From Beijerinckiaceae bacterium (GTDB lineage: Bacteria > Pseudomonadota > Alphaproteobacteria > Rhizobiales > Beijerinckiaceae), in contig CANJWR010000003.1 in the NCBI GenBank assembly GCA_947478455.1, positions 1 to 64,000 on the forward strand: 64,000 nucleotides of DNA. The letters run 5' to 3'. The position numbers were made by a program, and so were the translations under genes. Each line of letters begins with the position of its first letter. The stretch's first letter is position 1. Of the stretch, positions 1 through 64,000 are shown one piece after another. The notes beneath the pieces are model-generated. The model ran no database searches, was not told where the DNA came from, and worked only from the letters and a program-made list of their open reading frames with translations.

Positions 1-2584
1 CCCATATATTGTTGTCGCCCTTTTCCTGCGCGATCAGATTACGCATTTCGACAATCGACGCCCGCAACTTCTTGTCATCTGCGTGACTTGCCAATGATGC
101 TTTGACAATCTGCATCACTTCCGCAGCAAGAGATGGATCGCCCGCAATGACGTGTGCGCGCGTGATAGCCATGTGTTCCCAAGTCTCCGCCTCACTCTGC
201 TGGTAGTCGCGGAAACTTCTCAACTGCGTCGCCACGGGCCCCTTGCCGCCCGAGGGGCGCAAACGCATGTCGACTTCATAGAGCCTGCCTCGCCGGGTCG
301 CGACCGTAAGCGCTGAAACGAGGCGTTGTGTCAGACGTGTGTAGTAGGTTGTTCCGTGCAATGGCCGCGCACCGTTCGATTCAGGGCTCTCCTCGTCGAA
401 GTCATAAATCAGGATGAGATCAAGGTCTGATGATGCTGTCATCTCGCGCGATCCGAGTTTGCCCAGGGCCACAACGATACAGCGTCCGCCCGGAGCAACG
501 CCATGTTCTGCAGCGAAGGACTTTGCAACCCAATCGAGCGAAGCGCGCACAATCGCCGTAGCGAGCGCCGAAAACCCGCGCCCCGCATCGACAGGATCGA
601 TGATTTGCGACAGCGCCCGCAGGCCTATGAGAAACATTTCCTCCTGAGCAATGTCGCGAACTCCATCCAGAAATTCCTCCGTCGAGCGGGCGCTTGCGGC
701 AAGATTGGCAGTTCGTATTTCATACGTTGCTTCGTCGATTTTCCCGCGCACGAACGACGGATCTATGGCCGCATCAAGCACATGGGGCCGTTGCGCAATT
801 ACATTCGCCAGCCGCGGCGCGCCGCCCAGAACGTCCGAAAACAGATCGCGCACTTTGGCGTTCGATTTCAGGATCGTCATCAATTCGATGGCAGCCGGCA
901 TGCGGGTCAGCGCAGCGTCGAACGCCAAAAGCGCCGCATCAGGATCACCGCTTCCCGAGAAGGATTCCAGCAAGGCCGGAACCAGTTCGGTCAGGACCTC
1001 GCGTGCGCGCGCGCTCTGAACGGCAGATCGCCTGCCGAAGTGCCAGCCGCGAATTGTTTCGGCCGCCGCCGACGGATCCTGAAATCCAAGCTGGCGCAGG
1101 GTCTCGATGGTCTCCGGGTCGTCCGTGACGCCAGTGAAGACCAGACTTCCCTTCTGAGCATCGAGTCCGGGCGCGTGTTCGAACAAACGAGCATAGTGCT
1201 TTTCGACGCGCCGCAACTGCGCCGACATTTCGGCTTCAAATTTCTTGAGGTTCGGATAGCCGCAGAACTTTGCAAAGGCATTCAGCGCATCAATATCAGC
1301 CGGCAAGCGCTGTGTCTGTTCGTCCGCAATCATCTGCAGTCGATGCTCTATCTTGCGGAGATAGAGATAAGATTGCGTGAGATCCTCAACCGCGTCCGCT
1401 GTCACCCAGCCATCGCGATGTAACTCCTGAAGCATGTCGAGTGTGCGCGATCCGCGAAGCTGAGGGCGGCGTCCACCAAAAATGAGTTGCTGGGTCTGCA
1501 CGAAAAACTCGACTTCGCGAATGCCGCCGCGTCCCAGTTTCACATCGTGCCCGGCGACAGCCACTTCCGCGTGGCCCCGGACGCTGTGAATCTGTCGCTT
1601 CATCGCATGAATGTCGGCGATGGCCGCATAGTCGAAGTATTTGCGCCAGATGAATGGCGCGAGTCCCTTCAGGAAGTTTGCGCCAAGATCGAGTTCGCCC
1701 GCAACCGGGCGGGCCTTTATGAGCGCCGCACGTTCCCAGTTCTGACCAAGCGTTTCGTAATAGTTCTCTGCTGCCGGCAACGAAATCGCGACCGATGTAG
1801 AACCGGGATCAGGCCGCAAACGCAGATCGACGCGCAACACGTAGCCGTCGGCGGTGCGTTCCTGCAGCAGGCGCGCGATGCGTCGCGTAATTTGGATGAA
1901 AAGCTGCGCAGCGTTGACGCCTTCCGGAATGGCGGTCGTTTCCGGGTCGAAGAAGACGATGAGATCAACATCACTCGAATAGTTTAATTCGCAGGCGCCG
2001 TGCTTGCCCATCGCCAGAACAACCAAGCCACAATGCTGCTGAGGATTGTCCGGATTTTCGATCCTGAATTTTCCGGCAGCGACTGCCTCTCGCAGCAACC
2101 AGGAGAGACTGCAACTCATCACATGGTCGGCGAACTCGGCCAGCGCGCCGGTGACCTTCGGCACATCCCATATGCCGCCGATGTCTGCGAGCGCGATCAG
2201 AAGCGCCGCCTCCTGCTTGGCAAGTCGAAGCGCCGTCATGATGGCGGCTTCGTCTTCAGACGCCTCGCAGGCGATACGACAGGTTTCGAGACAGGCGCTC
2301 AGCGCGGCTTCCGGGGGAGCCTGCAACAGTCGCGCAAGGCGGTCCGGGTTAATGGTGATCAGATGCCAGAGGTACGAAGAGTGATCCGCGATTCCGCCGA
2401 TCAGTTTCTCAACGGAAGGTTCCGCGAGAAGCGAAGGCAAGGCGGATTCTTCGCCAGCGTCTACCTTGAGATCAGCAAGTCGTCGGCGCGCGTTTGCGGT
2501 GCTTGACGGGCGCGGCGCGGCGACAATCCGTTCTGCAAGCGAGCCTTCAGGATTTCTGGTTGTTTCCCGGTCTGCTTTCGTCAT
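1..2584 (-). CDS. glnE: Bifunctional glutamine synthetase adenylyltransferase/deadenylyltransferase (partial, C-terminus beyond window start)
   Basis: Open minus-strand frame from ATG at 2584 running off the window edge (not in the ORF track). Translation has GlnE hallmarks: ..GKHGACELNYSSDVDLIVFFD.., ..VKLGRGGIREVEFFVQTQQL.., ..VALGKLGSREMTASSDLDLILIYDFD.. Confidence 0.95.
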   Translation of the reverse strand, partial: MTKADRETTRNPEGSLAERIVAAPRPSSTANARRRLADLKVDAGEESALPSLLAEPSVEKLIGGIADHSSYLWHLITINPDRLARLLQAPPEAALSACLETCRIACEASEDEAAIMTALRLAKQEAALLIALADIGGIWDVPKVTGALAEFADHVMSCSLSWLLREAVAAGKFRIENPDNPQQHCGLVVLAMGKHGACELNYSSDVDLIVFFDPETTAIPEGVNAAQLFIQITRRIARLLQERTADGYVLRVDLRLRPDPGSTSVAISLPAAENYYETLGQNWERAALIKARPVAGELDLGANFLKGLAPFIWRKYFDYAAIADIHAMKRQIHSVRGHAEVAVAGHDVKLGRGGIREVEFFVQTQQLIFGGRRPQLRGSRTLDMLQELHRDGWVTADAVEDLTQSYLYLRKIEHRLQMIADEQTQRLPADIDALNAFAKFCGYPNLKKFEAEMSAQLRRVEKHYARLFEHAPGLDAQKGSLVFTGVTDDPETIETLRQLGFQDPSAAAETIRGWHFGRRSAVQSARAREVLTELVPALLESFSGSGDPDAALLAFDAALTRMPAAIELMTILKSNAKVRDLFSDVLGGAPRLANVIAQRPHVLDAAIDPSFVRGKIDEATYEIRTANLAASARSTEEFLDGVRDIAQEEMFLIGLRALSQIIDPVDAGRGFSALATAIVRASLDWVAKSFAAEHGVAPGGRCIVVALGKLGSREMTASSDLDLILIYDFDEESPESNGARPLHGTTYYTRLTQRLVSALTVATRRGRLYEVDMRLRPSGGKGPVATQLRSFRDYQQSEAETWEHMAITRAHVIAGDPSLAAEVMQIVKASLASHADDKKLRASIVEMRNLIAQEKGDNNIW

Positions 2585-4124
2585 TCTGCAACAACGTTCC
2601 CTGCCCTGCCTCCATTGGCAGTCCCGGAACATAAGTCGTGTTAGCGACTGCGGGAAGCGCTATAACGACGCGGAGGCCGGGCGAATTGTCCTCCAGGCGC
2701 AATTCGCCATGGTGCAGTTGCGCAACCGCGGAGGCCAGGGAAAGGCCGAGGCCAGAGCCGGGCCTAGATCGCGATCCTTCCAGTCGGACGAAACGGCCAA
2801 TCACCCGTTCGCGGTCAGCTGTAGCGATGCCAGGACCACTGTCGGAGACTTCGATTTCTATCCTGTCGCCGACACGTCGCGCGCCGACTGTCACAACATT
2901 ACTTTTGGCAATCGTGGCGGCATTAACTGAGGGAGCGTCAGAACCGCCCGAGAGTTTCGGCAGATCTGGTTGGGCGCCATATTTCAAAGCATTGTCAATG
3001 AGGTTGGCGAGCGCCTGCCCGATCAGTTCGCGGTTTCCGTTGACCATAAGTCGCTGATCGACTGCGACACGCAGCTCCATGCCGCCTTCTTCTGCTGCGG
3101 GCTCATAGAGCTCGCTCAAGTCTTGCGCTACCGAGGCTACATCAAAAATCCGCATCGCCCGCCGGTCTGTTCCGGCCTCGGCGCGGGCAATCATCAGCAA
3201 CGCGTTGAAAATTCGGATAAGATTGTCTGACTCATCGATCATCGTTTCAAGAGTGGCGCGATAGTCGTCAGGAGTGACCGCAATACGCAAGGCCTCTTCG
3301 GCGCGATTGCGAAGGCGCGTCAGCGGTGTTTTGAGATCATGGGCTATGTTGTCAGAGACTTCGCGCAGGCCGTTCATCAACTCGGAAATGCGCTCAAGCA
3401 TCGAATTGAGATTTTGCGCAAGGCGATCGAGTTCGTCGTTGCTGCCCGCAATGGGCAATCGACCGCTGAGATCGCCGCTCATGATCTGTTGCGCAGAGGC
3501 GTTCATGGCGTCGACGCGGCGCAGAACCCTGCGGGCGACAAAGATGCCGCCGAGCGTGCCGATCACTGTCAGCCAGATCAACGACGTTGTGAGCGCCCGC
3601 ACCATCACGTCGTTGATGGTTTCCCGATCTTCGAGATCGCGCCCTACGAGAAGGCGAAATCGGCCCGGAAGGACAAAGATGCGCGCAAGGGCGCGGCGTC
3701 TGGAATCAATATCGCCTAGACGCTGGTAGCTGCTTTCCACAACGCCCGGCCGTTGCAATACGCCTGCCGGAAGGCTTGCGACATTGCCCGCAATGGTCTC
3801 GCCCACAAAGGTCGTCACCAGATAGAGTGAAGCGCCGGGCTGGCGTGCGCGACGCTCGACGACATCCACAAGGGCCCGAATGCCACCCTGCGCATATTGT
3901 TCAGAAAGACCGGCAATTTCGGCCTCGATGGTCGACGCAATTTGTTCGTCGACGAGTTTCTTGACGTTCCACGCCACCCAGCCCATGACGGCGCCGGCGC
4001 TGATCGCCGAGATCAGCAAATAAGCGAGGGACAGCTTGAACGCTGTCGTGCGGAGGAGTTTACCGAGCGCCGTCACGGACCATGTATCCAGCGCCCCGAA
4101 TGGTATGCAGCAATGGGAGATCAA
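2547..4124 (-). CDS. Sensor histidine kinase (HAMP + HisKA + HATPase)
   Basis: ORF with HAMP-like region, H-box DNIAHDLKTPLTRLRNR, N-box ANLIDNALKYG, G-box GSGLGLSLASAVAQLHHG; overlaps the upstream response regulator, so the true start may be a later GTG. Confidence 0.9.
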   Translation of the reverse strand: MISHCCIPFGALDTWSVTALGKLLRTTAFKLSLAYLLISAISAGAVMGWVAWNVKKLVDEQIASTIEAEIAGLSEQYAQGGIRALVDVVERRARQPGASLYLVTTFVGETIAGNVASLPAGVLQRPGVVESSYQRLGDIDSRRRALARIFVLPGRFRLLVGRDLEDRETINDVMVRALTTSLIWLTVIGTLGGIFVARRVLRRVDAMNASAQQIMSGDLSGRLPIAGSNDELDRLAQNLNSMLERISELMNGLREVSDNIAHDLKTPLTRLRNRAEEALRIAVTPDDYRATLETMIDESDNLIRIFNALLMIARAEAGTDRRAMRIFDVASVAQDLSELYEPAAEEGGMELRVAVDQRLMVNGNRELIGQALANLIDNALKYGAQPDLPKLSGGSDAPSVNAATIAKSNVVTVGARRVGDRIEIEVSDSGPGIATADRERVIGRFVRLEGSRSRPGSGLGLSLASAVAQLHHGELRLEDNSPGLRVVIALPAVANTTYVPGLPMEAGQGTLLQNDESRPGNNQKS

Positions 4125-4752
4125 AGCCCTTGTCGATTTTCGATCTCAGGCGCGAGATATGAACATCGATGACATTTGTCTGCGGATCGAAATGATAATC
4201 CCAGACATTTTCCAGCAGCATGGTCCGGGTGACGACCTGACCAGCGTGCTTCATCAAATATTCGAGCAGACGAAACTCGCGCGGTTGAAGAACGATCTCC
4301 TTGCCGCTGCGTGTGAGCTTGTGGGCCAGCCGGTCGAGTTCGAGATCTGCCACACGATAATGAGTTGTCTCGCCAGCGCTTGCTCCACGTCGGCGGGCCA
4401 GCACCTCGACGCGCGCCAGCAGTTCGGAGAAAGCATAAGGCTTGGCGAGATAGTCATCGCCGCCGGCCCTCAATCCCTTGACGCGGTCATCCACCTGACC
4501 GAGCGCCGACAGGATCAACACCGGCGTCTCAATCTTCTGTTCGCGCAATCCGCCGATCAGCGAGAGCCCATCCAGACGCGGCAACATCCGGTCGACGATC
4601 AGTACGTCGTATTCATTTTCTCTGGCCAGCGCATAGCCATCAAGTCCGTCTGCCGCATGGTCGACCGTATGGCCGGATTCGCGGAAGGCCTTGACCAGAT
4701 AGGCGGCGGCGTCTCGGTCATCTTCAATGATCAGAATGCGCATGTCGGACAT
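4060..4752 (-). CDS. OmpR-family response regulator
   Basis: MRILIIEDDRDAAAYLVKAFRESGH..DVLIVDRMLPRLDGLSL receiver plus winged-helix C-terminal domain; paired with adjacent histidine kinase. Confidence 0.93.
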   Translation of the reverse strand: MSDMRILIIEDDRDAAAYLVKAFRESGHTVDHAADGLDGYALARENEYDVLIVDRMLPRLDGLSLIGGLREQKIETPVLILSALGQVDDRVKGLRAGGDDYLAKPYAFSELLARVEVLARRRGASAGETTHYRVADLELDRLAHKLTRSGKEIVLQPREFRLLEYLMKHAGQVVTRTMLLENVWDYHFDPQTNVIDVHISRLRSKIDKGFDLPLLHTIRGAGYMVRDGAR

Positions 4753-4772
4753 CTTAGCCGGTCCTTGCAGAA

Positions 4773-4804
4773 AACGGCAGGCCGGGGGGCGCCGGCCTGC
4801 CGTT
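4773..4804 (-). terminator. Rho-independent terminator downstream of the DegP-like gene
   Basis: Perfect 12-bp inverted repeat ACGGCAGGCCGG-ggggcg-CCGGCCTGCCGT, followed on the minus strand by a TTTT run. Confidence 0.75.
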
Positions 4805-4853
4805 CTGCGTCTGGAGGCGAGGGGGAGCCGGCTCCAGGTTGTTCATCGGGAGA

Positions 4854-6428
4854 TCAGGACAGTGGATTGACCGCCAGAGCCACGAAGCGGGTCGAGTCGG
4901 CCGACTTCACGCGCAACAGAACAGCCTTGCGGCCATCCTTTTTGGCCTGATCCAGCGCGCGGGTCACGTCAGCCGGGCGGGATACTGCCTGTCCGGCCGC
5001 CTCCAGAATAACGTCGCCGGCGCGGAGGCCCTTCTGGGCCGCGGGGCCGTCTGCTGTCACATCGGAGACCACGACACCGTCACGACCTGCGCCGGCCACC
5101 TGCGCAGCAGGCGCCAGCGTCATGCCGTAACGAGCCAATGAATCGCCGCGCTGGGCATTATTTCGCTGGGGCGCAGCGTCGGCGCGTTGTTCGTTCGGCA
5201 AAACGCCTAACTGGACACCGATGGTTTTTTCCGACCCGTCGCGAACAACCGTCACGTCGATCTTCTTTTCTGGACCGAAGCTTGCGATCTTGCGCGAAAG
5301 TTCGCGCGGACCGTCGATCCTGTCGCCGTTGACGGCGGTGATCACATCGCCGGAGCGAAGTCCTGCTGCGGCAGCCGGAGCTCCCTTCTGGGCTTCAGCG
5401 ACCAGCGCGCCCTTTTCACTTTTCAGCGAGAGCGAGTCGGCGATTTCGGCCGTCACTGGCTGAATCTGAACGCCAAGCCAGCCGCGCGCCACGCTGCCCT
5501 TGTCGTGTAACGAGGCGATCACGTCTTTCGCGACTTCTGCCGGAATGGCGAAGCCAATGCCGACGCCGCCGCCCGACGGCGAGTAGATCGCAGTGTTGAC
5601 GCCGACGACCTGACCCTGCGCGTTGAAAGTCGGGCCGCCAGAATTGCCGCGGTTCACCGGCGCATCGATCTGCAGGTAGTCGTCATAGGGGCCCGAACCG
5701 ATGTCGCGACCACGAGCCGACACGATGCCGGCCGTCACGGTGCCGCCAAGACCGAAGGGGTTGCCGACCGCGATCACCCATTCGCCGACGCGCGGGCTTT
5801 TCGCAGCAAAATCGACGAACTTGTAGGTTCCGCTGTCCTTGATCTTGAGCAGCGCGAGATCGGTCTTGGGGTCAGTTCCGACGACTGTGGCGGCGACGGT
5901 CTTGCCGTCGTCGAACGTCAGGGAGACTTCCGTCGCCTTGTCGACCACATGGTTGTTGGTGACCACATAGCCGTCAGCCGAAATAACGAAGCCCGAGCCC
6001 TGCGCCATGCCGGTGCGGGGACGCGCCTGAGGCTGCGACGGAGAATTGCCGTTACCGTTCTCCTCGCCGAAGCGGCGAAAGAAGCGTTCGAGCGGGTCGC
6101 CTGGCTCGAACTGGGGCAGGCCCGGACGACCGCTGGCGACCTGCCGGTCTTCGACGATCTTCACCTTGACGGAAACAACTGCGCCGCGAACCTGATCAAC
6201 CACATCCGCAAAGGACGGCGCCGCGATGGCGGAAGCGTTCTGTGCATGGGCCGCATTCGGACCCGAAAGGATGGGGGAAAGGTTGGAATAGCCGGACACA
6301 CCACCGACCGCGATGACGGCAGCCGCTCCGAGCAGGGCATAACGCAACGAGTGATGACGTGACCGCGAAGTTTCGCCGGTCGTGTTCTGGCTGGGGAGGT
6401 TCTTGAGCGAAGACATTCGGTTCTCCAT
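4854..6428 (-). CDS. Do/DegP-type periplasmic serine endoprotease (trypsin-like + 2 PDZ)
   Basis: TNNHVVD, DLALLKI, GNSGGPTFN catalytic motifs; two PDZ-like regions (GWLGVQIQPV.., LRAGDVILEAAGQ..); N-terminal membrane/signal segment. Confidence 0.93.
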   Translation of the reverse strand: MENRMSSLKNLPSQNTTGETSRSRHHSLRYALLGAAAVIAVGGVSGYSNLSPILSGPNAAHAQNASAIAAPSFADVVDQVRGAVVSVKVKIVEDRQVASGRPGLPQFEPGDPLERFFRRFGEENGNGNSPSQPQARPRTGMAQGSGFVISADGYVVTNNHVVDKATEVSLTFDDGKTVAATVVGTDPKTDLALLKIKDSGTYKFVDFAAKSPRVGEWVIAVGNPFGLGGTVTAGIVSARGRDIGSGPYDDYLQIDAPVNRGNSGGPTFNAQGQVVGVNTAIYSPSGGGVGIGFAIPAEVAKDVIASLHDKGSVARGWLGVQIQPVTAEIADSLSLKSEKGALVAEAQKGAPAAAAGLRSGDVITAVNGDRIDGPRELSRKIASFGPEKKIDVTVVRDGSEKTIGVQLGVLPNEQRADAAPQRNNAQRGDSLARYGMTLAPAAQVAGAGRDGVVVSDVTADGPAAQKGLRAGDVILEAAGQAVSRPADVTRALDQAKKDGRKAVLLRVKSADSTRFVALAVNPLS

Positions 6429-6516
6429 CGCGACTTGCGGAACGCATCGCGTCCGCTGTGATGGAGAACATGGGGTAGCAGCCTTTACGCCGCAATTTCC
6501 GCAAGATGAAATCTTG

Positions 6517-6999
6517 TTAATGTGGCGAGACGCTATCTCGTTCGAGAATGTCCGATAGTCGCGCCTTTTCGCTTTCGCTCAACTCTGGCGACTGGACAAT
6601 CGCCGCAAGCCGACGCTGGCGCATCGACGACAGGACTGCGGCGCCACCCGCCAGCAAGACCAGCAATGGCGTCATCCACAACAGCAGCGTCGCCAGTTTG
6701 AACGGCGGCTTGAGCAGAATAAAGTCGCCATAGCGCTGCACCAGATAGGTGCGGATGGCGTCGTCGCTGTCGCCTGCGGTAAGCCGTTCCCGCACGATCA
6801 ACCGGAGATCTTTCGCCAGCGGGGCCTGCGAATCGTCGATGGACTGATTTTGACAAACCAGACAGCGAAGCTCGGACGAGAGATCGCGCGCTCGGGCTTC
6901 CAGCGCCGGATCGGGCAGGATTTCGCCGGGCTCGACCGCGAGGCCGACGCCAGGGAACGCCAGCAGCAGAGCGAGAATGAAAAGACGCAAGCGCTGCAT
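6517..6999 (-). CDS. ccmH: Cytochrome c-type biogenesis protein CcmH/CycL
   Basis: LRCLVCQNQSIDDSQAPLAKDLR (LRCxxC motif) and C-terminal TM segment. Confidence 0.95.
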   Translation of the reverse strand: MQRLRLFILALLLAFPGVGLAVEPGEILPDPALEARARDLSSELRCLVCQNQSIDDSQAPLAKDLRLIVRERLTAGDSDDAIRTYLVQRYGDFILLKPPFKLATLLLWMTPLLVLLAGGAAVLSSMRQRRLAAIVQSPELSESEKARLSDILERDSVSPH

Positions 7000-7001
7000 G
7001 A

Positions 7002-8990
7002 CTATTCCGCCGGAACGGAGCCCGGAGCGGATGCGGGCTTGCGCTGCGCGCGGCGCGCAACGCCAATCCGCAATCTCCGGTCGCTCAGGGACAACAGACC
7101 ACCAAAGGACATCACGAGCGCGCCAAGCCAGATCAACGACACGAGCGGCTTCCAGTAAAGCCGCGCATCAAGAGAGCCGTCAGGGTTTTGCTCGGAAACG
7201 GTGACATAGACCTGACCGAACGAGAGCGTCGAAATTCCGGCTTCGCTCGTCGCCATCTGGCGCGTCGAGAAAAGGCGGCGCGCTGGCTCGATCTCCGCCA
7301 CGAGGCGGTTGCCGTCGCGGATTTCGGTATGAACGACGAGCGCCTTGAAATTCGATCCGTCGCGCGGTTCGAAACTCTTGACGACGAGGCTCCATGGCCC
7401 GAGCGCAATCTGGTCACCGGGACGGATCGTCTGAACTTTTTCGATGCCCCAGCCGGTCGCAGCAAGCCCGAGCAGCGTCAGTCCGACGCCTGCGTGCGCA
7501 ACTGCTGTGCCCCATGCCGAACGGGGCAAACCGGTCGCACGGGCCAACATGACTCCGGCGCTGGCGCCACGCACAAAAATGCGTCCGGCAACATCGACGA
7601 ATGAACCAACAACCAGATAAATCGCAAGCGCGGCCGCAATAGCCGCCAGAAAGGGTTCGCCGCGCCAGGCGGCCAGAGCCAGCCCGCCGATGCAGCCAAG
7701 CGCCACTGCGAATGTCAGACGTTGCGCTGCGCCGAGGAGATCGCCGCGCTTCCACGACAGCAATTGTCCGATCGGCATCGCGAGAAAGATCGGGATGAAT
7801 AATGGTCCGAACGTCATGTTGAAAAACGGCGGGCCGACTGAGATTTTTTCTTCTGTGAGCGCTTCAAGCGCCAGCGGATAAAGCGTGCCTATGAAGACCG
7901 TTGCGCAACTCGTCGTCAGCAGGAGATTGTTGAGGACCATCGCGCCTTCGCGCGAAATCGGCGCGAAGATTCCACCCGTCCGCAAGGCCGAAGCGCGGAA
8001 TGCGAACAGCGCCAGCGAACCGCCGATGAAGAACACCAGAATCAGCAGAATGAATACGCCGCGCGTCGGGTCGGTCGCAAATGCATGGACCGACGTGAGC
8101 ACGCCCGAGCGCACGAGGAACGTTCCGAGCAACGACAGTGAAAACGCCAGAATGGCGAGAAAGATCGTCCAGACCTTCAGGGCGTCGCGCTTTTCCATCA
8201 CGCTTGCGGAATGCAACAACGCGGTCGCCGCAAGCCACGGCATGAGCGAGGAGTTCTCGACCGGATCCCAGAACCAGAAACCGCCCCACCCAAGCGTGTA
8301 ATAGGCCCAGTACGAGCCCATCGCGATTCCCAGCGTCAGGAATATCCAGGCGATCAGAGTCCATGGCCGCACAAACCGCGCCCACGAGGCGTCGATCCTG
8401 CCTGCCAACAAAGCCGCCGCAGCGAAAGAGAAGGTCATCGAGAGACCAACATAGCCGAGATAAAGTAGCGGTGGGTGGATCGCCAGACCGGGATCCTGCA
8501 GGATCGGATTCAGATCCTGTCCTTCGATCGGCGGACGCGCCAGCCGCGCAAATGGATTGGACGTCAACAGAATGAACAGAAGGAACGCCGAGCCGATCCA
8601 GCCCTGAACCGACAGGGTCAGTGCGCGAAGATCGGATGGCATGCCGCGCGAAAAAATCGCCATGGACGCGCCGAAAACGCCGAGGATCAGAACCCACAGA
8701 AGCATCGAACCTTCGTGGTTCCCCCAGACGCCAGAGATTTTATAGATCATCGGCTTCGTCGAGTGCGAATTCTCGACGACGTTTAGCAACGAAAAATCGG
8801 ACGCCACATGCGCCCACGTGAGGGATGCAAAAGAAATGGAGATGAGCACAAACTGCATAATCGCCACGGGCGGAGCGATGGCCATAAGGCCGGGTTCGCG
8901 CCTCAGCCCGCCATAAAGCGGCAGGAGCGACTGTATGATGCTCAGCGCCAGAGCCAGAACGAGCGCGTAATGTCCGGTTTCGACGATCAT
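7002..8990 (-). CDS. ccmF: Heme lyase CcmF/NrfE family
   Basis: Multi-TM protein with WGGFWFWDPVENSSLMPWL and HPPLLYLGYVG motifs. Confidence 0.97.
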   Translation of the reverse strand: MIVETGHYALVLALALSIIQSLLPLYGGLRREPGLMAIAPPVAIMQFVLISISFASLTWAHVASDFSLLNVVENSHSTKPMIYKISGVWGNHEGSMLLWVLILGVFGASMAIFSRGMPSDLRALTLSVQGWIGSAFLLFILLTSNPFARLARPPIEGQDLNPILQDPGLAIHPPLLYLGYVGLSMTFSFAAAALLAGRIDASWARFVRPWTLIAWIFLTLGIAMGSYWAYYTLGWGGFWFWDPVENSSLMPWLAATALLHSASVMEKRDALKVWTIFLAILAFSLSLLGTFLVRSGVLTSVHAFATDPTRGVFILLILVFFIGGSLALFAFRASALRTGGIFAPISREGAMVLNNLLLTTSCATVFIGTLYPLALEALTEEKISVGPPFFNMTFGPLFIPIFLAMPIGQLLSWKRGDLLGAAQRLTFAVALGCIGGLALAAWRGEPFLAAIAAALAIYLVVGSFVDVAGRIFVRGASAGVMLARATGLPRSAWGTAVAHAGVGLTLLGLAATGWGIEKVQTIRPGDQIALGPWSLVVKSFEPRDGSNFKALVVHTEIRDGNRLVAEIEPARRLFSTRQMATSEAGISTLSFGQVYVTVSEQNPDGSLDARLYWKPLVSLIWLGALVMSFGGLLSLSDRRLRIGVARRAQRKPASAPGSVPAE

Positions 8991-9014
8991 TGACGCTTCC
9001 TCAAAAACGCTTCG

Positions 9015-9482
9015 TCATGGCCGCGCCGGCGAAGACTTGGACGAGGGCTCGGCCCCCTGCCAGACGCCCTGCTTTTTCAAGCTGTCAGCGACTTCCCGTG
9101 GCATGTAGTTTTCATCGTGCTTGGCGAGGACGCTGTCTGCGCGCAATCGGCTCGGCGCTTCGATCACGCCCTCGACCACCACGCCCTGCCCTTCGCGGAA
9201 CAGGTCGGGCACGATGCCCGTATAGGTCACGGCCACGTCCTTGTTGGTGTCGGTCACGGCAAAAGTGATGGTCTTCGCATCGGGCTTGATGACCGAGCCC
9301 TCCTTCACAAGGCCGCCGATCCGCAGACGCGCGCCCGCCGACAATGGACGTTCGGCGACTTCGGTGGGCGTCATGAACAGCGAGACGCTGCCGCGCAGCG
9401 CGAACAGTGTCAGCCCTGCCGCGCAGGCCACCACCGCCAGCGCTATTCCGATCAACATGAGACGTCGGCCCTTGCGGGACAT
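9015..9482 (-). CDS. ccmE: Cytochrome c maturation protein CcmE (heme chaperone)
   Basis: VLAKHDENYMPREV heme-binding motif; N-terminal TM; between ccmF and ccmI. Confidence 0.97.
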   Translation of the reverse strand: MSRKGRRLMLIGIALAVVACAAGLTLFALRGSVSLFMTPTEVAERPLSAGARLRIGGLVKEGSVIKPDAKTITFAVTDTNKDVAVTYTGIVPDLFREGQGVVVEGVIEAPSRLRADSVLAKHDENYMPREVADSLKKQGVWQGAEPSSKSSPARP

Positions 9483-9483
9483 T

Positions 9484-10584
9484 CTAGCCTCCTAGACCCA
9501 ATTCGCGGGCCAGCGCATCGAGCTGCGCCAATCCGGCGGGGTCGGTTGCAAAACTCTTTCGCGCATCCGCCAACGCTGCAGCGGCGCGGTCCTTCTCGTT
9601 CAGCACCACATAGGCGCGCACAATCCGTAGCCAACCTTCAAGGTCGGCACCGTTCTGCGACAGTTTCGCCGCCAGGCCTTCAACCATGTTGCGGATAGCC
9701 GCAACCCGCTCCTGAGGCGGCAAAGCCGCAATCGCGCCACCCGCCGAAACGTCAGGCGCAACGCCCGAAATTGCGCCCAGACGTTTTCTCACCATCTCGG
9801 CCCAGTCGGCATTGGGTGGAGCTTTCGCCAGAAGATTGCCCCAAGTCTCGCGCGCCTTGTCCAGATCACCGCGCTGTTCAGCGGCGAGGCCCAGAAAGAA
9901 CTGAGGCTGTGGCATTTCCGGGGCGGCGGCGGCGGCCTGCTCAAACGCTTTTTCTGCCTCGGGCGACACCTTGCCGTTCGCCGCATAAACAAGCGCTTCG
10001 CCGAGCGCATCATACTTCTGGGCTGAGCCGCCAGTCAGGCGGATGGTATTAACCAAAGCCTTGGCGGCGTCTGCGGCGCGGCCAAGCCTCATATAGACCG
10101 GCGCCACCAGTTCATAGCCCCGGGCGTCGTCTGGGTTTTGGGCCAGATGCTTTTCGATCTGCGCCAATGCGGCGTTAATGTCCATTTGTTCCGGCGGAGC
10201 CGCTAGCCGCGCCGTCAGCGGCTGATCGGGCACACCCGGATTGCCGATTAGCCGATAGAGGCCTAGCCCAATCCCCGGCACCAAAATGAGAGCAGCAACA
10301 ATAGCAACACGCGAAGCCAGCTTCGATTGAGGTCGGGCTTCAGTGGCTCCTGCCAGGGCTATTAGCCGGCGGGCCGCCTCGGCCTTCGACAAAGCAGCGT
10401 CTTCCGGCGTCATCAGGCCACGTTCGACGTCGCGGGCAATTTCCTCAGATTGGGAGTTGAAGAAGGCGACTTCGCTTTCAGCGCGATCGACGCCGCGACC
10501 GGCCCGCAAGAGAGGCCAGAGGACGCTCAACAGGGCAAGGCCGGTCAGTGCTGCGAAAACAACCCAAAGCATGGGCGGGTTCAT
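9484..10584 (-). CDS. ccmI: Cytochrome c-type biogenesis protein CcmI/CycH
   Basis: N-terminal TM segment and TPR-like C-terminus; adjacent to ccmE-ccmF-ccmH. Confidence 0.9.
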   Translation of the reverse strand: MNPPMLWVVFAALTGLALLSVLWPLLRAGRGVDRAESEVAFFNSQSEEIARDVERGLMTPEDAALSKAEAARRLIALAGATEARPQSKLASRVAIVAALILVPGIGLGLYRLIGNPGVPDQPLTARLAAPPEQMDINAALAQIEKHLAQNPDDARGYELVAPVYMRLGRAADAAKALVNTIRLTGGSAQKYDALGEALVYAANGKVSPEAEKAFEQAAAAAPEMPQPQFFLGLAAEQRGDLDKARETWGNLLAKAPPNADWAEMVRKRLGAISGVAPDVSAGGAIAALPPQERVAAIRNMVEGLAAKLSQNGADLEGWLRIVRAYVVLNEKDRAAAALADARKSFATDPAGLAQLDALARELGLGG

Positions 10585-10626
10585 ACCTGTTCCGGAGACG
10601 GTTTGGAATGGCTCATGCCATCAAAC

Positions 10627-12033
10627 TCACGCCAGTTCGACCGCCGGAAGCCTCAAAATCGCCCGGAGTCCTCCTGTCGGGCTATCGTCAAGCTGGAGTT
10701 TTCCCGAATAGGAGGAGGCCAGATCGTCGACGATCGAGAGGCCGAGCCCAGATCCGGGCTTTGACTCATCGAGGCGACGGCCGCGCGCCAGAGCCTCTTC
10801 TCGAAGCGCCTTGGGCAAGCCCGGACCGTCATCGTCGATGATGATTTCCAGCTCGGGCGTGCTGATTTCCCCGGATGCCGGAGGCAAAATCGACACTTCG
10901 ATGCGCACCTGTCCGGTCGCCCATTTGCCGGCATTGTCAACGAGATTGCCGACCATTTCTTCCAGATCCTGAACCTCGCCGCGAAACTTGACCGCAGCCG
11001 GGCAGGCAAGCTCAAAACCAACCGCGCGATCGCGGTAGATTTTTTCGAACGTGCGAACCATCCGCTGCATCACCGGGGCTACCTCGGCAACCGAGCCGAT
11101 TACGCTTGAGCGGGCGGCTGCGCGCGCGCGGTCGAGGTAATACGTCACCTGATCGCGCATGATGGCGGTCTGTTCGCGGACCTTTTCTGCAACGGGAGAT
11201 GGGTCAGAGCCGGCTTCATTGATCAGCACGCTGAGCGGTGTCTTCAGCGCATGGGCCAAATTTCCCACATGAGTTCTGGCGCGTTCGACGACATCGCGAT
11301 TGGAAGCGATCAGAAGATTGAGCTCACCAGCCAGCGGCGAAAGATCTTCGGGAAATGAGCCATCGATCTTTTCTTTGTCGCCACGTCGAATGGACGTCAC
11401 TTCATCCCGGAGATTTCGCAACGGCCTGAGGCCGAACCGCACCTGAAGCGCTGTAGCGCCCGCCAGCCCTATTCCGAGGAACCCAAAAGCAATCAAAAGC
11501 GCAAATTCAAAATCGACGACCTGTTTGTCGATTTCATCTACCGATCCGGCCACCTGAACCAGATAGATGCCGTCATCGCCGACATCTATCAGACGCTCGA
11601 GAATGCGAAGCCTTTTCTCGTCTGGACCACTGGCGTATCCACGGCGCAGTCCGCCCAGTTCCGGCGCGACGCCGAGGTCGGCCAGTTTCGGCAGACGCGC
11701 TGCAAAAAGGGAGCGCGACGCCTTGATCTCGGAGTTCGGCATATCAACGCGCGTGATCTGCCAATACCAGCCGGATAGCGCCAGTTCGAAACGAGGATCG
11801 CCCAACTGCCCCGGTTCGGTGCGGGTTTCGTCGCCTGGGGTGGCGACGTCAGCCACGATGGCGCGCAGATAGACACCCAGCCGGTCATCGAACGCGCGTT
11901 CGGTATTCTGCCGGTAAATGGTTGTCAGAATCAGCCCTGTCAGCAGTAGGAGCGTGATGCTCCACAATGCCGCTGAATAGAAAAGCCGCGTCGCAATCGG
12001 GGAGGATTTCAATCGACGCAGGAGCGAGATCAT
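10627..12033 (-). CDS. feuQ: Sensor histidine kinase (FeuQ-like)
   Basis: VGNLAHALKTPLSVLINE H-box, GSGLGLSIVDDLASSYSG G-box; position between the ccm/cyc block and a PepSY-type small gene resembles rhizobial feuPQ. Confidence 0.8.
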   Translation of the reverse strand: MISLLRRLKSSPIATRLFYSAALWSITLLLLTGLILTTIYRQNTERAFDDRLGVYLRAIVADVATPGDETRTEPGQLGDPRFELALSGWYWQITRVDMPNSEIKASRSLFAARLPKLADLGVAPELGGLRRGYASGPDEKRLRILERLIDVGDDGIYLVQVAGSVDEIDKQVVDFEFALLIAFGFLGIGLAGATALQVRFGLRPLRNLRDEVTSIRRGDKEKIDGSFPEDLSPLAGELNLLIASNRDVVERARTHVGNLAHALKTPLSVLINEAGSDPSPVAEKVREQTAIMRDQVTYYLDRARAAARSSVIGSVAEVAPVMQRMVRTFEKIYRDRAVGFELACPAAVKFRGEVQDLEEMVGNLVDNAGKWATGQVRIEVSILPPASGEISTPELEIIIDDDGPGLPKALREEALARGRRLDESKPGSGLGLSIVDDLASSYSGKLQLDDSPTGGLRAILRLPAVELA

Positions 12034-12746
12034 CAGCGCCTGGCGGGAGGTTTCGGGGCGTCCGCCGCGCCATCGTCATCGGGCGAAAGCAAATAGCCAA
12101 GTCCCCGAACGGTCTGGATCATGTCGACGCCGAGCTTTTTGCGCAAACGACCCACGAAAACTTCGATCGTATTGGAATCCCTATCGAAATCCTGATCATA
12201 GAGATGTTCGACGAGTTCCGTGCGGGACACTACCCGGCCCATATGGTGCATCAAATAGGCAAGCAGGCGATATTCGTGCGAAGTCAGTTTGATGGCGTTT
12301 CCGTCCACGACGACGCGGCTAGCCTTGGTGTCGAGCCGAATTGGACCGCAGGCCAGTTCATTGGTGGCGTGGCCGGTAGCGCGGCGCAGCAGTGCCCGAA
12401 GGCGAGCCAGCACTTCCTCCATATGGAAGGGCTTGGCGACATAATCATCCGCGCCCGCGTCAAAGCCCTGAACTTTGTCGCTCCAGCGATCGCGCGCGGT
12501 AAGAATCAGCACCGGCATCATGCGACCTGCCTTGCGCCATTCTTCCAGGACCGTGACGCCGTCCTTTTTCGGCAAGCCGATATCCAGCACGACCGCGTCG
12601 TAGGGTTCCGTATCTCCGAGGAAGTGCCCCTCCTCACCATCAAAGGCCTTGTCGACCGCATAGCCGGCCTGTTCCAGCGCTGTCGTCAGTTGACGATTGA
12701 GGTCCTTGTCGTCCTCCACAACCAGCAAACGCAATTTAGCCCCCAA
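12033..12746 (-). CDS. feuP: OmpR-family response regulator (FeuP-like)
   Basis: MGAKLRLLVVEDDKDLNRQLTTALEQAGYAVDKAFDG.. receiver and winged-helix domain; 1-bp overlap with kinase. Confidence 0.82.
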   Translation of the reverse strand: MGAKLRLLVVEDDKDLNRQLTTALEQAGYAVDKAFDGEEGHFLGDTEPYDAVVLDIGLPKKDGVTVLEEWRKAGRMMPVLILTARDRWSDKVQGFDAGADDYVAKPFHMEEVLARLRALLRRATGHATNELACGPIRLDTKASRVVVDGNAIKLTSHEYRLLAYLMHHMGRVVSRTELVEHLYDQDFDRDSNTIEVFVGRLRKKLGVDMIQTVRGLGYLLSPDDDGAADAPKPPARR

Positions 12747-12773
12747 AATGCCGGCAACGGCATCGCTTAAACA

Positions 12774-13091
12774 TCAATTTCGTACGTTGACCGGCAGGCC
12801 GTCCTCGGCGTTGACATAGACGCGTGTTACCTTGCCGTCTTGAGGAAGCAAAGTCATCTCATAGACCCACATATCACCCCATTTGCACAGGCGACTGATG
12901 AGAGGCTCGGCCCGCATGGAGCGCGACGCTTCGCGGAGCGCCGCAAATGGGTCCGCCAGCTTGAATTCGTCGATAGCGGCGCGTGTTTCCCTAGGGGTAT
13001 AGCAAACACGCCCGCCGTCCATTTCGGCGGCGGCGAGCGGGTGTCCGGCAAGGACCGGCAAAAAAAAGGGCAGAAGGTAGAACGAACGCAT
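12774..13091 (-). CDS. Small secreted PepSY-type protein (FeuN-like candidate)
   Basis: Signal-peptide-like MRSFYLLPFFLPVLAGHPLAAA; C-terminal PepSY-like ..YEMTLLPQDGKVTRVYVNAEDG; immediately upstream of the response regulator. ORF track start is 13127; MRSF start at 13091 preferred. Confidence 0.6.
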   Translation of the reverse strand: MRSFYLLPFFLPVLAGHPLAAAEMDGGRVCYTPRETRAAIDEFKLADPFAALREASRSMRAEPLISRLCKWGDMWVYEMTLLPQDGKVTRVYVNAEDGLPVNVRN

Positions 13092-13175
13092 TCGTATAAT
13101 CTGGCAGGGATGGGGTGAACCGTCCATGAACGAATACGTTGGTTTTTGAGGGAAATTTCGACGACGGTCGCTACC

Positions 13176-13397
13176 TCAGGCAATTGGCCCCGTGGCGCGA
13201 AAACGGCCGACGACAGCGTTGACGCCCCCGAGCAATGCCGTGAGGGCGGCGCCGAAACCCGCCATATCGTTTGATTTCCAGGCCAGCAGAGCCCCGGCCC
13301 CCGATGAACCTATCACCGCCAGCGATGACCAGACGGTCTGGGACGCCCAAAAAGGCTTGGCTTCCAGGGTCGCAATGCTCGCTTTGGTCACATTCAT
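13176..13397 (-). CDS. Small membrane protein, holin-like
   Basis: 73 aa, two hydrophobic segments, KPFWASQTVWSSLAVIG motif of the KPWWxSKTxW type seen in phage holin-like proteins; AGGAG upstream; directly downstream of gp15. Confidence 0.5.
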   Translation of the reverse strand: MNVTKASIATLEAKPFWASQTVWSSLAVIGSSGAGALLAWKSNDMAGFGAALTALLGGVNAVVGRFRATGPIA

Positions 13398-13459
13398 ATT
13401 CTACTCCTGATTGGGGCGCACACGCGCCGGTTGAAGAAGCGGCCAGAACGGGCGAAACG

Positions 13460-15166
13460 TCAGCTCACCGGAATTGTGACGATCAACGGAAATCCACGCC
13501 CCACGTTCGGGCTGATCTGGTAAATTCGCAGATCAAGCGTCGTGCGAGCAGCGCCGAAGTCGGCCAGTTCATCGGCACTCGGGTAAGTCAAAGACGTCAA
13601 ATTTCCGGCCAACGTTCGAACCGGCGATCCGGCATTCATGATTTCGATTTCGTAAGCTTCGCTGGTTTCACCAATAGGAACGTCCAGCAGATCCCAGCCG
13701 TCGGCGTCGCGACGGCCGCGGCGAACAAACGAGATCACTATGCCCCCGACCTCGCGGCGGGCGGTCGCCCGAACCGGCGCATATGGCGAAAGCGCCTTTA
13801 GCCCGACTGTCGCGGCAAATTCCACACAGGCGCTGTCGGCATAGTCGCCGGCGGCCGGCCCTATGCGGTAACGAATGGTCGAACCCAGCAACGAGATGTC
13901 CGATGTCAACGAAACGACGGCCTGATCGAGCAGGATAAACCTTGAGCCCGCAGCAATGTTGCGCTCCGCCAGATGCTCCTCACCGACAACGCCGCGCACG
14001 AACTCGGACAATTTCCACGTGTGCGGCCCTATCAGGGTCGCCGTCGCGAACGAGAAGATTTCCCAATTTCCCGAAGCGTCGGAAATCGCGGCAGCATTGG
14101 CGCCGCCAAGCATTTCGATCTGGGAAACCGACGAGAGCGCCCCATAGGCTAGTCGAACCACAAGTTCCGTTGAATGATCGATGCGACCGGTGGGACCGGG
14201 AAGAAAATCCGCCAACGTCTCACCAAAAATCGCCCGGTGATCGATCGTACGCAGAAACTCGAACGACGAACTGCCGGCCGCGCGCCAGATGGCCAGAGGC
14301 CCGGTCCAAGGATCGGCGAAAGCCGCAACATGTTGCAACGCCGGCGGCTCGGATCGCGCAATCGCCAGATCCAGAATCTCCACATGAGCAGGTCCGGCGA
14401 AGGCAATCGGCGGCGCCGTATATGGTGAAAACTTTGCCGGCATCCGCTCGTAGATTGACGGTTCGATGGCGCGTGCAGAGACTTCGCGTTCGAAACCATC
14501 GGAAATTTTCTGAATGCGATACAATCGGCCCCCGCCTGCGACGGGCAGACTGACAGCGTCTCCCGGCTCAATACCAAGCAGGCCTGGACGCAAGACGCAT
14601 TGCGCGGTCTCGCGTTGAACCCAACTGTCTTCCAGAGCAATGTCGACCAGCCGCTGGGCCTGCGCGCGTTGCAGGACAATCGCCAGATCGGACTGCGACT
14701 TGCGGCGCGAAAAGCCCTCAATGCGACGCGACTGGGCAGTCGCGGTGCGATACGCGCCATCAGCGTCCCAGAAAGTCATGGCAATCTCATCCGGCAATTC
14801 CGACTCCTGCGCCCGAACGAGTTGAAACAACGAGCCATCCTTTTGTGGAACCAGATCGTCGTCCGACAGTTCCGTGACGCTCGAAGCGTCGCGCATGGAA
14901 CAGACGACTGACGCGCCTGCAGACCTGACATCGAAGCCGAACAACGATGTTAGAGGATCAATCGCCGCGCGCGGCGACATCGGCTTGTCGAGCACATAGC
15001 CGTCGACCATTCCATCAATGGCGGGAAGCGCCATATCGGCCACTTCAGATCCAAGCGCCTGAACCAGATAGTCAAGCCCGACGCTTTCCAGACGACCATT
15101 CAACCAGTGTCCGGTCTCCCAGTTTTCGACGTCGCCCCAGACCGACGATTGCGTCGGAAACGCCGG
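13460..15166 (-). pseudogene. C-terminal part of GTA gp15-like host-specificity/tail protein, separated by an in-frame TAA
   Basis: Open in the same frame from the codon after the TAA (15167-15169): PAFPTQSSVWGDVENWETGHWLNGRLESVGLDYLVQALG.. The ORF track only starts it at TTG 15103. Confidence 0.75.
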
Positions 15167-17326
15167 TTAAGGTCGCGCATCCCAGGCCCAGAGATGAATG
15201 CGCGAAACATCCACCATACGTCCCCCATACAAAGATGAAACGGGATTTGCGCCTTCGACATAGCCTCGCAACGCGGGATCGAAATGCGCGAGGAATGCTT
15301 CGAGCACGCGCGACTGGATCAGGTCATCCCGAAAGCCACGCGAGAAATGCGGCAGGCCGCCTTCCGATGATTTGGCGTCCGGAAATACATTCGGCGCATT
15401 GCCACCACGGTCGACAGCCGGACATCCGGTTTCGATCAACCAGATTGGCTTCGACGCAGGCGTCCAGGCAGTTGTGCCAGCAAGTTCGACGCCGCCCGCA
15501 CGCTCCACATGAGGATGCGACCACCAGCCGGCGAGATCCTTCGGACGAAAGATCCAAGGCTTGCCGTAAGCGTCGTCTGAAATTGGCGCTCTGTTCTGTG
15601 TTTCGCGCGCAGACGCATCTGCATAATACCAGTCGAAAGCTTCGCCGCCGGTCATCCGAGATTGAAGATATGATCGTTCATAAACCGACCGAGATGCTTC
15701 GCGATCGAGATTACCGAAACCATCGCGCCAGTCCGAAAGCGGCCAATAGGCGTCGATGCCGACGAAATCCACGCTGGACGAAGACCAGACAGCATCGAGC
15801 GGAAACCTGATCTCGTTGCCGCCATTCAGAACATGTGCGCCATATTCGGTCCAGTCGGCGGCGTAGGACATTTTTGTTCCGGCGCCGAGAATCGCTTTGC
15901 AATCTGCGGCCAGTTGAGCCAGAGCGGTCGCTGCCGGATAGAAGCCAGACGCCGAACGCACGCGCGTCAACGACGCAAGTTCCGAGCCGACCAGAAAGGC
16001 GTCGACGCCCCCGGCCTGATTGCAAAGATTTGCGCAATGGAAAATGAAACGACGAAACGACCATTCTGTCGCGGCTGGCGAGACCGAGCCAAAGAAATTC
16101 TGGATTTGTGTTGCGGCTGCGGATGAGGAATCTACCGAACCGGAAACGCCCGGCGCGGGCGAACAGGTGATCCGGCCACGCCAGGGAAAAGCCGGTTGAG
16201 AGGAAGCGCCAGTCCACGGATCGACGCGTTCGTTTCCGGCCGGAATGTCCATCATGATGAAAGGATAAAACACGACCGAAAGTCCACGCGCCTTCAAGTC
16301 GATAATCGCGTCGACGACGGATTGATCAGACGGCGTTCCACCATAAGCGGGTCGGCCGCCGGAACTGGAAACCACGCGCGCATCGAGGCGATCAAGGCCG
16401 GCGACGGACCATGATGTGTTTTGTATAAACTTGCTTTCATTTTCGACGCGCGGCGCAATCGTGCATTGCCCGGCCCGCAAATCATCGCCGAACCATGAGA
16501 CAATCAAAGCAACGCTTTCAAGGTTCGGGCAAAGCGCCTGCAAGGCGTCGAGAGAGGCTGTCCAGTCGCTGGCGCGTACAAGTTGATGACGATTTTCGCT
16601 GGAAGACAATCCAAAGCTCTTCACCTGCGTGAGCGAAGACGGCGAATAGGCAAATTCCGAAGCGCCGGGGATGAGATCGATAGCGCGAACCATCGACGCA
16701 AGGCCACCGACAGGTCTGACGACCTCGAAAGTCAGTTGCGGAACACGGTTTCCGAAATCCACCAGCGGCATGCGTTCGAACACGACATAGGCAGTTCCCC
16801 GATAGGCCGGGACGTTGCCGCTACCTTCCTTGGCGACGATCAGCGCATCAGGTTCCTGCGTTTCAACACCACGATAGATTCGGATCGTGAATTTAGTCTG
16901 GTCAATTTCCTTTCCATCCGCCCATATACGACGGACTTCAGCAATCGGACCCTCGCAAACAGCCACTGCGAAATTGGCGTAGTAGGAGAATGTCGTGGTG
17001 TTTGAGGAGCGGCCGCCACCTTTCGAGCCACTGGAGCCGGAGCGGACCGTGGTGGAGCTTTCCTCGAAACGCGTCGCCCAAATGATCTGACCGCCAACAC
17101 GTGCACGACCATAAACGCGCGCCAGCGGCGCACCTTCCGTAGACGAAATGCCCCCCAGGGACGATACCCGCGGACCCACGCGATCAGAGCCGGACGGTGC
17201 CAAAACGCTTTGATCGATTGTCGCGCCCGCTACCGCGCCCAGAGCGCGACCGAGAATTGCCCCGGCCGGTCCGCCAAAAATGCCGCCGATGACGGCGCCG
17301 GCGGTTTGAAGCACTAGCGTCGCCAT
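15167..17326 (-). CDS. GTA gp15-like tail protein, N-terminal part (TIM-barrel-like region), ends at an in-frame TAA
   Basis: Starts MATLVLQTAGAVIGGIFGGPAGAILGRALGAVAGA..; ends ..RIHLWAWDARP*; TIM-barrel-like region SVDFVGIDAYWPLSDWRDG, IWLIETGCPAVDRGGNAPNVF. Confidence 0.85.
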   Translation of the reverse strand: MATLVLQTAGAVIGGIFGGPAGAILGRALGAVAGATIDQSVLAPSGSDRVGPRVSSLGGISSTEGAPLARVYGRARVGGQIIWATRFEESSTTVRSGSSGSKGGGRSSNTTTFSYYANFAVAVCEGPIAEVRRIWADGKEIDQTKFTIRIYRGVETQEPDALIVAKEGSGNVPAYRGTAYVVFERMPLVDFGNRVPQLTFEVVRPVGGLASMVRAIDLIPGASEFAYSPSSLTQVKSFGLSSSENRHQLVRASDWTASLDALQALCPNLESVALIVSWFGDDLRAGQCTIAPRVENESKFIQNTSWSVAGLDRLDARVVSSSGGRPAYGGTPSDQSVVDAIIDLKARGLSVVFYPFIMMDIPAGNERVDPWTGASSQPAFPWRGRITCSPAPGVSGSVDSSSAAATQIQNFFGSVSPAATEWSFRRFIFHCANLCNQAGGVDAFLVGSELASLTRVRSASGFYPAATALAQLAADCKAILGAGTKMSYAADWTEYGAHVLNGGNEIRFPLDAVWSSSSVDFVGIDAYWPLSDWRDGFGNLDREASRSVYERSYLQSRMTGGEAFDWYYADASARETQNRAPISDDAYGKPWIFRPKDLAGWWSHPHVERAGGVELAGTTAWTPASKPIWLIETGCPAVDRGGNAPNVFPDAKSSEGGLPHFSRGFRDDLIQSRVLEAFLAHFDPALRGYVEGANPVSSLYGGRMVDVSRIHLWAWDARP

Positions 17327-17351
17327 TCTTAACCTCGATGATGATCAGGAT

Positions 17352-17819
17352 TCAGACATTCAAATCCGGCACACCCGGAAACGCGAATGCATACGCGATA
17401 CGTCGCCGCCACCAGTGGCTGAGTGCAACTTCACAAACGGAAGAGCCATCTTGCGCATGCACCATCGCATTTGTGGAGACCGCGATGGCTACATGTTTGG
17501 CTGGAACATTGGCGCGCCACCGGAACAGCAATATGTCGCCAGCTTCAAAATCTGTCTTGCCGACAGGCCTGAAATTTCGAAAGCCGGCTTGCGCAAGACG
17601 TTCCGTCGCGCTGGCCTCCGCCCAATCTGCCGAATAAACCCCCGGGCTTTCGGGCTCCGGACCAATGAGTTCACGCCAGACGCCGCGAACAAGGCCAAGG
17701 CAGTCGCAACCAACGCCAGACAAAGACGATTGATGCAGGTATGGTGTACCGATCCAGCCTCTGGCAGCCTCCACAATGCGCTCACGCGACAGTGGGCTAA
17801 CAATTGGTTCCCTGCTCAT
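17352..17819 (-). CDS. GTA gp14-like NlpC/P60 peptidase
   Basis: GWIGTPYLHQSSLSGVGCDCLGLVRGVWRE and AKHVAIAV motifs; syntenic position. Confidence 0.87.
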   Translation of the reverse strand: MSREPIVSPLSRERIVEAARGWIGTPYLHQSSLSGVGCDCLGLVRGVWRELIGPEPESPGVYSADWAEASATERLAQAGFRNFRPVGKTDFEAGDILLFRWRANVPAKHVAIAVSTNAMVHAQDGSSVCEVALSHWWRRRIAYAFAFPGVPDLNV

Positions 17820-18706
17820 TGGAATAAGCTGCCGCCATCCATTTGCTGATCACTACGCGATGGATAGGAGGCGACCATGTCGTTTCCCGGCATATGTGGG
17901 AAGCCTCGAAAATTTGCCTGATTTGAGAACTTCGATCTACAGGCTGAAAAGGACTTGTCGCAACCGGCCGTCAGCCGGAAGGTGTCGCCGAGCTCAACCG
18001 ATTGTGCGAGCGGGACCCAGAATGTGAGCGAGTGATGCCCACTCCTCATTGTGTGCCCCTTGATCAGAGCTTGAGCGCCGGAATTCGGGCCTGACGTAAA
18101 TGTAAGAGTTCCTCCGGTGAACCAGCCAGACTCTAAGTCGCCCAGATCTGCGCGCAGATCGTGACGCGTTCCGGCAACTGCTGCCGAGGCTGTGACAGTT
18201 AGCTCCGCTGCCGCCAGCGACACTCCGCATTCCGCATCGCCTAGACTGGCGGCGCACGCAGCCTGAAACAGGCGGCCCCGAACCTGATCAAACTCGTGCG
18301 CAATCGTTCGCAGCTCAGTCGTAAATGTATTCTCGGTGCGACTGACTTCGCCAATCGTCCCTGCGTCCAACAAATGTCGTTGCGAAACATCGCTCCAGTT
18401 GACGATCCAGGTTTCAACGGATGCGCCATCATAAACTCCATTTGCCAGATCGGACTCATTGAGCGAAGCCGACGTAAGCGCTCCTGACACTTCGGCGCCG
18501 CCGACCGCCAATCCAAGCGCATTCTCTGCCTGAGTGGCGTCGAGACCAGTCGAGGCAATGAATGTACGGCCGCCGAAAAAAAGATCCCGATCATGATCAG
18601 TGAAGCCAATTGCCACGGAATCTCTCCGTGTCACGAGCCAGCATCGACACAGTGTCGTGGCCGTTCCGGCAATATGTTCGGCAAGTCCGGCTGACAGTTC
18701 GCGCAT
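17816..18706 (-). CDS. GTA gp13-like protein (DUF2163)
   Basis: LCRCWLVTRRDSVAIGFTDHDRDLFFGG..; C-terminal FRLTAGCDKSFSACRSKFSNQANFRGFPHMPGND typical of the family. Confidence 0.9.
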   Translation of the reverse strand: MRELSAGLAEHIAGTATTLCRCWLVTRRDSVAIGFTDHDRDLFFGGRTFIASTGLDATQAENALGLAVGGAEVSGALTSASLNESDLANGVYDGASVETWIVNWSDVSQRHLLDAGTIGEVSRTENTFTTELRTIAHEFDQVRGRLFQAACAASLGDAECGVSLAAAELTVTASAAVAGTRHDLRADLGDLESGWFTGGTLTFTSGPNSGAQALIKGHTMRSGHHSLTFWVPLAQSVELGDTFRLTAGCDKSFSACRSKFSNQANFRGFPHMPGNDMVASYPSRSDQQMDGGSLFQ

Positions 18707-18724
18707 GGCGTCGCCCTTCGGTGA

Positions 18725-19363
18725 TCAGGGAATGATTTCGACGAGGGGAATATTCGGAATTTCACCGGCCTCGAACGCTGCGAGATCGACTTCGAGATAG
18801 TCAGTGTCGAATCTCACCGGCACATCGAACCGAAAGCCTGCGGTTACCACTGCGCCTGCTGCGGGCGCATGGCCTGTTGCAAACGTCACCGCGCCGCTTG
18901 TTGTGTCGGTGGTGAAATCCACCCCTTCGGTCATTTCACCCCCCGCAACACAGACCCGTATGGAGCCCGCGACAGGCTTTGCAATCGGACGCGAATAGGG
19001 AGCCAGCGTTCCGTATGTTTTAGTCAACCGAAAGGTTCGATTGATCGCGTCGCCTTCGCCGATCAACTGATCGAAAGGTGAAGGGGCGCCATTGATGGGA
19101 GATGACGTACAATCCATGCGGTCCCGCCATCGGAAGCCATAAAGCATGCCCCGGCGCTCTTCGAAAAATGCCAGAACGGCGGAGATGGACGCCAGGGATT
19201 TAATGCCGTAGCCGGCATCGTACCGGCGGCGGGAATGAGCCCAGCGCTGGTTGCGCGTTTCCCGTCCGGACCCTGCGCTTGCCACCTGGGTCCGTCGTTC
19301 CGGGCCGCCACGCGCATGAAGCGCAACATCAAGTGGAAACAGAACTTCATGAAAGCTCGTCAT
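18725..19363 (-). CDS. GTA gp12-like protein (DUF2460)
   Basis: FHEVLFPLDVALHARGGPERRTQVASAGSGRETRNQRWAHSRRRYDAGYGIKS.. characteristic N-terminus. Confidence 0.92.
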   Translation of the reverse strand: MTSFHEVLFPLDVALHARGGPERRTQVASAGSGRETRNQRWAHSRRRYDAGYGIKSLASISAVLAFFEERRGMLYGFRWRDRMDCTSSPINGAPSPFDQLIGEGDAINRTFRLTKTYGTLAPYSRPIAKPVAGSIRVCVAGGEMTEGVDFTTDTTSGAVTFATGHAPAAGAVVTAGFRFDVPVRFDTDYLEVDLAAFEAGEIPNIPLVEIIP

Positions 19364-19438
19364 CGGGATTGATCCATCTCAAGTTCTCCAGCGAGAGCGC
19401 GGATTAGTTTAGGCTACCGAATGCTGACGGAGACCAGA

Positions 19439-19675
19439 ATGAGCCATGTTCCCCATGAATTGCATGAAGAATTCCCGGACCATATTGAGAAGATCCGTCG
19501 CCTGAAGACCGACAACGCACATTTTACCAAGCTTGCGGATCGCTATCATGAATTGAACCGCTCTATTCACCGCGCAGAAACCGACGTTGAGCCGACGGGC
19601 GACACAATTCTGGAAACCATGAAAAAGCAAAGGCTCGCCCTGAAAGACGAAATCGCCAGAATGATAAGCGGATAA
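19439..19675 (+). CDS. YdcH/DUF465 family protein
   Basis: MSHVPHELHEEFPDHIEKIRRLKTDNAHFTKLADRYHELNRSIHRAE.. matches DUF465 pattern; opposite strand to the GTA operon. ORF track start is 19421. Confidence 0.85.
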   Translation: MSHVPHELHEEFPDHIEKIRRLKTDNAHFTKLADRYHELNRSIHRAETDVEPTGDTILETMKKQRLALKDEIARMISG

Positions 19676-19678
19676 TCG

Positions 19679-20230
19679 CTAGAGCCCCCGCTGACCGCGT
19701 GACACGGCGCGGGCCAGCGTCCCTGAAATTTGCACTTGCGAACGCCGGAAACTATCCGCATCCGACGTCGAGATGTTGACCGTGATAGAGGTCGGCGACG
19801 CTGCTCCCTGCGTGGACAGGCCGAGCCTGCCGTCGGGGCCGCGCGACAGCGGCACGATTGCCTCCGCGCCCCGCTCTCCCATCAGCCCCAGGCCTGAGCC
19901 CGAACCAAAAAAAGTAGGACGGGAAACTATTCCACCCTCCGCAAAGGGAGTGATCGATCCGGAAAATCCCGATAGCATCCCACCGACCATCGAGGTCAGA
20001 CCGGTCTGGAGCGGCTGCAAGCCCGCGTTCAAGGCAAGTCTTGTGAGGCTTGAGCCAATTGTCTGAAGCGTCTGCTCGAAAGATCGGCCGTTTACGACTG
20101 CGCCCGCAAAGGCATTCGTCAGCGATCGTGAGACTTTTGCGGCAGAGAGATCGATCCCGTCCAGCGCATTTCTGATCGTGCCAAGATCCGCAGCTACAAA
20201 AGGCGACGCGCCGCCCGCAAAGTCAGTCAT
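19679..20230 (-). CDS. GTA gp11-like tail tape measure protein
   Basis: Short tape-measure-type protein, ..MLSGFSGSITPFAEGGIVSRPTFFGSGSGLGLMGERGAEAIVPLSRGPDGRLGL..; start MTDFAGG at 20230 overlaps the upstream gene stop. Confidence 0.88.
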   Translation of the reverse strand: MTDFAGGASPFVAADLGTIRNALDGIDLSAAKVSRSLTNAFAGAVVNGRSFEQTLQTIGSSLTRLALNAGLQPLQTGLTSMVGGMLSGFSGSITPFAEGGIVSRPTFFGSGSGLGLMGERGAEAIVPLSRGPDGRLGLSTQGAASPTSITVNISTSDADSFRRSQVQISGTLARAVSRGQRGL

Positions 20231-20465
20231 TTTTCGCAATCCTTTCGTCAGGGTAAGCCGACATGAGCGACGCAAGAGATGCGCGATCGGGCGGAGACGA
20301 TAACTTTCCGCGAAAGCCCTCGACCGCGTAGGCAATTTCGCGCGGAGTCATTTGCCAGATGTCTCTCGCAGGTAGCCGCAAAACACCAAAGCCGAAAGCC
20401 AACGCCTCGTCCCACGGAAATGCCGGCGGAGCGGCATAGTATGCGCGAGTCTGGCTTGCTGACAC
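20223..20465 (-). CDS. GTA tail assembly chaperone-like small protein (gp10.1-like)
   Basis: PAFPWDEALAFGFGVLRLPARDIWQMTPREIAYAVEGF; start ORF between gp10 and gp11. Confidence 0.82.
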   Translation of the reverse strand: MSASQTRAYYAAPPAFPWDEALAFGFGVLRLPARDIWQMTPREIAYAVEGFRGKLSSPPDRASLASLMSAYPDERIAKND

Positions 20466-20470
20466 ATGCG

Positions 20471-20827
20471 TCAGGCGTCCTGCGGCTTCGGAGGGAAATG
20501 GCCATCCTCCGTTGCCCCATTCATTCCAAAGGTGGCGACCAGCAGGCGAGCCGCAATATTCAAATATCCAGCCAATCCGTTATCTGACTGGAGCGAAGCA
20601 ATCTCGTCGTCGGAAAGCGTGGCGCCACCGCCTTTCAATCCGCATGAAATAATCGCCAGCAAATCGCGCGACGAAAGGCTTGCGCCTTCGAAGCGCTTTG
20701 CTATGCCGACAAGATCGCGCTCTCCGAACCGTTGCTCGAGTTCCGCTAACGCCCCGAGGGTCAGACACAACACATGTCGCTGACCGCCAAGTGTCGCTTC
20801 AATTTCACCGCGTCGCAGATTGGCCAT
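20471..20827 (-). CDS. GTA gp10-like protein (gene transfer agent family)
   Basis: MANLRRGEIEATLGGQRHVLCLTLGALAELEQRFGERDLVGIAKRFE.. typical N-terminus and position. Confidence 0.88.
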   Translation of the reverse strand: MANLRRGEIEATLGGQRHVLCLTLGALAELEQRFGERDLVGIAKRFEGASLSSRDLLAIISCGLKGGGATLSDDEIASLQSDNGLAGYLNIAARLLVATFGMNGATEDGHFPPKPQDA

Positions 20828-20829
20828 GG

Positions 20830-21240
20830 TTAGGCTCCTGTGAACGAAAGTGCGCCGGCGGATTCAAGCGACAGTTCGAACGTCACCTCGCCCGCATGCT
20901 CACCGCGATAGTCGAGTGATGAAACCTGAAACTGTCCTTGAATCGTACCGAACGAAGGCACAACGATTTGCCAGGTGCGGATCAGGCCATCGAAGAAGAC
21001 CTGCCGAACCATTTCATCCGAAACAGCATCCTTGAAAATTCCTGTCCCGGCCACGCTGGCGCGACGAACCCCGGCGCCGGCAAGCAACTCCCGCCAGCGA
21101 CCACTTGATTCAGCGTGCGTCACATCGACCGCATCAGTATTTAGCGCGAGCCTTTGCGTGCGCAGCCCTGCGACGGTCACAAAGGTTCCGTTGCCGTCAT
21201 CAAGCTTGAGAAGTAGATCCTTGCCTTTCTGGGCAGCCAT
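20830..21240 (-). CDS. GTA gp9-like major tail protein (TP901-1 type)
   Basis: MAAQKGKDLLLKLDDGNGTFVTVAGLRTQRLALNTDAVDVTHAESSGRWRELL.. characteristic. Confidence 0.92.
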   Translation of the reverse strand: MAAQKGKDLLLKLDDGNGTFVTVAGLRTQRLALNTDAVDVTHAESSGRWRELLAGAGVRRASVAGTGIFKDAVSDEMVRQVFFDGLIRTWQIVVPSFGTIQGQFQVSSLDYRGEHAGEVTFELSLESAGALSFTGA

Positions 21241-21272
21241 ATTTGATCCTTTCAGAATTTCAGAGATTCTGT

Positions 21273-21671
21273 TCAGTGACGACTCTGAAGCGTGCAGAGG
21301 CGCGCGAAGCGTCCATTGCTTTCGCGTCGCGTTTCCAAGGCTAAAAGCCTCATGTTCACCAAATAGTGGCCTTCCAGCGACAAATTCGAATCATTGAGAA
21401 GCCTTACGACATCGGCGGCAATGCCGATGGCCTCGCTAACTCCATGCTGGGTCGACCAGGCATGAACGACGAGAAACTGCTCGGCTCCTTTATCGGTCGA
21501 TGTCGACCAATCACCAACGGTTACATCGCCAAAGGTCAGATATGGCGTCGGTGCACCGCGTGGCGCCTCGTCATGGACTGGCTGGTTCAAGAGCTTTGTC
21601 GCCAGAGCCGTGTCCGCCGCCAAAACAGAGCGAACGGCTTTTCGCAGAGCCGTCACCGGCGAAACTGTCAT
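21273..21671 (-). CDS. GTA gp8-like protein (DUF3168)
   Basis: ALRKAVRSVLAADTALATKLL..DEAPRGAPTPYLTFGDVTVGDWSTSTDKGAEQFLVVHAWS. Confidence 0.9.
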   Translation of the reverse strand: MTVSPVTALRKAVRSVLAADTALATKLLNQPVHDEAPRGAPTPYLTFGDVTVGDWSTSTDKGAEQFLVVHAWSTQHGVSEAIGIAADVVRLLNDSNLSLEGHYLVNMRLLALETRRESNGRFARLCTLQSRH

Positions 21672-21997
21672 GCGGCAATCTCCTCGCAGAGGCAGATCAT
21701 CTGGATTTTCTGCTGATCCGGGTTGAGAACCGAACGGATCAGCATAAGCCTGTCGGACGTTCGCAGACGCATGCCCGCACGAATGTCCGGGCGCCAGCGA
21801 GTGTAAACGTGATGCGTGAGACTTTGCTCCTGGCGGTCGGCCGCAAATCCACCCGCGAAACGAAGCGATTCTATGGCCGCCCAGAGTTCGCCTGCGGGCT
21901 CGAAGGAACGCAGGCGATCACCGTTGTTATCGATGTGGTCGACCGGTCGTTCCACGACAAGGCGATGCCGGAGATCGCCAACGGAACGCCGGTTCAC
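21668..21997 (-). CDS. GTA gp7-like head-tail adaptor/head closure protein
   Basis: GTG start at 21997 overlaps the TGA of gp6 (GTGA); NRRSVGDLRHRLVVERPVDHIDNNGDRLRSFEPAGELWAAIE.. typical. ORF track uses an upstream start (22099). Confidence 0.85.
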   Translation of the reverse strand: MNRRSVGDLRHRLVVERPVDHIDNNGDRLRSFEPAGELWAAIESLRFAGGFAADRQEQSLTHHVYTRWRPDIRAGMRLRTSDRLMLIRSVLNPDQQKIQMICLCEEIAA

Positions 21998-22569
21998 TTG
22001 AGCCTCGCGCGCCGATAGGGCGCCAAAATCGCCGCCACGGCAGGCGGACACTGCGTTCCATCCTGCCCGAACGCGGCATCGCCGCGATGTTCGTACCAAT
22101 TCGCAACGAGCAGCCTTGTCGCGTGGCGCAACGGATCGGGAACGGCAGCGGCATTCGCACCGTAACCGGCCGTGACGTCAATCTCCACGCCCGAACGGAC
22201 GGAGAGCGGCGCGGTCGGGATTGCCAGAATTTGAAGAGTCGGGGGATCAGAATTGGGTTGCAACCAATAGCTGGCAGAATTCAGGATGGAGACATCGCCG
22301 GATGGATTTCTGCTTCGCACCGCATCGATCGCCAGCACGGGCGCCAGAGGCAAGACGATCACGCCGTCAACCGGCCATGCATCCAGTACAATTCGCCAGT
22401 GTTGGGAGGCAAGAAGGCGTCGCGTCGTCTGCTCGACAAGCAATCTGGCGCTGACGATCAGGGCCGATAGAATGTCATCGTCGCGATTGGTCTCGATGCG
22501 AAGCCATTCCTTGACCTCGTTGAGCGACAGCGGCTCGACAGTTGGTCCGGCTAAAAGAAACTGGGACAT
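21994..22569 (-). CDS. GTA gp6-like head-tail connector protein
   Basis: VEPLSLNEVKEWLRIETNRDDDILSALIVSARLLVEQTTRRLLASQHWRI.. characteristic. Confidence 0.92.
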   Translation of the reverse strand: MSQFLLAGPTVEPLSLNEVKEWLRIETNRDDDILSALIVSARLLVEQTTRRLLASQHWRIVLDAWPVDGVIVLPLAPVLAIDAVRSRNPSGDVSILNSASYWLQPNSDPPTLQILAIPTAPLSVRSGVEIDVTAGYGANAAAVPDPLRHATRLLVANWYEHRGDAAFGQDGTQCPPAVAAILAPYRRARLK

Positions 22570-22620
22570 TGGAACTCCTCCGCAGTTGCGCTACAAACGC
22601 CAACGGAATGGATGGAACGA

Positions 22621-23367
22621 ATGAAATTCACAGCGACAGTCGCCCTCGGGGTGGCAGCAATATTTCTGTCTTCAATGCAGGCACATGCGTTGGTTGGCCC
22701 CTCGAAGTCAGGCGACGCTTTTTCGCCCTACGTGGTCATGGTGCTGAAGCGCACGCAGTCACGCGCAGGCTTTTGTTCCGGCGTAGTTGTGGCGCGCGAT
22801 GTGGTGCTAACTGCGGCGCATTGCGTGACCGGAGCGGCGGATATTCGCATCCTCCCAAGTTCTGGTGGGCAGACTGACCTGCTGGAAGTCGCTACTGTTC
22901 AGACTCATCCGGAGTTTCGCCCCAATGCTCCAAGAACCCGCGAGCGCTCGATTGATCTCGCACTTGTGCGCATGAAGAGCCCCTTGCCGCCGCAACTATC
23001 CGCTGCCCCACGCCACAACGGCGAGACGATCACGATCGGCACACGTTTTCGCATCGCGGGCTTCGGCATTGCGGTGGAAGGCAACGAACGCAGCGCCGGA
23101 AAATTACGCGAGGGAGAACTCGCTGCGCGCGCTCCGCTGTCGTCTATTCTGCTCTGGGCTAATGACCCATCAGGCAAAGGTTTCGGCGCCTGTACGGGTG
23201 ATTCTGGCGGTCCTGTTTTTGCGAATGACAGCGCCACCCTTGTCGCCATCACCGCTTGGGCCAGCGGATCAGGAAAGCGGCAATGTGGCCTGCTTACACA
23301 GGCAACTCTTGTCGCGCCTCAGGCCAAGTGGATCGACAGCGTTCTGGCGACTTGGGGAGCGCGCTAA
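22621..23367 (+). CDS. Secreted trypsin-like (S1) serine protease
   Basis: Signal peptide MKFTATVALGVAAIFLSSMQAHA; triad motifs LTAAHCV, DLALVRM, CTGDSGGPVF; opposite strand to the GTA operon. ORF track start is 22612. Confidence 0.9.
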   Translation: MKFTATVALGVAAIFLSSMQAHALVGPSKSGDAFSPYVVMVLKRTQSRAGFCSGVVVARDVVLTAAHCVTGAADIRILPSSGGQTDLLEVATVQTHPEFRPNAPRTRERSIDLALVRMKSPLPPQLSAAPRHNGETITIGTRFRIAGFGIAVEGNERSAGKLREGELAARAPLSSILLWANDPSGKGFGACTGDSGGPVFANDSATLVAITAWASGSGKRQCGLLTQATLVAPQAKWIDSVLATWGAR

Positions 23368-23386
23368 TCGCGCTCCCCGACCGCAT

Positions 23387-24628
23387 TCAGACAGTTCCGA
23401 ACTTGAGCAGCTTGATGGCGTCGAAATCCTGGATGCCACCGCCCACACGCTTGGTGGTGTAGAACAACACATAGGGCTTCGACGAATAGGGATCGCGCAG
23501 GATGCGAATGCCCCGACGATCAACCACCAGATAACCGCGCTGGAAGTCGCCGAAGGCGATCGAAAAGCTGTCGGCCGCAATGTCCGGCATGTCTTCAGCC
23601 TCTACCAGCGGGAAATTCAGCAGCGTCGCCGGCGCCCCGATGCTGGTCGGAGGGCACCAAAGATATTCGCCAGTGGAGGCCTTGAACTTTCGGATCGCGG
23701 CCTGCGTCTTGCGGTTCATGACAAACCGCGCATTCTGCCGATACCCGGCGCGCGTTGCGTAGACGAGATCAACCAACACATCCGACGGGTTGCTCGCCGG
23801 AAAGGCGCCGGCAGCACCGCTCACCACATAGGCGGTCTTGCCCCAACTCCAGGCTGCGGTGGTTGACTTCGTGTAGGACAAAAAGCCGGTTGGATTGTTG
23901 ACGCCATTGCCGTTGACGAAAGCTGCGCCTTCCTGCTCGGCGAAGACCGTATCGATTTCTTCGGCGATCCACTTCTCGATGTCGACCGCCGCGTCATCAA
24001 GCAGCGACTGCGTTGCTGCAGGCATCGCATAAAGCTCCATCGCCGGAAACGACATATCGGCAATCTGCTGATTGGCGCTCTGTGGACGCGCATCGGCTTC
24101 GGCAACCCAGCCAGATGCCGGACCCGACAATGAAAAGGCCTTCTTGAATGTTGCGGTCGAGATTTCCCGCACAGACGCAATCGCCCGGATCGGCGAAATA
24201 TTCGCCATGCGTCGAAGAATTTCAGCTTCAGCCGGCACCGGAACGAGATAGCCGCCATCCGGACCAGAGCCAACAGACATTGCCTTTTCTTCAATCGCGC
24301 GCAGATCGCCCGCCTCGCCGGAGCGGACATAGGAGCGGAAGGCGGCCTTGTGCTCACGCGCCTGCGGGTCGTCTGCGGACTTCGCATTCAGTTCGAGTTT
24401 CGGACGTGAACGCTCGAGAGCCTGAGCATCGATGCGACGTTTCGTTTCATCAATGGCGCGATCTATACGAGCCAGCTTTTCTTCGGTGATCACGTCGCTC
24501 GACAAGCGGCTCTCGATCTGATCGAGACGCTGATCGTTGGTTTCCTGAAACGCCGCAAATGCGCGGTGCAATGCTTCAAAGTCTCCGGCGGCTGTCTGCA
24601 CGCTCGACTTCATTTCAATGGATGTCAT
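23387..24628 (-). CDS. GTA gp5-like HK97-fold major capsid protein
   Basis: N-terminal coiled-coil scaffold-like region then ..AIEEKAMSVGSGPDGGYLVPVPAEAEILRRMANISPIRAIASVREIS.. HK97 capsid signature. Confidence 0.96.
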   Translation of the reverse strand: MTSIEMKSSVQTAAGDFEALHRAFAAFQETNDQRLDQIESRLSSDVITEEKLARIDRAIDETKRRIDAQALERSRPKLELNAKSADDPQAREHKAAFRSYVRSGEAGDLRAIEEKAMSVGSGPDGGYLVPVPAEAEILRRMANISPIRAIASVREISTATFKKAFSLSGPASGWVAEADARPQSANQQIADMSFPAMELYAMPAATQSLLDDAAVDIEKWIAEEIDTVFAEQEGAAFVNGNGVNNPTGFLSYTKSTTAAWSWGKTAYVVSGAAGAFPASNPSDVLVDLVYATRAGYRQNARFVMNRKTQAAIRKFKASTGEYLWCPPTSIGAPATLLNFPLVEAEDMPDIAADSFSIAFGDFQRGYLVVDRRGIRILRDPYSSKPYVLFYTTKRVGGGIQDFDAIKLLKFGTV

Positions 24629-24747
24629 CGGTTACTCGTCTGTCATGAGAAAAAGAAAAGGTGCAACCCGGCGGCTGCGCCTTTGATGGCGTGGTTCACG
24701 TGCCGTCTATTTTTTCCCCGCGCCCGACGGCGAATGCGCGGGCATTT

Positions 24748-25335
24748 CTAGCGGTGTGGGTGCAGAAGCTGTCGGAATTCTGTCGCAGCAGAGTTCCATT
24801 TCAGTTTTACAATTCCGGCGTTCCAGGTCACCGCATTGGCGATACCCTTAACGCGCGAAACGCGGGCCTGCAGCAGCATAGGAAATGTCACGACGGAGAT
24901 TTCCTGCAAGTCGACTTGCGTGAGATTACGCACGCCCGTGCGAGCATCCTTGTAGGATTTACGCGCATGAAAGCCTATAGAAAGGCCGTCTACGGCGCCC
25001 TCACGCATGAGCGCCAGAACTTCACGGGCCTTTGCGACAGCGAGATTGAGCTTGCCTCGTACCTTGAGGCCGCGATGATCCTCGCTGATACTGAGCCATA
25101 CGCCGATGGGTGTTTTTGCATCGTGTTGCCAGAGCATTTTGATGCTTCGCAGCGAGGTGTTCGCTAACGTTTCACTAAAGGCTCCACGTTCGACCCTGTC
25201 ACGTCCGAGATCCACGATGCCGAACAGGCTCGCGTAGCCTTCGAAAACCCCAGCCTCATTGATGCTGGTAACGGAAAGAGATGCTCGCTTGGTTTCCAGA
25301 CGCAGCGATGCTTTCGCCAGACTGACAGATGTCAT
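24748..25335 (-). CDS. GTA gp4-like HK97-family prohead protease
   Basis: FEGYASLFGIVDLGRDRVERGAFSETL..LWQHDAKTPIGVW..GLSIGFHARKS..EISVVTFPM. Confidence 0.94.
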   Translation of the reverse strand: MTSVSLAKASLRLETKRASLSVTSINEAGVFEGYASLFGIVDLGRDRVERGAFSETLANTSLRSIKMLWQHDAKTPIGVWLSISEDHRGLKVRGKLNLAVAKAREVLALMREGAVDGLSIGFHARKSYKDARTGVRNLTQVDLQEISVVTFPMLLQARVSRVKGIANAVTWNAGIVKLKWNSAATEFRQLLHPHR

Positions 25336-25359
25336 GTCGTCTCCTGTTGTTCGATTGGC

Positions 25360-25536
25360 CTATCGTTTGCGCCGCGAAGGCAATGTGCGAGTGTTCGTTT
25401 TTTTCTGCGGCTTCGGTGCGAGGCGCTCCAGAACACGTACAAAATGACGGAAGATGAATTCCGGCTCAGCCTCATCGGGCGAATTGCGTCCGATCCATTC
25501 GGACTTCGGCATCCGGCTTCGCGGAGGCGAATTCAT
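25360..25536 (-). CDS. 58-aa small ORF in GTA operon (below the supplied track's length cutoff)
   Basis: Read directly: MNSPPRSRMPKSEWIGRNSPDEAEPEFIFRHFVRVLERLAPKPQKKTNTRTLPSRRKR*. Start ATG overlaps the TGA of the upstream gene (ATGA). Confidence 0.65.
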   Translation of the reverse strand: MNSPPRSRMPKSEWIGRNSPDEAEPEFIFRHFVRVLERLAPKPQKKTNTRTLPSRRKR

Positions 25537-25721
25537 TTTTCATCTCCAAATCGGCGGTTGAAATGCGACAACTCACGGACAAAGCCATCAAACCGGCGGT
25601 TTGCGGCGGCGAGTTCCTTCAGCGTCCACACCAGAAGTCCTGAGGAACCGCTCGCCCACAGGAACAGCGCAAGATGCGCAAGGTCGCCGCGCTCGACGAT
25701 GGTTTGGGTGATGTCCGTCAT
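25533..25721 (-). CDS. Small membrane-segment protein of GTA operon (between portal and prohead protease)
   Basis: MTDITQTIVERGDLAHLALFLWASGSSGLLVWTLKELAAANRRFDGFVRELSHFNRRFGDEK; one TM segment. ORF track start is 25799, which would overlap the portal gene. Confidence 0.75.
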   Translation of the reverse strand: MTDITQTIVERGDLAHLALFLWASGSSGLLVWTLKELAAANRRFDGFVRELSHFNRRFGDEK

Positions 25722-25746
25722 GGCGCTGGTGTTCCGGATTTCGGTA

Positions 25747-26940
25747 TCATGTCGAAACTTTCGACTTGGCGCCGTAGCCGACAGCCTCACGCTTTTCATC
25801 GTCGGCGAGAAAGCTCGCCTTGCCTATGCGATCCCATTCGGCGGCGCGTTCGCCCGCCAGCGCATCAATGCGATCCACATTGTAGTCGAGGCGAAAACTT
25901 CCGAACGCCGGTTGCAGCCAGGCCGCGACGCTCCTTTGGGTTCTGGCCACCAGCGGAATAACTGTCTGTCGCCAGAATGCGCGCTGCGCTTCCTGATAGT
26001 TTGAATAGGTGTTGTCGCCTGGAATGCCGAGCAGCATGGGCGGAATGCCGAACGCGAGTGCAATTTCACGCGCTGCAATCGCCTTCGCCTCGACAAAATC
26101 CATGTCTTTCGGGGTCATCGACAATGCCTTCCAGTCGAGCCCGCCTTCGAGCAGGAGCGGACGGCCTGCATTGCGCGCGCCGGAAAAACTTTCGTCGAGT
26201 TCGGCTTTCAGGCGATCAAACTGTTCGTCGCTCATCGCAGCGCCACCTGCGCCTGCATAAACGAGCGCGCCGGAAGGTCTCGCGGCATTGTCGAGCAGCG
26301 CCTTGTTCCAGAAGCCCGCCGAATTGTGAATATCGAGCGCCACCTGTGCGGCCTGCAATGGCGCAAAGCCATAGTGATCGTCGAGCGGGTGAAACAGTTT
26401 CAGATGCAGGATCGGCGAGAGGCCTTCGGGACTGACCTCAAAGCGCACGCTATCAATTCCAACGGAATATTCAAAAGCCGCTGGCCAACCGTTCCGTCCC
26501 GGGATGATCGTCATGCGATCCGGTCGCAGCGAGTAGAGTTCGCGCGGTCGTTCCTCGATGCTGGCGGATTCGATATAGGCGTTGCCGAACAGAAGCAGAT
26601 TGGTGAAAACGGATTCGAGGAAAGTCGCGCCGACATCATTCGGGTTGGGGCGTTCCAGAAGGTCGAGCACCGGATGATCGACGATTTCCTCGCGTCCGTT
26701 GAACATGATCCACGGAACCGACGCGGAGGCTTCCGCAATCATTCGTACGGCGCGATAGACAATTGCGTTGCGCTCATATCCTTGACGGGTCAGTTCGGTG
26801 ACATTGCGCGACGTCCAGCGCGCCTGACCAAGCGAATGAAGCGCCATCACAGCGCCCGCGCGCGAAGATTTCCGATCGTCCGTCGAAACAACGCGTGCGC
26901 GTGTTCCACCGCCCATCAGCCTTGAGAGCAAAGAAGCCAT
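25747..26940 (-). CDS. GTA gp3-like HK97-family portal protein
   Basis: YRAVRMIAEASASVPWIMFNG..HPVLDLLERPNPN..LLLFGNAYIE..FGIPPMLLGIPGDNTYSNYQEAQRAFWRQTVIPL. Confidence 0.96.
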   Translation of the reverse strand: MASLLSRLMGGGTRARVVSTDDRKSSRAGAVMALHSLGQARWTSRNVTELTRQGYERNAIVYRAVRMIAEASASVPWIMFNGREEIVDHPVLDLLERPNPNDVGATFLESVFTNLLLFGNAYIESASIEERPRELYSLRPDRMTIIPGRNGWPAAFEYSVGIDSVRFEVSPEGLSPILHLKLFHPLDDHYGFAPLQAAQVALDIHNSAGFWNKALLDNAARPSGALVYAGAGGAAMSDEQFDRLKAELDESFSGARNAGRPLLLEGGLDWKALSMTPKDMDFVEAKAIAAREIALAFGIPPMLLGIPGDNTYSNYQEAQRAFWRQTVIPLVARTQRSVAAWLQPAFGSFRLDYNVDRIDALAGERAAEWDRIGKASFLADDEKREAVGYGAKSKVST

Positions 26941-26977
26941 GATGATGTCCGTTTGAAAGAGAAACTGTGTCGGGCAG

Positions 26978-28363
26978 TCAGATCTTGCGCATGCGCGGAC
27001 GCGCCGGTTCAGGCGTCAAGGCCAGCGCCGAAATGGCCCAGACGAGCGCATCCAGACGATCCGGGCTGGCGCGGCCCGGCAAGCCGTCGGGTCCGAAAGC
27101 ACACATCTCGTCTTCCAGCTTTGGAAATGCGCCAACATGGCGCACGCGATCTTGTTCGTAGAGTTGCGCAACCGGGGCAGCGCGCAGATATTTACCGCGT
27201 GTCGCCCGCACCTGTCGCACAGGCGCGCTGTCGTCAGCTTCGGCAATCACGGCGGCGACCATTTCGCCGCCCTGATTCACTTCGGCAATCAGTTCATCGG
27301 CTTCATGTCGATGATAAAGCGCCAACGCCGCGCGCGACCATGCTCCGGGGCGTGCAGCGGAAAGACTGGCGTCTTCCAGCACAAAAATGAAGCCGTCTGC
27401 ATCAACGCCCGCCGCCACAATACCGCATGAATCGGCGCGGCGATGCGAGGAGGCCGGCGGGTCGATCGCCACCACGACGCGCCTGAGTGGCGGGACTTTC
27501 TCAACCCGGCAGGCTTCCAGAAGATCGCGCGACCAGAGACCGTCGCTGCGTTCTTCCACAATGTCGCCATCGATTTCCTGACGACCCAGACGTGTTCCCG
27601 CGTAGCGCGCGACGATCCGGTCGAGAAAGATCGGCGCAAGGTTTTTCGCATTGGCGTGCGTCGACACGCGGGTCAATGCAGTCTTCGGATCGTTGACCAG
27701 ACGGCGCAGCAACGGCTGCGGACGCGGCGTCGTGGTCACCAATTGTCGCGGATGATGGCCAAGACGCAGGCCGAACTGAAGCATGTCGAATGTCTCCTGC
27801 CCATAACGCCACTTGGCCAGTTCGTCGAGCCAGGCGAATTCGAATTGCGGTCCGCGCAGACTTTCCGGATCGTCCGCCGAGAACGCATAGGCGACAGCGC
27901 CATTCGGCCATTCAAGCCTGCGGCGCGAGGGCTCCCAAACGGGGCGCTCATCGCCACGATGAACCGATAAAATGCCAGAGACGCCTTCAATCATTACATC
28001 GCGCACATCGGCGGCCGTCTCGCCGATCAAGGCGATCCGCCCGACTGGTTCAATCGCCAGTGAGGGCTCGCCCAGCGCGACAGCCTTGATCCATTCGGCG
28101 CCTGTGCGGGTCTTGCCTGCCCCGCGCCCGCCCATGATGAGCCAGACCGTCCAGGGTTCGCCGCCCTGACCGAGCAGCGGCGGCCATTGATCGTCGCGCG
28201 CCTGCAATTCCCAGCTTGCGATAACATTGTCGAGTTCTTCAGCGTTGAGGCTCTTCAGGAGCCTCGGGAGCTGGCCCAGTTCGAAGAGCTTCCTCAAGTC
28301 GGCGCGCAATGTCCGCTCGCAGTGTGGCCATGTCGCGGGCAGGTCGTTCGACTTGTCCATCAC
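26978..28363 (-). CDS. GTA gp2-like large terminase
   Basis: Walker A-like MGGRGAGKTRTGAEW; LRGPQFEFAWLDELAKW; nuclease-type VAIDPPASSHRRADSCGIVAAG. Start uncertain because it overlaps TerS by 125 bp. Confidence 0.95.
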   Translation of the reverse strand: MMDKSNDLPATWPHCERTLRADLRKLFELGQLPRLLKSLNAEELDNVIASWELQARDDQWPPLLGQGGEPWTVWLIMGGRGAGKTRTGAEWIKAVALGEPSLAIEPVGRIALIGETAADVRDVMIEGVSGILSVHRGDERPVWEPSRRRLEWPNGAVAYAFSADDPESLRGPQFEFAWLDELAKWRYGQETFDMLQFGLRLGHHPRQLVTTTPRPQPLLRRLVNDPKTALTRVSTHANAKNLAPIFLDRIVARYAGTRLGRQEIDGDIVEERSDGLWSRDLLEACRVEKVPPLRRVVVAIDPPASSHRRADSCGIVAAGVDADGFIFVLEDASLSAARPGAWSRAALALYHRHEADELIAEVNQGGEMVAAVIAEADDSAPVRQVRATRGKYLRAAPVAQLYEQDRVRHVGAFPKLEDEMCAFGPDGLPGRASPDRLDALVWAISALALTPEPARPRMRKI

Positions 28364-28817
28364 GGCCCCTTCCGGCTTTGGTCTGCTTCGACGATTGCAG
28401 CTTGCGCAATTCGCCGAGCGCTTTCGTCAGGCTCGCCAGCATGCGGGCATTGCGTTCGGCCTCGGGCGAGCCGGGCTTGCCGAGGTCCTGCGCCGCATTG
28501 GCGATGCCCTGTTCGACTGCGGTCTCGATCTGGCCGGTAACCGCGCCGGCGTCGAAGACGCCAGCAGCCTTCTTGCGCGCAATACGCGCGGACGGCCGCA
28601 CGGCGCTTTTTGCTTTCACCGATGCCGCACGCCGGCTTTTCGCCTTGCCGGATGTCGGCGCTGTCCGCATCGGCCAACCCTGGCGCGCCCGCAGGGCGTA
28701 GAACGCCGCCGCCGTAAGTTTCAGCATCGCGGCCAGTTCGGAGACTTTCTTCTCACCCGCATCGTAAAGCGCGCGAACCTGCGCCAACAACTCCGGCTCG
28801 ATTGTTTCGGCAGACAT
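28239..28817 (-). CDS. GTA gp1-like small terminase candidate
   Basis: MSAETIEPELLAQVRALYDAGEKKVSELAAMLKLTAAAFYALRARQGW: N-terminal HTH; position directly upstream of large terminase. ORF track start is 28871. Confidence 0.7.
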   Translation of the reverse strand: MSAETIEPELLAQVRALYDAGEKKVSELAAMLKLTAAAFYALRARQGWPMRTAPTSGKAKSRRAASVKAKSAVRPSARIARKKAAGVFDAGAVTGQIETAVEQGIANAAQDLGKPGSPEAERNARMLASLTKALGELRKLQSSKQTKAGRGRDGQVERPARDMATLRADIARRLEEALRTGPAPEAPEEPQR

Positions 28818-29012
28818 CCGCAGCCCCCTGACCGAGACCGGACGCGCCAATGCAGCGCGCAGGAGCCGCAAGGCCGTCCGGTTTTTCTTACATGTGTGGA
28901 GTGTGGGGGAACCCTACAGGACCAGCGCACGGTCGTCAAGGAATATTTTCCGTTTAACTGATTTTTTTCTCTTGTGGCCTATTGCCGCGATTGGGTCTGC
29001 GCCCTCAAATGT

Positions 29013-29032
29013 TTGCGCCCGATCAAATCGGG
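29013..29032. promoter_or_regulatory. Candidate operator between divergent GTA operon and Crp/Fnr gene
   Basis: Overlapping elements: TTGCGCCCGATCAA (8/10 to TTGATnnnnATCAA) at 29013-29026 and perfect IR CCCGAT-CAA-ATCGGG at 29018-29032. Confidence 0.4.
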
Positions 29033-29091
29033 ACGGCTCGAAGGGTGCGATCCGTTACGAATTAATCGGATCAAATTACTGGCGCAAAACA

Positions 29092-29784
29092 ATGTCCGCC
29101 CTCGCTCAGGAACTACAGGCGCTCAGGGAATTGCCCCTGTTTTCAACGCTTGGGCAGGATTGTTTTGAGCGCCTGATGGCTGGTACGCGGATTGAAAACC
29201 TGAAGGCCGGCGAAGTCCTGTTCCGTCAGGGCGACCCGGCGGCAGCGATTTTCGTGGTCGTCGAGGGATGGGTGAAGCTGGTTCGCCTTACCGAGCCGGG
29301 CGAAGAAGTGGTTATCAGGCTTTTCACGCGCGGGCATAATTTTGCCGAGACGCTTGCCTTTCATCCCCGGCCCCATTCGGCGAGCGCTGAAACGGCGACG
29401 TCGTGCGTGATCGCGCGCATTCCTTCAAGTTTTGCGGCTCGCGTTGCTCATGAATGCCCCGAGCTTGCCTTCGCGATTGTCCAATCGTCCGACGCCAATC
29501 TTTTCGCCCTGATGGACGAGATCGAATCTCTCAAGGCGCAGAATGCCGACGAGCGCGTCGCGCGCTTCATTTTGTCGCTTTGTCCCGACGTGGACGGCGG
29601 GTGCTGCGTTCATCTGCCGTTCGGCAAAAGGCTGATCGCCGACTATCTCGGGGTGAAACAGGAGACGCTGTCGCGCTGTTTCGCGAAACTGCGCGCTGTC
29701 GGGGTCGAGATCGGACGCAGCGACATCAGGGTTGCGAGCATCCCGAGGCTGGAAGCTGCTCTCTACGAGGCCGCCATCCCCTAA
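29092..29784 (+). CDS. Crp/Fnr family transcriptional regulator
   Basis: cNMP-binding-like domain LPLFSTLGQDCFERLMAGTRIENLKAGEVLFRQGDPAAAIFVVVEGWVKL and HTH FGKRLIADYLGVKQETLSRCFAKL. ORF track start 28894 is likely too long. Confidence 0.9.
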   Translation: MSALAQELQALRELPLFSTLGQDCFERLMAGTRIENLKAGEVLFRQGDPAAAIFVVVEGWVKLVRLTEPGEEVVIRLFTRGHNFAETLAFHPRPHSASAETATSCVIARIPSSFAARVAHECPELAFAIVQSSDANLFALMDEIESLKAQNADERVARFILSLCPDVDGGCCVHLPFGKRLIADYLGVKQETLSRCFAKLRAVGVEIGRSDIRVASIPRLEAALYEAAIP

Positions 29785-29916
29785 GCCACAGACTTGGCAG
29801 CGAATTTAGTAAAAATACCTTCGTGCGCATTAACGAAATTTCCGCAGACGCGAGCTAATGTTTGTTGGTGATTTCAAGCGTTTGCCTGCCGGCGGACGTC
29901 GTGACGGGGGCTTAGC

Positions 29917-30396
29917 GTGATCGAGACCAGCCTGGAGACAAACTCCGGACATCATGAGACTGGATCGCACGCCCGTTTCGAGCCCTTGCTCAGAAAATTG
30001 CGCGACAGCCTGACGCTCATGGATGGAATTCGCTTTTGCGCGGCCTTCAATGGCGGCGGTCTCATCGGTCTTGTGGGTTATGTGGGTTTTCTTGTCGGGC
30101 TCGAAAATCTGGGCATCTCGCGGGCTATTTTCATTCCGATGGTGGCGACTTTCTCGTTCGGGCTCCTTTTTGCAGGACTCGCCACAACCGTCTGGTTCGC
30201 CTCGCGCCACCACATGGCCCATGCAGGCGCTCTTGTGATTGAAGGAGCTGTCGAAAAGGAGGTTCGGGAGATCAAGTCATTCCGGCGAGCTGGACGTCTT
30301 CAGGGCTGGACTACCAGTCTTGTGGCTGCATCCTACGTGACTTTTCTGACGGGACTTGCCGGTCTTCCCATGCTGATTTCAGGCCTGAACGGCTAA
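29917..30396 (+). CDS. Hypothetical membrane protein (about 3 TM segments)
   Basis: ORF with hydrophobic segments GGGLIGLVGYVGFLVGLE, FIPMVATFSFGLLFAGLATTVWF, SLVAASYVTFLTGLAGLPMLI. Confidence 0.65.
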   Translation: MIETSLETNSGHHETGSHARFEPLLRKLRDSLTLMDGIRFCAAFNGGGLIGLVGYVGFLVGLENLGISRAIFIPMVATFSFGLLFAGLATTVWFASRHHMAHAGALVIEGAVEKEVREIKSFRRAGRLQGWTTSLVAASYVTFLTGLAGLPMLISGLNG

Positions 30397-30459
30397 GCTT
30401 TCCTTAACTTCGACGGCAGGCGGATAGACACAGGGCATAAGGCGCGCAACATTACGCTG

Positions 30460-31290
30460 ATGATTCCCTGTGAGACGAAAATGCCGCTGCTGTCGCTGGC
30501 CGCACTGACGATTCTGGATGCTGGCCCTGCCGGCCAGATCCGCGCGGCAGCAGAGGCCGGATTTGAATCCGTCGGCCTTCGACTCAATCCTCACGTCGCG
30601 AGCGATCCTCATATTGTCGGAAATCTCGATCGCCAGCGCGAGATCGAAAGTCTGCTTCGCGATACTGGCATCAAGGTGCTGGAGGTTGGCGTCTTTCCGA
30701 TCCGCCCTGAGACCAGCATGGACGAGATCGCACCAGTCATGGCATTCAGCCACAAGATCGGCGCTCAGTTTCTGGTCTGTCCGATAGAAGATCCCGAGCC
30801 GCAGCGCCGCATCGAGACCTTCGGGCGCATCTGCGAGTTGGCGGAAAGCTGCGCACTGGCGGGACTGATCGAATTCAATCCCTACAGCGCCTGCGCATCG
30901 CTGGCCGAGGCGCTCGAAATTCTACGCCTGACCGGAGCCGAAAACGGCGCACTCGTAATTGATGCGCTACATCTGTCGCGTTCGGGCGGCAGTCCTGCCG
31001 ATCTGAAATCGGTCGATCCGTCTCTCTTGCAACTGAGCCATTTTTGCGATGCGCCCTTGCCGCCCACCGGACGGCTTTCATTCGACCAATTGCGCGCCGA
31101 GTCCCGAACAGCGCGCATGTTGCCGGGCGAAGGCGCGTTGTGGCTCCATGCTTTTCTGGACGCCATGCCGGCCAATGCGCCCATCAGCATAGAAGCGCCT
31201 ACAGCCCGCGACGCCGGCTTGTCGGCCTCTGAGCGCGCCCGTCGCGCGCTGGCGGCCACCCGCGCCTTCATGGCGACGCGGCCAAGCTGA
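30460..31290 (+). CDS. Sugar phosphate isomerase/epimerase-like TIM-barrel protein
   Basis: AAEAGFESVGLRL.., GLIEFNPYSACASLAEALEILRLTGAENGALVIDALHLSRSGGSPADL pattern of the AP2/xylose isomerase-like TIM-barrel family. Confidence 0.8.
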   Translation: MIPCETKMPLLSLAALTILDAGPAGQIRAAAEAGFESVGLRLNPHVASDPHIVGNLDRQREIESLLRDTGIKVLEVGVFPIRPETSMDEIAPVMAFSHKIGAQFLVCPIEDPEPQRRIETFGRICELAESCALAGLIEFNPYSACASLAEALEILRLTGAENGALVIDALHLSRSGGSPADLKSVDPSLLQLSHFCDAPLPPTGRLSFDQLRAESRTARMLPGEGALWLHAFLDAMPANAPISIEAPTARDAGLSASERARRALAATRAFMATRPS

Positions 31291-31316
31291 CACCAACCCA
31301 GTCCGGCCAAGAAAAA

Positions 31317-31345
31317 GCCCGACGCCTTGGGGGAAGGCGCCGGGC
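31317..31345 (-). terminator. Rho-independent terminator, minus-strand orientation
   Basis: Stem GCCCGACGCCTT-ggggg-AAGGCGCCGGGC (one mismatch), followed on the minus strand by TTTTTCTT; downstream of the 31461-31973 gene. Confidence 0.65.
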
Positions 31346-31460
31346 AGAGACAGGGTCATCACTGAGGGGCACGAATGCCTTGTTCCGTTTATGATAGGCG
31401 GTCATGTCGAGCCGATGACCGGAACGGGGCGGAATCTGGGCGTTTTGGAGCAGCCCTGCC

Positions 31461-31973
31461 CTAGCTCATGGGTTTGGCCTTCGCGGGAACTTTCGTCGGC
31501 CAGGCGACCACGTAGTCGGTCAAGTCCTCGACCGGCACATCGTCCTCAAAGCCCATGACCTTGCCGCGCACAGAGACACCGGCCTCGTGAACCGTGTCGG
31601 GATTCCCGGAGATGAGCGGATGCCACCACATCAAATCCTTGCCCTCCGCCACAAGGCGATAGCCGCAGGTCGGCGGCAGCCATTTGAGTGTGCGAACCTC
31701 GGCAGGCGTCAGTTTGATGCAGTCGGAGACTTTTTTCTGACGGTTTTTATAGTCGGAACACCGGCATGTGCCGGCTGAGAACAGCTGGCAGGCGACACTG
31801 GTGAAATAGACCTTGCCGGTATCCTCGTCCTCAAGCTTGACCAGACAGCAGCGACCGCAACCGTCGCAAAGCGACTCCCATTCTTTTGTGGTCATCTGCT
31901 CAAGGGATTTTGTACGCCAGAACGGCGCATTGCCCTCCGGCGACTGATCTGGCGGAATTTGCTTTTTAGCCAT
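31461..31973 (-). CDS. YcgN family cysteine-cluster protein (UPF0260)
   Basis: [87 protein letters not shown]. Confidence 0.92.
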
Positions 31974-32221
31974 TGGACGTAGCCATCTGATCCGCTTTTT
32001 GCCGCGCAAAACGCCCGGACAGCTTCATTTGCGCCCCGACGGCATTCCGATCAAGCCCCCACCTGCAGGCATATTGTTTGCGGAGACAGGGCAGAGGTCG
32101 GCTGACCTGCCACGTCATCGCGCAAATTTGTGCCACCCTGATACGGGATGTTGCAATTCGCGGTCGTCAGAGCTGACTTAAGGATTTATATACACCTTCA
32201 TCCACCCCGGAGCGGCCCTGC

Positions 32222-34471
32222 GTGTTCGAGGAATTTCAGAATTCGAAGTTCGGCAAGCGTATCTCGCGCGCGATGCTGGCGTTCGACGCCTGGATCAACT
32301 CGTCACTTTTCGATAGCAGCCAGCGGGCGCGCTCGGTTTGCGCCGATTTTTCGGCCTATATGGATCGCTTTTACGTCTCGGGCTGGCGCAAACTCGGTGT
32401 CGAGGCTGCTTGTGAAGGACTGACGCTCGGGCTAGCCGGCTCGGTGGTGATGCTGGCGCTCGCTGTTCCGGCCTTCAACGAAACGTCCGACGACGACTGG
32501 CTGAAGAAGCAGGATCTCGCCGTCACCTTCCTCGACCGCTACGGTCAGGAAGTCGGACGCCGCGGCATCAAGCATGACGATTCCGTGCCGCTTTCGGCTT
32601 TCCCTGATCATTTGCTGAAGGCCGTGCTGGCGACCGAAGACCGCCGCTTTTACGACCACTGGGGCATAGACCCCATCGGCACCATGCGCGCCTTAACGGT
32701 GAATGCTCGTTCAACAGGCGTCGTGCAGGGTGGATCTTCCATCTCGCAGCAACTTGCGAAAAACCTGTTCCTCTCCAACGAGCGGACGCTGGAGCGCAAA
32801 GTCAAGGAAGCCTTTCTGGCAATCTGGTTGGAATTCCGGCTGACCAAGCCGGAAATTCTGAAGCTCTATCTCGACCGCGCCTATATGGGCGGCGGCACGT
32901 ATGGCGTGCAGGCGGCTGCTGAATTCTATTTCAACAAAGCCATTCCGGATCTCTCCCTGTCGGAAGCCGCGATGCTGGCCGGACTTTTCAAGGCGCCGAC
33001 CAAATTCGCCCCGCACGTCAACCTGCCGGCGGCGCGCTCGCGGGCCAATGACGTTTTGAACAATCTGGTCGACGCCGGTTTCATGACCGAAGGTCAGGTT
33101 TATGGAGCGAAGAAAAGCCCGGCGACACCAGTCGACAGACGGCGTGAGCAAAGTCCAGACTGGTATCTCGACTGGGCTTTCGACGAGGTCAAGAAGCTCG
33201 CAGCAGCCGGCAAGCTGGGGCCCGATCGCGTCCTGACCATCCGCACAGCGCTCGACACCAACATCCAGAAGCGGGCGGAAACCGCGATTGAAGATTCATT
33301 GCGGCTTTACGGACGTCAGTATCGCGCCACGCAAGGCGCCGCCGTCGTGATGGACACGAACGGGGCGGTTCGGGCCGTTGTGGGCGGCCGCGACTATGGC
33401 TCAAGCCAGTTCAATCGCGCCACCGATGCGGCGCGCCAACCGGGCTCCTCGTTCAAACCGTTCGTCTATCTCACTGCGGTGATGACAGAAAAATTCCATC
33501 GCGACACTGTGGTCGATGGTTCCAGCCTGTGCATCGGCAACTGGTGCCCGTCCAATTATGGCGGTGCAGGCGCCGGACGACTGCCGATGGTGGTGGCGCT
33601 GCAGAAGTCCCTCAACACCGTAGCCGTATGGTTGTCGATCAAGATCGGCGAAGCCTATTGGCCGCGCGGACAGGCCTACCATCAGGGGCGTATCGCCCAG
33701 CTGGGTCGCTCGAAGATCGTCGAAAACGCAAAGAGAATGGGCGTCACGACGCCACTGACCGACACGGTTTCGCTTCCGCTGGGCGCAGGCGAAGTGAAGA
33801 TGATCGACATGGCCTCCGCCTATGCGGTTTTCGCCAATGGCGGAAAGCGCGCGACCGCATTTGCGGCGACCGAAATCCGCAACTCGCACGGCGATGTCAT
33901 TTATCGCCACGAACGCGACGCGGGCGTCGGCGAGCAGATCATGCCGGCTGACAAGATGGCCGAGATGAACAACCTCCTGAAAGAAGTTGTTACCGGCGGC
34001 ACCGCGACAGCCGCGCGCCTCGACGGGGTGGTTGCAGCTGGCAAGACCGGCACGACCAACGCCTATCGCGACGCCTGGTTCGACGGTTTCACGGGCAATT
34101 ATGTCTGTACGGTCTGGTTCGGCAACGATGACGATTCGTCCATGAACAACATGACCGGCGGCTCCCTGCCCGCCCGGACATGGAAGGAAATCATGGCCTA
34201 TGCGCATCAGGGCATCGAGTTGAAGAACCCCTATGGCGTATCCGATGCAGCGCCGAAAGTGGCTGCGGCCGCGCCAATGCCGGGGTCGAGCGGCGATCTT
34301 GGCCGCCCGCAACGGCCCGCGACGCTGTCGCGCCAATCTTCCGAGACGCTCGGAGCCATCGAGACGATGTTCTCTACCGCCCTGCCCCGTAAGCGCGCCG
34401 ACATTCCAGCGATGGATTCGTCGCGTCGCAGCGCAGGGCTGAATGGCGGTTCGCGCACCAAGATCGACTGA
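32222..34471 (+). CDS. Class A penicillin-binding protein (PBP1a-type transglycosylase/transpeptidase)
   Basis: GTG start; glycosyltransferase EDRRFYDHWGIDPIG, GGSSISQQLAKNLFLSNERTLERKVKEAFLA; transpeptidase PGSSFKPF, SLNTVAVW, GKTGTTNAYRDAWFDGFTG. Confidence 0.95.
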   Translation: MFEEFQNSKFGKRISRAMLAFDAWINSSLFDSSQRARSVCADFSAYMDRFYVSGWRKLGVEAACEGLTLGLAGSVVMLALAVPAFNETSDDDWLKKQDLAVTFLDRYGQEVGRRGIKHDDSVPLSAFPDHLLKAVLATEDRRFYDHWGIDPIGTMRALTVNARSTGVVQGGSSISQQLAKNLFLSNERTLERKVKEAFLAIWLEFRLTKPEILKLYLDRAYMGGGTYGVQAAAEFYFNKAIPDLSLSEAAMLAGLFKAPTKFAPHVNLPAARSRANDVLNNLVDAGFMTEGQVYGAKKSPATPVDRRREQSPDWYLDWAFDEVKKLAAAGKLGPDRVLTIRTALDTNIQKRAETAIEDSLRLYGRQYRATQGAAVVMDTNGAVRAVVGGRDYGSSQFNRATDAARQPGSSFKPFVYLTAVMTEKFHRDTVVDGSSLCIGNWCPSNYGGAGAGRLPMVVALQKSLNTVAVWLSIKIGEAYWPRGQAYHQGRIAQLGRSKIVENAKRMGVTTPLTDTVSLPLGAGEVKMIDMASAYAVFANGGKRATAFAATEIRNSHGDVIYRHERDAGVGEQIMPADKMAEMNNLLKEVVTGGTATAARLDGVVAAGKTGTTNAYRDAWFDGFTGNYVCTVWFGNDDDSSMNNMTGGSLPARTWKEIMAYAHQGIELKNPYGVSDAAPKVAAAAPMPGSSGDLGRPQRPATLSRQSSETLGAIETMFSTALPRKRADIPAMDSSRRSAGLNGGSRTKID

Positions 34472-34560
34472 TTGCCCATTGCTTCACCGAATTCGTGACA
34501 TTCGGCGCAAGGCCGGGCACGATAGGGCGAATCTCGCGCGACTGACTTTCGAGACCGACG

Positions 34561-35139
34561 TTGGAAAATTTTCTAAGGACGCTGGCGACGTTGCTGATTG
34601 GCGTCGCACTGGGTCTGTTTGCCACTTACATGGCGGTTGAGCGCGGCTACGGTTTCGGTGCCGTCAATGCTGGCGCATGGCGCGCCTGGCCGAAAACCGG
34701 CTCGCCGGAAGCAGATCCCTATGCGCGCGCTGTGGTGGCTCGCACCGGCGAAATTCCGCTCGGACTGGCAGAAGGCCTAATGTTTATTGCGGATAGCGAT
34801 GACACAGGCGCGCCATTAGATCCCAAATGCGATTATACGATCCGTGGCCGCACGCCCCCCGCGCGTTACTGGACGCTGACGCTAATGACGCCGCGCGGTT
34901 TTCTTATCGACAACGATCTCAAACGTTTCGGGTTCACATCGGCTGAAATCGTCCGCGAGCGCGAGACCCCGCTGGATGTGATCATTTCGGCCTCCGCCCG
35001 ACCGGGTAACTGGTTGCCGCTGGGGCGCCCCGCGCCGTTCGTGGCGGTGCTGCGGCTTTACGATACAATCGTACGCGCCAGCGCTTCGGCGATCGATGCG
35101 CGCAGTCTGCCATCGGTCGTGCGCGGAAGCTGCTCATGA
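34561..35139 (+). CDS. DUF1214 domain-containing protein
   Basis: TTG start; N-terminal TM; WRAWPKTGSPEADPYARAVVARTGEIPLGLAEGLMF..YTIRGRTPPARYWTLTLM. Confidence 0.85.
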   Translation: MENFLRTLATLLIGVALGLFATYMAVERGYGFGAVNAGAWRAWPKTGSPEADPYARAVVARTGEIPLGLAEGLMFIADSDDTGAPLDPKCDYTIRGRTPPARYWTLTLMTPRGFLIDNDLKRFGFTSAEIVRERETPLDVIISASARPGNWLPLGRPAPFVAVLRLYDTIVRASASAIDARSLPSVVRGSCS

Positions 35140-35717
35140 AACAACTCGACCGCATTCTGGGCTGGGTTCCGTGGATTTTCGGCGCACTGATTATCGCCGG
35201 CATCGTCCACATTTTGTCGATCCTCGCCATGCCGCGTTTGGCGCCAAATGATTCCTACTCGCAGCTGGCCGGCGCAGCGCCCCTTTCGCGGCTTGCGCCA
35301 TTGCCGGCCATCGCACCGGGTAGCGAGCTCGCGCCTTTCGAGGATCCGGCCATGTTGGCTTCGATCTGCCGCTACGATCTTGATCGCGGTCCGTTACGAT
35401 TGCGCGGGAATTTCGGCGGCGACCAGCTCATCCTGCTGTCGTTTCATAGCCGCTTTGGCGAGGTGTTCTATTCGATGACGGATCGCAGCGCGACGCGCGG
35501 CGTACTCGACATTCTAGTGCTGACGTCCCTACAGCTCGCCGCGATCGAGGCCTACGACAGTGAAGACGAATTACCCTCGGAGCTGCGCCTGATCGCGCCC
35601 GACAAACTCGGGTACGTGATCATTCGCGGCCTTGCGGCGCAGCCTGGAGGCCGCGACACTGCGACAACGCGTCTCAACGCGCTCGCTTGCGGGCTTGAAG
35701 CCTCGCTGCCGGGTTGA
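35136..35717 (+). CDS. DUF1254 domain-containing membrane protein
   Basis: ILGWVPWIFGALIIAGIVHILSILAMPRLAPNDSYSQLAG..; overlaps the DUF1214 gene by 4 bp. Confidence 0.82.
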   Translation: MKQLDRILGWVPWIFGALIIAGIVHILSILAMPRLAPNDSYSQLAGAAPLSRLAPLPAIAPGSELAPFEDPAMLASICRYDLDRGPLRLRGNFGGDQLILLSFHSRFGEVFYSMTDRSATRGVLDILVLTSLQLAAIEAYDSEDELPSELRLIAPDKLGYVIIRGLAAQPGGRDTATTRLNALACGLEASLPG

Positions 35718-35721
35718 AGAT

Positions 35722-35934
35722 TTACGCGCGACGTTTGCGCGGCGTCTTCGGTCCGTTGTTTTTCCCGTTCGTGCGGCCTGTCCGTTTGGGAGCTTCGGCA
35801 ATTGCCGGAGCTTCCACGTAACGCTCATACCTCACGCCGGTAAAAAACAGAATTTCGGCGCCGGCCGTTGTGCGGCCGGTTACCCGTTTGCGGAATTCGT
35901 GCCTGTCTAAATCAAAACTCAGAATATCGCCCAT
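35722..35934 (-). CDS. Small hypothetical basic protein
   Basis: 70 aa, MGDILSFDLDRHEFRKRVTGRTTAGAEILFFTGVRYERYVEAP..KRTGRTNGKNNGPKTPRKRRA; convergent with the DUF1254 gene. Confidence 0.6.
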   Translation of the reverse strand: MGDILSFDLDRHEFRKRVTGRTTAGAEILFFTGVRYERYVEAPAIAEAPKRTGRTNGKNNGPKTPRKRRA

Positions 35935-36073
35935 ATCGCTAACTCCGGAAACCCGGCCCGGCTGAATACCGATGCGAAGCAGCCCGCGACCATCACGGAC
36001 GATCGAAGGTTAATGTTCCGTCAACAACTGAGGTCTAGTTTGATGGAGAACATCAAAATGAATTCAGGTTGTC

Positions 36074-37222
36074 ATGCCGGTCACACAGTCTTCGCCGCCC
36101 GTAGCACCAGCATATGACGAGAAAAATGCACGCCCGGATGTGTCGACGCGCACGGCCCTGATCCGCGTGCTGACAGATCTGTTCGCAGTGCGGGCGCATC
36201 ATACGGATGAAGAAATCCGCCACTATCAGGAAATCGTGCTGCGCATGCTGCCGGATGCAGACAGCGCTATCCTGCTCGATATTTCGCGCAAGCTAGCCGC
36301 TCATCCAAAGTCGCCGCTGCCTGTTCTTCAAGCCCTCATGGAGCGCGATCAGGATTGCGCCGCAGTCATTCTGGCGAAAAGCGCCGTACTGACAGAAGAC
36401 ATGCTAACCGCCGCAGCACAGTTCGGCGCGTCGGATCTAGCAGCGGCAGTCGCGCGCCGGCCCGATGTAGATAGCCGACTTGTCGAGATTCTCGTAACTC
36501 GCCACGAAGATGACGTCTGGCGTGCGCTGGCGTTCAATGATTCAGCCTCGCTCGATGTGCGGTCGCTTCGCGAAATGGCGCGGCGTGGACGCGAAGACCC
36601 TGTCATGGCGCGCGCGATCTGCACCAGAACAGATAATCCGGGTGTTCTGCTGCCGCTGTTCCTTCATGCTTCGAAAACGCAGCGCGCAACCGTCATTCTC
36701 GAAGCCGAACGCGACGAGATCGCCGCAGGCGGCAGACGCACGATCGATCCGGCGCAGCCGGACGTTTGCGAACAACTCGAAAAAGCTGCCCTGGCGCATA
36801 ACGATCAGGAATTTCGAGCGATCCTTGCGGTCGCCATTAAATGCGATGCAGCGCTCGCCAGCCAGATCGTCAGTGATGAGGAGGGCGAGCCACTCGCAAT
36901 TTCCCTGTCCGCGCTGGGCATGTCGCCAGAAGCGATCATGCGCGTCTTCCTGACGGGCGATGCAACAATCGCGCAGTCCTGCGACAAGATCGAAACACTC
37001 TACAGGCTTGTGTCGCAAATCTCGCTCGGCGCATCGCAACGCATATGCCGGGCGATGCTGGGCGCTCCTGTGGCCGCGCCTGCAGTATCGCGCGCGCACC
37101 GTCCGCTGATGGATCAGACAGCCACCCCGACCGCGAGCCGCCCCGCAACGCAAACGATAGCGCCCGCAGCTGCGCCGGCGCGCAAGCTGCCGTTGTTTCT
37201 GTTCAAACGTCGTTTGCGGTAA
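36074..37222 (+). CDS. DUF2336 domain-containing protein
   Basis: Helical-repeat-like sequence RTALIRVLTDLFAVRAHHTDEEIRHYQEIVLRMLPDADSAILLDISRKLAAHPKSPLPVLQALMERD. Confidence 0.8.
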   Translation: MPVTQSSPPVAPAYDEKNARPDVSTRTALIRVLTDLFAVRAHHTDEEIRHYQEIVLRMLPDADSAILLDISRKLAAHPKSPLPVLQALMERDQDCAAVILAKSAVLTEDMLTAAAQFGASDLAAAVARRPDVDSRLVEILVTRHEDDVWRALAFNDSASLDVRSLREMARRGREDPVMARAICTRTDNPGVLLPLFLHASKTQRATVILEAERDEIAAGGRRTIDPAQPDVCEQLEKAALAHNDQEFRAILAVAIKCDAALASQIVSDEEGEPLAISLSALGMSPEAIMRVFLTGDATIAQSCDKIETLYRLVSQISLGASQRICRAMLGAPVAAPAVSRAHRPLMDQTATPTASRPATQTIAPAAAPARKLPLFLFKRRLR

Positions 37223-37224
37223 AA

Positions 37225-37566
37225 TTATTCGGCGAGGTCGAGAAAGTTCCGGCCGCGCCGGTCTTCGACTTCGATGATCCACAGATCGGGATCGAAGGCG
37301 ATCTCTTTGCGCAGACGTTCCTCGGCGCTGGCGGGATCGATCCAGTCTTCGCGGTGGATCCGACGCCAGACGCGGTCTATGCCGCGCTCTGCAAGTTCCG
37401 TCTGCGGCGCAGGTCCGAAGACCGCCGTTTCGCCATCCAGCTTGTCGATCCTGACGAAAATGGCGCCTGCTTCTGCGGCGCCGCGACGACGCAGGACCGC
37501 ATAAGCGCCCTCGGTGCTGCAACGACGCAGATAGGCTGCGATCCAGATATCGGCTCGCAGCCTCAT
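37225..37566 (-). CDS. DUF1491 family protein
   Basis: MRLRADIWIAAYLRRCSTEGAYAVLRRRGAAEAGAIFVRIDKLDG..DPDLWIIEVEDRRGRNF. Confidence 0.88.
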   Translation of the reverse strand: MRLRADIWIAAYLRRCSTEGAYAVLRRRGAAEAGAIFVRIDKLDGETAVFGPAPQTELAERGIDRVWRRIHREDWIDPASAEERLRKEIAFDPDLWIIEVEDRRGRNFLDLAE

Positions 37567-37571
37567 GTGGC

Positions 37572-38237
37572 TCAGGGAATCGCGATACGCGACTGGGCCG
37601 ACAATTCGCGCACGGTCTTTGCGCCCAACGCGCCTGTGATCGGCAGATTGCGGTCGCGTTCGAACTTCTCGATAGCCTGACGGGTCGTCGCGCCAATTGC
37701 CCCATCCGCCTTCACGGCGAAACCGAGCTTGATCAGCGCGCGCTGGGCCGACTGAATCTTTGCCTTCTCGCCATCGTTCGACGCTGCTGCGGGCGAACCG
37801 CTGCGGAGCAGCGCCGCAATCGGATCGCGCACCTGCTTCGAATCGTTGGCGTCGACAGCCGGAGCCGAGCGGGCGGCGGCGGGGAGAATGTTCTGCGGCG
37901 CTGCGGGCGCAGCCTGCTGAACCGTTTCGACAGGACGCGGAGCCGGAACCGGCACGGCCGCGACAGTAGCAGGCGCAGGCTTTTTGATTTCGCCCGTATT
38001 CATCAGTGGCGCCGGATGACGCGCAGTCTGGAAGAACAGGGCATTGATGGCGATGCCGACCAGAACAGCCGAGAAGGCAGCTCCGAGAACTGTACGCGCG
38101 GGCCGACGCCCCAGAACGCGCAGCCAGGAAAGTCGGCTGACAAGGCCCTTTTTGCTGCGACGCGAGGCCGGAGCCTTCGGGGAAGCTTTGCGGGAGACGA
38201 CGAAATCCATGTCGTTACGGGCGAGAGCTTCACGCAA
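37572..38237 (-). CDS. Peptidoglycan-binding domain protein
   Basis: C-terminal IQSAQRALIKLGFAVKADGAIGATTRQAIEKFERDRNLPITGALGAKTVREL (PG_binding_1-like); one N-terminal TM. Confidence 0.88.
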   Translation of the reverse strand: MREALARNDMDFVVSRKASPKAPASRRSKKGLVSRLSWLRVLGRRPARTVLGAAFSAVLVGIAINALFFQTARHPAPLMNTGEIKKPAPATVAAVPVPAPRPVETVQQAAPAAPQNILPAAARSAPAVDANDSKQVRDPIAALLRSGSPAAASNDGEKAKIQSAQRALIKLGFAVKADGAIGATTRQAIEKFERDRNLPITGALGAKTVRELSAQSRIAIP

Positions 38238-40119
38238 TTTTCTTCACCATTGGCTGGAGGGAGGGTTCATCGCCTGTCGCTGGACGACGCGGCAGGGCTT
38301 CGATTTTGGCGACGTTCGGTTTGGCGGGCGTGCGGCGGCAATCGAGCGGCAGGCGAACGATGACGTTCGTGCCTTCGCCAAGCGCACTTTCCATCGTGAT
38401 CGATCCGCCATGCAGACCAACGAGACCACGGACGACCGAGAGGCCGAGACCGGTGCCTTCATAAGGTCGGTCGTAGGAACCGCGCGCCTGAAAGAAAGGC
38501 TCGCCGATGCGCTGCAGGTCGCGCGGCTGGATGCCGATGCCGGTGTCCTCCACCGAGAACATCATCGAATTACCCTCGTGGCGCACACGAATGCGCACAG
38601 TGCCGTAGCTGGGCGTGAACTTCACGGCGTTCGACAGAAGGTTGATCAACACCTGCTTGCAGGCGCGTTTGTCGGCGACCAGTTCGTCCAGATCGGCCGG
38701 CACGTCGCGGACGATCGTCACCGATTGCGCCTCAGCCTTCAGTCGCAGCATATCGCAGCACTGGTCGATGAGCGGCGCAACCTCGAAGGCTTCCGGCACG
38801 ATCTCGAAACGGCCGGCCTCGATCTTCGACATGTCGAGAATGGAATTCACCACCGACAGAAGATGATGGCCGGAGCTGTTGATGATGTCGGCATATTCCT
38901 TCCGTTTGGCGGAATCGCGCGGCACCAGATCCTCGTTTCCAAGCATTTCGGAAAAGCCGATGATGGCGTTGAGCGGCGTGCGAAGTTCGTGGCTCACATT
39001 AGCCAGGAAGCGATCCTTCCAGAGGCTCGCCTCTTCGGCTTCAATGCGGGCGGATTCAAGCTGGGCCTCGTGCTGCTTGGTGCGCGACACATCGCGGACG
39101 ACCGCGATCACGGCCGCGCCGTCGGTCTGATTATGATCGGCGCTGTCGACCAGCACGCGGCGGGCCCGCAGTTCAACCCACACGAAAACCGGTTCGTCGA
39201 ACGAACCATGCGGGCTGGCGACGGAAGACTTGCGCAGGCGTAGATCGACGCTGACGGGCGCATCGCCGTCAGAAGCGTCCGAAATCGCCTTCAGGAACGC
39301 GGGGCGGTCGCCCACATGAATGCGCTCGAACAGGCCACGGCCCATAAGTTCGCGCTGCGGCAGGCCGAACAGCTTTTCGCTCTCGCGGCTGGCGTAAAGC
39401 ACCGAGCCGCCGCGCTCGTGCCGCAAAACAAGATCGCCGAGAACGCCGGAGAGGGAATCGAAATTCGCGGCGCCGATGCGCGCGACACGGCCGCGGGCGT
39501 CGTGAAGGCGCAGTGCCGCAAGAGCCAAAATGACCAACACTGCCATGGCGGGCGCGGCCAGCAACGGTTCGGCAAGACCGGGCGCATGGGCAGATACAGG
39601 AATCAGGCCGGCAGAATGCATGGCCCCGATAGCGACCAAACCCGCAATAGCTGCGAGACCGGTTACCACCACGAGCGGAATGGAATAGGCGAACACGGCT
39701 TCGATCGGCGCCAGCAGAAGCCACGCATAGGCAGCCGGAAGACCCGCGCCGCCGCGAGAAGCCACGGCAAGCGCCATGGCGACGAGCGCGAAACAGCAGA
39801 TCGCATGAGCCTCGACAAGACGGCCGGTGCGGCTCACAAAAATAACAGCAAGAACCGGCGCCAGAAGACCCGAGTAGATCGCCATATGGCCGAAGGTCGG
39901 CACGCCGAAGATTGCTAGATCGAGGGGCAACAATGCGAGACCGATGCCTGCCAAAGCCAGATGCGCGGCGATGAAGGTCTGATGGCGCATGCGATCAACC
40001 ACGTCGGTTCGCGCACTCACGTGCACCAACGTTGAAACCCGATCCATCAAACTCGCCAAACCGGCCACGCTACGCTCACTCTGGTAACGCGCTGGCGCCT
40101 GTCCACCGCGTGAAACCAA
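38230..40119 (-). CDS. Membrane-bound PAS-domain sensor histidine kinase (DivJ/PleC-like class)
   Basis: Multi-TM N-terminus, PAS-like region, FLANVSHELRTPLNAIIGFSEML H-box, GTGLGLSVVRGLVGLHGGSI G-box. Confidence 0.9.
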   Translation of the reverse strand: MVSRGGQAPARYQSERSVAGLASLMDRVSTLVHVSARTDVVDRMRHQTFIAAHLALAGIGLALLPLDLAIFGVPTFGHMAIYSGLLAPVLAVIFVSRTGRLVEAHAICCFALVAMALAVASRGGAGLPAAYAWLLLAPIEAVFAYSIPLVVVTGLAAIAGLVAIGAMHSAGLIPVSAHAPGLAEPLLAAPAMAVLVILALAALRLHDARGRVARIGAANFDSLSGVLGDLVLRHERGGSVLYASRESEKLFGLPQRELMGRGLFERIHVGDRPAFLKAISDASDGDAPVSVDLRLRKSSVASPHGSFDEPVFVWVELRARRVLVDSADHNQTDGAAVIAVVRDVSRTKQHEAQLESARIEAEEASLWKDRFLANVSHELRTPLNAIIGFSEMLGNEDLVPRDSAKRKEYADIINSSGHHLLSVVNSILDMSKIEAGRFEIVPEAFEVAPLIDQCCDMLRLKAEAQSVTIVRDVPADLDELVADKRACKQVLINLLSNAVKFTPSYGTVRIRVRHEGNSMMFSVEDTGIGIQPRDLQRIGEPFFQARGSYDRPYEGTGLGLSVVRGLVGLHGGSITMESALGEGTNVIVRLPLDCRRTPAKPNVAKIEALPRRPATGDEPSLQPMVKKIA

Positions 40120-40388
40120 ATTCGCAGGACGCTCTTAAGTGAACCCTAAGCGAACGGGTCGGGAGCCGATATTTTGTCCCGAAACGTCACAAACAGCCTT
40201 CGATCGACGCAAAACCCTGCCCTATGGTTTAGGATATGTTTCCAATCCGGCCCGTTTCGGGGCCCGTATGGTGAAGACCGGGTTTACGTCAGCCGTCGAA
40301 TGCGACTCATTTCTTTGACCTGCATTTGAAACAAGACGCGTAGACTTTTGAATGTCGGCCAATTCAAGGCTGATGCTTCGGGGCGGTC

Positions 40389-40808
40389 ATGTTTTTCGTT
40401 ATCCGCAGTGTTTTCTGGCTCGGAATGGTGTTCTCGGCGATGGACTGGCCGGGCAACGGCCAGTTGGGCACTGACGTTCGCGAGGCCGCGACACCGATCG
40501 CCGACAAGGCCGCAGCCGCTGCTGCGGCGCAAATACAGAAGACCTGCACTCATGCGATCCGCGATTGCATCGAGGGCGCGGCGCGAATCAATCGGCTCGC
40601 GGGCGATCTGTCGGACCAGCAGAGAGCGATCACGCAGACAGCCGCAAACAAGTCGCCGCCCATGTCCATAGACACATTGCTGGCCGCTGATCTCGAAGCC
40701 GAGTGGAGCCCACCGGCAAAGCCGGTGAAAAGCGCCAAATTGCAACCGGACGGCAAAGCTGCGCCGGGCGCCCGGACCAATGCGGCGGCAAAAGCGTCCG
40801 CAAAATAG
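40389..40808 (+). CDS. DUF5330-like protein
   Basis: MFFVIRSVFWLGMVFSAM..CTHAIRDCIEGAARINRLA pattern; adjacent to sufE. Confidence 0.7.
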   Translation: MFFVIRSVFWLGMVFSAMDWPGNGQLGTDVREAATPIADKAAAAAAAQIQKTCTHAIRDCIEGAARINRLAGDLSDQQRAITQTAANKSPPMSIDTLLAADLEAEWSPPAKPVKSAKLQPDGKAAPGARTNAAAKASAK

Positions 40809-40878
40809 TCGCGGGCCGGATTTTCAACTGGCGCAGAGAGGCCGCTTGCCCATATAGAGGCTCGAAAGTGGACCCCTT

Positions 40879-41313
40879 ATGCCCCTGCCGAATATCGACG
40901 AGATCATCGAAAACTTCAGCCTGATCGACGATTGGGAGGAGCGCTATCGCTATGTGATCGAGCTTGGGCGAACGCTCGATCCCCTGCCTGAAGATGCCCG
41001 CAACGAGACCAACAAGGTGCGCGGCTGCGCCAGTCAGGTCTGGCTGGAGACCAGTATATCCCGCAATGTCTCTGGCCAGCCGGTGCTGGAGTTTCGCGGC
41101 GACAGCGACGCCCATATCGTGCGCGGCCTGGTGCTGATCGTTCTGGCTTTTTATTCCGGCCGCACCGCAGACGAAATTCTGGCCAGCGACGTGCTGGAAC
41201 TGTTCGGCACACTGGGTCTGACCGCGCACCTGACCCCGCAACGATCAAACGGCGTCCGCTCGATGGTGGAGCGGATCCGCCGCGACGCCGGTGCCGCACT
41301 TCAGACTGCCTGA
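40879..41313 (+). CDS. sufE: SufE family Fe-S cluster assembly protein
   Basis: IIENFSLIDDWEERYRYVIELGRTLDPLPEDARNETNKVRGCASQVWLETS. Confidence 0.95.
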   Translation: MPLPNIDEIIENFSLIDDWEERYRYVIELGRTLDPLPEDARNETNKVRGCASQVWLETSISRNVSGQPVLEFRGDSDAHIVRGLVLIVLAFYSGRTADEILASDVLELFGTLGLTAHLTPQRSNGVRSMVERIRRDAGAALQTA

Positions 41314-41315
41314 AC

Positions 41316-42212
41316 TCAGACTTGTCCGTTCTGATCTGCGGGCTGCACGGGAGTTCCAATATTTGGCCGATAGTCGGCAGAGCCCCAATGACGCAATGAG
41401 GCCGGTCGAACCGATTGCTGTGGCGATACATAGCCGTAGTGGCGGGCCAGTTTCGCCAGCGCCATCCCGAGTACGACCTTCGCCGAGCGCGCCGGCCAGT
41501 TGTGATCGGCCTCAATAGCCTCGAGACCTTTCAGAAATCCGCAAACATCGATCAGAATGCCGCTGAATTCTGGCCCGACCGCCACGAGCGCCCGGTCGAC
41601 CCGCTGACGCGCTGCAATCACCAGATCCGAATAGGTCATGCCGATATTGGCACCGGTCGAGGAGACCACCGACCAGTTGGCGGTGACCGAAGGCATGATC
41701 TGCCCCGCGGTGAGATCGCGCCTAAACCGCTCTCCGGCTTCCAGCAGAAAAGGCTCGACCAGAGCCTTGCCGCCCCTGCCCTTGCGGGACGCCAGCCAGG
41801 CAAGCGGGCTCTCCTGAACATTGACCGCGACCTCGACCGACAGGCCCTCATGGGCGACGCGGCGGCGCTCGATGAGAGATTGCTGCACACGAAAGGCCTC
41901 TTCCGATGTCCCAACTGAAGCTCGCCGCAGTTTCGCGCGGCCTGCGTCGGTGATGTGCAACCGAGGGCGCGAGCCGGACCGGTCCCAGACAGCGAGGCCC
42001 GCCGAAGCGAGCGCTTCGCCTGCTATGTCGGGCGCTGACGCGATGCGCACAGAAACGCCGTTTCGCGAGCCCGTCACCACCAGTGCGGAAGCCGATGGAC
42101 CATCGGACATCCACGCATAGGCGGCAGGCGTCGCCAAAGCTTCCAGCAGGCGATGCGCGGTCTCATCGAGATGGTCGGAAGCGACATCCGGGGGAGTTTT
42201 CCGCCCCTTCAT
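41316..42212 (-). CDS. DUF6456 domain-containing protein
   Basis: SPLAWLASRKGRGGKALVEPFLLEAGERFRRDLTAGQIMPSVTANWS..VDRALVAVGPEFSGILIDVCGFLKGLEAIEADHNWPARSAKVVLGMALAKLARHYG. Confidence 0.85.
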   Translation of the reverse strand: MKGRKTPPDVASDHLDETAHRLLEALATPAAYAWMSDGPSASALVVTGSRNGVSVRIASAPDIAGEALASAGLAVWDRSGSRPRLHITDAGRAKLRRASVGTSEEAFRVQQSLIERRRVAHEGLSVEVAVNVQESPLAWLASRKGRGGKALVEPFLLEAGERFRRDLTAGQIMPSVTANWSVVSSTGANIGMTYSDLVIAARQRVDRALVAVGPEFSGILIDVCGFLKGLEAIEADHNWPARSAKVVLGMALAKLARHYGYVSPQQSVRPASLRHWGSADYRPNIGTPVQPADQNGQV

Positions 42213-42601
42213 TGCGCCCGCTCCTGAATGGCGTCAGGGATGAACGCGTCGAGATAGCCGCGCAGGACGCCCTCCAGCAGATCGAGCGCCCGGTCGAAGT
42301 TCGCGTCATCGCGGCGATCCTCAATGCACGAGCAGGCATGGCGCACAGTCGTCCTGTGACGCCCGAAGCCGGCGACCACCTGATCCATAGCCTCCCCACA
42401 ACCGACATGGGCGAGATAGATCGCCACTTGCCGGGCGTGTGCCACACGGGCGCGGCGGCGACTGACCGAGCGGATTTCACCAAGCCGCACGCGATAGATA
42501 TTGGCCGCGAGCGACGCCGTGACAGTCGAGCAGAACGGCCATGGGGCGGGCCTTGGGCCGAAAGGACCAAACTCATTCAATGGATGACGCAACATAAACA
42601 T
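42209..42601 (-). CDS. DnaA C-terminal-like helix-turn-helix protein
   Basis: RRRARVAHARQVAIYLAHVGCGEAMDQVVAGFGRHRTTVRHACSCIEDRRDD resembles the DnaA domain IV HTH. Confidence 0.82.
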   Translation of the reverse strand: MFMLRHPLNEFGPFGPRPAPWPFCSTVTASLAANIYRVRLGEIRSVSRRRARVAHARQVAIYLAHVGCGEAMDQVVAGFGRHRTTVRHACSCIEDRRDDANFDRALDLLEGVLRGYLDAFIPDAIQERAQ

Positions 42602-42875
42602 GGAACCTCCTTGGAACGGAGCGATCCTGTCATAGGATTATTTTCTTTTCAATAGGTATTTATATCCAGAATATTCATCTCGTGCCGGGAACCGCCCTTT
42701 CGAATGCCGCAGCAATGGAGACGCCTATCTTTTATGTAGCTGAATTTATTTCTATTATTACAGACACTGGAGCCGATGCTGCAACATGACCGCACCCCAG
42801 CACTTTTTCCTACATCGCAGATCATCGCCAAGGATAAGATCCGGGAGGACCGACCATTCCAACGCGCCTCCCACA

Positions 42876-42908
42876 GAAAAAGGCGCTAACCAATGGTCAG
42901 CGCCTTTT
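42876..42908 (-). terminator. Rho-independent terminator downstream of mucR
   Basis: AAAAGGCGCT..AGCGCCTTTT stem with inner ACC/GGT pairing; minus-strand T run. Confidence 0.75.
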
Positions 42909-42937
42909 GGACGAAATCTAATTTTCAGCGCGCTGCT

Positions 42938-43351
42938 TTAGCGGCGACGACGACGCTGCTGACCGAGACCCATTTGCTTGGCGAGTTGAGAACGGGCCTT
43001 GGCGTAGTCGGGCGCAACCATCGGATAGTCCGGCGGCAGACCCCACTTCTCGCGATATTCTTCAGGCGACATGTTGTACTGCGTACGTAGATGGCGCTTC
43101 AGCGATTTGAACTTCTTTCCATCTTCGAGGCAGATGATGTAACCGCTCGTGATGGATTTTTTCGGCGCAATTGCCGGCTTGGGCGCTTCCAGCGAAACGG
43201 GAGCTGCAATGCCGCCCGCCACGCGGACAAGCGCCGCATAGACTTCGTTTATCAGACCGGGAAGCTCCGGAGCAGGAACTGAATTGTTGCTCACATAAGC
43301 AGAAACAATATCCGCCGCGAGCTCGATATAATTGCCGTTTACGTCACTCAT
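42938..43351 (-). CDS. mucR: MucR/Ros family transcriptional regulator
   Basis: GYIICLEDGKKFKSLKRHLRTQYNMSPEEYREKWGLPPDYPMVAPDYAKARSQLAKQMGLGQ; start MSDVNGNYIELAADIVSAYV at 43351. ORF track start 43561 is too long. Confidence 0.95.
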   Translation of the reverse strand: MSDVNGNYIELAADIVSAYVSNNSVPAPELPGLINEVYAALVRVAGGIAAPVSLEAPKPAIAPKKSITSGYIICLEDGKKFKSLKRHLRTQYNMSPEEYREKWGLPPDYPMVAPDYAKARSQLAKQMGLGQQRRRRR

Positions 43352-43576
43352 GTGCGATCTCTCTAGTATTCTGTCTTTGTTTTTGGCGCATAAAGGCCGA
43401 TGCAATTCACCGTCTTCCCTGCCGGCGAATCCCGCGACGACAGCAAAATCACAGCCTTCTGATGAAAGTAAAGCAAAAATCAGAAAAACAACCCGCAATG
43501 CTAGGTATTTTGCTTGTTTGCGCAAGGAAAATGGCATGAATAAGGCCAGAAGCATCCGCAATTTGAATGAATTATC

Positions 43577-43603
43577 GTTTTTTGAAATACGATTTCAAAA
43601 AAC
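43577..43603. promoter_or_regulatory. Perfect 12-bp inverted repeat (candidate operator) in the AT-rich mucR/ptrB intergenic region
   Basis: GTTTTTTGAAAT-acg-ATTTCAAAAAAC read directly. Confidence 0.55.
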
Positions 43604-43762
43604 AAGCTCGATTAAGCTATCCAATACATCGGACGGAAATATCTTCTTTTGACATCGAGCGCCGGAACAATAGCCGGCCCGAATGGTCGAGACGCAGGTG
43701 CGGCGTCTATCGTTCGTTGCGCGACGCAGCTATCGTGACGGCTTGATCAGGATGGATGCGCA

Positions 43763-45934
43763 ATGGCAAGGACAAGCAAGACTTCGGGCACAGGAAAGAA
43801 GCCGACCGGCAAATCGCAGGCTGCGAAAAAAGCTGCGCCGTCCGGAAAGCCCCCCAAACCTCCGAAGGCTGCTGTCAGGCCATTCGAACGCGTCGTTCAC
43901 GGTGTGCAGATCGTCGACGAATATGCCTGGATCAAGGCTGACAACTGGCAGGAAATTCTCCGCGATCCCAAAGTTACGCCAAAGGAAATACGCACCCTGC
44001 TGGAGGCGGAAAACGCCTATACGGACGCCATTCTGGCGCCGACCAAATCGTTGCAACGGAAACTGGTGCGCGAAATGCGCGCCCGCATCAAGGAAGACGA
44101 ATCGGAAGTACCGGTCCCGGACGGACCTTTTGCATATTTTCAGAAATATCGGGAAGGCGGTCAGCATCCGCTGATCTGCCGTCGCCCGCGCGAGGGAGGC
44201 CGGTCGCGCGTGATGCTCGACGGCGACAAGCTCGCCAAAGGCAAACCGTTCTTTGACATCGGGACGGCGGCGCATTCGCCAGACCATGCGCGCCTCGCGT
44301 GGAGCGTCGACGACAAGGGCTCAGAATATCACACGATCCGTGTTCGCGACCTCAAGACGGGGCGCGATCTGTCTGATCTAGTACCGGACACCGACGGCGA
44401 TGTGTTGTGGAGTGGAGATTCCGCAGGATTTTATTTCATCCATCTCGACGAAAAGCATCGCCCCAGCAAGGTTTACCGGCACCGCATTGGCGACGATCCA
44501 AAAAAGGCCGAACTGGTTTTTGAAGAAACTGATCCGGCCTGGTTCGTCCATGTGGCTGAATGCCAGTCGGGCGTGTTCGGAACGATTGAAATCAGCGACC
44601 ACGAGACGAGCGAGACATGGCTGCTCGACCTGCGCGAGCCGAGGGCCAGACCGCGTCTGGTGGCGCCGCGCGAACATGGCGTACGCTACGATGTTGAGCA
44701 CCGCCACGACAAACTTTTCATTCTGACCAATGCCGACGGTGCCGAGGATTTCAAGATCGTCACTGCGCCACTGGACCATGCGACGCGCGACGCATGGGAT
44801 GATCTTGTGCCGCATCGTCTGGGACGCATGATCACCGGATTTGTGGTTTTCGAAAACTATATGGTGCGGCAGGAGCTCGAAGAAGGTTTGCCGCGCATCG
44901 TCATTCGCGATCTGCGCACCCATGAGGAACACGCGATATCGTTCGACGAAGAAGCATACGATCTCGATCTGCGCAGCGTGCTCGAATTCAATACCGAGAC
45001 CCTGCGCTTCTCCTATTCGTCGATGACCACGCCGGTCGAAATTTACGACTACGATATGGCGGAACGAACCCGCGTCCTGCGCAAGCGCCAGCAAATACCT
45101 TCAGGCCATGATCCGGAGAAGTATGTCACGCGACGCCTGTTCGCGGTCTCGCACGATGACGAACTGGTGCCGGTTTCAATCCTCTATGCAAAGAGCACGA
45201 AACTCGATGGTACGGCGCCGTGTCTGCTGCAGGGTTACGGCTCCTACGGAAGTTCCTATGAAGCAGCGTTCGGGGCGAACCGTTTTTCGCTGGTTGATCG
45301 CGGATTCATTTTCGCTATCGCGCATATCCGCGGCGGAACAGACAAGGGCTGGCGCTGGTACAAGGACGGCAAGCTCGACAAGAAGCGCAACACATTCCTC
45401 GATTTCATTGCCGCAGGCCGGCATCTGGCGGAACACAATTTCACCTGCGAGGGCAATATTGTCGGGCTCGGGCGCAGCGCCGGCGGCATGCTGATGGGGG
45501 CTATCGCCAATATGGCGCCCGATCTGTTCGGCGCCATCGTGGCAGGCGTGCCGTTCGTCGATGTGCTCAACACCATGCTCGACGACACGCTGCCATTGAC
45601 GCCGCCCGAATGGCTCGAATGGGGCAATCCGATCACCGACGAAAAGGCGTTCGAGACGATCCGATCCTATTCGCCCTACGATAACGTGAAGCCGCAGCGC
45701 TATCCGGCCATTCTGGCCACCAGCGGGTTGACCGATCCGCGCGTCACATATTGGGAGCCGACCAAATGGGTGGCGCGACTGCGCGCCAACATGACTGGCG
45801 GCGGGCCGGTTCTGCTGCGCACCAATATGGATGCGGGACATTCGGGTTCGGCAGGGCGCTTTGACCGGCTCGAAGAACTGGCGCTCGACTACGCCTTCGC
45901 CATCACATTCGCACAACACAAGCTGGTAGCCTGA
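43763..45934 (+). CDS. ptrB: S9 family peptidase, oligopeptidase B type
   Basis: RPFERVVHGVQIVDEYAWIKADNWQEILRDP..; SFGANRF-type region; catalytic GLGRSAGGMLMGAIANMAPDLF; DAGHSG. Confidence 0.92.
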   Translation: MARTSKTSGTGKKPTGKSQAAKKAAPSGKPPKPPKAAVRPFERVVHGVQIVDEYAWIKADNWQEILRDPKVTPKEIRTLLEAENAYTDAILAPTKSLQRKLVREMRARIKEDESEVPVPDGPFAYFQKYREGGQHPLICRRPREGGRSRVMLDGDKLAKGKPFFDIGTAAHSPDHARLAWSVDDKGSEYHTIRVRDLKTGRDLSDLVPDTDGDVLWSGDSAGFYFIHLDEKHRPSKVYRHRIGDDPKKAELVFEETDPAWFVHVAECQSGVFGTIEISDHETSETWLLDLREPRARPRLVAPREHGVRYDVEHRHDKLFILTNADGAEDFKIVTAPLDHATRDAWDDLVPHRLGRMITGFVVFENYMVRQELEEGLPRIVIRDLRTHEEHAISFDEEAYDLDLRSVLEFNTETLRFSYSSMTTPVEIYDYDMAERTRVLRKRQQIPSGHDPEKYVTRRLFAVSHDDELVPVSILYAKSTKLDGTAPCLLQGYGSYGSSYEAAFGANRFSLVDRGFIFAIAHIRGGTDKGWRWYKDGKLDKKRNTFLDFIAAGRHLAEHNFTCEGNIVGLGRSAGGMLMGAIANMAPDLFGAIVAGVPFVDVLNTMLDDTLPLTPPEWLEWGNPITDEKAFETIRSYSPYDNVKPQRYPAILATSGLTDPRVTYWEPTKWVARLRANMTGGGPVLLRTNMDAGHSGSAGRFDRLEELALDYAFAITFAQHKLVA

Positions 45935-45936
45935 AC

Positions 45937-46494
45937 ATGTTGATGCAAGCGGCGCGCACGCAACTCATCGTCATCGACGTGCAGGAAAAGCTGCTGCCGG
46001 CGATGCGCAACCCGGACGATCTGAGCGCAAAAGTCCTTACGCTTGTGGCGGGGGCTCGCCGTCTGGGCGTTCCGATCATCGTGACCGAACAATATCCGCG
46101 CGGGCTTGGACGTTCGATTGCGCCGCTGGTCGAAGCTGTGGGAAACGATGCGCGCATCTTCGAGAAAATGGCGTTCTCGGCGGCAAGGGAAGCAGATTGC
46201 GCTGGCCATGTAGCGGCGATCTCGCGAGCCGCAAATCGTCCGCAGCTGGTGATCTGCGGGATCGAAAGCCATGTCTGCGTCTTGCAGAGCGCGCTCGATT
46301 TCAAAGCATCCGGCTATGACGTATTTGTGGTTGCTGACGCCGTATCGTCGCGCACCGATCAGTCGATAGATATTGCTACGCAACGCATGGAGGCTGCCGA
46401 AATAAGCCTCGTGACCACCGAAATGGTTTTGTTCGAGTGGCTGGAGCGCGCTGGCTCGGAGGATTTCCGCGTACTTTCGAAACTGATCCGCTGA
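45937..46494 (+). CDS. Isochorismatase-family hydrolase
   Basis: TQLIVIDVQEKLLPAM..LGVPIIVTEQYPRGLG..QLVICGIESHVCVLQSALDFKASGYDVFVVADAVSSR. Confidence 0.92.
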   Translation: MLMQAARTQLIVIDVQEKLLPAMRNPDDLSAKVLTLVAGARRLGVPIIVTEQYPRGLGRSIAPLVEAVGNDARIFEKMAFSAAREADCAGHVAAISRAANRPQLVICGIESHVCVLQSALDFKASGYDVFVVADAVSSRTDQSIDIATQRMEAAEISLVTTEMVLFEWLERAGSEDFRVLSKLIR

Positions 46495-46585
46495 ATTAAC
46501 GGATCACGCAAGCCGGCGCCTGCCGGTCTGCGGCACTGCGTGTGGTGGCGGAATGGCGCAGTGCGCCCGCGCACACTGGACAGGC

Positions 46586-47449
46586 TCAGTCCTTCTTGGA
46601 CTCGATGAAGGCGCGCAATTCGTCCAGAGAGCTGAATTTGTAAAATCCTCCCTCTGTCTGGGCCTCGATGGAGCCGTTTGAAAACAACTGATAGGAGACG
46701 CCGCCCGATTCATAGCGGCGCACAAGGGTCGCTGCAGGGGGCTGCTCCGCTGGTTCAGGCTCTGGCTCCTGGACATGAGTGGCTGGCGCCAGCTCTTCGA
46801 TGTCGTCCGGCCATATGCCTGCGCGCAAATCGGTTTGTCGCGCCGGCACGCCTTGCCCTTGGGCAGGCATAGGCTCCGGATCTGGTTCCTTCGGCAATTC
46901 CGCGATGCGGGGCTTGAGGAAAGGACGCGGAATTTTTGGCGGCAGGCGCGGAATTGGCGGGATAGGCCGCTCCGGCTTCCTGATCTTCTCAAGATCGATT
47001 TTTTCGGCGCCGCTTTGCGCGAGTCCTGCAGGCTCAAGTTCGAGATCCAGAACCGGCCTCGTTGTGGGCTCGGGGCCCGCTGCAGGCTCGGGAAGCTGGG
47101 CTGCCGGCAGAGGGACGTCGACCGCAGCGGCAACCGGGGGCGTATTCGATTCCTCAGAAGCCTGAGGCGAATCATCCAGCGGCGGAGCAACAGGTCCCGG
47201 GGCGGCGAAATCCGAACGACTGACACGCGCCGCGCCCTGGGCGTTCGCGATGCTACGCACGACGGCGTCAACGCGAGCCATCAGGGCGGCGATGGCCAGA
47301 ATGATGAATCCACCGGTCAGCAGGCCGCTTCCGGCAATCACCTGAGACCAGCCGCGCTCGACCTGAACGATGTCCCATCCCTGCGCGGCGGTGTAACCGC
47401 CTGCGACGACGAGGAGCGCTCCCATTGCGGCGACGAGCCATTTCAACAT
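46586..47449 (-). CDS. Hypothetical Pro/Glu-rich membrane protein
   Basis: Two N-terminal hydrophobic segments then a long Pro-rich linker and C-terminal GVSYQLFSNGSIEAQTEGGFYKFSSLDELRAFIESKKD. Confidence 0.7.
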   Translation of the reverse strand: MLKWLVAAMGALLVVAGGYTAAQGWDIVQVERGWSQVIAGSGLLTGGFIILAIAALMARVDAVVRSIANAQGAARVSRSDFAAPGPVAPPLDDSPQASEESNTPPVAAAVDVPLPAAQLPEPAAGPEPTTRPVLDLELEPAGLAQSGAEKIDLEKIRKPERPIPPIPRLPPKIPRPFLKPRIAELPKEPDPEPMPAQGQGVPARQTDLRAGIWPDDIEELAPATHVQEPEPEPAEQPPAATLVRRYESGGVSYQLFSNGSIEAQTEGGFYKFSSLDELRAFIESKKD

Positions 47450-47616
47450 TCGGTCGAATCCATTGCGGCTGCCATGTCGTCAGATTAACCACGGAACTTG
47501 CAGGCCGGTAAAGCCGTGGGGATTGACGCCCACCTCGTCAGGAGGCGGATTTAATTGACGCAGGTCCGGTCGGGACTATGGTGGCCAGCTGGCGCAATCG
47601 GCCGCGGGAGAGCTAA

Positions 47617-48213
47617 ATGGCAATGATCTTTCAATCGCTCGGGCGCACGCTGGCGGCAGGCGTGGTCCTGCTCATCGCGCTTGTTTTCCTTGCGGGCGTC
47701 GTGTCGGGCGAACGGCTGGCGATGAACCACGCATGGGGCATCTTCTTCATGCGCTGGGTTCACATCATGAGCGGCGTCATGTGGGTGGGGCTGCTCTGGT
47801 ATTTCAATTTCATCCAGATCCCGACCGTCCCGAAGATCGAACCCGCAGAACATCGTGCGGCGATCACCAAGTTCATCGCCCCGAATGTGCTGTTCTGGTT
47901 CCGCTACGGGGCGCTGGCCACGGTGGCGACCGGCCTGCTTCTGGCCTGGATGAACCATTATCTGGTTGAGGCCCTGACCCTTCAGAAGGGCAGTCTGGCT
48001 ATCGGGCTCGGCATGTGGATGGCGCTCATCATGGCGTTCAATGTCTGGTTCATCATCTGGCCGAACCAGAAAAAGGCGCTTGGGCTCGTCGATGCCAGCG
48101 CCGACGCGAAGGCCAAAGCTGCCCGCCTTGCGATGCTGACCTCGCGGTTCAACACCATGTTGTCGATTCCGATGCTGTATTTCATGGCGGCCCAAAGCCA
48201 CGGCGGACTTTGA
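47617..48213 (+). CDS. PuuD-like membrane protein (urate hydroxylase membrane-domain family)
   Basis: Multi-TM; WGIFFMRWVHIMSGVMWVGLLWYFNFIQIPTVPKIEP, LFWFRYGALATVATGLLL; no cytochrome c CxxCH motif. Confidence 0.75.
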   Translation: MAMIFQSLGRTLAAGVVLLIALVFLAGVVSGERLAMNHAWGIFFMRWVHIMSGVMWVGLLWYFNFIQIPTVPKIEPAEHRAAITKFIAPNVLFWFRYGALATVATGLLLAWMNHYLVEALTLQKGSLAIGLGMWMALIMAFNVWFIIWPNQKKALGLVDASADAKAKAARLAMLTSRFNTMLSIPMLYFMAAQSHGGL

Positions 48214-48349
48214 GGAGCGGGCCCGAATAGCTATACTGGCGGCGAAGCGCTTGCACTCGTGGCCACCCCGGCCCAAATAGCGTTCACCCGTTTCGGCGGG
48301 TTATTGCCCCGCTTCGGCGGGATTCAGGTTCAACCGGAGCAAGTCATCC

Positions 48350-48952
48350 ATGTCCTTTACTCTTCCCGATCTTCCTTACGCGTATGACGCCCTGCAGCCC
48401 TACATGTCGAAGGAGACGCTTGAGTACCATCACGACAAGCATCACCTCGCCTACGTGACCAACGGCAACAACCTGATCAAGGGCACGGAATGGGAGGGCA
48501 AGTCCCTCGAAGACGTCGTGAAGGGTTCGTTCGGCAAGAACGCAGGTCTCTTCAACAACGCCGGCCAGCACTACAACCACCTTCACTTCTGGAAGTGGAT
48601 GAAGCCGAATGGCGGCGGCAAGATCCCCGGCAAGCTCGAAAAGGCCATCATCGACGGCATCGGTTCCGTCGACAAGATGAAGGAAGAATTCATTCAGGCC
48701 GGCGTCACGCAGTTCGGTTCGGGCTGGGCCTGGCTCGCCGTCAAGGACGGCAAGGTGATCGTGTCCAAGTCGGCCAACGGCGAATGCCCGCTGGTGCACG
48801 GCGGCGCGCTGCCGATTCTCGGCTGCGACGTTTGGGAACATTCCTACTACATCGACTACCGCAACCGTCGTCCCGACTATCTGAAGGCTTTCATCGAAAA
48901 CCTCGTGAACTGGGACTACGTGGCCGAAATGTACGACGCAGCCGCAAAGTAA
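48350..48952 (+). CDS. sodB: Fe/Mn-family superoxide dismutase, likely Fe type
   Basis: LPYAYDALQPYMSKETLEYHHDKHHLAYV, NNAGQHYNHLHFWKWM, CDVWEHSYYIDYRNRRPDYL. Confidence 0.96.
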   Translation: MSFTLPDLPYAYDALQPYMSKETLEYHHDKHHLAYVTNGNNLIKGTEWEGKSLEDVVKGSFGKNAGLFNNAGQHYNHLHFWKWMKPNGGGKIPGKLEKAIIDGIGSVDKMKEEFIQAGVTQFGSGWAWLAVKDGKVIVSKSANGECPLVHGGALPILGCDVWEHSYYIDYRNRRPDYLKAFIENLVNWDYVAEMYDAAAK

Positions 48953-48975
48953 GGCGCGCGTCTTTCAAGACGATC

Positions 48976-49005
48976 ATGCCCGGCTCGATGAGCCGGGCAT
49001 TTTTG
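48976..49005 (+). terminator. Rho-independent terminator downstream of sod
   Basis: ATGCCCGGCT-cgatg-AGCCGGGCAT followed by TTTTTGT. Confidence 0.88.
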
Positions 49006-49022
49006 TTTGGGAACCCGGTTCC

Positions 49023-50720
49023 TCAGACGCTGGCGACGTCGCGCAGGAACCTGTCAATGGTGTGATTGAGATGCTCGGCCTGCTGGGCGACATCGTTCGA
49101 GGCCTGATGCACCTGCGCGGCGGATTGGTCGGTTTCACCGACCGACGCTTCGAGACGCTTCATATCATTGGCTGCGGATTGCGTACCCTGGGCGGCGTCC
49201 GAGGCGCTGCGCGAAATTTCGTTGGTGGCTGAAGCCTGCTGCTCCACCGCGACTGCGATGCCGGCCGTATATCCTTCGGCCTGATTCATCGTCATGGAAA
49301 TCGACGCAATGGCATCCACCGCATCGGTGGTGGCGGACTGGATCGCCGTCACATGGTCGCCGATCCGTTCGGTCGCACGCGCCGTCTGGTCGGCCAGCGA
49401 CTTCACTTCCTGCGCCACGACCGCGAAGCCCCTGCCCGCCTCGCCGGCGCGCGCCGCCTCGATGGTGGCGTTGAGGGCGAGGAGATTGGTCTGGGCCGCA
49501 ATAGCCTGAATGAGCCCGATGATTTCGCCGATCTCGTTGGCTTTCGAGGCCAGACCGTCGATGGTTTTGGTGGTGGCGGTTGTGGTGCGCGACGCCTCGA
49601 TCACTACAGAGCGCGTACGCATGACCTGCTGCTCGATTTCGGTGATGGAGGCAGACAGTTCTTCCGAAGCGCGCGCGACAGTGAGCACGTTCGAAGACGC
49701 CTGCGAGGTGGCTTTCGCGGCTGCCTGAGCGCGGCGGGCGCTTTCGGTCGCAATCGACATCATACTGTCGGCCGCCACAGTCATCTGGTCCGTATGGGAC
49801 GAGACCTGTTGCAGCACGCCGCTGACCGTCGAGCGGAATTGCGATATCAGGGCATCGACCCGCTGCTGACGCGTCATGGTCGAGGAATTGGCGCTTTCCA
49901 GCGCCTGCTCCAGCGCCATACGGCCGGACAGCCGATCCTTGAAATATTGCAGCGCATGGGCGATCGCGCCGATTTCGTCATTGCGCTTCATGACCGGTAC
50001 GGTGGCGGTCAGATCGCCAGAGGCCAGACGGCGCATCACTTCTGTCAGGGCTTCCAGCGGCGACGTGACGCGCGCCAGCAGAAAGTTCAGAAGGAAGAGG
50101 ACGCACAGCACGAACATCAGGCCGCTGCCGACCACCCACAGCAGTTCCCGCGCCGCCCGGACGCTGCTCGATGTACGGGAAAACTCAATCGCCATATATC
50201 CTGCCGGACGACCTGCTTCGTCCGCAAAGGGCGTCACCTGCAGGACAGAATGCTGTCCGGCGATCTGGATGCTTGCGGACGTGGGCAAATTGACGCCCTG
50301 GTCGGCCAGCAAACGTAGAATCGTTTGCGGATTGGGTACGGGTGCGCCTTCACGGCTCCGGCCTGCGAAAGTATTTCCGGCGACGTCGACAACAATCGCG
50401 GACAGAAAGGCTTCATCCAGACCCAAGGGCGTCAGGGTGCGCTGCGCCGATTCGGCGTCCGAAAACGCCAGCGCATCGCCGACTGGCCCCTGAATCAGCC
50501 CTGTGATGATGCCGATGCGTTCCGCCAATTGGTCATTGGCTCGGTTCCAGCTGTAATAGCCGCTCACGCCGATATTCACGCTGACAACCAGACCGCAAAC
50601 CAGCGCCGCAATCAGAATGATGCGGTGGCGAATCGTCGTGGTCTCGCGTTCGCCGTCGGCGGCGGCCTTACCCGGGGCCTCCGTGCTGACAATTGCGTTC
50701 TTGAACCACTTCATCGGCAT
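49023..50720 (-). CDS. Methyl-accepting chemotaxis protein
   Basis: HAMP region and signalling hairpin [57 protein letters not shown]. Confidence 0.95.
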
Positions 50721-50806
50721 TCCGGTGTGACAATCTCGCCGCCGGGGAGAAATGTCCCGCGTCCACGGCGTTACGCTACATTTCGCCTATTGCGATGAAG
50801 GTCTGG

Positions 50807-51685
50807 TTAACCGAGCGTTTGAATTACGCGGGCGGGCGGGCGGGTCAACCGTGCTCCAGCCTGTTGTAAACAGGCGGAAAACCGGTCCGAAAGCAGGAAA
50901 TCCAGCTCTTTTTCCCGGCTTTCGACGACATTCTCGTATTTGCGAAGTATTTCGTCGCAATGTCCCGGATGGCACATCACCAGATGCTGCGGGCCCGGGG
51001 CGACAAGATAGCTGGCGAAATCGGCTGCAAAATCGCGCGATGCGTCGAAAGGAGAAAAACCCGCGAAGCCATCATTGACCGCAAATCCCCGCTTTCGGGC
51101 AGCTACGCCGAAGCCGCGCGTCAGGCCGGCCACGATCAGCGCCTTGCGGGCCTCGAACTTGCGGGCGCGAATTCGCCCGAAACGGTCGCTGCTGTCGCGG
51201 AGCCAGAAGCCCGAATGGTTGGCCCGACGCCGGGTCAATTCATCCAGGAGCCAGCCACGAACGCCCGGCAGGCCGTGCACGTGCTGGTGGCCGTCGAGAA
51301 AATCGGGCGCGACGCCGGTAGCGTCCTCGAAGGCGTCGAGCTGAGCATTGATCTCATTGCGGATTTCGGCCTCGGGCAACCGTCCGGTGAGAGACATCAG
51401 GATGATCTTGCCGAGCGTGGGGAAAGTATCATCCGGCGCAAGGACCGGCATGCTGGTGATGGGCTTGCCGAGCGTCAGATTGAAGTGAACGCCGAATTCG
51501 GCCAGCGTGCGATAGAGTGTCAGGCGCGATGCGGCTCGCGGCCAATCGGGCTGGTTCGTCATCGCGCAGGTGGACGTCAACCGCCCGGCCGAAATGGCCT
51601 CGAGGATTCCGTCGGAGACGGAAGGAGACAGAGCAAAATCGTCCGCGCAGAGTTTGAAGCTGAAGCTTGCCAATTCATCGCCCAT
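50807..51685 (-). CDS. ChbG/HpnK (YdjC-like) family carbohydrate deacetylase
   Basis: LCADDFALSPSVSDGILEAISAGRLTSTCAMTN; FGVHFNLTLGKP; DGHQHVHGLPGV; LVMCHPG. Confidence 0.92.
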   Translation of the reverse strand: MGDELASFSFKLCADDFALSPSVSDGILEAISAGRLTSTCAMTNQPDWPRAASRLTLYRTLAEFGVHFNLTLGKPITSMPVLAPDDTFPTLGKIILMSLTGRLPEAEIRNEINAQLDAFEDATGVAPDFLDGHQHVHGLPGVRGWLLDELTRRRANHSGFWLRDSSDRFGRIRARKFEARKALIVAGLTRGFGVAARKRGFAVNDGFAGFSPFDASRDFAADFASYLVAPGPQHLVMCHPGHCDEILRKYENVVESREKELDFLLSDRFSACLQQAGARLTRPPARVIQTLG

Positions 51686-51806
51686 TCAGGTCGGAGGCAA
51701 CATAAAGGCCCTCGTGCGATCTGCAAGGCGCAATAGCCCGCCTTGCCTATTCACACGGCACGAACTACGAATTTTCCCGTAACCGGCTCAGCGGAATCAA
51801 CAAACA

Positions 51807-52823
51807 ATGCCCGCGCAGGACGTTCTGGATCAACCCGCAGCCCGACCGGAACTTTCGGTCGTCATCCCGGTTTTCAATGAAGCCGCCAACATTGCCCCGC
51901 TGGTCGCCCGGCTTGTGCCAGTACTGGAAGGCTGTGTTTCGTCCTTTGAAGTTGTGTTCGTCGACGATGGTTCGTCCGACGCCACGATGGAGACCCTGCG
52001 TGGCGTCAACGCCAGCGACCGGCGTTTGCGCGCGGTCTCCTTCAGCCGTAATTTCGGCAAGGAAATCGCCATGGCTGCCGGCCTCGATCATGCGACAGGC
52101 GAAGCTGTCGTGATCATGGACGCCGATCTGCAGCATCCGCCGGAAGTGATCCCGGCCTTCCTCGAAAAATGGCGCGAAGGCTACAAGAACGTTTACGGGC
52201 AGCGGACGGATCGAGACGGCGACAGTCCGCTGCGTCGCCTGTTGTCCCAGCGCTTCTATTATCTTTTCGGCCAGTTCGGCGAGACGCCGCTGCCGGAAGG
52301 CGCAGGCGATTTTCGCCTGCTCGATCGTCAGGCTGTGGAGGCGCTTTGCTCCATGGGCGAGCGCGCACGGTTTTCGAAGGGCCTTTACGCCTGGGTCGGC
52401 TTCAAGTCGATTGGCGTACCGTTCGAGGTGGCCGAGCGCGCGCACGGCACGTCGAAATTCAGCTATCGCAAGCTGACGCGGTTTGCGCTTGACGGGCTGA
52501 TGTCGTTCTCGACGGTCCCGCTGAAAGTCTGGACCTATGTGGGTCTGCTGGTCTCGATGTTCGCACTCGTGATGGCGATCTATTATCTCATCATCACGAT
52601 CGTGCGCGGCGTCGATGTGCCGGGCTTCGCATCCCTGATCGTGTCGGTCATGTTCTTCGGCGGCATCCAGCTTTTGTCGCTGGGCGTGCTGGGCGAATAT
52701 ATCGGGCGCATCTTCGCCGAGGTGAAGCGCCGCCCGCTTTATCTGGTGGCCGAGCGGCTCGGGCCGGAAGGGTCGGAAACAGCCGACCAGCCTGCCCCGG
52801 TCCGACATCGTCAGCGGCTCTGA
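51807..52823 (+). CDS. Family 2 glycosyltransferase, ArnC/dolichol-phosphate-mannose-synthase-like with two C-terminal TM segments
   Basis: LSVVIPVFNEAANIAPLVARL..VFVDDGSSDATMETL..AVVIMDADLQHPPEVIPAFLEKWREGYKNVYGQR..GDFRLLDRQAVEAL. Confidence 0.92.
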   Translation: MPAQDVLDQPAARPELSVVIPVFNEAANIAPLVARLVPVLEGCVSSFEVVFVDDGSSDATMETLRGVNASDRRLRAVSFSRNFGKEIAMAAGLDHATGEAVVIMDADLQHPPEVIPAFLEKWREGYKNVYGQRTDRDGDSPLRRLLSQRFYYLFGQFGETPLPEGAGDFRLLDRQAVEALCSMGERARFSKGLYAWVGFKSIGVPFEVAERAHGTSKFSYRKLTRFALDGLMSFSTVPLKVWTYVGLLVSMFALVMAIYYLIITIVRGVDVPGFASLIVSVMFFGGIQLLSLGVLGEYIGRIFAEVKRRPLYLVAERLGPEGSETADQPAPVRHRQRL

Positions 52824-54386
52824 GTGTCGATGATCAAAAGCCTGCTGTCGGTCGGCGGCATCACGCTGCTTTCGCGCGCCACGGGCTTTTTGCGCGATGT
52901 GATGCTGGGCGCTGTGCTCGGCGCCGGACTGGCCGCAGATGCTTTCGTGGTCGCCTTCCGGCTGCCCAATCATTTCCGGGCGATCTTCGGCGAGGGCGCG
53001 TTTAACGCCGCCTATGTGCCGTCCTATTCGCGCGTGCTGGAAACCGAAGGGTCTCAACGGGCGAAGATTTTCTCCGGCCAGATTTTTTCACTGCTGCTGA
53101 TTTCCCAGATTGTGGTTCTGGCGCTGGCCTGGATCTTCACACCCGAACTGGTGCGGCTGCTCGCGCCGGGCTTCGCGGACGATCCGGCGAAATTCGATCT
53201 GGCTGTGACGCTGACGCGCATCACATTTCCGTATCTGCTCTGCGTGGTTCTGGTGACTCTGCTGTCGGGCACGCTCAACGCCCACAGGCGTTTCGTGGCT
53301 GCGGCTTTTGCGCCCGTCTTGCTGAACTTGACCATGATCGCCGCGCTGGCGGTGACGTTTCTGTTTCCAAGCGCCGGTCATGCGGCGGCGGCGGGCGTCT
53401 GCGCGGCTGGCGTGGCCGAACTGCTGTTGCTGCTGTTCGCGGCGCGTCGCGCTTCTATTCTGGCCACACCTGCCCGGCCGCGCTGGACGCCTGATGTGAA
53501 ACAGTTCTTCACCGCCATCGTGCCAGCCGTTATTGGCTCGGCCGGCGTGCAGATCGCAATCTTCGCCGACACAATCATCAGCTCGCTGCTACCGACCGGC
53601 GGGCCTTCGTCGATCTACTATGCGGACCGGATCTATCAATTGCCTATCGGGGTCATCGGCATCGCGGCCGGCACGGTTCTTTTGCCGGAAATGAGCCGGC
53701 GGTTTGCGGCGGGCGATCCGGGCGCGGCTTTCCATGCCCAGAACCGCACGATGGCGATCACGATCCTTCTTTCCGCGCCGTTTCTGGTTGCGTTTCTGAC
53801 AATCCCGGATCTGATCATGCGCGCTGTTTTTGTGCGCGGCGCATTCACAAATCACGACGCCGATGCTGCCGCCGCCGTGCTGGCCGCCTATGGGTTCGGG
53901 TTGATGGCTGTGGTGCTGATCCGCTCGGCAGTCGCCAGCTTCCAGTCGCAGGGCGACACCACGACCCCGATGGTTGTCTCGTTGCTGGCGGTCGCGGTGA
54001 ATGTCGGGCTGAAAATCCTTTTGTTCAAGCCGATGGGGGCCGCCGGCCTCGCGCTGGCGACGGCTGTCGGCGCATGGATCAATTTCGGCCTTTTGAGCAT
54101 TCTGGCGCTACGGCGCGGCGCGATGCAGCTTGATGGCATGTTCTGGAAGATTGTCGCCTCGGTCGCGGTGGCGTCGGTTCTGCTCGCCTTCATTGCGCTG
54201 TTCGGTCAGAGCGCGGCGGCTTCGCTCGCCTCGTTCGTCTCGGGCGGCAATGTCGTCGAACTCTGCATTCTGGGCGGCGCGGGCGGGGCAGCCTACGGGA
54301 TAGCTACGCTCGCGGGCCTGCGGGCGATGGGCGTGCCGTTTTCGAAACTGTTCGGTGGACGCCGGAAGCCCACGCCCAAGGCCTGA
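52824..54386 (+). CDS. murJ: Lipid II flippase MurJ
   Basis: SLLSVGGITLLSRATGFLRDVMLGAVLGAGLAADAFVVAFRLPNHFRAIFGEGAFNAAYVPSYSR. Confidence 0.95.
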   Translation: MSMIKSLLSVGGITLLSRATGFLRDVMLGAVLGAGLAADAFVVAFRLPNHFRAIFGEGAFNAAYVPSYSRVLETEGSQRAKIFSGQIFSLLLISQIVVLALAWIFTPELVRLLAPGFADDPAKFDLAVTLTRITFPYLLCVVLVTLLSGTLNAHRRFVAAAFAPVLLNLTMIAALAVTFLFPSAGHAAAAGVCAAGVAELLLLLFAARRASILATPARPRWTPDVKQFFTAIVPAVIGSAGVQIAIFADTIISSLLPTGGPSSIYYADRIYQLPIGVIGIAAGTVLLPEMSRRFAAGDPGAAFHAQNRTMAITILLSAPFLVAFLTIPDLIMRAVFVRGAFTNHDADAAAAVLAAYGFGLMAVVLIRSAVASFQSQGDTTTPMVVSLLAVAVNVGLKILLFKPMGAAGLALATAVGAWINFGLLSILALRRGAMQLDGMFWKIVASVAVASVLLAFIALFGQSAAASLASFVSGGNVVELCILGGAGGAAYGIATLAGLRAMGVPFSKLFGGRRKPTPKA

Positions 54387-54545
54387 TTGGCCGTGCGAAC
54401 GCCTAAATCCCGCCAGTTCGGAAAATTGGGCGAATTGCCAATTGCCGTGCGGAGGCGAAGCTGAAATCGCTTGACGGACCGGCTGCGGTCGCAGACTGAC
54501 CATTTTCGACGGTCAAATCAGGGAAACGGGGCAAATCGAGCGTCA

Positions 54546-55400
54546 ATGAGCCAGCCTGCTGTCGTTCACACCATCGCGGATTTGCGCCGCCTCACGGCCG
54601 CCTGGCGGAGCGCCGGCGAGACCATCGGGCTTGTTCCCACCATGGGGGCGCTGCACGCAGGTCACGTCTCGCTGACGCAGATCATGCGGCAGAAAACGCG
54701 CCGCACAGTGGTGTCGATTTTCGTCAACCCGACCCAGTTTGCGCCGAACGAGGATTTTTCCAAATATCCCCGCACCTTCGAGGCCGATCTGGCCAGGCTG
54801 GCGGCGGCGGGTGTGGATGCTGTGTTCAACCCCTCTCCGGCGGACATGTATCCGGATGGGTTCTCGACGACGATTTCACTGTCGGGCCCGGCGACTGCGG
54901 GGCTGGAAGACAGGTTTCGCCCGACGCATTTTGCAGGCGTCGCCACCATTGTGGCAAAACTGTTCATTCAGGCTGCGCCCGATGCGGCGATCTTTGGCGA
55001 AAAGGATTTCCAGCAACTCGCCGTCATCCGCCGCATGGCGCGCGACCTTGATCTGCCGGTGGAGGTTCTGGGCGCGCCGACCATGCGCGAGGCGGACGGT
55101 CTCGCCATGTCGTCGCGCAATGTTTACCTGAGCGATGCCGAACGCCGAAGCGCGCCGATTCTCAACCGAGCCATGCGCGAGGCGGCGGCGAAAATCCGCA
55201 GCGGAGCGGCCATCGAGCAAGCCTTGCACGCAGCGCGCACAGCCATTGCGGCGGCGGGGTTCGAGATCGACTATCTTGAAGTTCGCGACGCAGCCTCTCT
55301 CGCGCCGGTTGAGAAGCCGGACGGACGGGCCTTGCGGATGCTGGCTGCGGCGCGTCTTGGAAAGACGCGTCTGATCGACAATATCAGTCTCGACGACTGA
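54546..55400 (+). CDS. panC: Pantoate--beta-alanine ligase
   Basis: GLVPTMGALHAGHVSLTQIM..IFVNPTQFAPNEDFSKYPRTFEADLA..IFGEKDFQQLAVIRRM; start at 54546 preferred over 54471. Confidence 0.95.
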   Translation: MSQPAVVHTIADLRRLTAAWRSAGETIGLVPTMGALHAGHVSLTQIMRQKTRRTVVSIFVNPTQFAPNEDFSKYPRTFEADLARLAAAGVDAVFNPSPADMYPDGFSTTISLSGPATAGLEDRFRPTHFAGVATIVAKLFIQAAPDAAIFGEKDFQQLAVIRRMARDLDLPVEVLGAPTMREADGLAMSSRNVYLSDAERRSAPILNRAMREAAAKIRSGAAIEQALHAARTAIAAAGFEIDYLEVRDAASLAPVEKPDGRALRMLAAARLGKTRLIDNISLDD

Positions 55401-55415
55401 CAGGGAGCCTGAACC

Positions 55416-56231
55416 ATGGCGTATCTTGCCGACACCAAGCCGCTCAAGCTCGGCGACATCGCCCGCATGCGCGCGGCGAAAGAAAAAATCGCCATGCTCA
55501 CGGCCTACGACGCCAGCTTCGCGGCCATGCTGGACCGTTGCGGCGTCGATGTGGTGCTGGTGGGGGATTCGCTCGGCAATGTCATTCAGGGTCAGGTGAC
55601 GACCCTGCCGGTGACGCTCGAACAAATGGAATATCATACGGCCTGCGTGTTTCGCGGCATGGAGCGGGCGTTCCTGATCGCCGATCTACCGTTCGGCGCC
55701 TATCAGGAAAGCCGCGAGCAGGCGCTGCGCAGCTCCGTCAAGCTGATGCAGGCGGGCGCGCAGATGGTGAAGCTCGAAGGCGGCTCCTACATGGCTGACA
55801 CCGTGCGTTTTCTCGTGGAGCGCGGCATTCCGGTCTGCGCGCATATCGGGCTGACGCCGCAATCGGTGCATCAACTCGGCGGCTACCGTGTGCAGGGCAA
55901 GGGCGACAATGCGGCGGGCGCGATGCTCGCCGACGCGCTGGCACTGGAACAGGCGGGCGCGGCCATGATGGTCATCGAAATGACGCCGTCAGAAACCGCC
56001 GCGCGCGTTACCCGCTCGCTGAAAACCACAGCAACGATCGGCATCGGCGCAGGCCCGGATTGCGACGGGCAGGTGCTGGTTCTGTACGACATGATCGGCG
56101 TCTTCCCCGGCAAGCGCCCGCGCTTTGTGAAGAACTTCATTCCCGATACGGGCACGATTGAAGGCGCCGTGAAGGCATATGTGACGGAAGTGAAGAGCGG
56201 CGCGTTCCCGTCGAAAGAGCACGGGTATTGA
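55416..56231 (+). CDS. panB: 3-methyl-2-oxobutanoate hydroxymethyltransferase
   Basis: [72 protein letters not shown]. Confidence 0.96.
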
Positions 56232-56323
56232 GCTGCGCCGGAAAACGCGCGTTCAAACTGTTGTGACAAGGCATTTTTGATTTCTGGTTTAAGCTCTTTC
56301 CTCAACATTGAGGGGAGAGCGCT

Positions 56324-56974
56324 ATGAAATCGACCGTAACGGCAATTGCCCTGGCGCTCAGCGCCTTCGCTTCCATCGAGGCATACGCGCAGGGAGCGCC
56401 GCAAAAGATGATGACGATCCAGATGCCGGAAGCGCCCGCACTCGTGCCGGTGAAGCTCAATCCGGCGACGACAGCGGTGCTGGTGTCGGACATGATCGAT
56501 CCGATCTGCAAGAGCCAGCCCAAATGCGTCGCAACCATGATTCCTCTCGCGAAAGAGTTTATAGCGCGCGCCCGCAAGGCCGGCGTGATGATCGTCTACT
56601 CGACGCAGGAAGCCCGCAAGGACAGCTGGATGCCGGATGTCGCCCCGCTGGCGAGCGATCCGTTCATAGCTTCAAAAGGTCAGGACCGCTTCTACGACAC
56701 GCAGCTGGAAAAGGTCCTGAAAGACAAGGGCGTGCAGACGCTCGTGATCATCGGCTGGAAGAACAGCGGCTCGGTGCTTTACACATCAATTGGCGCGACG
56801 CTGCGCGGAATGACGGTTGTAGTGGGGCGCGATGCGGCGCTCGGTCCTTCCGCGTGGGAAGAAGCCATCGGCGACTACCAGATGCTCACGCAATCCAGCG
56901 CCAACGCCACGAACGAACCGCTGAAAACACGCGCCACAACGCTGTCGCGGACGGACTGGATCACGTTCAACTAG
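56324..56974 (+). CDS. Exported isochorismatase-like cysteine hydrolase
   Basis: Signal peptide MKSTVTAIALALSAFASIEAYAQ followed by isochorismatase-like fold TTAVLVSDMIDPICKSQPKC..ARKAGVMIVYSTQEA..LVIIGWKNSGSVLYTSIGATLRGMTVVVGRDA. Confidence 0.75.
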   Translation: MKSTVTAIALALSAFASIEAYAQGAPQKMMTIQMPEAPALVPVKLNPATTAVLVSDMIDPICKSQPKCVATMIPLAKEFIARARKAGVMIVYSTQEARKDSWMPDVAPLASDPFIASKGQDRFYDTQLEKVLKDKGVQTLVIIGWKNSGSVLYTSIGATLRGMTVVVGRDAALGPSAWEEAIGDYQMLTQSSANATNEPLKTRATTLSRTDWITFN

Positions 56975-57013
56975 GCATTCTGCAACAGTGCGCCGGCGTC
57001 AGACTTCGTCTGA

Positions 57014-57823
57014 TTAAAGCACGCCCAGTTGCATCAACCCTTTCAGGGTGATGAACAAGCCGATCAGACCTACGAAAGCTGCCGAGATGTAGGGCAGCTT
57101 TTCGGACAGGGTCGAAAATCCCGACCAGCCCTCCTGCGCTTTTCGCGCGCCCCATGCGGCCAGAACGCCGACCGAGATCAGCGTGATCGCGAGGCCGATG
57201 CTGAAGCCTGCGACCATGGTGAAGCCGAGCACGAAGGCCTTGAACTGGATACAGATCAGCAGCACAGCAATGGCGGAAGGACAGGGCAACAGGCCGCCGG
57301 TGAGGCCGAACCACGCAATGTCATAGTTGGTGACGCGCTTGCCGGCGAATTTCTGAACAATCTCGCGCTCGTGCTCCTGCTCGTGCGACAGGCCCTTCGG
57401 TGCTGCGTGATCATGGTCGTGATGATCGTCGTGGCCATGATGGTCGTGATTGTCATGGTCTTGATCATCGTGCTCGGCGCGAAACAGCCAGAGAATGCGA
57501 AACGCCAGCGCAACGATGAGCAGGCCGGACACAAGCACAAGCCACGGCTCGGCCTTTTCGAGAATGAGCTTGTCGCCGAGGTAGAGCCCGAGCGCCGCCA
57601 GAGCCCACACAACCAGCGTATGCCCGATAGCAGCAGAACCGCCCAGCAGGGCCGCCTGCGCGGGCGTGCCGCGCGTCGCCACCACAAAGGCGGCCATCAT
57701 GGATTTGGAATGGCCGGGCTCCAGCGCATGAAGCGCCCCCAGCAGCACCGCGAACGGCAGATAAAGCCAGGGATTGGCGACCCCGCCCTGAATGATGGTG
57801 GCGATATCGGGCATGGGGCTCAC
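57014..57823 (-). CDS. NicO/RcnA-type nickel/cobalt efflux permease
   Basis: ALHALEPGHSKSMMAAFVV motif, His/Asp-rich loop HDDQDHDNHDHHGHDDHHDHDH, GLLPCPSAIAVLLICIQ. Confidence 0.92.
   Translation of the reverse strand: MSPMPDIATIIQGGVANPWLYLPFAVLLGALHALEPGHSKSMMAAFVVATRGTPAQAALLGGSAAIGHTLVVWALAALGLYLGDKLILEKAEPWLVLVSGLLIVALAFRILWLFRAEHDDQDHDNHDHHGHDDHHDHDHAAPKGLSHEQEHEREIVQKFAGKRVTNYDIAWFGLTGGLLPCPSAIAVLLICIQFKAFVLGFTMVAGFSIGLAITLISVGVLAAWGARKAQEGWSGFSTLSEKLPYISAAFVGLIGLFITLKGLMQLGVL
57408..57475 (-). repeat. Degenerate short repeat encoding the His/Asp-rich loop of the NicO/RcnA-like exporter
   Basis: Repeated CATGATCAC/GATCATGGTCGTG-like units encoding HDDQDHDNHDHHGHDDHHDHDH. Confidence 0.6.
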
Positions 57824-58083
57824 AAATATTTCGAGAGAATCTTCAGCTCGCCAAGCAACGCGCGCGCGCCTGCGCCCTGTCCGACATTTTCCTCAAGACA
57901 ATGTTCGATGTGATGCTGGATCAGTTCTTTCTTGGCATTGGCCACAGCGGCCTCCACCGCGTGCAATTGCTGCGCGAGATCGAGGCAACTTCGCCCCTCC
58001 TCGACCATCGTGACGATGGAGCGAAGATGGCCTTCAGCGCGCTTGAGGCGCTTCAGGATGGCGGGATTCTCGGCGTGTGACAT
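57820..58083 (-). CDS. CsoR/RcnR/FrmR-family metal-sensing repressor
   Basis: ILKRLKRAEGHLRSIVTMVEEGRSCLDLAQQLHAVEAAVANAKKELIQHHIEHCLEE; 4-bp overlap with the exporter gene. Confidence 0.93.
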   Translation of the reverse strand: MSHAENPAILKRLKRAEGHLRSIVTMVEEGRSCLDLAQQLHAVEAAVANAKKELIQHHIEHCLEENVGQGAGARALLGELKILSKYL

Positions 58084-58127
58084 GCCTCATCCTATCCCCC
58101 AGGGTAGGATAGGGCAAGCCGACCGAT

Positions 58128-59510
58128 TTATTTCGCCAGCGCGTCCAAAATCCGCGCCCAGCTGCGCGCGCCCTTGTGGAACGAGGTCAGTTCGTACTTC
58201 TCGTTGGGAGAATGAATGCGATCATTCTCCAGCGCGAAGCCGACCATCAGGGCGTCGAGGCCGAGTTCGCTCTTGAACTGGCCGACAATCGGGATCGAGC
58301 CGCCGGAGCCGACGAGCGCAGGCTCGCGATCCCATTCCTGATGCAGGGCGCGGCGCGCGCGCGTCAAAGCTTCCGATGTGAACGGCAGCACGATGGCTGG
58401 CGATGCGCCATGGGAGAGAAACTCCACCCGGCAATCGGCCGGCACGGCGGCGCGCACATAGGCGTGAAACGCCTCTACGATTTTTTCCGGGTTCTGGTGG
58501 CCGACGAGGCGGAAGGAGATTTTCGCCCGCGCTTCTGCAGGCAGAACGGTCTTGGCGCCCTCGCCCGTATAGCCGCCGATGATGCCGTTGGGTTCGCAAG
58601 TCGGGCGCGCCCAAATCTGTTCGAGCACGCTGCGGCCCGCCTCGCCAGCCGGAACCGACAGGCCGACTTCGGCCAGAAACTTGCGCCCGTCGAACGGCAG
58701 ATCGCGCCACTGGCGGGCGACGTCTTCGGGCAATTCGTCGACGCCGTCATAAAAGCCCGGCAGGGTCACGCGGCCATCGGCGTCGTGCAGGCCGGCGATG
58801 ACGCCGCCCAGAACACGAATCGGGTTGGCGGCGGGGCCGCCGAACATGCCGGAATGCAGATCGCGCGTGGCGGCGTGCACGATCACTTCCTCATACACAA
58901 GACCGCGCAGCATCGTGGTGATGGCGGGCGTCTGCCGATCCCACATGTTGGTGTCGCAGACGAGTGCAATATCGGCGGAAAGCTCTTTCTTATTCTGCGC
59001 CAGAAATTCCGGCAGCGAGGACGAGCCGCATTCTTCCTCGCCCTCGAACAGAAGGGTCACATGGCACGGCAGGCCGCCGGTCTGCATGTAGGCACGGCAG
59101 GCTTCCACGAACAGCATGAGCTGTCCCTTGTCGTCGGAGGCGCCTCGCGCCACAATCTGTTTGCCGGTCGGCGTCTCGACGATGCGCGGCGCGAAAGGCT
59201 CTGTCTCCCAGAGTTCGAGCGGGTCCGCCGGCTGGACGTCATAATGGCCATAGAACAGCACATGCGGCGCATCGGGCCGGACAGCTTTTGCGTGAGCCAC
59301 CACCATCGGATGGCCGGGCGTGGGTCGGACGGAAGCAGCAAAGCCGATGCCGTTCAGATCATCCACAAGCCACTGGGCCGCGCGGGCGCAGTCGGCCTTG
59401 TAGTGAGGATCGGTGGAGACGGACGGGATTTTCAGAAGATCGAAAAGACGGTCGAGCGCCGCGCTCTGGTTCGCGTCGATCTTGTGCAGGACTTCGTCGA
59501 TGGTCGCCAT
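58128..59510 (-). CDS. M20-family dipeptidase/metallopeptidase
   Basis: VLFYGHYDVQPADPLELWETEPF; GASDDKGQLMLFVEA; LLFEGEEECGSSSLPEFL; start MATIDEVLHKID at 59510. Confidence 0.94.
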   Translation of the reverse strand: MATIDEVLHKIDANQSAALDRLFDLLKIPSVSTDPHYKADCARAAQWLVDDLNGIGFAASVRPTPGHPMVVAHAKAVRPDAPHVLFYGHYDVQPADPLELWETEPFAPRIVETPTGKQIVARGASDDKGQLMLFVEACRAYMQTGGLPCHVTLLFEGEEECGSSSLPEFLAQNKKELSADIALVCDTNMWDRQTPAITTMLRGLVYEEVIVHAATRDLHSGMFGGPAANPIRVLGGVIAGLHDADGRVTLPGFYDGVDELPEDVARQWRDLPFDGRKFLAEVGLSVPAGEAGRSVLEQIWARPTCEPNGIIGGYTGEGAKTVLPAEARAKISFRLVGHQNPEKIVEAFHAYVRAAVPADCRVEFLSHGASPAIVLPFTSEALTRARRALHQEWDREPALVGSGGSIPIVGQFKSELGLDALMVGFALENDRIHSPNEKYELTSFHKGARSWARILDALAK

Positions 59511-59674
59511 GAGTCTCTCCGCTTGATGAGACTGATGTAGCGCGGCGATGCCGCCAAGCAAAGCCGCTCGCAGCGGAGCGCTGTGGCCTCAGCGCTGCGA
59601 CAGGCGCAGGCGCAGCAGTTGAAGCGCAATCGTGGCCGGCCATTCGTGTCGGCCAGTAGCAACTGCCGCGCGAA

Positions 59675-61219
59675 CTATTTTTTCGTTCCGAGGATGCCGC
59701 CGAGCACGCCGCGCAAAATTGCGCGCGTAATCTGTGTCCCAAGTGAACGCGCCGCCGATTGCGCGGCGGAGCGTACGATCATCTCGCCGGTGGACATGCG
59801 GGTCGTGGTCTTGCCGTTTTTCGTGGTCTTCTGCGACGTGCCGAGAACGCCGCCGAGCATCCCGCCGAGCTGGCCCATGATGCCGCCGCCGCCTTCAGCC
59901 TCAGCATCCGCCTCGCCGGTCGCTTCCCTGGTGCGCTTGAGCAACACTTCGTAAGCCGACTCACGATCGATCATCGTCTCGTATTTGCTGCCCAGCTGGC
60001 TCTTGCTGACGATGCCCTGCCGCTCTTCCGGCGTGACAGGACCGACGCGCGAGGCTGGCGGCGCGACAAGCGTGCGCGCCACGATAGCGGGCGTGCCCTT
60101 GCCTTCCAGCATGGAGACGAGCGCCTCGCCGACGCCAAGCTGCGTGATCACAGTTCCGGTGTCGAAAGCCGGGTTCTGCCGGAACGTATCAGCGGCGGCC
60201 TTGACGGCCTTCTGGTCGCGCGGCGTAAAAGCGCGGAGCGCGTGCTGCACGCGATTGCCGAGCTGGCCGAGAACGACTTCGGGCACATCTAGCGGGTTCT
60301 GCGTGACGAAATAGACGCCGACGCCCTTTGAGCGAATGAGGCGAACCACCTGTTCGATGGCGCTCATCAGGCTTTTGGGCGCATTGTCGAACAACAAGTG
60401 CGCTTCGTCGAAGAAGAACACCAGTTTGGGCTGATCGGCGTCGCCTACTTCCGGCAGCGTCTCGAACAGTTCCGACAGCATCCACAACAGGAAGGTCGCG
60501 TAGAGCCGCGGCGAGCGCATCAACTTGTCGGCAGCCAAAACATTGATGATGCCGCGCCCGTCGCGGTCGGTGCGGATGAAATCATTGATGTCGAGCGCGG
60601 GCTCGCCGAAGAATTTCGTCGCGCCCTGATTCTCCAGCACCAGCAATTGTCGCTGGATCGTCCCGATGGTGGCGGGAGCGATATTGCCGTATTTGGTCGT
60701 GAGGGTTCCGGCGTTGTCGGCCAGATATTGCAGCATCGACCGCAGATCCTTCAGGTCGAGCAGGAGCAACCCCTGCTCGTCGGCGATGCGGAAAGCAATG
60801 TTCAGCACGCCTTCCTGGGTGTCGTTCAATTCCAGCAGGCGAGCCACCAGAAGCGGGCCCATCTCCGAAATGGTGGCGCGGACCGGATGGCCCTGCTCGC
60901 CGAACACATCCCAGAACACGATGGGGAAACGATCCGCCGTGTATTCGACGCCAATGTCCTTTGCACGCTGCACGAAGGGAGGCTTGGCGTCGCCCGCCAT
61001 GGCGATGCCAGACAGATCGCCCTTTACGTCGGCGGCGAAAACCGCCGTGCCGGCGTTGGAAAAGCCCTCGGCCAGCACCTGCAGGGTCACAGTCTTGCCG
61101 GTGCCGGTCGCGCCCGTGACGAGCCCGTGACGATTGCCTAGCTTCAGCGTCAGATATTCGTATTTGTCGCTTTTCCCGACGAGAATCTTGCCAGGCTGGG
61201 TGCGCGGATCGTCGGCCAT
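59675..61219 (-). CDS. HerA-like/DUF853 helicase-type ATPase
   Basis: [25 protein letters not shown] Walker [61 protein letters not shown]. Confidence 0.93.
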
Positions 61220-61381
61220 GTCTTGTCCTGAATAAATAGTCGCAAGCGCTGCTTATAGGGCATAGCCCGAGTCGTCGCCACCCACCAGAATGTCGGGGGG
61301 CGCTGTGCGGCGACGCACTTGGAAAGCGAGGCCGGGTCAGCTAGAGCAATGCGGTCAAATTGCACCCAAAAGAGGTAACAG

Positions 61382-61774
61382 ATGGAAGAGCTTATTGCCC
61401 GCGTCGCCCAGGCCGCCGGTATTGAACCCGAGACGGCCGGCAAGGCGATAGCCGCCATCCTGTCCTTTCTGCAGAAAGAGGGCCCGCAGGCCGAAGTCGC
61501 CCAGCTGATGGAAAAGCTCCCTGGCGGGGCCGAACTCGTGGCCGCCAATGCGGATGCTCCCGCTGGCGGCGGCCTGCTCGGCGGACTGATGGGCATGATG
61601 GGCGGCGGAGGCGGCCTGATGGGCCTCGCCGGCCAACTGACCGGCATGGGTCTGGGCATGGGCGAGATGCAGTCTGTCGGCAAGGAATTGTTTGCGGCGG
61701 GCCGGGAACATGCCGGCGAAGACCTGATGGGTCAAATTGCGGCCTCGGTTCCGGGCCTCGGCCAGTTCATCTAG
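61382..61774 (+). CDS. Small protein with helical N-terminus and Gly/Met-rich centre (DUF2267/DUF2780-like)
   Basis: MEELIARVAQAAGIEPETAGKAIAAILSFLQKEGPQAEVAQLMEKLPGGAELV..GGGLLGGLMGMMGGGGGLMGLAGQLTGMGLGMGEMQ. Confidence 0.7.
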   Translation: MEELIARVAQAAGIEPETAGKAIAAILSFLQKEGPQAEVAQLMEKLPGGAELVAANADAPAGGGLLGGLMGMMGGGGGLMGLAGQLTGMGLGMGEMQSVGKELFAAGREHAGEDLMGQIAASVPGLGQFI

Positions 61775-61897
61775 AGAAAATTCCGGCCATGCGACGAAGG
61801 GCGTGTGGCCGGAGCGGGTTGCGCATGCGAAAACGGCAGCGATCTTGTTTCGCTCCAGTGAACTTGCATCGCCCATTTGCCAGACCCGGATTCCTGA

Positions 61898-63757
61898 ATG
61901 GCCCTCTCGCCCGCCGACACCCCCATGGCTTCCGCCTTTTCACCTGCCACCGAAGCCCAATGGCGCAGCCTCGTCGACAAGGTGCTGAAGGGCGGCCCGT
62001 TCGAGCGGCTTATCGGCAAAACCTATGACGGTATTGCGGTTGCGCCGCTTTATCCGCGCGCCGACGCCGCCCCGCGCGCCATCCGGGCCGAGGCTGGTCC
62101 ATGGCGCGTTCTGACCCGGATCGATCATCCGGACGTAAAATCCGCCCATGCGGCGGCGTTGACCGATCTCGAAAACGGAGCGACAGGCCTGCAACTGGTT
62201 TTTGCAGGTTCCTGCGGCGCAAACGGTTTCGGCCTTGCTGATGTTTCCGGCGATGCCATTTCGGCCCTGCTCGACGGGGTCTTTCTTGACGCCGGCGTGC
62301 GGCTCGAACTCGACCTGAGCCCGCAGACGAAGGATGCGGCGCTGGCGCTTGCGGCGCTAGTGGAAGCCCGCAAGATTAATCCCGCCCTGACGGATATCGG
62401 CTTCGGCTTCGACCCAATGGGCGTGATGGCGCTGGCGGGCGGCACGCCGGTTGAATGGACGCATCTCGCGCCGATGACGGCCGGTATGGCGAAGCATCTC
62501 GTGTCGCGCGGCTTCGGACGGCATATTTTTGCAGCGGACGGACGCGTGATTCATTCAGCGGGCGGCACAGAGGCGCAGGAGCTATGCTTCGCGATCTCGT
62601 CGGCGCTGGCCTATCTGCGGGCGCTCGACTCGGCGGGCGTGGAGCTTGAAGCTGCGCGCCGGATGATCTCGTTCCGGCTGGCGGCGGACGCAGACGAGTT
62701 TCTCACCCTCGCCAAGTTCCGCGCGCTGCGTCGCCTCTGGGCGCGCGTCGAGGAAAGCTGCGGTTTGACGCCGGAACCCTTGCATCTGCATGCCGAGACC
62801 GCGTGGCGCATGACCAGCCAGCGCGATCCGTGGGTGAATATTCTGCGCGCCACTGTGGCGACGTTCTCGGCGGGTCTTGGTGGGGCGGACTCGATTTCGG
62901 TGACGCCATTCACGCAGGCACTCGGCCTGCCGGACGATTTCGCGCGGCGCATCGCGCGCAACACTCAACTGGTCCTGATCGAGGAATCGAATCTTGGTCG
63001 TGTGGCCGATCCGGCTGCGGGCGCTGGCGGATTTGAGGCGTTGACCAACGAGCTTTGTGAAAAAGCCTGGTCGTTGTTCGGCGAAATCGAAAAGTCAGGC
63101 GGGCTTTATTCGTCGCTGGTGAGCGGCGCTTTCCAGTCGAAAGTTGCAGCAGCGCGCGCAGTGCGGGCGAAAAATATTGCGCGCCGTCGCGACGCCCTGA
63201 CGGGCGCGAGCGAGTTTCCCAACATCCACGAAGCGCCTGTCGACGTGCTGGCACCGATCCCGACGGTAACAGTCCAGCCGGCCATGCCGATTTCATTTTC
63301 GGCCCTCACGCCGCAACGCGATGCGACGCCCTTCGAGGCCTTGCGCGACCGCGCCGATGCGCTGGCGAAGAACGACGCACGGCCACGCATCTTCCTCGCC
63401 AATCTCGGGCCGATCTCGGCCTTCACGGCGCGCGCCATGTTCGCGAAAAACTTCTTCGAGGCTGGCGGAATCGAGGCGCTTTCGAACGACGGATTTGAAA
63501 GCGCCGCCGATCTGGCGTCGGCCTTCAAGACATCTGGCGCTGCGATGGCGTGCCTCTGTTCGTCGGACGGGCTTTATGCGGAGCGCGCCGCCGCCGCGGC
63601 ACAAGCGCTAAAGGATGCGGGCGCAACACGCATCTATCTGGCGGGTCGTCCTGGCGAACTTGAAGGCCCGCTCAAAGAAGCGGGCGTTGCGGAGTTCGTG
63701 TTTGCCGGTTCGGACCTGCCGGCTGTGCTGGAAAATGCATTTACCGCTGCGCGGTAA
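61898..63757 (+). CDS. mutA: Methylmalonyl-CoA mutase small (beta) subunit
   Basis: Mutase-like barrel: AETAWRMTSQRDPWVNILRATVATFSAGLGGADSISVTPFTQALGLPDDFARRIARNTQLVLIEESNLGRVADPAAGAG; C-terminal B12-domain-like region lacks DxHxxG, as in small subunits. Confidence 0.92.
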   Translation: MALSPADTPMASAFSPATEAQWRSLVDKVLKGGPFERLIGKTYDGIAVAPLYPRADAAPRAIRAEAGPWRVLTRIDHPDVKSAHAAALTDLENGATGLQLVFAGSCGANGFGLADVSGDAISALLDGVFLDAGVRLELDLSPQTKDAALALAALVEARKINPALTDIGFGFDPMGVMALAGGTPVEWTHLAPMTAGMAKHLVSRGFGRHIFAADGRVIHSAGGTEAQELCFAISSALAYLRALDSAGVELEAARRMISFRLAADADEFLTLAKFRALRRLWARVEESCGLTPEPLHLHAETAWRMTSQRDPWVNILRATVATFSAGLGGADSISVTPFTQALGLPDDFARRIARNTQLVLIEESNLGRVADPAAGAGGFEALTNELCEKAWSLFGEIEKSGGLYSSLVSGAFQSKVAAARAVRAKNIARRRDALTGASEFPNIHEAPVDVLAPIPTVTVQPAMPISFSALTPQRDATPFEALRDRADALAKNDARPRIFLANLGPISAFTARAMFAKNFFEAGGIEALSNDGFESAADLASAFKTSGAAMACLCSSDGLYAERAAAAAQALKDAGATRIYLAGRPGELEGPLKEAGVAEFVFAGSDLPAVLENAFTAAR

Positions 63758-63798
63758 GGCGACAGGTCGTTCCGCCCATTTGCGACGAAAGACGAAAC

Positions 63799-64000
63799 TC
63801 ATTTGTCGGCGATCTCCCGCGCCATCGTCTGCGGTCTGTTAACCAGCGCCACCATTGCGTAGCTGATGATCAGCAACAAGAACCATGACGAGAATTTGTT
63901 GAAGCCGACCGGCGACCACTGACTTCCCTGATGGGGATAGAGCCACGCATTGGTGTAGGTGCCGACATTTTCGGCGATCCAGACGAAGAAAGCCGTTAGG
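63799..64000 (-). CDS. DUF817-family membrane protein (partial, C-terminus only)
   Basis: Minus-strand frame off the window edge: ..LTAFFVWIAENVGTYTNAWLYPHQGSQWSPVGFNKFSSWFLLLIISYAMVALVNRPQTMAREIADK*. Confidence 0.85.
   Translation of the reverse strand, partial: LTAFFVWIAENVGTYTNAWLYPHQGSQWSPVGFNKFSSWFLLLIISYAMVALVNRPQTMAREIADK

Follow-up and report, generated by a model that had tools for sequence, protein, structure and literature searches.

The gp15 protein of the Rhodobacter capsulatus gene transfer agent (RcGTA), also designated Rcc01698 or the megatron (PDB 6tba and 6teh), is one uninterrupted protein of 1,304 aa. Its iris/penetration domain covers residues 1–46 and is followed by the adhesin-like (47–229), peripheral (230–744), central (745–984) and fibre-binding (985–1304) domains (PMC7296036). 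The central domain acts with the hub in binding the distal tail protein (PMC7296036), a few copies of gp15 per particle suffice (PMC9765227), and the release of RcGTA requires lysis genes that lie outside the main cluster and are induced by the same regulation (PMC6209664). The megatron of phage R4C (PDB 8gtc) belongs to the same group of homologous tail proteins. The production of a GTA kills the producing cell, and why GTAs persist and how they are lost is an open question. We analysed a 64,000-nt stretch of DNA from a Beijerinckiaceae bacterium (contig CANJWR010000003.1; hereafter the window), in which a gp15-type gene is interrupted by an in-frame stop codon.

The gp15 homologue and its surrounding cluster

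The gp15 (megatron, rcc01698-type) homologue is located on the minus strand of the window at positions 13460..17326. Its frame begins with ATG at 17326, runs through 719 sense codons to a TAA at 15169–15167 (codon 720, in the context GAT GCG CGA CCT TAA CCG GCG), and then continues through 568 open codons to a TGA at 13462–13460. A preliminary description of this DNA had proposed a gp15 homologue interrupted by a single ochre codon and not by a frameshift. We found the sequence, frame and coordinates to be as described, with one TAA in 1,288 codons and both ORFs in the same frame, 21 codons separating the stop from TTG 15103, the first start-type codon after it. When the TAA was read as X, the resulting 1,288-aa protein contained the Pfam domains GTA_TIM (residues 422–724), Phage-tail_3 (780–943) and Rcc01698_C (1032–1131), all above their cut-offs and in the order kept by the family, and its residues 1–1285 aligned with RcGTA gp15 (PDB 6tba chain 8A) with an E value of 1.5e-282. 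These three domains and the full-length match confirmed the assignment to gp15. The gp15/megatron (Rcc01698) family is characterized by a single uninterrupted frame, which in the window fails at the TAA of codon 720, and by its sequence the gene is a disrupted member of this family.

According to the alignment with RcGTA and the domain limits given in PMC7296036, the upstream part (719 aa, 15170..17326, minus strand) corresponds to the iris, adhesin-like and peripheral (TIM-barrel-like) domains, and the downstream part (568 codons, 13463..15166, minus strand) to the central (Phage-tail_3) and fibre-binding (Rcc01698_C) domains. The break had been placed just after the TIM-barrel-like half; it does occur at the end of that domain, but codon 720 is still inside GTA_TIM (422–724), within its last few residues. 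Since codon 720 aligns with Trp735 of RcGTA and the RcGTA peripheral domain ends at residue 744, a truncated product would terminate approximately 10 residues before the peripheral domain is complete and would lack both the central and the fibre-binding domains. By inference from the functions of these domains, with a truncated gp15 the baseplate could not attach and the fibres could not be carried.

The other genes of the locus are also encoded on the minus strand. Using Pfam and comparison with relatives, we identified the large terminase (26978..28363), the portal protein (25747..26940), the major capsid protein (23387..24628), a gp10-like tail protein (Phage_TAC_11, 20471..20827), a gp12-like distal tail protein (DUF2460, 18725..19363), a gp13-like baseplate hub (17816..18706) and a gp14-like NlpC/P60 peptidase (17352..17819), all of them intact. 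The terminase, portal, capsid, small head/tail genes, gp12, gp13 and gp14 aligned to their relatives with no internal stops, and gp15 was the sole broken gene seen across 12.8–34.4 kb. Both the order of the Pfam domains and the collinear relatives reproduced the RcGTA-type arrangement of terminase, portal, capsid and tail genes followed by hub, peptidase and megatron; judged by gene content and order, the locus is the head-tail cluster of an RcGTA-type gene transfer agent. Directly 3′ of gp15 there is a small minus-strand ORF (MNVTKASIATLEAKPFWASQTVWSSLAVIGSSGAGALLAWKSNDMAGFGAALTALLGGVNAVVGRFRATGPIA, 13179–13400), approximately 60–80% conserved in relatives and containing hydrophobic stretches. 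It gave no match in Pfam or PHROGs, and its product may be a small membrane protein belonging to the GTA locus. Downstream of the cluster are genes for a response regulator and a histidine kinase (10630–12746, minus strand).

The residue at the stop position and constraint downstream of it

Alignment of 201 homologous loci, the window included, showed Phe at the stop position in 104, Tyr in 71, Trp in 20 and another residue in 5, with a stop only in the window. The suggestion that homologues carry an aromatic residue at this site was therefore correct. Since 201 loci encode the same continuous protein and 195 of them have an aromatic residue at this position, the continuity of gp15 across the TAA is not due to chance. 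The combination of a sense codon in the relatives and a stop in the window alone is that expected of a recent nonsense pseudogene. We also considered whether the two halves are normally separately initiated genes, a layout that the preliminary description had named as a possible refutation. This was ruled out, as gp15 in the relatives is one continuous ORF save for scattered disruptions at other places.

The proposed route to the stop, a one-step change of TAT or TAC to TAA, fared less well. Within the genus, nearly every genome sampled had Phe (TTT or TTC) at this position; two had Trp, one had Ser and none had Tyr, which was seen only outside the genus. Because the Phe codons are two substitutions away from TAA, a one-step change requires a Tyr codon in the direct ancestor, and this is a point against a nonsense substitution. 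The nearest full-length relatives are only approximately 60% identical in gp15, too distant to determine the ancestral codon or dN/dS, for which synonymous sites would be saturated at this protein identity; we employed a relative-rate test in place of dN/dS.

The terminal branch of the window was 0.314 for the upstream part and 0.576 for the downstream part, a ratio of 1.83, which falls within the range of 0.98–2.11 obtained for 25 relatives on a fixed topology. At columns conserved in at least 95% of 169 near-full-length homologues, the window kept the conserved residue in 39/39 cases downstream and in 120/121 upstream of the stop. Leave-one-out retention at genus-invariant columns (56/58 downstream, 162/165 upstream) was ordinary among 22 genomes. 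Relaxed selection or decay after the stop thus left no sign in the conserved columns, the branch ratio or the leave-one-out retention. These results agree with the earlier statements that the downstream half is conserved over its 568 open codons with no further stop and that the interruption is recent. With no detectable decay downstream, the stop is either very recent or not real.

The reading that we favour, with a probability of roughly 0.63, is that gp15 of this RcGTA-type cluster was inactivated by a very recent nonsense mutation that turned an aromatic codon into TAA. Translation would then end at codon 719, and the product would contain neither the central domain, which links the baseplate to the distal tail protein, nor the fibre-binding domain. 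If the cluster is expressed, the particles would be expected to be tailless or baseplate-defective and non-transducing. A gp15 null mutant would stop delivery and probably still lyse, because in RcGTA the lysis genes are separate from the main cluster; the outcome would be a broken particle rather than an escape from the cost of production. The expression "disarming the GTA", used in the preliminary description, is apt for the particle, but given the separate lysis genes of RcGTA the mutation would bring no obvious saving for the cell.

Consensus error, other gp15 disruptions, readthrough and restart

The main rival to a recent nonsense mutation is an assembly error, that is, a mistake in sequencing or in the consensus, or a variant from a minority strain; the true codon would then be a sense codon and gp15 would be intact. 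The window is part of a 4.6-Mb genome (contig C3) in 317 contigs with 92.2% completeness and 4.78% contamination, and given these values the source genome is probably a MAG. Fragmentation and contamination of this kind favour an error, as does a downstream half without any decay. A second assembly of the species was not found, and an exact-pattern scan for the same species in viral contigs gave no match. However, we detected no internal stop in carB from 149 genomes (approximately 150,000 codons) and none in rpoB from 37 genomes of the same genus, which together bound the rate of stop-creating errors at roughly 2 per 100,000 codons, the genome of the window itself (G000) being poorly sampled in this estimate. 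Moreover, if the true codon were the TTT or TTC of the relatives, reaching TAA would take two errors, and real-looking nonsense codons in gp15 also occur in named strains. We regard an error as the less probable of these two explanations.

The nonsense codons observed in other gp15 genes were TAG at codon 64 in Microvirga aerophila DSM 21344, TGA at codon 591 in M. soli R491, TAG at codon 278 in the MAG REEB77 (G178), TAG at codon 730 in IMG genome 2829791209, two nonsense codons (250 and 607) in IMG 2643221599, and TAG at codon 494, TAA at codon 943 and TAG at codon 685 in genomes G034, G067 and G149, respectively. Frame breaks were found in three genomes of the same genus (G007, G018 and G044) and in Microvirga subterranea; the four loci are L012, L018, L046 and L090, broken near residues 1018, 321, 800 and 1047. 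In the clusters of the window, G178, G067 and G149 the stop in gp15 was accompanied by no other internal stop in the compared genes, with a possible capsid frame break in G067. Three further flagged stops were discarded, one being a natural end (G025), one lying in a fragment (G028) and one not inside the alignment (G147). Among 149 genomes drawn from the order, window included, about 5 of 95 near-full-length gp15 genes contained an internal stop, compared with 0/149 for carB in the same genomes (Fisher p = 0.008; 0.02 without the window). The presence of stops in gp15 and their absence from carB and rpoB indicate that sequencing error does not suffice to explain the gp15 stops in general. Inactivation is tolerated in GTA genes, which is what a dispensable trait would show, and the independent gp15 nonsense codons in other Hyphomicrobiales point to ordinary, recurrent relaxed selection on GTA production.

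Several further features of the compared loci were noted. In genome G003 (L242), where gp15 is intact, stops aligned at residue 80 of the ORF in the protease position and close to the beginning of gp8, and the portal C-terminus occurs in a second, partial copy (15965–15750). The capsid matches of L331 (G104) and L305 (G067) lie in two frames, which may reflect a frameshift around residue 60 or 110. In a group of phage contigs from IMG/VR (L199–L204 and L206) a separate ORF of approximately 207 aa, homologous to residues 1–202 of gp15, is found immediately upstream of a full-length gp15, so that the iris/adhesin part is duplicated.

A broader proposal would be that single gp15 nonsense codons are a preferred and repeated late switch-off of the GTAs of Hyphomicrobiales, with more hits in gp15 than elsewhere in the cluster. 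If this were so, particles would still be made and cells might still lyse, nothing would be delivered, and the window would represent a fresh case. With the window left out, we counted 4 nonsense codons in approximately 121,000 codons of gp15 versus 1–2 in approximately 191,000 codons of other GTA genes, a difference that was not significant (p = 0.08–0.22); in these counts, stops close to the 5′ end of gp11 or gp7/8, or at the C-terminus of gp10 or gp14, were attributed to variation in where the genes start or end. We consider such a preference for gp15 doubtful.

Leaky or programmed readthrough of the TAA, which had been suggested earlier and which would yield some full-length gp15 and leave the GTA functional, is very improbable. 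It would be in keeping with the intact and conserved downstream half and with the requirement for only a few copies of gp15 per particle (PMC9765227), but recency accounts equally well for the conservation. Programmed readthrough is recognized by a stop conserved among relatives, and no homologue among the 201 loci shares the stop of the window. The 107 nt 3′ of the stop were not unusually structured (z = 0.11 versus shuffles), and no UAA-reading ochre-suppressor tRNA (anticodon UUA) was present among the candidates typed with ARAGORN, a set that is itself incomplete, like the genome. Since TAA ends ordinary genes in the window, it is not reassigned. Restart at TTG 15103 (15101..15103, minus strand) or at a later in-frame start, with the two pieces forming a working two-part megatron, is the least probable explanation. 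In its favour, the TTG is only 21 codons past the stop, the interruption falls close to where the peripheral and central domains meet (6tba alignment and PMC7296036), and clusters with gp15 interrupted elsewhere also exist. Against it, the TTG encodes Leu 742 within the conserved motif GHWLNGR, the GGGAG put forward as its ribosome site is part of TGG-GAG coding for a conserved Trp-Glu and at 12 nt is too far away for a good site, the next in-frame starts (codons 762–783) have no SD-like motif, no promoter-like site was found between 15000 and 15350, and no relative has gp15 split here. Judged from the sequence, neither readthrough nor restart thus has positive support from a promoter, a good ribosome site, RNA structure or a suppressor tRNA.

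Comparison with known GTA and phage systems

The window gene resembles RcGTA gp15 in its full-length homology, its domain order and its place as the last large head-tail gene, and differs in having TAA where the uninterrupted RcGTA protein has Trp735. The R4C megatron is homologous over residues 459–1285 of the query but is an uninterrupted phage tail protein of greater length (1,447 aa). The Microvirga aerophila DSM 21344, M. soli R491 and REEB77 alleles resemble that of the window in that one in-frame nonsense codon interrupts a gp15 that is full-length apart from it; their codons and positions differ (64 TAG, 591 TGA and 278 TAG), and they are therefore independent of it. A fresh inactivating codon and the independent nonsense alleles that named strains carry in gp15 would provide natural null alleles with which the spread of GTA-negative cells could be tested. 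Pseudogenised alphaproteobacterial GTA clusters have been reported as possible recent cheater lineages (PMC10883770). Like them, the window holds a GTA cluster with an inactivating mutation, but this cluster is intact apart from a single lesion at the base level, so that its inactivation is apparently very recent. In this comparison the window looks like an ordinary instance of GTA inactivation, of the kind already published as pseudogenised clusters.
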